A stretch of 34,047 nucleotides of DNA from Ignavibacteria bacterium (GTDB taxonomy: Bacteria; Bacteroidota; Ignavibacteria; UBA10030; F1-140-MAGs086): positions 1-34,047 of the forward strand of contig VGWC01000023.1 in assembly GCA_016873775.1 (NCBI GenBank), in the 5' to 3' direction. The notes below the pieces were generated by a model, which had not been told where the DNA came from, made no database searches, and was given only the letters and a program-made list of their open reading frames with translations. The position numbers and the translations under genes are program-made. Of this stretch, positions 1-34,047 are shown piece by piece (the stretch's first letter is position 1; every line of letters starts with the position of its first letter).

Positions 1-15
1 AATCCGATATTACAA

Positions 16-249
16 ATGCGTGAACTTGTAATCTCGGATGCAAGTTGTCTGATTCTTGATGACTTGCGAGCGAGAAAAATTGCTAAGAGTATGAATTTGA
101 AATTAACCGGTACGTTAAGAGTTCTCGTAAAAGCGAAAGAAAAAGGGTTCATCAAAAGGATAAAACCACTGATGGAAGAATTAGACGATATAAACTTTCA
201 TTTATCAACAAATGTCATTGAAAATATTCTTGAAGTTTGTAAAAAGTAA
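16..249 (+). pseudogene. Internally deleted PIN-domain (DUF3368-like) toxin remnant
   Basis: The 77-codon frame starts with residues typical of the N-terminus of DUF3368 PIN proteins (LVISDASCLI, carrying the first PIN aspartate). It then passes directly into their C-terminal part: LDDLRARKIAKSMNLKLTG, followed by a GTLxVLxxAKxKG stretch and a helical end. Intact relatives are roughly twice this length. The missing segment lies between the first beta strand and the LxDDxxAR motif, so about half the fold, including the central acidic residue, is gone. The frame is open across the join, which fits a clean in-frame internal deletion, possibly between similar CTGATT/CTTGATG-like sequences. Family PIN toxins are Mg-dependent RNases usually paired with an upstream antitoxin; any partner would lie outside the window. 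The fragment is unlikely to be active. It could instead be a short divergent protein, but the match to both ends of the family argues for decay. Confidence 0.6.
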
Positions 250-265
250 ATTTTGTTTCGATAAT

Positions 266-299
266 AAAACAGCGATGCAAAATTTGTATCGCTGTTTTT
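266..299 (+). terminator. Rho-independent terminator after the PIN remnant
   Basis: AAAACAGCGATGC (266-278) pairs with GTATCGCTGTTTT (286-298) through one G-U wobble around an AAAATTT loop, and the right arm ends in a T run. It lies 17 bases past the stop of the PIN remnant and reads as an intrinsic terminator for that strand. The A-rich left flank could also let it work in reverse. Confidence 0.7.
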
Positions 300-361
300 G
301 TTTTGAGGAAGTTGCAAGTGTTTTGTATTTTCAAACCGAAAAATTTTACTCGAAAACATAT

Positions 362-492
362 ATGCATAACAACAGAGCAGTATTTGAAAAATAGACGATT
401 GGTACGTTGGTTACATCGAGAAACTTTCCGGCGCTAATGCGCAAGGAACAACCCTTGCAGAAACTAGAGAAAATTTTGGGGACAAGAAATAA
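362..492 (+). pseudogene. Frameshifted, truncated HicB-family antitoxin remnant
   Basis: From the ATG at 362 the frame reads MHNNRAVFEK and then stops at a TAG. In the next frame, from about 391, the sequence reads DDWYVGYIEKLSGANAQG followed by TTLAETREN, which is the classic HicB/UPF0150 strand-turn-helix signature (WYxxYxxxLPGxxxQGxTxxEAxxN). Adding one A to the AAAAA run at about 386-392 would join the two pieces. The frame ends with GDKK and a TAA at 490, before the usual second helix and DNA-binding tail, so the gene is both frameshifted and shortened. HicB normally neutralises the HicA mRNA interferase; no hicA is seen nearby. Together with the PIN remnant upstream, this marks a decayed toxin-antitoxin cluster. 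Sequence from 300 to 361 and from 493 to 577 holds nothing else I can support. Confidence 0.6.
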
Positions 493-577
493 ATTTTTAA
501 AATTAAACCACTTTTTTTAGAAAGTGTCTATATACAAAACTCATTATTTTTTATCACTAAAATTGAAAGGCAATTGT

Positions 578-2281
578 ATGAATCAATTTTCTACAAAGCA
601 ACTTATTCGACACCTGTTCATCGTAGCGGGGTTTGTCTTGTTCATTCAGGAAGTTTTAGCGCAACCAACTTCTCCACCTGCGCGCATTCGTGTAGTCGCA
701 TCAGCGCCAGCAGATAGCGAACCCGGGGGAAGAGTGTTTTTTAGGCCACAGGGATTTCCGGATACAACGTGTCCACCGGATTTTCCTGAACGAAGAATTT
801 ATTGCCGCGTTTATCCTTCGGGAGATACGGTTCATTTACTTGCGGTTCCAGATTCCGGATTTCGTTTTGCAGGATGGAGCGGAGGAGGAACGCTTGGAGA
901 ACATCAGCGGGAATTGACAATCGTTGCACGCGATTCGATGTCCATTCACGCGTGGTTTGTATCTACGGATATTGATTCTGCGCGGTTGCGAATGTTGCGG
1001 GTGAGTTATTTGCGACACGCAGGCGTTGTTCGTTTTGACCCGCACGGATTTCCCGTCGAATGTAGAAATTTTCCCGAAACAAAAGTTCGTTGTTTTTTGT
1101 ATGTGCGCGGAACTGAGGTAACGATGAAAGCAAAACCGTTTGATGATTATTTCTTTGTTGGATGGTGGTTACGCGATACGTTAATTACCGATTCCGTGTT
1201 AACGCTGACTATTGTTGATACACTTACCAATGTTTTCGCACAATTTGAACTTGATAGTTCTGCAATTCCTGTTCCAACAAAATTCAGAACGTTCACACAA
1301 CGGCAGTTAAGTAAAGAAAAAATAAAACCGGGAAAAGGAAAAAATCTGATGCCTGATTCTGCAGATGCGCGCGATAGTGTGTTTATGCGGGAATTCGGAA
1401 GAGCAACGCTGGTATTAGGTGTTCCCCAACTCGCAAAAGACAGTATCAAACGCTACGGATGGATTGTTTTCAAAAAGCCAAAAGATGTTCAGAAATTTTT
1501 TGTGCAAACAGGAACAGCGTATTTCTTTGATTCTATTCGAACTTCCGGACGCGGTTCAAAATTATTTACAAAAGCAATGGTTAATCCGAAACCCCCAACA
1601 TACAATAATCATCTTGCGGGAGAATTAGCGGCATTAAAACTCAATATTGCTGCAAGCAAACACAAAATTACTCGCACAGGATTTGGTTCGTTAATTTATG
1701 CTGATTCGACAAGTATGTTTGATGAAAAATCTCTCGTAGAAATTTGCAAATTTTCTGATTCTGCAATGACGTATTGGCGACGGTACAACAACCTGATTTC
1801 TCCCAAGGCACTTGATTCGGTTTTGACGCTCATCAATAAAGCGTTTTATGGACCGATTGACAGCGTTGATATTTTATACAAACGTCCGTTGCGCATCGAA
1901 GGAGAAATTGAATTGGACAGCGTTCCGTTCTTGCAAACTCCGGATACGATAGACGGAAAATTCTTTGCGGAAGATGGAGATGCGAATTGGATGATTCCGG
2001 AACAATTTTCGCTATCGCAAAATTATCCTAATCCGTTTAATCCGAGTACAACAATACGTTTTCAGTTGTCTGCATTCAGCAATATATCATTGAAAATTTA
2101 CAACGCGCTCGGTGAAGAAGTTGCAACGTTGTTACACAACGAAGAAATGGAAGAAGGAGCGTACGAATTGCAATTCGACGCAGGCAATCTTCCCAGCAGC
2201 GTGTATTTTTATCGGATAAATGTAACGCAAGATGGCACTTTGCGATACACGGAAACGAAGAAAATGTTGCTGATGAAATAA
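578..2281 (+). CDS. Exported protein with two bacterial-repeat domains and a T9SS type A sorting domain
   Basis: I chose the ATG at 578 rather than the GTG at 524. It is preceded by GAAAGG at a suitable distance and opens a normal signal peptide (hydrophobic LFIVAGFVLFIQEVLA, cleavage likely before Gln). The mature protein has two copies of a divergent InlB-B/bacterial-repeat module. Each follows the pattern G-x-V-x-F-x-P-x-G-F-P, a Cys pair, a Gxx-V-x-L-x-A-x-P core and an F-x-GW motif, ending in an AxF strand. They cover roughly residues 35-130 and 135-225. A middle region of about 240 residues is unrecognised. The last 90 residues are a T9SS C-terminal sorting domain (SLSQNYPNPFNPSTTIRF, then LGEEVATLL and a closing KKMLLMK). 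Known family behaviour is export through the Por/Gld system, cleavage of the domain, and release or surface anchoring. The binding target is unknown. The gene stands alone between two terminators. Confidence 0.85.
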   Translation: MNQFSTKQLIRHLFIVAGFVLFIQEVLAQPTSPPARIRVVASAPADSEPGGRVFFRPQGFPDTTCPPDFPERRIYCRVYPSGDTVHLLAVPDSGFRFAGWSGGGTLGEHQRELTIVARDSMSIHAWFVSTDIDSARLRMLRVSYLRHAGVVRFDPHGFPVECRNFPETKVRCFLYVRGTEVTMKAKPFDDYFFVGWWLRDTLITDSVLTLTIVDTLTNVFAQFELDSSAIPVPTKFRTFTQRQLSKEKIKPGKGKNLMPDSADARDSVFMREFGRATLVLGVPQLAKDSIKRYGWIVFKKPKDVQKFFVQTGTAYFFDSIRTSGRGSKLFTKAMVNPKPPTYNNHLAGELAALKLNIAASKHKITRTGFGSLIYADSTSMFDEKSLVEICKFSDSAMTYWRRYNNLISPKALDSVLTLINKAFYGPIDSVDILYKRPLRIEGEIELDSVPFLQTPDTIDGKFFAEDGDANWMIPEQFSLSQNYPNPFNPSTTIRFQLSAFSNISLKIYNALGEEVATLLHNEEMEEGAYELQFDAGNLPSSVYFYRINVTQDGTLRYTETKKMLLMK

Positions 2282-2301
2282 TAAACTTATTCTTTTCAAT
2301 T

Positions 2302-2340
2302 AAAGCCAGTTTCAGTTATTTGAAACTGGCTTTTCTATTT
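2302..2340 (+). terminator. Rho-independent terminator after the T9SS-exported gene
   Basis: A perfect 13-bp stem, AAAGCCAGTTTCA (2302-2314) with TGAAACTGGCTTT (2321-2333), closes a six-base loop and runs into TTTTCTATTTTTT. It begins about 20 bases after the stop codon at 2281 and separates that gene from glmS. Confidence 0.9.
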
Positions 2341-2408
2341 TTTCCTCCTTCTTTATTTCCATATTTTTTGCCGGACTTAAAAACAAGTACCATTAAATTC
2401 ATAACATT

Positions 2409-4250
2409 ATGTGTGGAATAATCGGATATATCGGAAAAAAAAACGCGCTCCCTATTTTATTGGAAGGATTACGCCGTGTGGAATATCGAGGCTACGATTC
2501 GGCAGGCGTGGCTACCATTTCGGAGGACAAACTTCATGTTACGAAAAAAGCAGGAAAAGTTGCCGAGTTGGTTGAGTTGATGGATGGAAATAATTCTTCA
2601 TCTGAAATCGGCATTGGACATACACGCTGGGCAACGCACGGAATTCCCAATGACATCAACGCGCATCCGCATTGGGATTGCAATCAGGAAATTGCGATTA
2701 TTCACAACGGCATCATCGAAAATTTTTCTTCCATCAAAACAAAACTGCAGCGCGAAGGACATCAGTTTGAAACCGAAACCGATACGGAAGTTCTTGCGCA
2801 TCTTATCGAACGATTTTATCAGAAGACCAATGATTTATACAGCGCGGTTCGTCTTTCGTTGCTTGAAGTAAAAGGCGCGTACGGACTTGCAATAATTTCC
2901 ACGCGTGAACCGGATAAAATTATCGTTGCGCGAAAAGGAAGTCCTCTCGTGATTGGTATTGGCGAAGGAGAAAATTTTATCGCTTCCGATGCCGCCGCAA
3001 TAATTGACCACACGCGGCAAGTTGTGTATCTCGAAGATGGAGAAGTTGCAGAAATTCGCCGCGATGGATTTTTCACGCGCGATTTGATTCACGACGAAGA
3101 GATTGATAAAGAGATTGAAGAAATTACGTTCGACCTCGAGCAAATTGAAAAAGGCGGTTACGAACATTTTATGTTGAAAGAAATTCACGAGCAGCCGGAA
3201 TCAATTCGCAACACAATGCGCGGACGTTTGCTTGAAGAAGAAGGAACAGCGAAACTTGGCGGGCTCGATAGCGTTGTCGAAAAAATTGTGAACGCGCGAA
3301 GAATTATTTTAGTCGGTTGCGGAACGTCGTGGCATGCGGGACTTGTCGGCGAATATATGCTGGAACAATACGCGCAAATTCCTGTTGAAGTTGAATACGC
3401 AAGCGAATTTCGTTATCGCAATCCGATTCTTTATAAAGATGACGTTGTGTTTTTCATAAGTCAAAGCGGTGAAACGTTTGATACTGCTGCGGCATTGCAA
3501 GAAGCAAAACAACGCGGCGCTACGTGTTTGGGAATTTGCAACGTTGTCGGAAGCACAATTCCGCGCGCATCGAATTCGGGTGTGTATATTCACGCAGGAC
3601 CGGAAATCGGTGTCGCTTCGACAAAAGCATTCACATCGCAACTTGTCGCGCTTGCACTAATTACATTGATGATTGCGCGAAAGAAAAAAACGATTCGCAA
3701 AGATGAAGGCCAACAGATAGTTAAAGAATTATTATCGTTACCGGAAAAAGTTGCGAAAGTTATTGAAGCGACAACATCGCAAGTTCGTTACATTGCAGAA
3801 GAGTTTTCTGATGCAACAAACTTTCTCTATCTCGGTCGCGGTTATAATTTCCCCGTCGCGCTCGAAGGCGCTTTGAAGTTGAAAGAAATTTCGTACATCC
3901 ACGCAGAAGGTTATCCAGCGGCAGAAATGAAACACGGACCGATTGCGCTCATTGACCATAATATGCCGGTTGTGTGCATTGCGCCAAAAGACAGCACGTA
4001 TGAAAAAGTATTGAGCAACATTCAGGAAGTTCGCGTACGCAACGGAAGAATAATCGCTGTAGCAAATCACGACGACGAAGAAATTTCCAAACTCTCCGAG
4101 CACGTGATTCGTATTCCTCAAACACTTGATTTTCTCGCGCCGATTCTTTCGATTATTCCGTTGCAATTACTTTCGTATTATATGGCAGTGAAACGCGGAT
4201 GCAATGTTGATATGCCGAGAAATTTGGCAAAGAGTGTTACGGTGGAATAA
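2409..4250 (+). CDS. glmS: Glutamine--fructose-6-phosphate aminotransferase (isomerizing)
   Basis: The enzyme makes glucosamine-6-phosphate from fructose-6-phosphate and glutamine, the entry step to UDP-GlcNAc for peptidoglycan and lipopolysaccharide. The 613-residue length is normal for the family. It begins MCGIIGYIG with the N-terminal nucleophile Cys2, followed by EYRGYDSAG and HTRWATHG of the class II glutamine amidotransferase domain (about 1-230). Two sugar-isomerase (SIS) domains follow: the first has GCGTSWHAG and SQSGETFDTAAAL, and the second has LGRGYNFPVALEGALKLKE and the EMKHGPIALI segment. The C-terminus PRNLAKSVTVE is the canonical end that includes the catalytic Lys. The start gives Cys at position 2, so it is secure. 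The upstream gap has no glmS ribozyme-like element that I can see. The gene is followed by a CACGAATT inverted repeat rather than a standard terminator. Confidence 0.97.
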   Translation: MCGIIGYIGKKNALPILLEGLRRVEYRGYDSAGVATISEDKLHVTKKAGKVAELVELMDGNNSSSEIGIGHTRWATHGIPNDINAHPHWDCNQEIAIIHNGIIENFSSIKTKLQREGHQFETETDTEVLAHLIERFYQKTNDLYSAVRLSLLEVKGAYGLAIISTREPDKIIVARKGSPLVIGIGEGENFIASDAAAIIDHTRQVVYLEDGEVAEIRRDGFFTRDLIHDEEIDKEIEEITFDLEQIEKGGYEHFMLKEIHEQPESIRNTMRGRLLEEEGTAKLGGLDSVVEKIVNARRIILVGCGTSWHAGLVGEYMLEQYAQIPVEVEYASEFRYRNPILYKDDVVFFISQSGETFDTAAALQEAKQRGATCLGICNVVGSTIPRASNSGVYIHAGPEIGVASTKAFTSQLVALALITLMIARKKKTIRKDEGQQIVKELLSLPEKVAKVIEATTSQVRYIAEEFSDATNFLYLGRGYNFPVALEGALKLKEISYIHAEGYPAAEMKHGPIALIDHNMPVVCIAPKDSTYEKVLSNIQEVRVRNGRIIAVANHDDEEISKLSEHVIRIPQTLDFLAPILSIIPLQLLSYYMAVKRGCNVDMPRNLAKSVTVE

Positions 4251-4259
4251 ATTTTTATC

Positions 4260-4320
4260 GCCACGAATTGCACGAATTTTTACTAAGATATATTTCGTGT
4301 TAATTCGTGAAATTCGTGGC
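4260..4320. repeat. CACGAATT-word inverted repeat
   Basis: The outer arms GCCACGAATT (4260-4269) and AATTCGTGGC (4311-4320) are exact complements. The pairing continues inward through a second CACGAATT / AATTCGTG copy with one mismatch, giving about 18 of 19 pairs around a variable AT-rich loop. The element fills the gap between glmS and the hicB-like gene. The same word recurs around the GxxExxY gene at 27902-28369. It could act as a terminator-like hairpin, but no T run follows. Confidence 0.85.
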
Positions 4321-4355
4321 AGAAAAATATTTATTACAATAGAATAGAAATTTTT

Positions 4356-4577
4356 ATGCAACAACAATCTTCAGCAGTTTTAAAAAAATCCGGAAATCAA
4401 TATCTCGCTTTGTGTTTGGAACTTGGCGTAATAGGAAGCGGCAATACCCCAACAACAGCAAAGAAAACATTACGTGAAGCAATTGAATCGTATCTTGAGT
4501 ATGCACAAGAAGAATGGCTTTCTAATGAGCGTCCGGTTTCCATTAAAGAATTACACGAGTTTTTTGCATTACGATGA
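4356..4577 (+). CDS. Short HicB-like antitoxin without an evident HicA partner
   Basis: The 73-residue protein has the HicB partial RNase H-like signature: strands AVLKKSGNQYLALCLELGV and then GSGNTPTTAKKTLREAIESY. This matches the usual YxAxCxELxxxxxGxTxxEAxxNLxEAIExyLE. A C-terminal stretch (SNERPVSIKELHEFF) may be a small interaction helix. No separate DNA-binding domain is visible, which is common in this short subclass. In the family it would bind and inhibit the HicA mRNA interferase, but neither neighbour is HicA. Downstream lies a second antitoxin-like gene. The start lacks a clear Shine-Dalgarno sequence, as is frequent in this phylum. It is probably a solitary antitoxin or the surviving half of a broken pair. 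Confidence 0.6.
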   Translation: MQQQSSAVLKKSGNQYLALCLELGVIGSGNTPTTAKKTLREAIESYLEYAQEEWLSNERPVSIKELHEFFALR

Positions 4578-4642
4578 ATTGTTCAACACGTCAAAAAGAA
4601 ATTGAACAAAATTTTATGCAATTAACAAACGAAAAATAAATT

Positions 4643-4915
4643 ATGTTCACCTCACTCAAAGCAATCATTGATACAACCGGAAACGTTAGACTTCTTGAAC
4701 ACATTCAACTTGCAAAACCACAACGCGCTGTTGTTACAATTCTTGATGAAAATATTGTTGATGGTGTAACTCTCTTGAGCGAACAAGCGTTAGCGGAAGA
4801 CTGGAAACGTCCCGAAGAAGATGTTGCATGGAAACAATTTCAAATAGAAGACTCTTCAAAGTATGTTCATCAAAAGGTCATAGACGTTTTTGAACACAGC
4901 AGAAAAGGTTTATGA
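4643..4915 (+). CDS. Small antitoxin-like protein translationally coupled to a DNA methyltransferase
   Basis: The 90-residue product opens with a beta-hairpin, MFTSLKAIIDTTGNVRLLE then QLAKPQRAVVTILDE. It continues with the pattern LLSEQALAEDWKRPEEDVAW. This combination is familiar from short AbrB/DUF2281-like antitoxin genes in Bacteroidota and Chlorobi, which usually overlap a MazF- or PIN-type toxin. Here the tail is longer (to KGL), and the stop codon overlaps the start of the 4912 methyltransferase in an ATGA, so translation is probably coupled. No toxin is seen on this side. It may be an antitoxin that lost its toxin, or a small regulator of the methyltransferase. The family assignment rests on pattern recall only. 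Confidence 0.5.
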   Translation: MFTSLKAIIDTTGNVRLLEHIQLAKPQRAVVTILDENIVDGVTLLSEQALAEDWKRPEEDVAWKQFQIEDSSKYVHQKVIDVFEHSRKGL

Positions 4916-5856
4916 TTGATAAGCCACGTGCCTTACGCAACAGAACAATTTCTCTAACCACCAACGATATTTCTTTCTACTCTCGAAATCTCATTTCTCT
5001 TTCTTCGTCAACATCATTTTCAAAAATCAAAAATAAAACTATTCATCAAAATCTTTTTGATGTGATTGATCTTCTTCCTTCGCAATTTGTTGATGTGCTT
5101 TTTCTTGACCCGCCGTATAATTTGAATAAAGATTTCAATGGCAATGGATTTAAAGAAAGAACAATTGATGAATACGCAAAATGGATTGAGGCGTGGCTTT
5201 CCAAACTTGTGCGAACATTGAAACCAACTGCATCAATTTATATTTGCAGCGATTGGCGGACTTCAACTTCGATTCATCTTGTTGCGGAAAAATACTTTAC
5301 CGTGCGAAACAGAATTACGTGGGAACGAGAAAAAGGTCGCGGCGCAAAAACAAATTGGAAAAACAATACGGAAGATATTTGGTTCTGCACAATGAGCAAT
5401 GAATATACGTTCAACATTGATGCGGTGAAGTTGAAACGAAAAGTAATTGCGCCATACAAAGAAAACGGAAAGCCGAAAGATTGGAGCGAAACGGAAGAAG
5501 GAAATTTTCGCTTGACGCATCCATCGAATATTTGGAATGACATTTCAATTCCGTTTTGGTCAATGCCGGAAAATACGGAACATCCGACGCAGAAACCGGA
5601 AAAACTTCTCGCAAAAATTATTCTCGGAAGCACCAATGAGAACGATGTTGTGTTTGACCCATTTCTTGGAAGCGGAACAACTTCTGTCGTTGCCAAAAAA
5701 TTAAACCGCAACTACATTGGCATAGAGCAAGATTTAAAATATTGTTGCCTTGCAGAGAAACGATTGCAACTTGCTGAAGAAAATAAAGCGATTCAAGGTT
5801 ACAGCGATGGAGTTTTCTGGGAGAGAAATACGTTCAATGAAAAGTTAAAAGTGTAA
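4912..5856 (+). CDS. Beta-class site-specific DNA methyltransferase (N6-adenine or N4-cytosine)
   Basis: The 314-residue enzyme carries the catalytic motif IV DPPYN at residues 66-70. The S-adenosylmethionine motif I FDPFLGSGTT follows at 248-257. That order (IV before I) defines the beta class of amino-methyltransferases. The segment between them, with TWEREKGRGAKTNWKNN and the WNDISIPFWSMPENTEHPTQK stretch before motif I, contains the target recognition region and the conserved HPTQKP. Known family members transfer a methyl group to adenine N6 or cytosine N4 in a short sequence. No restriction endonuclease gene lies beside it, so it is either an orphan or the remnant of an R-M system. Its ATG overlaps the preceding antitoxin-like stop by 4 bases. 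The last codons run into a GTGTAAA repeat, so the extreme C-terminus may be recently altered. Confidence 0.85.
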   Translation: MIDKPRALRNRTISLTTNDISFYSRNLISLSSSTSFSKIKNKTIHQNLFDVIDLLPSQFVDVLFLDPPYNLNKDFNGNGFKERTIDEYAKWIEAWLSKLVRTLKPTASIYICSDWRTSTSIHLVAEKYFTVRNRITWEREKGRGAKTNWKNNTEDIWFCTMSNEYTFNIDAVKLKRKVIAPYKENGKPKDWSETEEGNFRLTHPSNIWNDISIPFWSMPENTEHPTQKPEKLLAKIILGSTNENDVVFDPFLGSGTTSVVAKKLNRNYIGIEQDLKYCCLAEKRLQLAEENKAIQGYSDGVFWERNTFNEKLKV

Positions 5857-5931
5857 AGTGTAAAGATGCACTCTAAAAAATTGAAACAAACAAACTAACT
5901 AACGAACAAACCAATAAACCAACTAACGATA
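5846..5931. repeat. GTGTAAA and AACN word repeats between the methyltransferase and the GTPase
   Basis: Two direct copies of GTGTAAA overlap the methyltransferase stop codon. After a short spacer, about ten tetranucleotides of the form AACN (AACA, AACT, AACG, AACC and one AATA) follow from about 5888 to 5929. This run sits directly before the start at 5938. Such a four-base period could slip and change the leader length. AACN words recur inside the M28 gene at 15268-15324. Confidence 0.7.
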
Positions 5932-5937
5932 TTATTT

Positions 5938-7263
5938 ATGAAAAAAATCAAAACTATTATTATGGGTGCCGCAGGCCGCGACTTCCACAATTTCAACACA
6001 GTGTATCGCGACAATGAAACGTATGACGTAGTCGCATTTACTGCAACACAAATTCCGAACATTGAAGGAAGAAAATATCCATCCATGCTTTCGGGAAAAT
6101 TATATCCGAACGGAATTCCTATTCATCCCGAAAGCGATTTGGAAAAACTCATCAAGAAATTTTCTGTGGATGAAGTTGTGTTTTCCTATTCCGATGTCTC
6201 GTTCAATTACGTAATGGAAAAAGCATCGAACGTAATGTCGTGGGGAGCGGATTTCAAATTTCTCGGCGCGCACGATTCGATGATTCCAAGTTCAAAACCG
6301 GTGATTGCAATTGTCGCGGTGAGAACAGGAAGCGGAAAAAGTCAAACATCGAGAAAAGTTGCCGGACTTTTGCAAGCAATGGGAAAGAAAGTTGTCGCAG
6401 TTCGCCATCCGATGCCGTATGGAGATTTGTCGAAACAAATTTGTCAGCGGTTTGCTTCGCTCGATGATATGAAACAACATGATTGCACCGTTGAAGAAAT
6501 GGAAGAATACGAACCGCACATCACGAGCGGGACAATTATTTACGCCGGTGTTGATTACGAAAAAATTCTTCGTGAAGCAGAAAAAGAAGCGGACGTAATA
6601 ATTTGGGACGGCGGAAATAATGATATGTCTTTTTACAAGCCGAACTTGACAATTTGCGTTGCTGACCCTCATCGTCCCGGACACGAACTTTCGTATTATC
6701 CCGGCGCAGCAAATACGAGACTGGCTGATGTTGTTGTTATAAACAAAGTTGATTCTGCCGACAGAGAAAATGTTGACATCGTTCGCAACAACATTCGCAA
6801 AGTGAATAACGATGCAATTATTGTAGAAGGCGCATCGCCGATTACCGTTGAGAATGCATCGGTGATTGAAGGGAAAAAAGTTTTGGTGATTGAAGACGGA
6901 CCAACACTCACGCACGGCGAAATGAAATACGGCGCAGGAGTTTTAGCCGCGCAAAAATTCGGCGCGAAAGAAATTATTGACCCACGTCCGTATGCAGTAG
7001 CTTCGATTGAAGAAACGTTTAAGAAATATCCCGGCATCGGAATTCTTCTTCCCGCGATGGGTTACGGCGAAAAGCAGTTGAAAGATTTGGAGAAGACAAT
7101 TAATCGTGTTCCGTGTGATTCGGTCATTATCGGAACGCCGATTGATTTGAGCCGCATCATCAAAATTGAAAAGCCGACAACGCGCGTGCGCTACGATTTG
7201 GAAGAAATCACCAAACCAAATCTTGCAGAAATTTTGAAAAACTTTTTTGAAAAAACTAAGTGA
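5938..7263 (+). CDS. COG2403 P-loop GTPase, cyclic 2,3-diphosphoglycerate synthetase-like
   Basis: The 441-residue protein starts with a Rossmann-like strand and glycine turn (TIIMGAAGRDFHNFN) and has a P-loop, AVRTGSGKSQTSRK, at about 127-140. A conserved RHPMPYGDL follows at 156-164, then WDGGNNDMSFYKP near 223, DPHRPGHE near 243 and NKVD at 269-272. This set matches the COG2403 family, whose archaeal member makes cyclic 2,3-diphosphoglycerate. What the bacterial homologues do is not settled to my knowledge; the fold predicts nucleotide-dependent ligation or phosphorylation of a small acid. The start is preceded by a tetranucleotide AACN run. Neighbours (methyltransferase before, dehydrogenase after) give no firm functional hint. 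The sequence is intact and of normal length, so the gene is probably functional. Confidence 0.75.
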   Translation: MKKIKTIIMGAAGRDFHNFNTVYRDNETYDVVAFTATQIPNIEGRKYPSMLSGKLYPNGIPIHPESDLEKLIKKFSVDEVVFSYSDVSFNYVMEKASNVMSWGADFKFLGAHDSMIPSSKPVIAIVAVRTGSGKSQTSRKVAGLLQAMGKKVVAVRHPMPYGDLSKQICQRFASLDDMKQHDCTVEEMEEYEPHITSGTIIYAGVDYEKILREAEKEADVIIWDGGNNDMSFYKPNLTICVADPHRPGHELSYYPGAANTRLADVVVINKVDSADRENVDIVRNNIRKVNNDAIIVEGASPITVENASVIEGKKVLVIEDGPTLTHGEMKYGAGVLAAQKFGAKEIIDPRPYAVASIEETFKKYPGIGILLPAMGYGEKQLKDLEKTINRVPCDSVIIGTPIDLSRIIKIEKPTTRVRYDLEEITKPNLAEILKNFFEKTK

Positions 7264-7274
7264 ACCTTTATGTT

Positions 7275-7342
7275 CTTCGTGTCTTAGTGGTGAAAAAAAA
7301 TTACCACTGAGACACTTAGTTCACTAAGAAACACTAAGAAGA
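7275..7342. repeat. CACTAAGA-word inverted repeat
   Basis: CTTCGTGTCTTAGTGGT (7275-7291) pairs with ACCACTGAGACACTTAG (7303-7319), 14 of 17 positions, around an A-rich loop. The right arm continues as two more direct words (TTCACTAAG, AACACTAAG) up to six bases before the next ATG. The layout is the same as the CACGAATT elements but with a different word. Confidence 0.75.
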
Positions 7343-7347
7343 GAAAA

Positions 7348-8376
7348 ATGAAATCAATCCGATTCCACGAATTTGGCAACGCTAATGTTCTTCGCTTTGA
7401 AGATGCGCCAATGCCGATAATCAACGACGACGAAGTTCTTGTTCAACTCAAAGCCGCATCGCTCAATCATCTCGATATTTGGGTGAGAAGCGGAACACGC
7501 GAACGCAATACGCCGCTTCCGCATATTCCCGGAAGTGATGGCGCAGGTATTGTTGTCGAAGTTGGAAAAAATGTTTCAAGTGTAAAAGTTGGAGAGCGCG
7601 TTTTAATTTCTCCCGGATTAAGTTGCGGTGAATGTAATTTTTGCAAAGAGCAAAAAGAAAATTTGTGTTCGCAATATCGCGTGTTAGGAACAAGAGAAAG
7701 TGGATCGTATGCCGAGTTTGTCAAACTTCCCTCGCGAAATGTTTTTCTGATTCCATCGAATATAGGTTTCAACGATGCCGCTGCATTTCCGCTTGTGTTT
7801 CTTACTGCGTGGCATATGTTGATTACGCTTGCGCAACTCAAAGAAAACGAAACAGTATTGATTCACGGTGCAGGAAGCGGTGTTGGCATTGCGGCGATTC
7901 AGATTGCAAAAATGTTTAATGCAAAAATTATTACGACAGCGGGAAGCGATGATAAACTCGCACAAGCACAACAACTCGGCGCAGATGAACTCATCAATTA
8001 CAACGCGAAAAATTTTTCTGACGAAGTAAAACGCATCACGGAGAAAAAAGGCGTTGATGTTGTGTTTGAACACATTGGCGGCGACGTGTTTGAAAAAAGT
8101 ATTTTCCTTTTGCGCAAAGGCGGAAGATTAGTTACGTGCGGCGCGACAATCGGTTACGAAACAAAACTCGATTTGCGATATTTGTATTCGCGCCATCTTA
8201 AGTTGCTCGGTTCTTTTATGGGAACAAGCAACGACTTGAGAGCCGTTCTCGCGCATCTCGCTTCGGGAAAATTGAAACCGATTATTGATAGCGTTTTTCC
8301 GCTACACAATGCCGCAGATGCGCAACGACGAATGGAAGAACGAAAACAGTTTGGGAAGATTGTGATTGAAATTTAG
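7348..8376 (+). CDS. Medium-chain alcohol dehydrogenase / quinone oxidoreductase family protein
   Basis: The 342-residue NAD(P)-dependent oxidoreductase has an N-terminal GroES-like domain and a Rossmann domain with HGAGSGVGIAAIQIAK (about 173-188). The structural zinc lobe is intact, with Cys93, Cys96, Cys99 and Cys107 (SCGECNFCKEQKENLC). The catalytic-zinc positions are not: where classical alcohol dehydrogenases have Cys and GHE, this protein has NHLD and PGSDGAG. That pattern fits zinc-independent enoyl or quinone reductase members that keep only the structural zinc. The substrate cannot be told from sequence. The ATG at 7348 follows the CACTAAG repeat closely and has a GAGAAAA stretch in front. 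The stop at 8376 is immediately followed by another word repeat. Confidence 0.85.
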   Translation: MKSIRFHEFGNANVLRFEDAPMPIINDDEVLVQLKAASLNHLDIWVRSGTRERNTPLPHIPGSDGAGIVVEVGKNVSSVKVGERVLISPGLSCGECNFCKEQKENLCSQYRVLGTRESGSYAEFVKLPSRNVFLIPSNIGFNDAAAFPLVFLTAWHMLITLAQLKENETVLIHGAGSGVGIAAIQIAKMFNAKIITTAGSDDKLAQAQQLGADELINYNAKNFSDEVKRITEKKGVDVVFEHIGGDVFEKSIFLLRKGGRLVTCGATIGYETKLDLRYLYSRHLKLLGSFMGTSNDLRAVLAHLASGKLKPIIDSVFPLHNAADAQRRMEERKQFGKIVIEI

Positions 8377-8437
8377 TTCACGCAAAGGCGCCAAGTCGCA
8401 AAAAATAATTTCTGTTATCTTTGCGGCTTTGCGCGAA
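8377..8437. repeat. CGCAAAG-word inverted repeat
   Basis: TTCACGCAAAGGCGCCAAG (8377-8395) pairs imperfectly with CTTTGCGGCTTTGCGCGAA (8419-8437). It begins on the base after the dehydrogenase stop codon. It shares the two-words-per-arm layout of the other elements. No T run follows. Confidence 0.75.
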
Positions 8438-8447
8438 AAAATACAAA

Positions 8448-8502
8448 ATGAATCTTCTTAATAACTTTCTTCTTTTCTGTTCCACAAATTCGTGGCTGAA
8501 AA
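8448..8502 (+). repeat. Direct repeat copy 1: 5' fragment of a proline dehydrogenase-like gene
   Basis: These 55 bases match 9290-9344 at 51 positions. Both begin with an ATG and encode nearly the same peptide (MNLLNNFLLFCSTNSWLK here, MNLLKNFLLFCSTNSWMK in copy 2). Here the frame degenerates after about 20 codons. The two copies bracket the antitoxin/PIN pair at 8545-9230. They contain CCACAAATTCGTGG, which resembles the CACGAATT word, possibly by chance. Confidence 0.8.
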
Positions 8503-8544
8503 CAAACGTAAAACATTTTGGTATATTTTGTCCAAGAAAAAATT

Positions 8545-8784
8545 ATGAATACAGTAAAAGAAAACTTACACAATGCGATTGAACAACTTTCCGAAGAAGA
8601 AGCGAGCGCAGTATTAACATTAGTAGAGCGTGTGCATCAGAAAGAATCAATAGACGAAACAATACGTACATTGAGAAGTTCATCGCTCAAACTTCCTCAA
8701 ACACCGCAAAAGTTTCAATATGTCGAACCAGTGTCGGCATCGGGAAAATCTGCGTCGCAACAACTCATTGACGACCGACGGTGA
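8545..8784 (+). CDS. Antitoxin of a VapBC-like pair
   Basis: The 79-residue protein starts at the ATG at 8545; an upstream TTG in frame at 8518 is less likely. It begins MNTVKENLHNAIEQLSEEEA, an amphipathic helix typical of small dimerising antitoxins, and ends in a charged, probably disordered tail (ASQQLIDDRR). No canonical AbrB or ribbon-helix-helix domain is obvious, so its class is uncertain. Its stop overlaps the GTG start of the PIN toxin by four bases (GTGA), the usual arrangement for co-translated antitoxin-toxin pairs. In the family it would wrap the toxin active site and repress its own promoter. The whole pair lies between two copies of a 55-base repeat. Confidence 0.65.
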   Translation: MNTVKENLHNAIEQLSEEEASAVLTLVERVHQKESIDETIRTLRSSSLKLPQTPQKFQYVEPVSASGKSASQQLIDDRR

Positions 8785-9230
8785 ATATTTATTATCTCGA
8801 CGCAAGCGCGTGGCTCAAGCGATATATCCGTGAAGATGGAACTGCATTTGTTCAAAAACTATTTTCCAAAGAAAATTTGCTTGCGTGTTCTTCCCTCGGT
8901 TTCGTTGAAGTGATTGCAACACTTTCGCGAAAACTGAAAGCAAAAGAAATTTCGCTCTTTGCTTTTGAAGAAAAAGTAAGAGAAGCAGAAAATGATTGGA
9001 TGAAGTTTGCTCATATTGAAATAGATATGGAAAATATAACGGCGGCAATTTCGTTGGCAAAAAAACATTTCCTTCGCGGTGCCGATGCGATTCATTTATC
9101 AGCGGCATTATCTTTGAAACTTCATTTTTCTTCCAGCCAAGATTCATTTCAATTTATTTCTTCTGACGATGAATTGAATAACGCGGCAAAAGAATATGAT
9201 ATGAATGTTGTTAATCCTGCGCGAGTGTAA
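8781..9230 (+). CDS. PIN-domain toxin (VapC-like ribonuclease)
   Basis: The 149-residue PIN protein has the first catalytic aspartate in YYLDASAWLKRY (Asp7), a conserved glutamate in SSLGFVEVIATLSRK (about 43), and the third acidic motif in LRGADAIHLSAAL (about 98). A C-terminal FISSDDELNNAA motif follows. These are the four acidic positions expected to bind Mg or Mn for RNA cleavage, so the toxin looks intact. The start is GTG, overlapping the antitoxin stop by four bases; starting further in would remove the Asp-bearing strand. VapC relatives usually cut tRNA or rRNA; the target here is unknown. It differs from the DUF3368-type PIN remnant at 16-249 and is not its intact copy. Confidence 0.85.
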   Translation: MNIYYLDASAWLKRYIREDGTAFVQKLFSKENLLACSSLGFVEVIATLSRKLKAKEISLFAFEEKVREAENDWMKFAHIEIDMENITAAISLAKKHFLRGADAIHLSAALSLKLHFSSSQDSFQFISSDDELNNAAKEYDMNVVNPARV

Positions 9231-9289
9231 TAATTGTTTGATGTACCCATCAAAAAACTCTCTGTGCGAACGCTTTTGTATAGCACACT

Positions 9290-9403
9290 ATGAACCTTCT
9301 CAAAAACTTTCTTCTTTTCTGTTCCACAAATTCGTGGATGAAAAATACGTTACCGAAATATCGTTTTGTGCAACGCGCAGTAAAACGATTTATGCCGGGA
9401 GAA
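9290..9403 (+). pseudogene. 5' remnant of a proline dehydrogenase-like gene (contains direct repeat copy 2)
   Basis: The frame from the ATG at 9290 reads MNLLKNFLLFCSTNSWMK, then LPKYRFVQRAVKRFMPGE, which resembles the N-terminus of monofunctional proline dehydrogenases (an amphipathic start, then a VxRFMPGE-like motif). After the GE at about 9403 the resemblance ends, and the DNA becomes readable on the minus strand as another gene remnant. A plus-strand stop falls at 9449. The first 55 bases duplicate 8448-8502. Proline dehydrogenase is a flavoenzyme of proline catabolism needing about 300 residues, so nothing functional remains. The family call rests on a short stretch and is moderate. Confidence 0.5.
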
Positions 9404-9932
9404 GATACTGTCTATATGATGTCCTGCATTCGGTGTATGGTAAAGGTTTGACTTACTCTGTAGTTCACTAATATTGTACCGGAAGAAATAATAGTTCCAT
9501 CAGTAGGTTGTGTAACCGTAAGAACATATTTCACAACTTGTGTAATTGCTGAAGAAGCACTCCATAATAATTCATATCTCCGCTATAGACAGCGGTGATA
9601 GTATGATTTCCACCAAATAGCGATGAAGTTGTGAACGAAGCAATTGTCCAGTTCCTCGGACTTGTTGAAGCACGAGCATTACTGCAAAATACCGTATTAT
9701 CTCCTCCAGAACCTACACCGTCTTTCGTATGTGCTGTCCATTTATACTGATATAACTTCGGCGTTCCGTCATTATTTAAGACTCCATTCCCCGATGAATC
9801 AAGTCCGGATAATATTTTACATTTAATACCAAAGTTTGCTTTTACCCCGTATTGAGAAGATGCACAAAGCGGATACACTGTTATTATCAACAACAAAAAA
9901 AGTTTTGCCATTGTATTTGAAATAATTTTCAA
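9404..9932 (-). pseudogene. Broken secreted protein with an Ig-like repeat (two frameshifts, 3' end lost)
   Basis: On the minus strand, from 9932, there is a signal peptide (MAKLFLLLIITVYPLCASSQ) and an unrecognised region. An Ig-like Big_3-type strand pattern follows, SLFGGNHTITAVYSGDMNYYG. The frame then stops at 9531. Changing frame by one base near 9561-9566 continues the domain as SASSAITQVVKYVLTVTQP and TDGTIISSGTI. A second one-base shift near 9437 gives PNAGHHIDSIFS, the typical FTITPNAGYHIDS motif of bacterial repeat domains. Homology stops at about 9404, where the proline dehydrogenase remnant begins. Such proteins in this phylum are usually long cell-surface or T9SS substrates. The gene has therefore lost its 3' part by rearrangement and has decayed by single-base deletions. 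Confidence 0.65.
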
Positions 9933-11767
<1,835 letters not shown>

Positions 11768-11768
11768 A

Positions 11769-12032
11769 ATGAACGATAAAAAATTCTCACTGGAAATTGT
11801 TTCGCCCAAAGCAACAGTGTTTAACGGTGAAGTAACTTCATTTACCGTTCCCGGCGAACTGGGAAGTTTTCAGGTTCTTTACAATCATGCGCCGATTCTT
11901 TCTTCGCTTTCCGGTGGAATAATTAAATTTGTGGAAGCAAACGGAAACGAAACTTGCTACAAAACAAACGGTGGGTTTGCTGAAGTTCATAACAATAAAG
12001 CATCCATCGTTACGGAAGTAGAAAAACTCTAA
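11769..12032 (+). CDS. atpC: F1 ATP synthase subunit epsilon (short form)
   Basis: The 87-residue protein has the epsilon N-terminal beta-sandwich: FSLEIVSPKATVFNGEV, VPGELGSFQVLYNHAPILSS and the closing GGFAEVHNNKASIVTEV. It lacks the C-terminal two-helix domain found in the roughly 135-residue proteins, so it cannot form the extended inhibitory state described for E. coli. Short epsilon subunits are common in Bacteroidota and Chlorobi. The ATG lies one base after the atpD stop, so the two genes are co-transcribed and probably translationally coupled. A hairpin terminator follows. Confidence 0.93.
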   Translation: MNDKKFSLEIVSPKATVFNGEVTSFTVPGELGSFQVLYNHAPILSSLSGGIIKFVEANGNETCYKTNGGFAEVHNNKASIVTEVEKL

Positions 12033-12068
12033 AACTGTTTTTCCTATCGCTTCTCTTTTTAAAAAAAC

Positions 12069-12100
12069 ACTCTCGTTGACTGAGAGTAGCTTTTTCTTTT
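12069..12100 (+). terminator. Terminator of atpDC
   Basis: ACTCTC (12069-12074) pairs with GAGAGT (12082-12087) across a GTTGACT loop. It is flanked by an A run on the left and CTTTTTCTTTT on the right. The stem is short but the layout is that of an intrinsic terminator, 37 bases after atpC. Confidence 0.7.
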
Positions 12101-12129
12101 AAATACCCAATTTCTAGTTTGTTGTAGAA

Positions 12130-12239
12130 TCAAGAAGATTGCTTCGGTGCGCCCGCATTGACAGTTTCCATTTGAGGGTGTTTTGCAAAGTCTTCATATA
12201 ATATATTTGCTAAACGGCTTCATTTATTTGCGCAAACAT
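12130..12239 (-). pseudogene. Possible 3' coding remnant, family unknown
   Basis: On the minus strand the sequence reads MFAQINEAV from 12239 and then meets a stop at 12220-12222. In the adjacent frame it continues as RLANILYEDFAKHPQMETV then NAGAPKQSS, ending in TGA at 12130. The composition looks coding and one frameshift joins the pieces. I do not recognise the family. It could be chance. The remaining gap (12240-12344) holds nothing else that I can support. Confidence 0.25.
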
Positions 12240-12344
12240 TTTTTTACAAGTAAAAGATCGTAACCGGTATGCAACATTTCAAAAATCATTTTTTCCCAAT
12301 AATATTTTAACTTTTATCGTTCAGTTGCAAAAAACAAAAACAAC

Positions 12345-13064
12345 CTACACTCCCACACTTTTTCCAACTTCTAACTCCATTACTTTCATTCGCAATGCGG
12401 GAGAAAGGAGTTTTTTCAATGCTTCCGGGGTTCCGCTTAATACGGGAAATGTTCCGTAGTGCATTCCGATAATGAATTTCGGATTGATAAGCGTACAAGC
12501 ATACGCCGCTTCTTTGGGTCCCATCGTGTATAAATCGCCAATCGGAAGAAACGCAATATCGGGAGTGTACAATTCTCCGATAATTTTCATATCGGAGAAA
12601 ACGCTTGTATCTCCTGCGTAGTAAATTTTGAAACCGTTTTCAAATTCCACAACAAATCCCGCGGCTTCGCCTCCGCAAAGAATTTTCGCACCGTCTTCAA
12701 TCGTAGAACTGTGTTTTGCATCTGTCATCGTAATTTTTATTCCGTCAACGTCCATTGTTCCGCCTTTATTCATTCCGATTGCTGAAGAAATACCTTTACT
12801 TTGCAAGAACAAATATATTTCGAAAATACAAATCACTTTTGCTTGAGTGCGTTTTGCAATTTCAATAGTATTGCCGAGATGGTCGCTGTGTCCGTGCGAA
12901 ACGAGAATAATATCTGCACTGATTGTGTCTTTTATTTCACGCGGCGCTTCCGGATTATCAAGCCACGGGTCAAGGAGAACTATTTTTCCGTTTGAAGTTA
13001 CCAATTGAAACGCGCTATGTCCAAGCCACGTAATGTTGAGTTTATTTTTTTGAGAAGTTATCAT
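12345..13064 (-). CDS. UPF0173 family metal-dependent hydrolase
   Basis: The 239-residue protein belongs to the metallo-beta-lactamase fold. The start at 13064 is chosen over the upstream in-frame ATG at 13142. It has GAGG eight bases in front and gives the family's normal N-terminus, a few residues before LNITWLGHSAFQL. Metal-binding residues are visible in SHGHSDHLGN (HxHxDH), in TDAKHSS, in YYAGDTSVFSDM (the Asp of motif 4) and in the final GMHYGTFP histidine. Family members hydrolyse an unknown small substrate; the N-acylphosphatidylethanolamine-like hydrolase resemblance is distant. It is a lone minus-strand gene facing atpDC and divergent from the 13367 gene. Confidence 0.85.
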   Translation of the reverse strand: MITSQKNKLNITWLGHSAFQLVTSNGKIVLLDPWLDNPEAPREIKDTISADIILVSHGHSDHLGNTIEIAKRTQAKVICIFEIYLFLQSKGISSAIGMNKGGTMDVDGIKITMTDAKHSSTIEDGAKILCGGEAAGFVVEFENGFKIYYAGDTSVFSDMKIIGELYTPDIAFLPIGDLYTMGPKEAAYACTLINPKFIIGMHYGTFPVLSGTPEALKKLLSPALRMKVMELEVGKSVGV

Positions 13065-13366
13065 AAATGCCTCGATGAATATGTGTAGAAAAAATGCGAC
13101 AAAAATTTCGGAAAATTGTTTTGGAAAAACAACAATATGCAATTACACGATTCTCGTTATCGTTGCTTGTATGTACCGGTTGAAGTTCCGTCTATGGATT
13201 TGGAAATTCTCAATTGCAAAATCCAAATGCTAAATTCTAAAAACCAAAAAGCAATTACAGTTTTGCAAATTTTTTCACTTATGTTTTTTCATCGTACATC
13301 GCAAATCGCACATCCCAAATCCATTTCATATATTCTCCATAACTTTTTCACAAAATAAAAAATTCC
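13065..13366. other. Divergent gap with degenerate word repeats
   Basis: This gap separates the minus-strand hydrolase from the plus-strand phosphodiesterase, so it must hold promoters in both directions. I see no gene. From 13290 to 13323 there is a CATCGTACATCGCAAATCGC run followed by CACATCCCAAATCC, a CATC/AAATC word repeat. It is the reverse-strand counterpart of the GAGATTTGAGATGTGGGATG words at 15154. At 13206-13260 there is a looser AAATTC/AAATCC word run. Neither forms a clear hairpin here. Confidence 0.45.
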
Positions 13367-14161
13367 TTGGCACTACTCAACATACTCTTTATCGGCGATA
13401 TTGTCGGAACTCCCGGTTATCAAATCGTCGAAACATTTCTCAAAAAATTTATTGACGATTATCAGATTGATTTCTGCGTTGCAAACGGCGAAAACATTGA
13501 CAACGGAAAAGGAATTCGTCAGCAAGATGCGACGAATCTTTTTAATCTCGGTGTGCACGTTATTACGAGCGGAAATCATTTGTGGGAAAATTGGGAATCG
13601 CGAAAAGTTCTTGCGAAAGAAAAATATGTTTTGCGTCCGCTCAATTATCCGCGCGAGAATCCCGGTAACGGTTATGCAATTTATGATTTGAAAGAGAAAG
13701 GAAAAGTCGGCGTTCTCAATTTGCAAGGAAGAATTTATATGTCGCCGATTGATTGTCCTTTTCACACAGCAGAATGGGCGCTGCCAAAAATTTCTGCGGA
13801 AACTAAAGTGATACTCGTTGATATGCACGCCGATGCAACTGCAGAAAAAGTAACGATGGGATGGTTTCTCGATGGACGTGTGAGCGCAGTGCTGGGAACG
13901 CATACGCACATTCCCACTGCCGACGGAAGAATTTTGCCGAAAGGAACTGCATACATTACCGATGTTGGAATGACCGGACCGTATGATTCTTCGCTCGGAA
14001 TGAAAAAAGAAATTGCGATTCGCCGAATGATTACGCAAACTGCGCACAAGTACGAACTCGCAAGCAACGACGTTCATCTTTGCGGTGCGTATGTGCAAGT
14101 TGATAGCGAAACCGGAAAAGCAGTGAAGTTTGAACAGATACAATTTCCGAAGTTTGTGTAG
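13367..14161 (+). CDS. YmdB-type metallophosphoesterase (TIGR00282 family)
   Basis: The 264-residue protein has the dimetal phosphoesterase motifs in order: LFIGDIVGTPGYQ, CVANGENIDNGKG, ITSGNHLWEN, VDMHADATAEKVTMGW and VLGTHTHIPTADGRILP. In Bacillus and relatives this family hydrolyses 2',3'-cyclic nucleotides and affects RNA metabolism and stationary-phase behaviour; the substrate here is inferred. The start is a TTG at 13367, giving ALLNILFIGDIVG, because no in-frame ATG lies before the GDIVG metal motif. It heads a plus-strand series with folD. A CACGGAT inverted repeat separates the two genes. Confidence 0.88.
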   Translation: MALLNILFIGDIVGTPGYQIVETFLKKFIDDYQIDFCVANGENIDNGKGIRQQDATNLFNLGVHVITSGNHLWENWESRKVLAKEKYVLRPLNYPRENPGNGYAIYDLKEKGKVGVLNLQGRIYMSPIDCPFHTAEWALPKISAETKVILVDMHADATAEKVTMGWFLDGRVSAVLGTHTHIPTADGRILPKGTAYITDVGMTGPYDSSLGMKKEIAIRRMITQTAHKYELASNDVHLCGAYVQVDSETGKAVKFEQIQFPKFV

Positions 14162-14167
14162 TTGAAA

Positions 14168-14258
14168 AATAGAACACGGATTACACGGATGAAACAGATG
14201 TTCACAGATTTTTAATCCGTGCCGAATCCGTAACAATCTGTGTTATCCGTGTTCTATT
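14168..14258. repeat. CACGGATT-word inverted repeat
   Basis: The 23-base arms at 14168-14190 and 14236-14258 pair at 21 positions (outer AATAGAACACGGAT with ATCCGTGTTCTATT). The interior holds more GAT/ACAGAT words. It fills the space between the YmdB-like gene and folD and ends 14 bases before the folD ATG. It is the best-paired of the word elements. Confidence 0.9.
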
Positions 14259-14272
14259 AAAAACATTTTCCA

Positions 14273-15148
14273 ATGGCAACAATAATTGACGGCAAAAAAA
14301 TCTCGCAACAAATTCTCGATGAAATAAAACTCGAAACCGAGAAACTCAAACGCGAGCACAACATTACTCCGGGACTTGCGTTTCTTATTGTTGGAGAAAA
14401 TCCTGCATCGTTGAGTTATGTAAATTCAAAAGGAAAAGCGTGCGATGAAATGGGATTTTTTTCTCTCACCGAAAAACTTCTATCCGTAACTACCGAATCG
14501 CAGTTGCTGCGTTTGATTGAACGATTGAATCACAGTGAAAAAATTCATGGTATACTTGTTCAACTTCCATTGCCAAAACAGATTTCCGAAAGTAGAATTA
14601 TCGAAGCGATTGATTTCCGAAAAGATGTTGACGGTTTTCACCCCGTGAATATTGGTAAACTTGTCGCTGGGGAAAAATGTTTTCTTCCGTGCACGCCTGC
14701 GGGAATTTATGAACTGCTTGTGCGCAGTGGAATTGAAACAAGCGGCAAACACGTTGTCGTTATTGGTCGCAGTAACATTGTCGGAAAACCGATTTCGAAT
14801 ATTCTTTTACAAAAACATAGTGGAAATTCCGTAGTAACAATTGTTCATACGGGAGCGAAGGATATTTCATATTTCACGAAGCAAGCAGATATTCTCATTG
14901 CTGCAATTGGCAAACCGAAATTTGTCACGAAAGAAATGGTGAAAGAAAACGCTGTCATAATTGATGTTGGAATAAATCGCATTGAAGATTCAACGACAAA
15001 AACCGGTTACAAAATTGTCGGCGATGTAGATTTTGAAAATGTAAAAAATGTTGCAAACGCAATTACACCTGTTCCCGGCGGCGTTGGTCCGATGACGATT
15101 GCAATGCTGATGAAGAATACTTTGGAAGCGGCGAAAGGAAATTTTTGA
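14273..15148 (+). CDS. folD: Bifunctional methylenetetrahydrofolate dehydrogenase/cyclohydrolase
   Basis: The 291-residue enzyme interconverts 5,10-methylene- and 10-formyl-tetrahydrofolate, using NADP. It shows the catalytic region SLSYVNSKGKACDEMGF (Tyr and Lys of the active site), HGILVQLPLPKQ, the KDVDGFHPVNIGKL motif, PCTPAGIYELL, and the nucleotide-binding VVVIGRSNIVGKPISNILL. The C-terminal PVPGGVGPMTIAMLMKNT is canonical. Length and start are normal. It supplies one-carbon units for purines and formyl-Met, and links functionally to ftcD at 28386, which feeds formimino carbon from histidine into the same pool. The next gene's start lies three bases after the stop. Confidence 0.96.
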   Translation: MATIIDGKKISQQILDEIKLETEKLKREHNITPGLAFLIVGENPASLSYVNSKGKACDEMGFFSLTEKLLSVTTESQLLRLIERLNHSEKIHGILVQLPLPKQISESRIIEAIDFRKDVDGFHPVNIGKLVAGEKCFLPCTPAGIYELLVRSGIETSGKHVVVIGRSNIVGKPISNILLQKHSGNSVVTIVHTGAKDISYFTKQADILIAAIGKPKFVTKEMVKENAVIIDVGINRIEDSTTKTGYKIVGDVDFENVKNVANAITPVPGGVGPMTIAMLMKNTLEAAKGNF

Positions 15149-15151
15149 GAT

Positions 15152-15324
15152 ATGAGATTTGAGATGTGGGATGTGAGTCGAAAGATTTTAGATTTTAGAT
15201 TGAAGATTTTAGATTTCATTTTTCTTCCTCTATGCTCTATGCTCGCTGCTCTCTGCTTTTTCTCTTGCAACAATCAACAAACCAACAAACCAACAAACGA
15301 GCAAACAAATCAACAAACTCAAAC
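15152..15324 (+). repeat. Three concatenated word repeats inside the M28 leader
   Basis: Bases 15152-15216 are GAGATTTGAGATGTGGGATG-type and TTTTAGATTTTAGAT-type words. Bases 15228-15256 are CTCTATGCTCTATGCTCGCT-type words. Bases 15268-15324 are AACA/AACC tetranucleotides. In frame they encode MRFEMWDVSRKILDFRLKI, PLCSMLAALCFF and NQQTNKPTNEQTNQQTQT. So the n-region, hydrophobic core and linker each derive from a different repeat. Confidence 0.7.
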
Positions 15325-16204
15325 ATCAAATGCCAAATCTCCAATCGCTGTTCCATCATTCAATAAAAAATCCGCGTGGAATTATTTACTTGCGCAGACA
15401 AACTTTGGTCCGCGAAATCCGGGAAGTGTTGGACATAAAAAATGTTTACAATATCTCTCAAACGAACTTTCCAAATTTGCCGATACTGTTATTCTTCAAC
15501 CATTCACGCACGTTGGTTACGGGAATGAAGTTTTTACAATGACAAATATTTTGGGAAGGTTTCAACCGAACAACCCGAACAGAATTTTACTTCTCGCTCA
15601 TTGGGATACTCGCCCTCGCGCAGACAGAGATGACAATATATCCAAGCAGAATCAACCGATTCTCGGCGCGAATGACGGTGCGAGTGGCGTTGCTGTGTTG
15701 TTGGAAATTGCGCGCACATTGAAAGAAACAAAACCAAACATCGGCGTTGATATTTTATTTGTTGACGGCGAAGATTACGGCGAAGAAGGAGATTTGTCGC
15801 GTTATCTTCTCGGCGCAAAATATTTTGCAAAAAATTTTCGCTTTGAACACACGCCTCAATTCGGAATTTTGCTTGATATGATTGGTGACGCAGAACTCGA
15901 AATCAAACGAGAAAAAGCATCGATGCATTTCGCTCCCGATGTAGTTGAACTCGTGTGGAATACGGCGAACGAACTTGGCATTCCTCAATTCGCCGATGGA
16001 GAAGGACCGAGTTTAATTGACGACCATATTCCCTTCAACGAAGTGGGAATAAAATGTATTGACTTGATTGATTTCAACTATCCGAATGAAACGCAAAACT
16101 ATTGGCACACAACGCACGACACGCCAGAACATTGCAGTGCGGAAAGTTTGGAAGCCGTGGGAACAGTTTTGCTCAATGTAATTTTTCGATTTCAAAGTTT
16201 GTAA
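15152..16204 (+). CDS. M28-family lipoprotein, glutaminyl cyclase/aminopeptidase-like
   Basis: The 350-residue protein has the zinc hydrolase motifs of the glutaminyl-peptide cyclotransferase branch of M28: LLAHWDTRPRADRD, GANDGASGVAVLLEI, VDGEDYGEEGD, DDHIPFNEVGIKCIDLIDF and NYWHTTHDTPEHC. The His/Asp, Glu and Asp metal ligands all appear present. Ahead of the enzyme lies a hydrophobic segment ending in ALCFFSC, a plausible lipobox, so it is probably an outer- or inner-membrane lipoprotein facing the periplasm. Then comes a Gln/Asn/Thr-rich linker. The start is uncertain. The ATG at 15152 gives a long n-region, while the Met at 15236 would leave too short a signal. Nearly the whole leader is written in word repeats (see the repeat entry). 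Confidence 0.82.
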   Translation: MRFEMWDVSRKILDFRLKILDFIFLPLCSMLAALCFFSCNNQQTNKPTNEQTNQQTQTSNAKSPIAVPSFNKKSAWNYLLAQTNFGPRNPGSVGHKKCLQYLSNELSKFADTVILQPFTHVGYGNEVFTMTNILGRFQPNNPNRILLLAHWDTRPRADRDDNISKQNQPILGANDGASGVAVLLEIARTLKETKPNIGVDILFVDGEDYGEEGDLSRYLLGAKYFAKNFRFEHTPQFGILLDMIGDAELEIKREKASMHFAPDVVELVWNTANELGIPQFADGEGPSLIDDHIPFNEVGIKCIDLIDFNYPNETQNYWHTTHDTPEHCSAESLEAVGTVLLNVIFRFQSL

Positions 16205-16232
16205 GACAATTTTCAAAATCGTTCTCCGGCGA

Positions 16233-17060
16233 ATGAACAAAACCTATCTTGAACTCTCCTTTTCTCTTTCACAAACACAACAGGAACTTCTCATCGCATT
16301 TCTTTCACAACTTGGTTTTGAAGGATTTTGGGAAGACAATGACATTTTAAAAGGATATGTAGAAAAAAATATTTGGAATGAAAATTCGTCAGCATTTCTT
16401 TCTGAAAAATTCCCCGATGTAAAATTTTCGGTTGCAGAAATTGAAAATCAGGATTGGAACAAAGAATGGGAAAATTCTATTGAACCGATTCTTGCAACAG
16501 AAAAAATAATTATTCGTCCGTCGTGGAAAGAAATTGAAAACACAAACGGAAAAATCGTAATTACGATTGACCCGAAAATGTCGTTCGGCACGGGACATCA
16601 CGAAACAACACGATTGATGTTACAACTTGCAGAAAAATATGTGCAGCAAAACGATTTTGTTCTTGACTTGGGAACGGGAACAGGAATACTTGCCATTGCC
16701 GCAATCAAACTCGGCGCAAAAAAATGTATCGCTGTTGATAATGATGAATGGTCAATCGAAAACACGAAAGAAAATGTAACGTTGAATAATGTCGGCCAAC
16801 AAATCTCCGTTCAACTTGGAACACTGGAAAGCGTGAAGGAAAATAATTTCGATGCAATCCTTGCGAACATTCAGTCAAGCATTATTCTTCCAATTCTTCC
16901 GCAAATGATTTCTTCAATCAAACCTAACGGAAAAATTTTACTTTCGGGATTGTTACGGGACGAACGGGAGAATATTCTTTCTGCGTTTGCAAAAAATTCT
17001 TTGAATGTTATTGAGGAAGTTTCCGAGAATGAGTGGATTGCGTTTGTGTGTAATTTGTAA
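16233..17060 (+). CDS. prmA: Ribosomal protein L11 methyltransferase
   Basis: The 275-residue S-adenosylmethionine enzyme trimethylates L11. The N-terminal L11-recognition domain covers roughly residues 1-90. The catalytic domain has the family hallmark DPKMSFGTGHHETTRLML, motif I VLDLGTGTGILAIAAIKLGA, an acidic VDNDEWSIENTKEN and the motif IV-like DAILANIQSSIILPIL, where PrmA usually has NIL. It follows the M28 gene after 28 bases and is probably in the same transcript. Loss of prmA is tolerated in several bacteria, so it is a fine-tuning factor. No anomalies are seen. Confidence 0.93.
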   Translation: MNKTYLELSFSLSQTQQELLIAFLSQLGFEGFWEDNDILKGYVEKNIWNENSSAFLSEKFPDVKFSVAEIENQDWNKEWENSIEPILATEKIIIRPSWKEIENTNGKIVITIDPKMSFGTGHHETTRLMLQLAEKYVQQNDFVLDLGTGTGILAIAAIKLGAKKCIAVDNDEWSIENTKENVTLNNVGQQISVQLGTLESVKENNFDAILANIQSSIILPILPQMISSIKPNGKILLSGLLRDERENILSAFAKNSLNVIEEVSENEWIAFVCNL

Positions 17061-17063
17061 TTG

Positions 17064-17115
17064 GTCATTCATCATTAGTAAATCTACAAATGACAAATTA
17101 CCAATGACGAATGAC
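17064..17115. repeat. GTCATTC-word inverted repeat
   Basis: GTCATTCATCATTAGTAAAT (17064-17083) pairs with AATTACCAATGACGAATGAC (17096-17115) at 17 of 20 positions. The arms are built from 7-base words of the GTCATTN type. It lies between prmA and the ppx/gppA gene and begins four bases after the prmA stop codon. Confidence 0.8.
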
Positions 17116-17138
17116 ATTTCTGTGCTTGTAAAAATCGA

Positions 17139-18119
17139 ATGAAAATTGCAACAATTGATTTAGGCACAAACACTGCATTACTTCTCATTGCAGAAATTTC
17201 TGTTGATGGAAAAATAAAAGTCTTGCGTGATGAATTGCGTTCTCCGCGAATTGGAAAGGATGTTGATGCAGCGCGAAGAATTTCTGAAAATTCTTTTCAG
17301 CGAGTGAAAGAAGTTTTTCTTGAATACAAAGAATTAATTTCCAAATACAGCGCTGATAAAATTATTGCAACAGGAACAAGCGCATTGCGTGATGCTTCGA
17401 ATCGTGAAGAATTTATTGAGCGAATGAAATCGGAAACAGAAATTGCGATTGAAATTTTAAGCGGCGAAGATGAAGCGTTGTGGACATTTCGCGGTGCAAT
17501 TTCAGGAATAAACAATCTTCAAGAAAATGTTGCTGTCATTGATATTGGAGGAGGAAGCACGGAACTAAGTTACGAGTTACGAGTTTCAAGTTCGCAGTTC
17601 AAAAACAAATTTCAAGTTCACAACACGCAACTCGCAACTTGTAACTTCTTCTCTAAAAGTTTGAATATCGGTGCAGTACGAATAACTGAAAAATTTTTTG
17701 CTTCCCTTCCTCCGAAAGAAAATGAAATTGACAACGCCAGAAAGTTTATTTACGAACATTTATCAGAAATTCCGAAAGAACAATTTACGAACTCACAACT
17801 CATCGGTGTTGCAGGAACAGTTACAACACTTGCGTTGCTTGCACAAAATGTTTTTGTGTTTGATGTTTCCAAAGTTGCAAATTATATTTTGAGCATTGAT
17901 GCGATTGAAGAATGGTTTCACATTCTTTCAAAAAAAACGCCGCAAGAAATTCTTTCTTTCACATCCGCTGCGAATGGAAGAGAAGATATTTTATTTGCTG
18001 GAACATTGATTCTCTTTGAGACAATGCAATATTTTTCGTGGAGTGAACTTGTGGTGAGCGAACGAGGATTACGCTACGGAATAGCGTTGAGGGAAATCTA
18101 CAGTTCCACGAGAAAGTAG
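17139..18119 (+). CDS. Ppx/GppA family exopolyphosphatase with a repeat-derived insertion
   Basis: The 326-residue ASKHA-fold phosphatase has the phosphate-1 motif MKIATIDLGTNTALLLIAE, ATGTSALRDASN, the VIDIGGGSTELS phosphate-2 motif at 133-144, LGAVR-type NIGAVRITE, GVAGTVTTLA and SERGLRYGI. Family members cut polyphosphate or (p)ppGpp, and which applies here is unknown. The length suits the short one-module class. Between GGGSTEL and NIGAVR there are 31 extra-long linker residues (roughly 144-174) where homologues usually have about ten. They are encoded by an AAGTTACGAG word repeat. The insertion falls in a loop beside the active site, so activity may persist. Confidence 0.85.
   Translation: MKIATIDLGTNTALLLIAEISVDGKIKVLRDELRSPRIGKDVDAARRISENSFQRVKEVFLEYKELISKYSADKIIATGTSALRDASNREEFIERMKSETEIAIEILSGEDEALWTFRGAISGINNLQENVAVIDIGGGSTELSYELRVSSSQFKNKFQVHNTQLATCNFFSKSLNIGAVRITEKFFASLPPKENEIDNARKFIYEHLSEIPKEQFTNSQLIGVAGTVTTLALLAQNVFVFDVSKVANYILSIDAIEEWFHILSKKTPQEILSFTSAANGREDILFAGTLILFETMQYFSWSELVVSERGLRYGIALREIYSSTRK
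17568..17651 (+). repeat. AAGTTACGAG-word inverted repeat inserted in ppx/gppA
   Basis: The left arm AAGTTACGAGTTACGAGTTT pairs imperfectly with the complement of the right arm, whose core is CAACTCGCAACTTGTAACTT. About 18 of 21 positions match. The 84 bases keep the frame open (28 codons) and encode SYELRVSSSQFKNKFQ and onward. It has the same architecture as the intergenic elements but lies wholly inside a conserved gene. Confidence 0.75.
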
Positions 18120-18219
18120 TTTTATTCACAATGAAACATTTACAACTATCTCTATGTCAATTCGGTCAAATACATTATTATTTTTACGATATTTTATTCA
18201 AACGAAATAAAAACTCTTT

Positions 18220-20931
18220 ATGAAAATTACAATTGCATGCGTGTTTATTTGCGCGATTTTTTTCGCAATGCCAACTTCTGTTCATTCGGAGATTTATACT
18301 CGAGAATCGCGTTACAGAATGGAAGCGGTTCGTGTAACAGCAACAATCAACGTTGATGGAATATTATCTGAACCAGAATGGCAACGAGCGGGTACTTCCA
18401 ATTTTACTCAACGTGAACCGATAGAAAATGCCGTTCCAACGAATAAAACCGAAGTGTGGATTGGATACGACAATGAAGTGTTGTACGTTGCTGCACGAAT
18501 GCACGATTTGTCTCCCGATTCGATAACGACGCGTATTGGACGTCGCGACGCAGATTTAAATTCTGATTGGTTGTATTTTTCTGTTGATTCGTATAACGAT
18601 AAACGTACGGCGTTTTATTTCGGTGTCAATCCGAGTAGTTCTATTTGCGACGGAATAATTTACAACGACTCGTGGGCAGATGATTCGTGGGATGGAGTGT
18701 GGGATGCGGCTTCGCAAATTGATGGCAATGGATGGTCAGTTGAAATGAAAATCCCTTATTCGCAATTACGGTTTTCAAAGCAAGATGAGTACGTGTGGGG
18801 AATAAATTTTATGAGAAAAACAGAGCGATACAAAGAAGAGGATTATCTTGTTGCAACTCCTCAGAATGAAGTAATTGGTGTTTCCAAATCTGCAGAACTC
18901 ATTGGAATAAAAAATATTTTACCACCGACAAAGTTAGAAATTCTTCCGTATATCGTCGGGAGCGCAACAACGACGAATCAATTTTCGGAAGGCGACCCGT
19001 TCAATGATGGAAGTACACAAGCAGGAAACATTGGAGCGGATATAAAATTCGGAATCGGAAATAATTTGACATTGAATGCAACTATCAATCCAGATTTTGG
19101 ACAAGTCGAAGTTGACCCTGCGGTTGTCAATCTTTCGCAGTTCGAAATTTTTTTTCAAGAAAAACGTCCGTTCTTTATTGAAGGTTCAACCTTTTTCGAT
19201 TTTGCAAGAGGAGGTGCAAATCATAATTTTGAGCTCAATTGGGGAAATCCGGATTTTTTTTACAGCAGAAGAATCGGGCGTTCACCAAAATTATGGCCTT
19301 TGCACGACCCGTATGGCGAAAACTTTGTTGATATTCCAAGCTATACGACAATTTTAGGAGCGGCAAAACTTACGGGAAAAATTGCGGATAATTGGTCACT
19401 TGGCGTTGTTTCTGCAACAACGCAACGAGAATATGCAACAGTAAAAGATGCGAATACAATGCAACAATTTCACGATGTTGTTGAACCGTTAGCATCGTAT
19501 AATATTTTGCGAACAAAAAGAGAATTTGAAGATGGAAAATATGCGTTTGGAATAATTTCTACTTCCGTCATTCGCGATTTGAATGAACCGTATCTCATAG
19601 ACGAATACAACAAACGCGCATTCACACTTGGTGTTGATGGATGGACTACGTTCGATACTGAAAAAGAATGGGTTATTACTGGATGGACAACCGGCTCTCG
19701 AGTTGAAGGGACAACAAGGAGAATGATTGATATGCAACGTTCTCCGCTTCGCTATTACCAACGTCCCGATGCAAAGCATTTGGGTGTGGATTCGAGTGCA
19801 ACGTCGCTTTCAGGATACGCGGGACGATTTGCAGTGAATAAACAAAAAGGAAACTGGAGTTTTAATTCTGCTGTTGGGTTTATTTCGCCGGGATTTGAAT
19901 CCAACGATTTGGGATTTCAATTTCGCGCCGATATCATCAATATGCATATTTTCAGCGGATATCAATGGTACGAATCGGATGGAATATTCCGCAGAAAAGG
20001 ATTTAATGCGGCGACATTCCGCAACTACGATTTTGACGGAGTTCAAATCGGTGAGGGTTATTTTATTTTTTACAATGCGCAAACACTTGGCTTTTGGCAT
20101 CTCAACGGAAATATTATGATGCAAAGCGCATCGTTTGATAACCAACAAACACGCGGCGGACCGTTATTCAAAACAACAAATTTTTACGGTAAAAAAATCA
20201 GGATTTCAACAGATTCGCGTAAAGAAATAGTTGTTGAATTTGGAATATTCGCCGGAAGAAGTGAATCGGGCGGGTGGCATGTAAGCGTTGAATCCGAACT
20301 TGAATGGAAACCAAGTTCAAATATTTCTTTGCAAATTACTCCCGGTTTTACGAGAGATGTTACAATGGCGCAATGGATTCCGGAAAAGAAATTTGAAAAT
20401 AATCCCGTTCCCGATTCGCTTGCTCAATATACATTTGGAAATCGTTACGTATTTGGAAAACTTGACCAAACGGAGTTTTCATCGAGCATTCGAATGGATT
20501 ATACGTTCACACCAAAACTTACATTACAATTATACATTCAGCCGTTAATCTCTGTTGGAAGTTACAACAAGTTCAAAGAATTGAAAAAACCGGCAACCTA
20601 TACGTTCAATAATTACGGCGAAAACGGTTCGACAATTTCTTATAACGCAGGAAACGATAAATACACCGTTGACCCCGATGGAAGCGGCGCCGCAGAGCCG
20701 TTCGTATTCAGCAATCCGAATTTCAATTTCAAATCACTGCGCGGTAATGCTGTTCTTCGATGGGAGTTTCTTCCTGGTTCAACAATGTACTTAGTGTGGA
20801 CACGAGGCAGTGAGAATTACGATGATGCCGGCAATTTTTCTTTTGGAAGAGATTTAAAAAATCTTCTGGGGAAACCAAATTATGAAAATGTTTTTCTGAT
20901 GAAGTTTTCATACTGGTGGAATCCGTCATAA
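18220..20931 (+). CDS. Exported DUF5916 / CBM9-like outer-membrane protein
   Basis: The 903-residue protein opens with a signal peptide (IACVFICAIFFAMPTSVHS). Next is a CBM9/DOMON-like beta-sandwich: VDGILSEPEWQRAG, then VWIGYDNEVLYVAARMHD, FGVNPSSS and WSVEMKIPYSQLRF, about residues 40-240. The rest matches the DUF5916 layout, which is beta-rich with many alternating aromatic strands and FFQEKRPFFIEGSTFFDF near residue 310, and it ends with an aromatic strand (MKFSYWWNPS) suited to an outer-membrane barrel. There is no T9SS sorting domain. Function is unassigned in the family; ligand binding or transport at the outer membrane is an inference. The gene is monocistronic, with about 100 bases before it and 200 after. 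Confidence 0.82.
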   Translation: MKITIACVFICAIFFAMPTSVHSEIYTRESRYRMEAVRVTATINVDGILSEPEWQRAGTSNFTQREPIENAVPTNKTEVWIGYDNEVLYVAARMHDLSPDSITTRIGRRDADLNSDWLYFSVDSYNDKRTAFYFGVNPSSSICDGIIYNDSWADDSWDGVWDAASQIDGNGWSVEMKIPYSQLRFSKQDEYVWGINFMRKTERYKEEDYLVATPQNEVIGVSKSAELIGIKNILPPTKLEILPYIVGSATTTNQFSEGDPFNDGSTQAGNIGADIKFGIGNNLTLNATINPDFGQVEVDPAVVNLSQFEIFFQEKRPFFIEGSTFFDFARGGANHNFELNWGNPDFFYSRRIGRSPKLWPLHDPYGENFVDIPSYTTILGAAKLTGKIADNWSLGVVSATTQREYATVKDANTMQQFHDVVEPLASYNILRTKREFEDGKYAFGIISTSVIRDLNEPYLIDEYNKRAFTLGVDGWTTFDTEKEWVITGWTTGSRVEGTTRRMIDMQRSPLRYYQRPDAKHLGVDSSATSLSGYAGRFAVNKQKGNWSFNSAVGFISPGFESNDLGFQFRADIINMHIFSGYQWYESDGIFRRKGFNAATFRNYDFDGVQIGEGYFIFYNAQTLGFWHLNGNIMMQSASFDNQQTRGGPLFKTTNFYGKKIRISTDSRKEIVVEFGIFAGRSESGGWHVSVESELEWKPSSNISLQITPGFTRDVTMAQWIPEKKFENNPVPDSLAQYTFGNRYVFGKLDQTEFSSSIRMDYTFTPKLTLQLYIQPLISVGSYNKFKELKKPATYTFNNYGENGSTISYNAGNDKYTVDPDGSGAAEPFVFSNPNFNFKSLRGNAVLRWEFLPGSTMYLVWTRGSENYDDAGNFSFGRDLKNLLGKPNYENVFLMKFSYWWNPS

Positions 20932-21134
20932 TTTCCTGAAAAAATATATATCCACACTTCGGAAGTAGGGATATCCTCTCTTGAAGTAAGTAAATATTTT
21001 TTTTTAGACTACTAACATTTTCTCTCATTGTAGGTTTTCGTATGTTAGTGCTGCATTTTAAATTTTAAGTTCATATTCTTTACAATTTTTTTCAAAAATA
21101 TATTTTTCAAATAAACAATTAAAAAACTTATCGT

Positions 21135-21746
21135 ATGAATAAACTTTGCATTCTTCTTTTTATACTCTGTAATTTATTTTCTGTTTCAACATTTGCGCAA
21201 AAAGCGGAAGAGATAAAACAGGAAACGAATACCGGCGCTCCACCAAAACCGCTTGACGATGAATGGTATAAATGGATGATTGGCGAATGGAGCGGAACGA
21301 GCGAATCAAACGTTGGAACAGCAAAAGAATGGCAACAGTGCGAATGGGCGTGCGATAATCAGTACGTCGTCATTCATTATACCAATGAATTGATAAAACC
21401 AAACGAAGAGTATGTAAAAAAATCTGCTGCAACAATGGGAATGTCGGAATCCGAAGTGGAAAAAATGTTTATGGAAATGAAATATTCCGCAATCGGGATG
21501 ATGACAAAAGACGCCGCTACGGGTGAATATGTTGGATATTGGTTCGATAATTTTCGCGGCGCCTATACCGGAAGAGGAAAAACAGATGGAAAGAAAATTT
21601 TGATGACGTGGGAAGGCGCAGGAAATAGTTCAGTTCGCACAATGGAATTTCAGGAAGAACATACGTTGATTCAAACATTCAATGAACGCGATAATGCGGG
21701 AAATGAAATTATCGGAACATCAACAATGACAACAAAGAAAAAATAA
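21135..21746 (+). CDS. Exported DUF1579-like protein
   Basis: The 203-residue protein has a signal peptide ending STFAQ. The mature part reads WYKWMIGEWSGTSES, followed by antiparallel strands and MTWEGAGNSSVRTMEF. This resembles DUF1579-type small beta-barrels. A Met/Glu-rich helix (MGMSESEVEKMFMEMKYS, about 99-116) interrupts the barrel. No catalytic motif is visible. It converges with clpX on the opposite strand, and the two share a terminator. The role is unknown; assignment to DUF1579 is by overall pattern. Confidence 0.65.
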   Translation: MNKLCILLFILCNLFSVSTFAQKAEEIKQETNTGAPPKPLDDEWYKWMIGEWSGTSESNVGTAKEWQQCEWACDNQYVVIHYTNELIKPNEEYVKKSAATMGMSESEVEKMFMEMKYSAIGMMTKDAATGEYVGYWFDNFRGAYTGRGKTDGKKILMTWEGAGNSSVRTMEFQEEHTLIQTFNERDNAGNEIIGTSTMTTKKK

Positions 21747-21766
21747 ATTTCTCATTATAAAAAAAC

Positions 21767-21801
21767 AAAATGGCTGATAGTAATAAAGCATCAGCCATTT
21801 T
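21767..21801. terminator. Bidirectional terminator between the DUF1579-like gene and clpX
   Basis: AAAATGGCTGAT (21767-21778) pairs perfectly with ATCAGCCATTTT (21790-21801) around an 11-base loop. There is an A-rich flank on the left and a long T run on the right. It sits between two converging genes and can terminate both. Confidence 0.9.
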
Positions 21802-21813
21802 TTTTTAAACAAT

Positions 21814-23067
21814 CTATGCGCTTTGTTTCATCGGTTCTTTGAATATGTATGTCGGTTCTTTTTTCTTTTCGATACATTCTTTCGTGATAATTACTTTTAC
21901 GATGTTATGTTTTGCCGGAAGATGATACATCACATCAAGCATAATTTCTTCGATGATGGAACGTAACCCGCGCGCACCTGTTTTCAGTTTAACTGCTTTT
22001 TTTACAACAAGTTGCAACGCTTCTTTCTTGAACTCTAAATCAACGCCTTCCATTTCGAGCAGTTTCTTGAATTGTTTGATAATCGCATTTTTGGGTTCAG
22101 TAAGAATATTCATCAATGCTTTTTCATCAAGTGAATGAAGCGGTGCAATCACCGGAAGTCGTCCGATAAATTCCGGGATCAAACCGAATTTGAGTAAATC
22201 ATCGGGTTGAGTTTTTGCTATCAAATCATCACGCGTGAGAGTTTCTTTTGTGTGAATTTCTGCGCCAAATCCCATCGTTTGTTTATGCATTCGTTGGGAA
22301 ACAATGGTATCTAATCCTTCAAACGCTCCTCCGCAGATAAACAAAATATTTTTTGTGTTGATATTTACAAGCGGCTGTTCAGGATGTTTTCTTCCCCCTT
22401 TGGGAGGAACGCCTGCGATTGTTCCTTCGAGAATTTTTAAGAGTCCCTGTTGCACTCCTTCGCCGGAAACGTCGCGTGTTATTGACGAAGAATCTCCTCT
22501 GCGCGCAATTTTGTCTATTTCATCAATGTACACAATACCAAATTCGACACGGTCAGTATTGTAATCGCAGTTTTGCAACAACGGAACAAGAACAGATTCA
22601 ACATCGTCGCCAACGTACCCTGCTTCCGTAAGCGTTGTTGCATCGGCGATGGCAAACGGAACGTCGAGAATCCGTGCAAGCGTTTGCGCAAGTAATGTTT
22701 TTCCGGTGCCGGTTTGTCCAATTAACAAAACATTGCTTTTCTCGATTTCCACATCATCGAACGATGTTATCGGACGATATTGCAATCGTTTGTAATGATT
22801 ATACACCGCAACAGAAAGAATTTTTTTTGCCTTCGTTTGTCCGATAACGAATTCATCCAGCGCTTCTTTTATTTTGATGGGGGTAAGTTTTGTGCGAATA
22901 TCATGGCGATGAAATTTTTGCGGGTGAGTTTTTCGTAACAATTCAGAAGAATTTAGAATGCAGTTGTCGCAAATGTACACATCGGGTCCTGCGACGATAT
23001 TTTGCACTTCTGCGCTGTTCCGTCCGCAAAACGAACAGAGAATGTTTTCAAGTGGATGAGCACGCAT
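21814..23067 (-). CDS. clpX: ClpX, ATPase subunit of ClpXP protease
   Basis: The 417-residue AAA+ unfoldase recognises and unfolds substrates and feeds them to ClpP. The N-terminal zinc-binding domain has CSFCGRNS and YICDNC (C-x2-C pairs). The ATPase has Walker A GQTGTGKTLLAQ, Walker B VYIDEIDKIA, GEGVQQGLLKILEGT, sensor region IPEFIGRLPVIAPL and the C-terminal GARGLRSIIEEIMLDVMY. It also has the pore loop GYVGDD and the ClpP-binding IGF-type loop as TMGFGAE. It lies downstream of clpP and tig on the same strand, the standard order. A 104-base gap separates it from clpP, so it may have its own promoter. Confidence 0.97.
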   Translation of the reverse strand: MRAHPLENILCSFCGRNSAEVQNIVAGPDVYICDNCILNSSELLRKTHPQKFHRHDIRTKLTPIKIKEALDEFVIGQTKAKKILSVAVYNHYKRLQYRPITSFDDVEIEKSNVLLIGQTGTGKTLLAQTLARILDVPFAIADATTLTEAGYVGDDVESVLVPLLQNCDYNTDRVEFGIVYIDEIDKIARRGDSSSITRDVSGEGVQQGLLKILEGTIAGVPPKGGRKHPEQPLVNINTKNILFICGGAFEGLDTIVSQRMHKQTMGFGAEIHTKETLTRDDLIAKTQPDDLLKFGLIPEFIGRLPVIAPLHSLDEKALMNILTEPKNAIIKQFKKLLEMEGVDLEFKKEALQLVVKKAVKLKTGARGLRSIIEEIMLDVMYHLPAKHNIVKVIITKECIEKKKEPTYIFKEPMKQSA

Positions 23068-23171
23068 TACATTTGAGAATTGAAATGAGAGACTGTTGTG
23101 AAGAAATTTTTCATTATCCGTTTTTTTCTAAGTATCTATTTGTGAAAACAAATCGAAATGGAAAACTACAC

Positions 23172-23795
23172 CTACATTTTGGGTTTCTTGATTAACTCTT
23201 TTTTTACAAGAATATTATCTACTAAACCATATTCTTTTGCATCTTGAGACGACATATAGAAATCGCGGTCAGTATCTTTTTCAATTTGTTCCAAGGGTTT
23301 TCCGCTATGGTGTACAAGAATTTCATTGATCCGTTTTTTCATTCGAAGAATTTCTTCCGCCTGAATAGAAATATCGCTTGCTGTTCCCTGCACGCCGCCC
23401 CACGGTTGATGAATCATAATACGCGAATTAGGAAGCGCCATACGTTTTCCTTTTGCTCCTCCAGCAAGCAATACCGCCGCCATACTTGCTGCCATTCCTA
23501 TGCAAATCGTGGAAACTTCCGCGCGAATATATTGCATCGTATCGTAAATTGCGAGCCCCGAGGTTACGCTTCCTCCCGGCGAACTTATATACACATGAAT
23601 ATCTTTTTCAGGGTCTTCAGATTCAAGAAAAAGCATTTGCGCAATAACTAAACTTGCAACAACATCATCAATCGCAGTACCGATAAAAATAATTCGCTCT
23701 TTTAATAGCCGTGAAAAAATATCATACGCGCGTTCGCCTCGTCCCGATTGTTCGACAACAATGGGAACAAGTTGGTTATAGATTTGTGGATTCAT
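23172..23795 (-). CDS. clpP: ClpP serine protease subunit
   Basis: The 207-residue protein carries the complete catalytic triad: Ser104 in [11 protein letters not shown], His129 in [10 protein letters not shown] and Asp178 in DTDRDFYMS. The [18 protein letters not shown] segment that binds substrate and the handle-helix region [15 protein letters not shown] are typical. It forms a double heptamer that degrades proteins delivered by ClpX. Length and start fit the family, with a short propeptide ([18 protein letters not shown]). It begins 20 bases after the trigger factor stop, so the two are co-transcribed. Confidence 0.97.
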
Positions 23796-23815
23796 AGATG
23801 AATTGGTGTTTCGGG

Positions 23816-25108
23816 TTACGATGTAATGATTTTTGATTCTTCTAATTCCGTGTCGAGTTTTTCAGTAATAACTGCAGTGGAAACCAGATATGTAAACATT
23901 TTATCATTGAGAATTTTTTCATTCAGCGATTTTGAATTTTTATAGTAAGCAACCAAACGCTCTTTTTCAACCCCAATTTTCTTCGATTCTTCTTCCGCAA
24001 TTTTTTCAAAATCCGCATCTTCAATTTTCAATTGCAAATGCTCACGAATTTTATCCCGTAGCAAAAACCATTTTGCTTGCCAAACGGAATATACCTGATT
24101 CTCTTCTCGAAACTTTTGTTCGTCGAAATTCGTCGGCAAAATTTTCCCCGGTTGTTTTTCTTTGATTTCTTCCAGCAAACCATCCGTAAATCCTTTGACG
24201 AGCGAATCGGGAACTTCAAACGGATGACGATGAACAAGTTCTGCGGCAATCGCATCTTCAACAGTTCGAATACTGCGGTCGTTCCAATACGTTTCCAAAT
24301 CCTTTCGAATACTCGTTCGAAATTCATCCATCGAAGAAAATTTATTCTTGGTAATTTTTTTCACAAACTCCTCATTCAATTCGGGAAGCGTTACTTTTTG
24401 AATTCGCAGCACTTCAAATTTTCCGTCAATCGGTTCTTGTCGTTCACCTTGTTGTGGAGTGTACGTGATGTGATAATGTTTGCCAACTTCAGAGTGTTTG
24501 AGTCCTTCGCGAATTTCAGCAAGTTTCGATTCGTCTCCAAGATGCACTTGAATCGGCTCTGTTTTATTTCCGACAATTGGCAAACCGTTTTCGTCCAGTT
24601 CCTGAATTTCGAATGTGATAATATGTTCTTCATCTGTTGCTTGTTGAACATCTGAATACGTTGCGTTAGTTCTCCGTAAATATTCTATTTCATTCGCAAC
24701 TTCTTCGTCGGTTACTTTGTGAATAATTTTCTGAACAGAAATTCCCGTCAATTCCTGAATGGAAAACTCCGGGAGCATTTCTACATGCACGACATACGAC
24801 AGAGAATTTCCACGATTATATTTTATATCGGCGAGCAATGGTTCCCCGACAGGACGAAGTTTTTTTTCTCTGACAATTTGCTGATAAAAAAAATTAGCAA
24901 TGGTATCAAGTTCCCGGTACTCAATTTCTTCACCGTACATCCGTTTTATCATTGCAAGCGGCGCTTTTCCTTTTCTGAACCCTGCAATCTCAATCGTTTT
25001 TGCGGCTTTTGTATATGCTAAATCAAAATGCGACTGCAAATCGTCCGCATTGAGTACTACATTGATTTCGATTTTAACTGTTGAAGGAGTATTGATTATA
25101 ACTTCCAC
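23816..25108 (-). CDS. tig: Trigger factor
   Basis: This ribosome-associated chaperone has about 430 residues. The ribosome-docking signature [17 protein letters not shown] is present at about 40-56, followed by a PPIase-like middle domain and a long helical substrate-binding C-terminal region. The reading frame is open further upstream, but that part overlaps the tRNA gene and cannot be translated as protein. The GTG at 25108 gives [19 protein letters not shown], a normal trigger factor N-terminus, so I place the start there. No Shine-Dalgarno is visible. It leads the tig-clpP-clpX cluster and lies just downstream of tRNA-Leu, which may share its transcript. Confidence 0.93.
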
Positions 25109-25138
25109 AAATTTTTTAGAATAATTTTTGAAAAAAAG

Positions 25139-25220
25139 TGGGCGAAGAGGGAGTTGAACCCACACCCGGTAAAGGACTGGATCCTAAGTCCAGCGCGTCT
25201 GCCAGTTCCGCCATTCGCCC
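25139..25220 (-). tRNA. tRNA-Leu (anticodon UAG)
   Basis: On the minus strand the acceptor GGGCGAA (25220-25214) pairs with TTCGCCC (25146-25140). The D-arm contains GGCGGAACTGGCAGACGC. The anticodon stem-loop CTGGA-CTTAGGA-TCCAG gives anticodon TAG. A short variable arm and the T-arm with GGTTCAACTCC follow. The long variable region and D-loop are those of a class II leucine tRNA. The 3' CCA is not encoded (the acceptor is followed by AC then T), so it must be added by CCA-transferase. A T run directly after it may serve as terminator. Confidence 0.95.
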
Positions 25221-25393
25221 GATGCGTTGTGAAAAACGGGGAAAAATATACACGTTTTCACAAGGTAGAAAAAAACGTATCGAAAAATTTAATCATAGTT
25301 CATTACTTTATTTGTGCAAGGAAATCTTTTTTCTCCTTTCGTTTCTCTGTACTTTTCTTCTGTTTTTTTGCTAAAATTATCATTCATCAATTA

Positions 25394-27190
25394 TTGAAAA
25401 AGAACATTCCAAACAAAACAGCGCCGAAAGAAGAAATAATTCGAACTCTTTCTTCCTCCATCGAAGGAGCAAAGCAACTTGTCGAAAACAATCCTCAGTA
25501 TATTTTTTTGTGGGAAAATCTTGTGAACTTGTTGTTGAAACATAATCAAATTGCCAACGCGATGAATGTGTTGTTTCAATCGCTTTTGCTTCATTCCAAC
25601 TCTGAGACACTAACCCGTATTCTTACGCGATTGTTGCACGATTACAAATTACCGCCATTGAAAAAAGAATTTGTTCCGATTCTTATTTCTCTTTGTGAAA
25701 ACAAATATGTTGGCAATCGAGAAATTTCATCCGCTATCGTAACGGCAATAAAACAATTACCTGAGTTTTCGGTTATCTATCGTGCTGTGTTACAATCTTT
25801 ACCGATAAATTTTTCGGTAGAATATTTTCAGAGTTTTTTCAAGAACGATTTGTGCATAACCGCATTACCACGCATAGTTATGCGCGATGAAGAAGGTGAG
25901 CGTGTGTTCACCTATATACGACGCAATATTCTGTTCCAACGTTTTGAGGATAGTTTTACGCACGAAAAATTATCCGTTCCTTATTCATTTTTATGCGCAC
26001 TCGCACGACAAGATTTTTACAATGAATATGTATTCGACGTTCGCGAAGAAGAAAGCGGAATGGTGGACATCTTGTTCAATAAACTTAATTCCGTTTTGAA
26101 GGATGCACCCGAAGAAATACTTTTATGGGAAAAAGACTTTGCGCTTGTTGCGTTATACAAACCGCTTTCATCCTTTCAAAATGCGCATCGGTTAATGGAC
26201 CAAGATATAATGCAGTGGAGCGAACCATTTCGAAAAATAATTCAAGAGCAAATCATCAGTGCAATCATCGAAAAATATTGTGAAAAAAAAATTGAAACTC
26301 TTGCATTACTGGAAAATGAAACATCAAAAGCAGTTCAACAGCAATACGAGGAGAATCCGTATCCGCAATGGATTAGCATTTCCAAACCCGAACAGATTCC
26401 CTTTGAACAATGGTTGAAAAAATTTTTCCCTTCAAAAAAAAATTTGTTTGTTTCAAAACCTGCGCCAATTCTTATTGCGGGATGTGGAACAGGAGCGCAT
26501 CCGATAAAGACCAGTATGCGATTTCCCGACACCGAAATCACCGCAATAGATTTCAGTAAAGCAAGTTTATTGTATGCGCTGCGCAAAACAGAAGAATACG
26601 AAATAAGAAATATCACGTATGTCCAAGGCGATATCCTTTCTTTGTCGCAACTCAACAAAAAATTTTTCCTCATCGAAAGTTCAGGAGTTTTGCATCATCT
26701 TCGTTCAGCAATCGAAGGATGGAAAATTCTTACCGAATTGCTTGAAGAAAATGGAGTAATGAAAATCGGATTATACAGTGAATCGGCGCGGCGTGATGTT
26801 CGCGAAGCGAGGAAGTTTTTGGAGACAGAGAATTTTTCTCAAACCGAAAGTACTATTCGTAAAGCGCGACAACAAATTTTTAATTTACCGAACGAACATC
26901 CCGCGAAAGAAATTCTGCTTTCGAGCGATTTCTATTCGATAAGTTCGTGCAGAGATTTGTTGTTTCACGTTGAAGAAAACACATTCACTATTCCGAAACT
27001 TGTTGAAACGATGAGGGAGTTGCATTTGCATTTTCTTGGTTTTGAACTTGATGCGAAATTGCGCACGGGATTTTTCAATATGTTTCCAGAAAAAGAGTCA
27101 CTTACGGATTTGTATAAATGGAAATTATTTGAAGCGAAACACCCGAAAGCGTTTTCTGCTATGTATAAATTCTGGTGCCGTAAAAAGTAA
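25394..27190 (+). CDS. SAM-dependent methyltransferase with an N-terminal helical (TPR-like) region
   Basis: The open frame extends back to 25154, but that part lies in the tRNA gene and in a low-complexity Phe/Ser run, so the true start is later. No ATG occurs in the first 100 plausible codons. The TTG at 25394 (about 598 residues) is my best choice. Residues 1-340 are helical and resemble tetratricopeptide arrays, for example GAKQLVENNPQYIFLWENLV. A YEENPYPQWISI motif, often seen at the entry of such methyltransferases, leads into a class I domain with ILIAGCGTGAHPI, TEITAIDFSKASLLYALRK, VQGDILSL and ESSGVLHHL. The substrate is unknown. It is divergent from tRNA-Leu and followed by dcd after 45 bases. 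Confidence 0.75.
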   Translation: MKKNIPNKTAPKEEIIRTLSSSIEGAKQLVENNPQYIFLWENLVNLLLKHNQIANAMNVLFQSLLLHSNSETLTRILTRLLHDYKLPPLKKEFVPILISLCENKYVGNREISSAIVTAIKQLPEFSVIYRAVLQSLPINFSVEYFQSFFKNDLCITALPRIVMRDEEGERVFTYIRRNILFQRFEDSFTHEKLSVPYSFLCALARQDFYNEYVFDVREEESGMVDILFNKLNSVLKDAPEEILLWEKDFALVALYKPLSSFQNAHRLMDQDIMQWSEPFRKIIQEQIISAIIEKYCEKKIETLALLENETSKAVQQQYEENPYPQWISISKPEQIPFEQWLKKFFPSKKNLFVSKPAPILIAGCGTGAHPIKTSMRFPDTEITAIDFSKASLLYALRKTEEYEIRNITYVQGDILSLSQLNKKFFLIESSGVLHHLRSAIEGWKILTELLEENGVMKIGLYSESARRDVREARKFLETENFSQTESTIRKARQQIFNLPNEHPAKEILLSSDFYSISSCRDLLFHVEENTFTIPKLVETMRELHLHFLGFELDAKLRTGFFNMFPEKESLTDLYKWKLFEAKHPKAFSAMYKFWCRKK

Positions 27191-27235
27191 ATAAGAATTC
27201 GTACTTTTTCACTGTTTTTTTTTATTTTTTATACA

Positions 27236-27781
27236 ATGATACTCTCTGATTCCAAAATCCTCAAAGAACTGAAATGTAAAACAATTGTCATCGAACCGTT
27301 TAATAAAGATTGTCTTGGCGCCAACAGTTACGATGTTCATCTTGGAAAATATCTTGCGTTATATGATGACGAAATTCTTGATGCACGAAAACATAACCGT
27401 GTTCATCATTTTGCAATTCCCCGCGATGGTTACATTCTTGTTCCTAGTAAATTATATCTTGGCGTTACAGAAGAGTACACCGAGTCGCATAAACACGTTC
27501 CGTTTCTCGAAGGAAAAAGCAGCGTTGGAAGATTAGGAATTGATATTCATGCAACAGCGGGAAAAGGGGATGTTGGTTTTTGTAATACGTGGACGCTCGA
27601 AATTTCTGTGAAGCAACCTGTAAAGATTTATGCGGGAATGCCGATTGGTCAATTGATTTTCTTTGAAGTGAGCGGGGAAATTTTAACGCCGTATTCAAAA
27701 AAGAAATCAGCGAAGTACAACAAACGTACAACGAAACCGATAGAATCAATGATGTGGAAAAATTTTATTACTGAACGTTGA
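27236..27781 (+). CDS. dcd: dCTP deaminase
   Basis: The 181-residue trimeric enzyme turns dCTP into dUTP for thymidylate synthesis. It has the NSYDVHLGKYL strand near the N-terminus, GKSSVGRLGIDIHATAGKGD (substrate-binding Ser and Arg, and the HATAG turn) and GFCNTWTLEISV with the catalytic glutamate. A PIGQLIFFEV strand ends the core. It is close in size to classical Dcd, and the Tyr/Lys-rich tail is normal. Whether it also has dUTPase activity cannot be told. It probably shares a transcript with the methyltransferase gene upstream. Confidence 0.92.
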   Translation: MILSDSKILKELKCKTIVIEPFNKDCLGANSYDVHLGKYLALYDDEILDARKHNRVHHFAIPRDGYILVPSKLYLGVTEEYTESHKHVPFLEGKSSVGRLGIDIHATAGKGDVGFCNTWTLEISVKQPVKIYAGMPIGQLIFFEVSGEILTPYSKKKSAKYNKRTTKPIESMMWKNFITER

Positions 27782-27901
27782 ACGGATGAACTGTGATGAA
27801 TAAGATGCAATTACTCACGGGACTTTTCTATTGCCAGGCAAAGCAGAAGTGCTCGGAAATTTTAGAGATGGAGCGATAGTAATTCCGTTGAAAAAAAGTT
27901 T

Positions 27902-27929
27902 GCCACTAATTTCACTAATTGACACGAAT
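27902..27929 (+). repeat. Left 28-bp direct repeat (CACGAATT family) at the GxxExxY start
   Basis: These 28 bases match 28310-28337 at 27 positions, differing only at base 6 (T here, G there). The repeat runs into the GxxExxY start codon: its last two bases, AT at 27928-27929, are the first two bases of the ATG. Here it is a half-element without the opposing arm, whereas the right copy is the left arm of a palindrome. Confidence 0.9.
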
Positions 27930-28302
27930 GAGTGAATTGATTTACAAAGACGAATCGTATCAAATTGTCGGCGTTTGTATGGAAGTTCATCGACAACTCG
28001 GTAAAGGATTTTTAGAAATTGTTTACAAAGATGCGATTGAATATGAATTTCAAAAGAGAAATATTCCGTTTGAACGAGAGAAGGAATTTTTGATACACTA
28101 CAAAGAAATAACGCTTCCTCATAAATTCTTTGCAGACTTTGTTGCATTCGATAAAATAATTTTAGAAGTGAAATGTGGGAGCGGAATTGCGGAAGAACAT
28201 ATTTCGCAAACGTTGAATTATCTTGCTGTATCGAAACTCAAATTAGGTTTGATTGTAAATTTTGGAAAAGAGTCATTAGAGACAAAAAGAATCGTTTTAT
28301 AA
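27928..28302 (+). CDS. GxxExxY family protein (PD-(D/E)XK-like)
   Basis: The 124-residue protein has the family hallmark GFLEIVYKDAIEYEF (G-x-x-E-x-x-Y) preceded by VCMEVHRQLGKG. It ends its core with ADFVAFDKIILEVKCGSGI, an Asp plus E-V-K arrangement matching a PD-(D/E)XK nuclease site. Conserved HISQTLNYLAVSKLKLGLIVNFG closes the fold (written as HISQTLNYL and KLGLIVNFG). The family's biological role is unknown to my knowledge. I start it at 27928 (MSELIYKDESYQ) rather than the TTG at 27919. The gene is bounded by the 28-bp repeat at its start and by the same repeat within an inverted element seven bases after its stop. Confidence 0.88.
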   Translation: MSELIYKDESYQIVGVCMEVHRQLGKGFLEIVYKDAIEYEFQKRNIPFEREKEFLIHYKEITLPHKFFADFVAFDKIILEVKCGSGIAEEHISQTLNYLAVSKLKLGLIVNFGKESLETKRIVL

Positions 28303-28309
28303 AATATGA

Positions 28310-28369
28310 GCCACGAATTTCACTAATTGACACGAATACTATTTAGTGAAAATTCGTGTAATTCGTGGC
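28310..28369. repeat. CACGAATT-word inverted repeat containing the right 28-bp repeat
   Basis: The outer arms GCCACGAATT (28310-28319) and AATTCGTGGC (28360-28369) pair exactly, as in the element at 4260-4320. The inner words CACTAATT, GACACGAAT and AGTGAAAATTCGTGT pair partly. It lies between the GxxExxY gene and ftcD. The left 28 bases are the direct-repeat partner of 27902-27929. Confidence 0.9.
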
Positions 28370-28385
28370 AACAAAAACAAACATT

Positions 28386-30068
28386 ATGAACAAAATCATC
28401 GAATGCGTTCCTAACTTTTCGGAAGGACGCGACAAAAATATTCTTGACGCCATCGCAAAAGAAATTGAAACAACTGACGGCGCAAAACTTCTCGACGTTG
28501 ACCCGGGCGCGGCAACGAACAGAACTGTTTTCACCATTGCCGGAGAACCCAATGCTGTGTGCGATGCGGCGTTCAAAGCAATTCGCAAAGCAAGCGAACT
28601 TATTGATATGACGAAACACAAAGGTGAACATCCGCGAATGGGAGCGACTGATGTTTGTCCGCTCATTCCGATTTCCGGTGTAACGCTCGAGGAATGTATC
28701 GCGCTTGCACAACAACTCGGCAAACGTGTCGGCGATGAACTCAACATTCCCGTGTATTTGTATGAGTATGCCGCGACTTCTCCTTCGCGAAAAAATCTTG
28801 CCGATATTCGCAAAGGCGAGTATGAAGGTTTGCAGGAAAAATTGCGCGACAACAATTGGAAACCGGATTTCGGTGAAGCGAAGTTCAATGCAAAAAGCGG
28901 CGCAACTGTTGTTGGTGTGCGTGATTTTCTTATTGCATACAACGTGAACTTAAACACGACTGATAAAAAATTGGCGAATGAAATTGCGTTTCGTATTCGT
29001 GAACAAGGAAGAGTGAAGAAAAATGATGAAGGAAGAATTATGAAGGATGAAAACGGAAATGAAATTCGAACTGCAGGAACATTGAAATCGGTGAAGGCAG
29101 TTGGTTGGGTTATTGAAGAATATAATCGCGCGCAAGTTTCGATTAACTTGACGAATTACAATATTACTCCGCCTCACGTTGCGTTTGAAGAATGTGTGAA
29201 AGAAGCAACGTCCCTTGGTTTGCGTGTAACGGGAAGCGAAATTGTTGGATTGATTCCGAAAGAAGCGATGTTGCTTGCGGGAAAATATTATTTAGCGCGA
29301 CAAGGAAAATCTGCCGGCGTTCCGGAAAAACAATTAATTGAAATTGCAATTCAATCGTTGGGACTCAATGATGTTTCAAAATTCGATGCGAAGAAAAAAA
29401 TTATCGAGTATGTTCTTTCTGAAAATAAAAAATCGCTGAACAATCTTTCCGTAAAAGATTTTGCGGATGAACTTTCTACCGATTCACCTGCGCCCGGTGG
29501 TGGAAGCGCATCTGCTCTTGCCGGTTCGCTTGCATCTGCGCTTTCTGCAATGGTTGCGAATCTGACAATTGGAAAAAAAGGTTACGAAAAATATTTCGAG
29601 GAATTGAAAATTGTTGCGGAAGAATGTCAGAAGTTGAAAGATGAATTGCTTTCACTCGTTGATGAAGATACTGAAGCATTCAATAAAGTGATGGACGCGT
29701 TTCGACTTCCAAAAAAATCCGAAGAAGAAAAAGCGAAACAAATTTTCGCAGTTGAAGAAGCAACAAAATACGCCGCGCAAGTTCCGTTCAAAACGATGCA
29801 GAAAAGTTTGGAAGTAATGAAACGTGTTGCTGTTGTTGCAGAAAAAGGAAACGTGAATTCAATCAGCGATGCGGGAGTAGCAGCGTTGCTAACTCACTCG
29901 TGTTGCGAAGGCGCGGCGATGAATGTGCTTATTAATCTAAAATCATTGGCTTCAAAAGAAGCGAAAAAGTTTTCTACGAAAATGAGACGTGATGTGGAGA
30001 AAATTTTGGAAGAGAGTAAAACGTTGAAGCAGAAAATTTTGAGAAAAGTGCGAACTGTTATGAAGTAA
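28386..30068 (+). CDS. ftcD: Glutamate formimidoyltransferase fused to formimidoyltetrahydrofolate cyclodeaminase
   Basis: The 560-residue protein joins both steps of formimino-glutamate disposal in histidine breakdown: transfer of the formimino group to tetrahydrofolate, then release of ammonia to give methenyl-tetrahydrofolate. The start is the ATG at 28386 (MNKIIECVPNFSEGRDKN); a TTG-like upstream start falls in the repeat. The transferase domain (about 1-300) has CVPNFSEGRD, HKGEHPRMGATDVCPLIPIS and LTNYNITPPHVAFE. The cyclodeaminase domain begins near residue 352 with SVKDFADELSTDSPAPGGGS and includes ASALAGSLASALSAMVANL. Fusion is usual in animals and in Bacteroidota/Chlorobi. It feeds the folate pool also served by folD. 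Confidence 0.93.
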   Translation: MNKIIECVPNFSEGRDKNILDAIAKEIETTDGAKLLDVDPGAATNRTVFTIAGEPNAVCDAAFKAIRKASELIDMTKHKGEHPRMGATDVCPLIPISGVTLEECIALAQQLGKRVGDELNIPVYLYEYAATSPSRKNLADIRKGEYEGLQEKLRDNNWKPDFGEAKFNAKSGATVVGVRDFLIAYNVNLNTTDKKLANEIAFRIREQGRVKKNDEGRIMKDENGNEIRTAGTLKSVKAVGWVIEEYNRAQVSINLTNYNITPPHVAFEECVKEATSLGLRVTGSEIVGLIPKEAMLLAGKYYLARQGKSAGVPEKQLIEIAIQSLGLNDVSKFDAKKKIIEYVLSENKKSLNNLSVKDFADELSTDSPAPGGGSASALAGSLASALSAMVANLTIGKKGYEKYFEELKIVAEECQKLKDELLSLVDEDTEAFNKVMDAFRLPKKSEEEKAKQIFAVEEATKYAAQVPFKTMQKSLEVMKRVAVVAEKGNVNSISDAGVAALLTHSCCEGAAMNVLINLKSLASKEAKKFSTKMRRDVEKILEESKTLKQKILRKVRTVMK

Positions 30069-30143
30069 ATCCGCGATGAATCTTTTGCTTTTATTATACT
30101 CACATTCGCATTTTTCGTTTTGGAAAAGTTTCAAGTAGTTCGT

Positions 30144-30173
30144 TTTGTATTTCTCTCATTTTACTTAAATTTG
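30144..30173 (+). promoter_or_regulatory. Candidate Bacteroidota-type promoter before the ferritin-like gene
   Basis: TAAATTTG at 30166-30173 matches the -7 consensus TAnnTTTG used by the Bacteroidota housekeeping sigma factor. A TTTG at 30144-30147 lies 18 bases upstream, close to the consensus -33 spacing. It would give a leader of about 95 bases before the ATG at 30279. It is a consensus match only. Confidence 0.4.
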
Positions 30174-30278
30174 CCTCACACTTATTCAAAATAAGAGGAA
30201 CGAATCCGTTATTACGACAGTTTTTCTTACAAATTTTTTTTTCACCTTAATAAACTACACTCAACCACTCAATTATTT

Positions 30279-30695
30279 ATGGACAAAAATAAAGTCATCA
30301 AAAAATTAAATGAAATGATGAATCTCGAAATCTCCGGCGCATTGAAATACTTACAGTACTCATACTACGTATTTGGTTTGAATCGCATTCCTATTGTTGG
30401 ATTTCTTCGTGAGCAAGCGACGGAATCCATTGGACATTCCACGAAACTTGGCGATAAAATAGTTGCTCTCGGCGGATTGCCGACGATAAAAGTTGACGAG
30501 GATTTAAAAGCACGAAAACTCACGACGGAACAAATCCTTCGTGAAAGTGTTCAAATTGAAACGAAAGCGTTGAATGGCTATATGAATCTTCTCAATGATG
30601 TTGCAGACGATGTGGTTATGGACAGTTTTATACGCGATTTTATTTCAGAAGAGAGCGGACACCTCGAAGAAGTCGAGAAAATGCTTCGAAATTAA
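30279..30695 (+). CDS. Ferritin-like / bacterioferritin-like diiron protein
   Basis: The 138-residue four-helix protein carries ferritin-type metal ligands in two EX-type pairs: EISGALKYLQYSYYVFG (Glu18), FLREQATESIGHSTKLGD (Glu and His near 48-53), a third-helix QIETKALNGYMNLLND and EESGHLEEVEKML at the end. In bacterioferritin a Met at about 52 binds haem. Here the equivalent position is Ile or Gly, so haem binding is unlikely. Members store iron or act as peroxide-linked ferroxidases. It is monocistronic, with a possible Bacteroidota promoter upstream. The exact subfamily (Bfr-like or DUF892-like) is open. Confidence 0.75.
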   Translation: MDKNKVIKKLNEMMNLEISGALKYLQYSYYVFGLNRIPIVGFLREQATESIGHSTKLGDKIVALGGLPTIKVDEDLKARKLTTEQILRESVQIETKALNGYMNLLNDVADDVVMDSFIRDFISEESGHLEEVEKMLRN

Positions 30696-30835
30696 ATACG
30701 ATAATGAAATGTTAGTGTCAAATGGCGAATATTTTATTGTAACGACTGAAAAAATTGCCCAAACTCGTCATCGAAATGGCGTTAGATTTTATGGTATTTT
30801 TTTCATATCATTTTCCAACTTTTTTAAAACAATAA

Positions 30836-31228
<393 letters not shown>

Positions 31229-31254
31229 CATTTTATTTTCTATCATTATGAATT

Positions 31255-31298
31255 AGGTCGGTGTCCCTCGTCAATGAGATAACCGACCTTTTTTTTTT
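31255..31298 (+). terminator. Terminator of the ferredoxin gene
   Basis: AGGTCGGT (31255-31262) pairs with ACCGACCT (31282-31289), with a possible inner CTC/GAG pairing, and leads into a nine-base T run. It starts 27 bases after the ferredoxin stop. Confidence 0.85.
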
Positions 31299-31393
31299 AC
31301 TGAGTTTTCAAATATGCTACGAAGAAAGTAATTTCGAAGAAAGTGAAAGAGAAACAGGGGAAGTTTTTGTAAACTTATTATCATTTTGCAATT

Positions 31394-32281
31394 ATGTATC
31401 CATCGGAAGAAGAATCTAAACAATTTTATAAACAATATTTACTTGACCATTGGTTGTATAAACAGTCAATGTTATATAATACAATCAAAAACTATGAGCA
31501 AGTTAAATCAATTCTTCAAAAAGATGTAACTAATATTAAGGACGAGGATTATTTGTGGACAATGAAGATTGAAATACATTTCACATATTTCCAAATGATT
31601 GAAACATTGTTCAATATGACATTCTCTTTTTATCGAAAGGAAATTGATAACAATTACCTTTGGCTTTATCTTAGTAGTTTAGGTGGACAACATAGGAAAG
31701 AAGTATATGAAAAGATAAAAAATATCGCTGTTGGTAAAACTGAATTTCTTGATGCACAAGTCAAAGCAAATAAAGATAATTATGTATCATTTCTTCAGTA
31801 CTTGTTTTATTTTGATTGTTTATCTGAAGACAATATTCCTACTAAAAAAAACTTAGAAGTCATAAAAAAAATGCTAATAAATTTTGGAGCAGATTTTACT
31901 GACAGAGATGATTACAATGCATACAAACATTCTATGTGTTTTATCCCTTCAACAGAAAGTAAATTAGAAATATTAGAGGCAAAAAGTGGTCGTCAGATGG
32001 GTTCATTTAAGATGGGAAATTCATTACAAATTTTAAGAGTTGGTAAAGACAAGAGTATTACTACAATTCGAAAACCCTTTGATTACGAAAGAGATTTTAG
32101 AATGAGTGTTTTGTGTTTCCAATTAATTTCTAATTTGATTTTATCACGGAGAGTTCATTTTTATAAAGATGAATCTGTTTCACTTACATATTTTGACGAC
32201 ATCGTAATTGAAGAATGGTCAAAAATAGATTCTCAATTAGGAACTGTAGAAATGAAAGTAACGCCGATTTATTCTAAGTAG
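31394..32281 (+). CDS. Unrecognised protein beside a methyltransferase-nuclease gene
   Basis: I do not recognise this 295-residue protein. It has no signal peptide or membrane segment. It is mostly helical, rich in Lys, Tyr and Phe, and contains DYNAYKHSMCF near residue 178, a shape reminiscent of (N)AYKHG motifs in some HEPN-like or abortive-infection proteins; that resemblance is weak. Arginine is mainly encoded by AGA and the gene is more AT-rich than the housekeeping genes, suggesting recent transfer. It lies 42 bases before the methyltransferase-nuclease gene, in the same direction, with a CACAAAGG word repeat between them. An accessory role in that restriction locus is possible but unproven. 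Confidence 0.6.
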   Translation: MYPSEEESKQFYKQYLLDHWLYKQSMLYNTIKNYEQVKSILQKDVTNIKDEDYLWTMKIEIHFTYFQMIETLFNMTFSFYRKEIDNNYLWLYLSSLGGQHRKEVYEKIKNIAVGKTEFLDAQVKANKDNYVSFLQYLFYFDCLSEDNIPTKKNLEVIKKMLINFGADFTDRDDYNAYKHSMCFIPSTESKLEILEAKSGRQMGSFKMGNSLQILRVGKDKSITTIRKPFDYERDFRMSVLCFQLISNLILSRRVHFYKDESVSLTYFDDIVIEEWSKIDSQLGTVEMKVTPIYSK

Positions 32282-32285
32282 ACAA

Positions 32286-32310
32286 GACACAAAGGCACAA
32301 AGGCACAAAG
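32286..32310 (+). repeat. CACAAAGG direct words before the methyltransferase-nuclease gene
   Basis: Three direct words, GACACAAAG then two GCACAAAG copies, occupy this stretch. It lies between the unrecognised gene and the ATG at 32324. The same word family forms the inverted repeat after the gene at 33973-34036, so the gene is bracketed. Confidence 0.75.
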
Positions 32311-32323
32311 AAAAAAACGCATT

Positions 32324-33964
32324 ATGAAAAAACTTTATTTCGGGGATTGTTTGGATGTGTTGAAAGAACTCTCCAAAGTACATCCCAACGGATTTATTGA
32401 CCTCACTTATATTGACCCGCCGTTTAACAGCAAACGCGATTACAATATTTTATTTGAATCGCTGGATTTTTCCGATGCAACCGCGCAGAAACAAGCATTT
32501 GCCGATACGTGGAGCAACGTTTCCTATCTCGATACGCTCAACGAAATCAAAGACGTGGATTTGGATTTGTGGAATTTCTTGCACACACTCGATACCGTTG
32601 GCATTTCTAAAAGCGCAGTTGCGTATTTAACTACAATGGCGATTCGCATTTTGTATATGCACAAAGTGTTGAAAAAAACGGGAAGTTTTTATTTGCATTG
32701 CGACCCAACAATGAGCCATTATTTGAAATTAGTTTGCGATATAATTTTTGGTGAAAACAATTTTCGTAATGAAATTACTTGGAGAAGAGCATATAGCCAT
32801 AATGACGGAAATCAATTCGGCAATGTTTCAGATGTGATTTTATGGTTTAGTAAATCGAATACTTATACATACAACAGACAGTATATTAAGTATTCTATTG
32901 ATTACATCGAAAAGAATTATCCTTTTATAGACGAAACAGGTAAAAGATACAGGTCAGTATCAATGAATGCAGATGGTCAAGGAGACGCAAAAAAATTTGG
33001 CGATAAAATATTATCACCACCAGAAGGAACTCATTGGCGTTGGTCTCAAGAAAGAATAGATGATTCTATTAAAAGCGGAAAAATCTTTTTTACGAAAAAT
33101 GGAGTTCCAAGATATAAACAGTATTTAGATGAAGTTGAAGGATTGCCTGTTCAAAATATATGGGATGATTTTATGCAACTTTCTTCTCACGCGAAAGAAC
33201 GACTTGGTTATCCCACACAAAAACCAGAAGCATTGTTGGAACGAATCATCAACGCATCATCGAATGAAGGAGAATTGGTTGCAGATTTCTTTTGCGGCTG
33301 CGGAACAACAATCGCTGTTGCAGAACGTTTGAATCGCAATTGGCTCGGCGTTGACATTTCTCATCTTGCAATAAAACTCATCGTCAATCGTCTCACCAAA
33401 CCGTACGAAGAAGACGAAGAACGAAAGCGAAAATGGATTCAAGAGAACATCACGATAACGGGATTTCCCAAAGATATTGCGTCGGCGAAAGAACTTGCGC
33501 GCAACACGAAAGACGGACGATTCGGTTTTCAAGATTGGGTTGTGGAAATATTGCTTGGCGGCGTACTCAATCCCAAGCGCACTGCTGATGGCGGATGGGA
33601 TGGTTATCTCACGTTTGAAATAGAACAAGGAAAAAAAGAAGTTGTTCTCATCGAAGTAAAAAGCGGCAAAGTGAACGTGAAGAACGTGCGCGAGTTCATT
33701 CACGTTGTGGAAAAACAGCAAGCGAATATCGGCGTGTTTGTTTGCTTGGAAGAAATGGTAACGAAGGAAATGCAGCACGAAGCAAAGTCGCAAGGTTATT
33801 ACGCGAAAGAAATGTTCGGTAATCGCTACGATAAAATCCAAATGCTCACTGTCGAAGATTTACTGAACGGAACACGAATCGCAATGCCGGAATCGCGTGT
33901 TGGCGTTTTCAAATCATCAACGAAGAAGTTGGGCAAGAAAGTGAAGCAAGAGAAGTTGATATAA
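32324..33964 (+). CDS. Beta-class DNA methyltransferase fused to an Mrr-like nuclease domain
   Basis: The 546-residue protein begins MKKLYFGDCLDVL. The amino-methyltransferase motif IV DPPF is at 31-34 and motif I ADFFCGCGTT at 320-329, so it is beta class. The part between them, roughly 150-300, holds the target recognition region. After residue 400 comes a separate domain: ADGGWDGYLTF, then VVLIEVKSGKVNVKNVREF and IGVFVCLEEMVTKEM. Asp426 and Glu444-Val-Lys446 form a PD-(D/E)XK site of the Mrr_cat type. A single chain may therefore both modify and cut DNA, or the nuclease domain may bind modified DNA. The C-terminal Lys-rich tail may bind DNA. It is bracketed by CACAAAG repeats. No separate specificity or helicase gene is visible. 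Confidence 0.85.
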   Translation: MKKLYFGDCLDVLKELSKVHPNGFIDLTYIDPPFNSKRDYNILFESLDFSDATAQKQAFADTWSNVSYLDTLNEIKDVDLDLWNFLHTLDTVGISKSAVAYLTTMAIRILYMHKVLKKTGSFYLHCDPTMSHYLKLVCDIIFGENNFRNEITWRRAYSHNDGNQFGNVSDVILWFSKSNTYTYNRQYIKYSIDYIEKNYPFIDETGKRYRSVSMNADGQGDAKKFGDKILSPPEGTHWRWSQERIDDSIKSGKIFFTKNGVPRYKQYLDEVEGLPVQNIWDDFMQLSSHAKERLGYPTQKPEALLERIINASSNEGELVADFFCGCGTTIAVAERLNRNWLGVDISHLAIKLIVNRLTKPYEEDEERKRKWIQENITITGFPKDIASAKELARNTKDGRFGFQDWVVEILLGGVLNPKRTADGGWDGYLTFEIEQGKKEVVLIEVKSGKVNVKNVREFIHVVEKQQANIGVFVCLEEMVTKEMQHEAKSQGYYAKEMFGNRYDKIQMLTVEDLLNGTRIAMPESRVGVFKSSTKKLGKKVKQEKLI

Positions 33965-33972
33965 AAACCTCC

Positions 33973-34036
33973 GTGTCTTTGTGCCTTTGTGGTAAAAGAT
34001 GTTCTCGCCACAAAGACACGAAGGCACAAAAGAAAG
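33973..34036. repeat. CACAAAGG-word inverted repeat
   Basis: CTTTGTGCCTTTGTGG (33977-33992) pairs with CCACAAAGACACGAAG (34008-34023) at 14 of 16 positions. Both arms continue outward with more GTGTCTTTG / GGCACAAAAG words. It begins nine bases after the stop of the methyltransferase-nuclease gene and runs almost to the window edge. Confidence 0.85.
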
Positions 34037-34047
34037 TAAAAATTCGA

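Follow-up and report, generated by a model that had tools for sequence, protein, structure and literature searches.

Small enzyme genes and palindromes: described systems and the GxxExxY unit

RAYTs are IS200/IS605-related tyrosine (HUH) transposases, for which a gammaproteobacterial origin and GTAG-type heads were reported (PMC2817692). Their genes are flanked by REPs, and the transposase and REP trees agree (Nunvar 2010, PMC2817692). In a second system, the IVS of 23S rRNA, the loop of a palindrome contains a small ORF for an S23/four-helix-bundle protein, and the whole has been described as a selfish element of unclear origin (PMC4990558). We compared these systems, together with MITEs and homing endonucleases, with a GxxExxY gene that stands between palindromic repeats in a window of 34,047 nucleotides (the whole stretch of DNA that was analysed).

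The likeness to RAYT/REP systems (REP, BIME, REPIN; REPtrons) lies in a gene for a small enzyme that has its own palindromes on either side, and two further marks, dispersed solo copies and an enzyme tree that matches the repeat sequence, are both met by GxxExxY. However, the GxxExxY enzyme is a PD-(D/E)XK RecB/Cas4-like nuclease and no HUH/Y1 tyrosine transposase, its repeats are inverted tandem CRCNRAK words without a GTAG/CGTC-type tetranucleotide head, and its hosts are mainly Bacteroidota and relatives. With an enzyme that is no relative of RAYT and a repeat that is built differently, the unit is not a REPtron, although by analogy it appears to work like one.

The IVS resemble the unit in their small ORF in a palindrome loop, and inverted flank matches were found at 38 of 86 GxxExxY genes. 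S23 nevertheless belongs to another protein family and lies inside rRNA from which it is removed by RNase III, whereas the window ORF is a PF13366 member between protein genes; S23 genes also have different words, none of the CRCNRAK class. MITEs and other non-autonomous IS derivatives are likewise short palindromes that some genomes have and others lack at an orthologous site, with what looks like their enzyme encoded at another place in the genome. The GxxExxY unit, in contrast, is without a transposase of a known family, and its arms consist of word arrays and not of IS ends; a target-site duplication has not been shown for it. Homing endonucleases, including PD-(D/E)XK ones, likewise have a nuclease gene inside its presumed target sequence; the unit differs from them by the lack of an intron or intein, by many dispersed repeats per genome and by empty sites without a repeat. 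In open full-text papers, which scarcely mention the family, and with subscription journals and preprints outside our scope, we found no link of GxxExxY/PF13366 to repeats and no studied function of the family.

The window ORF encodes a full-length GxxExxY protein (TIGR04256, 1.2e-39, 135.2 bits, cut-off 35). The family profile search also matched its positions 2-116 to PF13366 PDDEXK_3 (5e-35, 120.8 bits, cut-off 22), and no other profile matched. Across 50 sequences, E30, Y33, D70, K82, Y98 and N111 were invariant, while E80 and Q94 were conserved in at least 90%. The QxxxY motif marks the RecB/Cas4 group, and the protein met the criterion for a RecB/Cas4-like PD-(D/E)XK enzyme by its D...ExK residues, this motif and its fold. 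The closest solved folds to its AlphaFold2 model (mean pLDDT 95.9) were SSO0001 (best, E 7e-5), which we take to be a Cas4 nuclease, and the lambda-exonuclease family; no sequence relative was found in the PDB at E up to 1. In close GxxExxY pairs with measurable dS, dN/dS was 0.05-0.11, and the protein is therefore kept functional. We rejected a known RNA family or defence protein at the unit, as the sole match of an Rfam scan of the window was a tRNA lying elsewhere, and no anti-phage defence family of PADLOC-DB matched the protein.

Table 1. Features of the GxxExxY unit and solo palindromes in the window
Positions	Strand	Feature	Remarks
27902..27929	+	Left repeat arm, three CAC[T/G]AAT words	27/28 identity with 28310-28337; overlaps first two start-codon bases
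27928..28302	+	GxxExxY gene (PF13366/TIGR04256), RecB/Cas4-like PD-(D/E)XK nuclease	Intact E30, D70, E80xK82, Q94xxxY98
28310..28369	.	Full palindrome with a left arm, a short loop and a right arm	Word family of left arm 27902..27929
4260..4320	.	Solo palindromic element, CACGAATT family, without gene	
14168..14258	.	Solo palindromic element, ACACGGATT words	Family flanking the contig C56 GxxExxY gene; junction in G002 without the element
8379..8436	.	Solo palindromic element, CGCAAAG word family	Family flanking the contig C52 GxxExxY gene

Repeats at GxxExxY genes in the source genome and its relatives

The window gene lies between two direct copies of a 28-bp repeat, GCCACTAATTTCACTAATTGACACGAAT on the left and GCCACGAATTTCACTAATTGACACGAAT on the right, and the left copy supplies the A and T of its ATG (27928-27930). 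An inverted repeat has the right copy as one of its arms; its outer arms are exact over 10 bp (GCCACGAATT / AATTCGTGGC) and identical to those of the solo element at 4260-4320. All the coordinates and counts that the first-pass annotation had given for these repeats hold. The two flanks of the unit aligned to each other with a score of 51, compared with 34 for the best of 182 mismatched flank pairs, and the two-word pattern CACGAATTNCACGAATT, with up to two mismatches, occurred 62 times in the 2.54-Mb genome (reversed control, 0). These counts and controls rule out a chance repeat.

The source genome (G000; 157 contigs) contains four GxxExxY genes, all bracketed on both sides by palindromic repeats in direct orientation, with one kind of word per gene: CACGAATT in the window, CGCAAAG on contig C52, ACACGGATT/ACTGATT on C56 and CGCAGAG on C118. 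Their flank scores were 51-128, again against a mismatched maximum of 34. Solo palindromes of every word family were present, in at least about 18 places for the window family, at least about 18 for C56, at least about 8 for C52 and at least about 3 for C118; these are minimum numbers, as the scoring covered only 40 of the 91 candidates. In each family the solo copies outnumbered the single gene copy. CACGAATT is no general word beside these genes: it is that of the window's protein clade, and the other clades have words of their own.

TIGR04256 was present in 28 of 41 relatives, and among 148 genomes sampled across the phylum 74 had the GxxExxY family. Flanks of 300 bp were compared in the 41 related genomes at a score threshold of 34. 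We found that 50 of 86 GxxExxY genes were bracketed on both sides by matching repeats, compared with 1 of 316 random genes (Fisher 4e-39) and 0 of 21 PIN genes, so that the enrichment check named beforehand in the first-pass annotation was passed. The brackets were direct at 31 and inverted at 38 of the 50 genes, some having both, and about 1% of mismatched GxxExxY flank pairs lay above a threshold of 36. About 42% of GxxExxY genes fell under the two-sided threshold, and short arms were visible by eye in many. The absence of brackets from PIN genes excludes a general trait of small mobile genes.

The sole random gene to pass was the window's PIN gene. With the small ORF before it, likely as a toxin-antitoxin pair, this PIN-domain gene lies between 60-bp direct repeats that are 90% identical (8443-8502 and 9285-9344). 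Near the contig end, CACAAAGG word arrays (32288-32322 and 34009-34035) flank a DNA methyltransferase whose C-terminal part is Mrr-like.

Two geometries were seen: a GxxExxY gene either has a complete palindrome at each end or occupies the loop that two inverted arms enclose. The arms are built of tandem CRCNRAK words spaced 8-10 bp apart, as CACNAAT, CACNGAT, CRCNAAG or CRCNGAG arrays. Two or more words of a single class were present on each side at 139 of 188 GxxExxY genes, compared with 1/316 random, 0/21 PIN and 0/28 S23 genes. The word classes were defined after viewing the arms, mostly of the order-level set, and the controls were scored by the identical definition. Across 42 elements, the N position of CACNAAT was not paired above chance (outer 0.57 vs 0.49, inner 0.29 vs 0.44), which rejects a base-paired stem as the conserved feature and favours recognition of a sequence word over a perfect stem.

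S23/four-helix-bundle genes (TIGR02436) number 12 in the source genome. Loci L036-L044 there and L184-L211 in relatives are enclosed by inverted arms made of other tandem words, such as AAGTAGTTGAGTAGTTGAG, AGAGCGTAGAGCAGAG and TAGGTTTTAGGTTTTAG, and inverted flank matches were found at 10 of 28 S23 genes vs 0.5% of mismatched pairs. The junction that holds the 14168-14258 palindrome in the source genome carries a TTTGAGG/CCTCAAA palindrome in a relative (G001:C205 3900-4080, L345). Its words resemble those beside S23 gene L041: two word systems, one intergenic site.

Coupling of the repeat word to the protein

The repeat word follows the protein and not the genome. At 65 bracketed loci, protein and arm similarity across different genomes gave a Spearman coefficient of 0.238, while the maximum of 999 permutations was 0.118. 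For pairs from different genomes in non-homologous context, arms matched in 8% of cases at protein similarity below 0.4 and in 63% at 0.7 or above; shared ancestral location was rejected as the cause, as the effect persists without homologous-context pairs. Over a tree of the proteins from 192 loci, we counted 24 changes of word class, compared with 87 +/- 3.4 (minimum 77) after shuffling, and the order-level loci alone gave 15 changes vs 34 shuffled. Similar proteins in different genomes agreed in word class in 66% of cases, distant proteins within one genome in 10.5%. Genome composition was therefore excluded, because of this low agreement and because each of the four genes of the source genome is in a word class of its own.

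The CACNAAT word was found at 53 of 79 close relatives of the window protein, compared with 1 of 26 loci of other clades, and CACAGATT replaces it in several of the remaining close relatives. These 79 proteins are 62-72% identical to the window protein and come mostly from Bacteroidota and allies, their sources being Bacteroidota, Ignavibacteria, Chlorobiota, records labelled planctomycete, Calditrichota and Methylococcales.

The word-bearing solo repeats occur mainly in genomes with the cognate gene. With one mismatch, GCCACKAATTNCACKAATT was found 38 times in the source genome, 10 times in G018, 6 in G001, 5 each in G008 and G023, 2 in G015 and once in G038, and was absent from 34 other relatives (control, 0). 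A close window-clade gene is carried by G000, G008, G018 and G023, and CACKAATT arms were present in all four, vs 3 of 37 others (p = 3.5e-4, 41 genomes). In G001 (same genus), G015 and G038, such arms were present and no window-clade gene was detected. G033, which has a more distant member of the clade (L114), has a GAT-type word and no CACKAATT arms. The CACTWAG word was predicted for G001 and G032 and had 4 and 12 copies there, but also 6 in G040 and 2 in each of two others, so the prediction is upheld with exceptions; the gene expected with these arms is missing from G040. Where arms stand without a cognate gene, in G001, G015, G038 and G040, the gene could have been lost or the assembly could be incomplete. 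Truncated or interrupted GxxExxY copies, sometimes as two adjoining fragments, were seen in G011, G015, G018, G023, G031 and G032, which suggests frequent birth and decay.

Orthologous sites and the origin of the unit

In the source genome, two genes that we take to be pheS and pheT from reading their sequence are separated by an insert of a hairpin, a GxxExxY gene and a hairpin, with no other gene. The two are adjacent in G002, G004 and G013, where unit and repeat are both absent. At the C118 site, G001 holds only a solo palindrome of a different word. At the C107 site, the source genome has a solo CACGAATT palindrome and G001 a GxxExxY unit with CACTTAG words. The window unit itself has no clean empty site because its two neighbours, a dCTP-deaminase-like gene and a formiminotransferase-cyclodeaminase (FTCD) gene, are not adjacent in relatives. 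Upstream of FTCD, no GxxExxY unit is present in G002 or G004; an independently placed one lies there in G001 (C24 122500-123420, L235), with its own words differing from those of the window. A target-site duplication was not readable at the empty sites because the sister intergenic sequence is too diverged. The first-pass annotation had suggested that repeat, gene and repeat may move as a cassette and had looked to empty sites with one repeat copy. Three relatives are indeed empty at pheS|pheT; over all sites, the empty ones had either no repeat or a repeat of another word, and not the one leftover copy. Together with the flank enrichment, the empty sites support the cassette, of which no movement was observed.

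We propose, with a probability of roughly 0.7, that the GxxExxY gene and its clade-specific word palindromes constitute a small mobile element whose nuclease recognises or processes its own words, in a division of labour like that of RAYT and REP; no binding, cleavage or movement has been observed. Most likely, the nuclease would recognise its own inverted CRCNRAK-type words, which stand about one helical turn apart. Processing of DNA at the words may then lead to the copying or insertion of palindromes and gene units into intergenic sites, and the solo palindromes would be non-autonomous copies dispersed through the genome. What we observed is that gene and repeats go together, that the word is coupled to the protein, that solo copies are dispersed, that orthologous positions have gained or lost elements, and that the protein is under purifying selection and has its catalytic site intact. 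Binding and cutting of the words by the nuclease, as the driver of movement, are inferred.

The alternative that survives best, though we hold it unlikely, is that repeat and gene are one unit spread by host recombination or by the enzyme of another element, the word travelling with the gene merely through joint copying and the solo palindromes being units from which the gene was lost. Such copying would by itself couple word and protein in new contexts too, direct-repeat brackets are prone to recombine with loss of the gene and a single palindrome remaining, and truncated GxxExxY copies do occur. However, the pheS|pheT insert holds no gene besides GxxExxY, the protein is under strong purifying selection with its catalytic site intact, and the solo copies in the source genome outnumber the single gene copy of each family.

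There is little to recommend the idea that the repeats came first as mere targets, and that the nuclease cuts resident solo palindromes into which its gene is copied by recombination. A RecB/Cas4/lambda-exonuclease-like fold is typical of recombination enzymes, and the L-gene-(L-loop-R) order of the window unit is the product expected from one crossover between a gene-plus-repeat circle and a resident repeat. Yet three relatives are without any repeat at pheS|pheT, the sister repeat has a different word at C118 and C107, and a same-word solo repeat was not found in the sister at the three sites that were readable. Least probable of all is that the words serve the GxxExxY protein as operators, around its own gene and at other genes, and do not belong to a mobile element: inverted words 8-10 bp apart do resemble protein-binding sites, and the N of CACNAAT, paired no more than chance would give, suggests that sequence is kept rather than a perfect stem, but the gene is followed by a full palindrome as well, orthologous sites differ in having or lacking whole palindromes and units, and the protein has the fold and residues of a nuclease. 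Specific evidence thus stands against each of the three, and none is fully excluded.

Beyond a mobile element with its own nuclease at this locus, we lean slightly towards a wider reading, that a widespread and undescribed class of mobile element has GxxExxY nucleases as its enzymes, each clade reading a short word of its own and dispersing palindromes built from it, and that S23 proteins, including those of the 23S rRNA IVS, may be a second such enzyme. The link between clade and word gives a common protein family a testable substrate and explains one class of dispersed intergenic palindromes. It would also show that REP-like repeat parasitism has evolved more than once, with unrelated enzymes.
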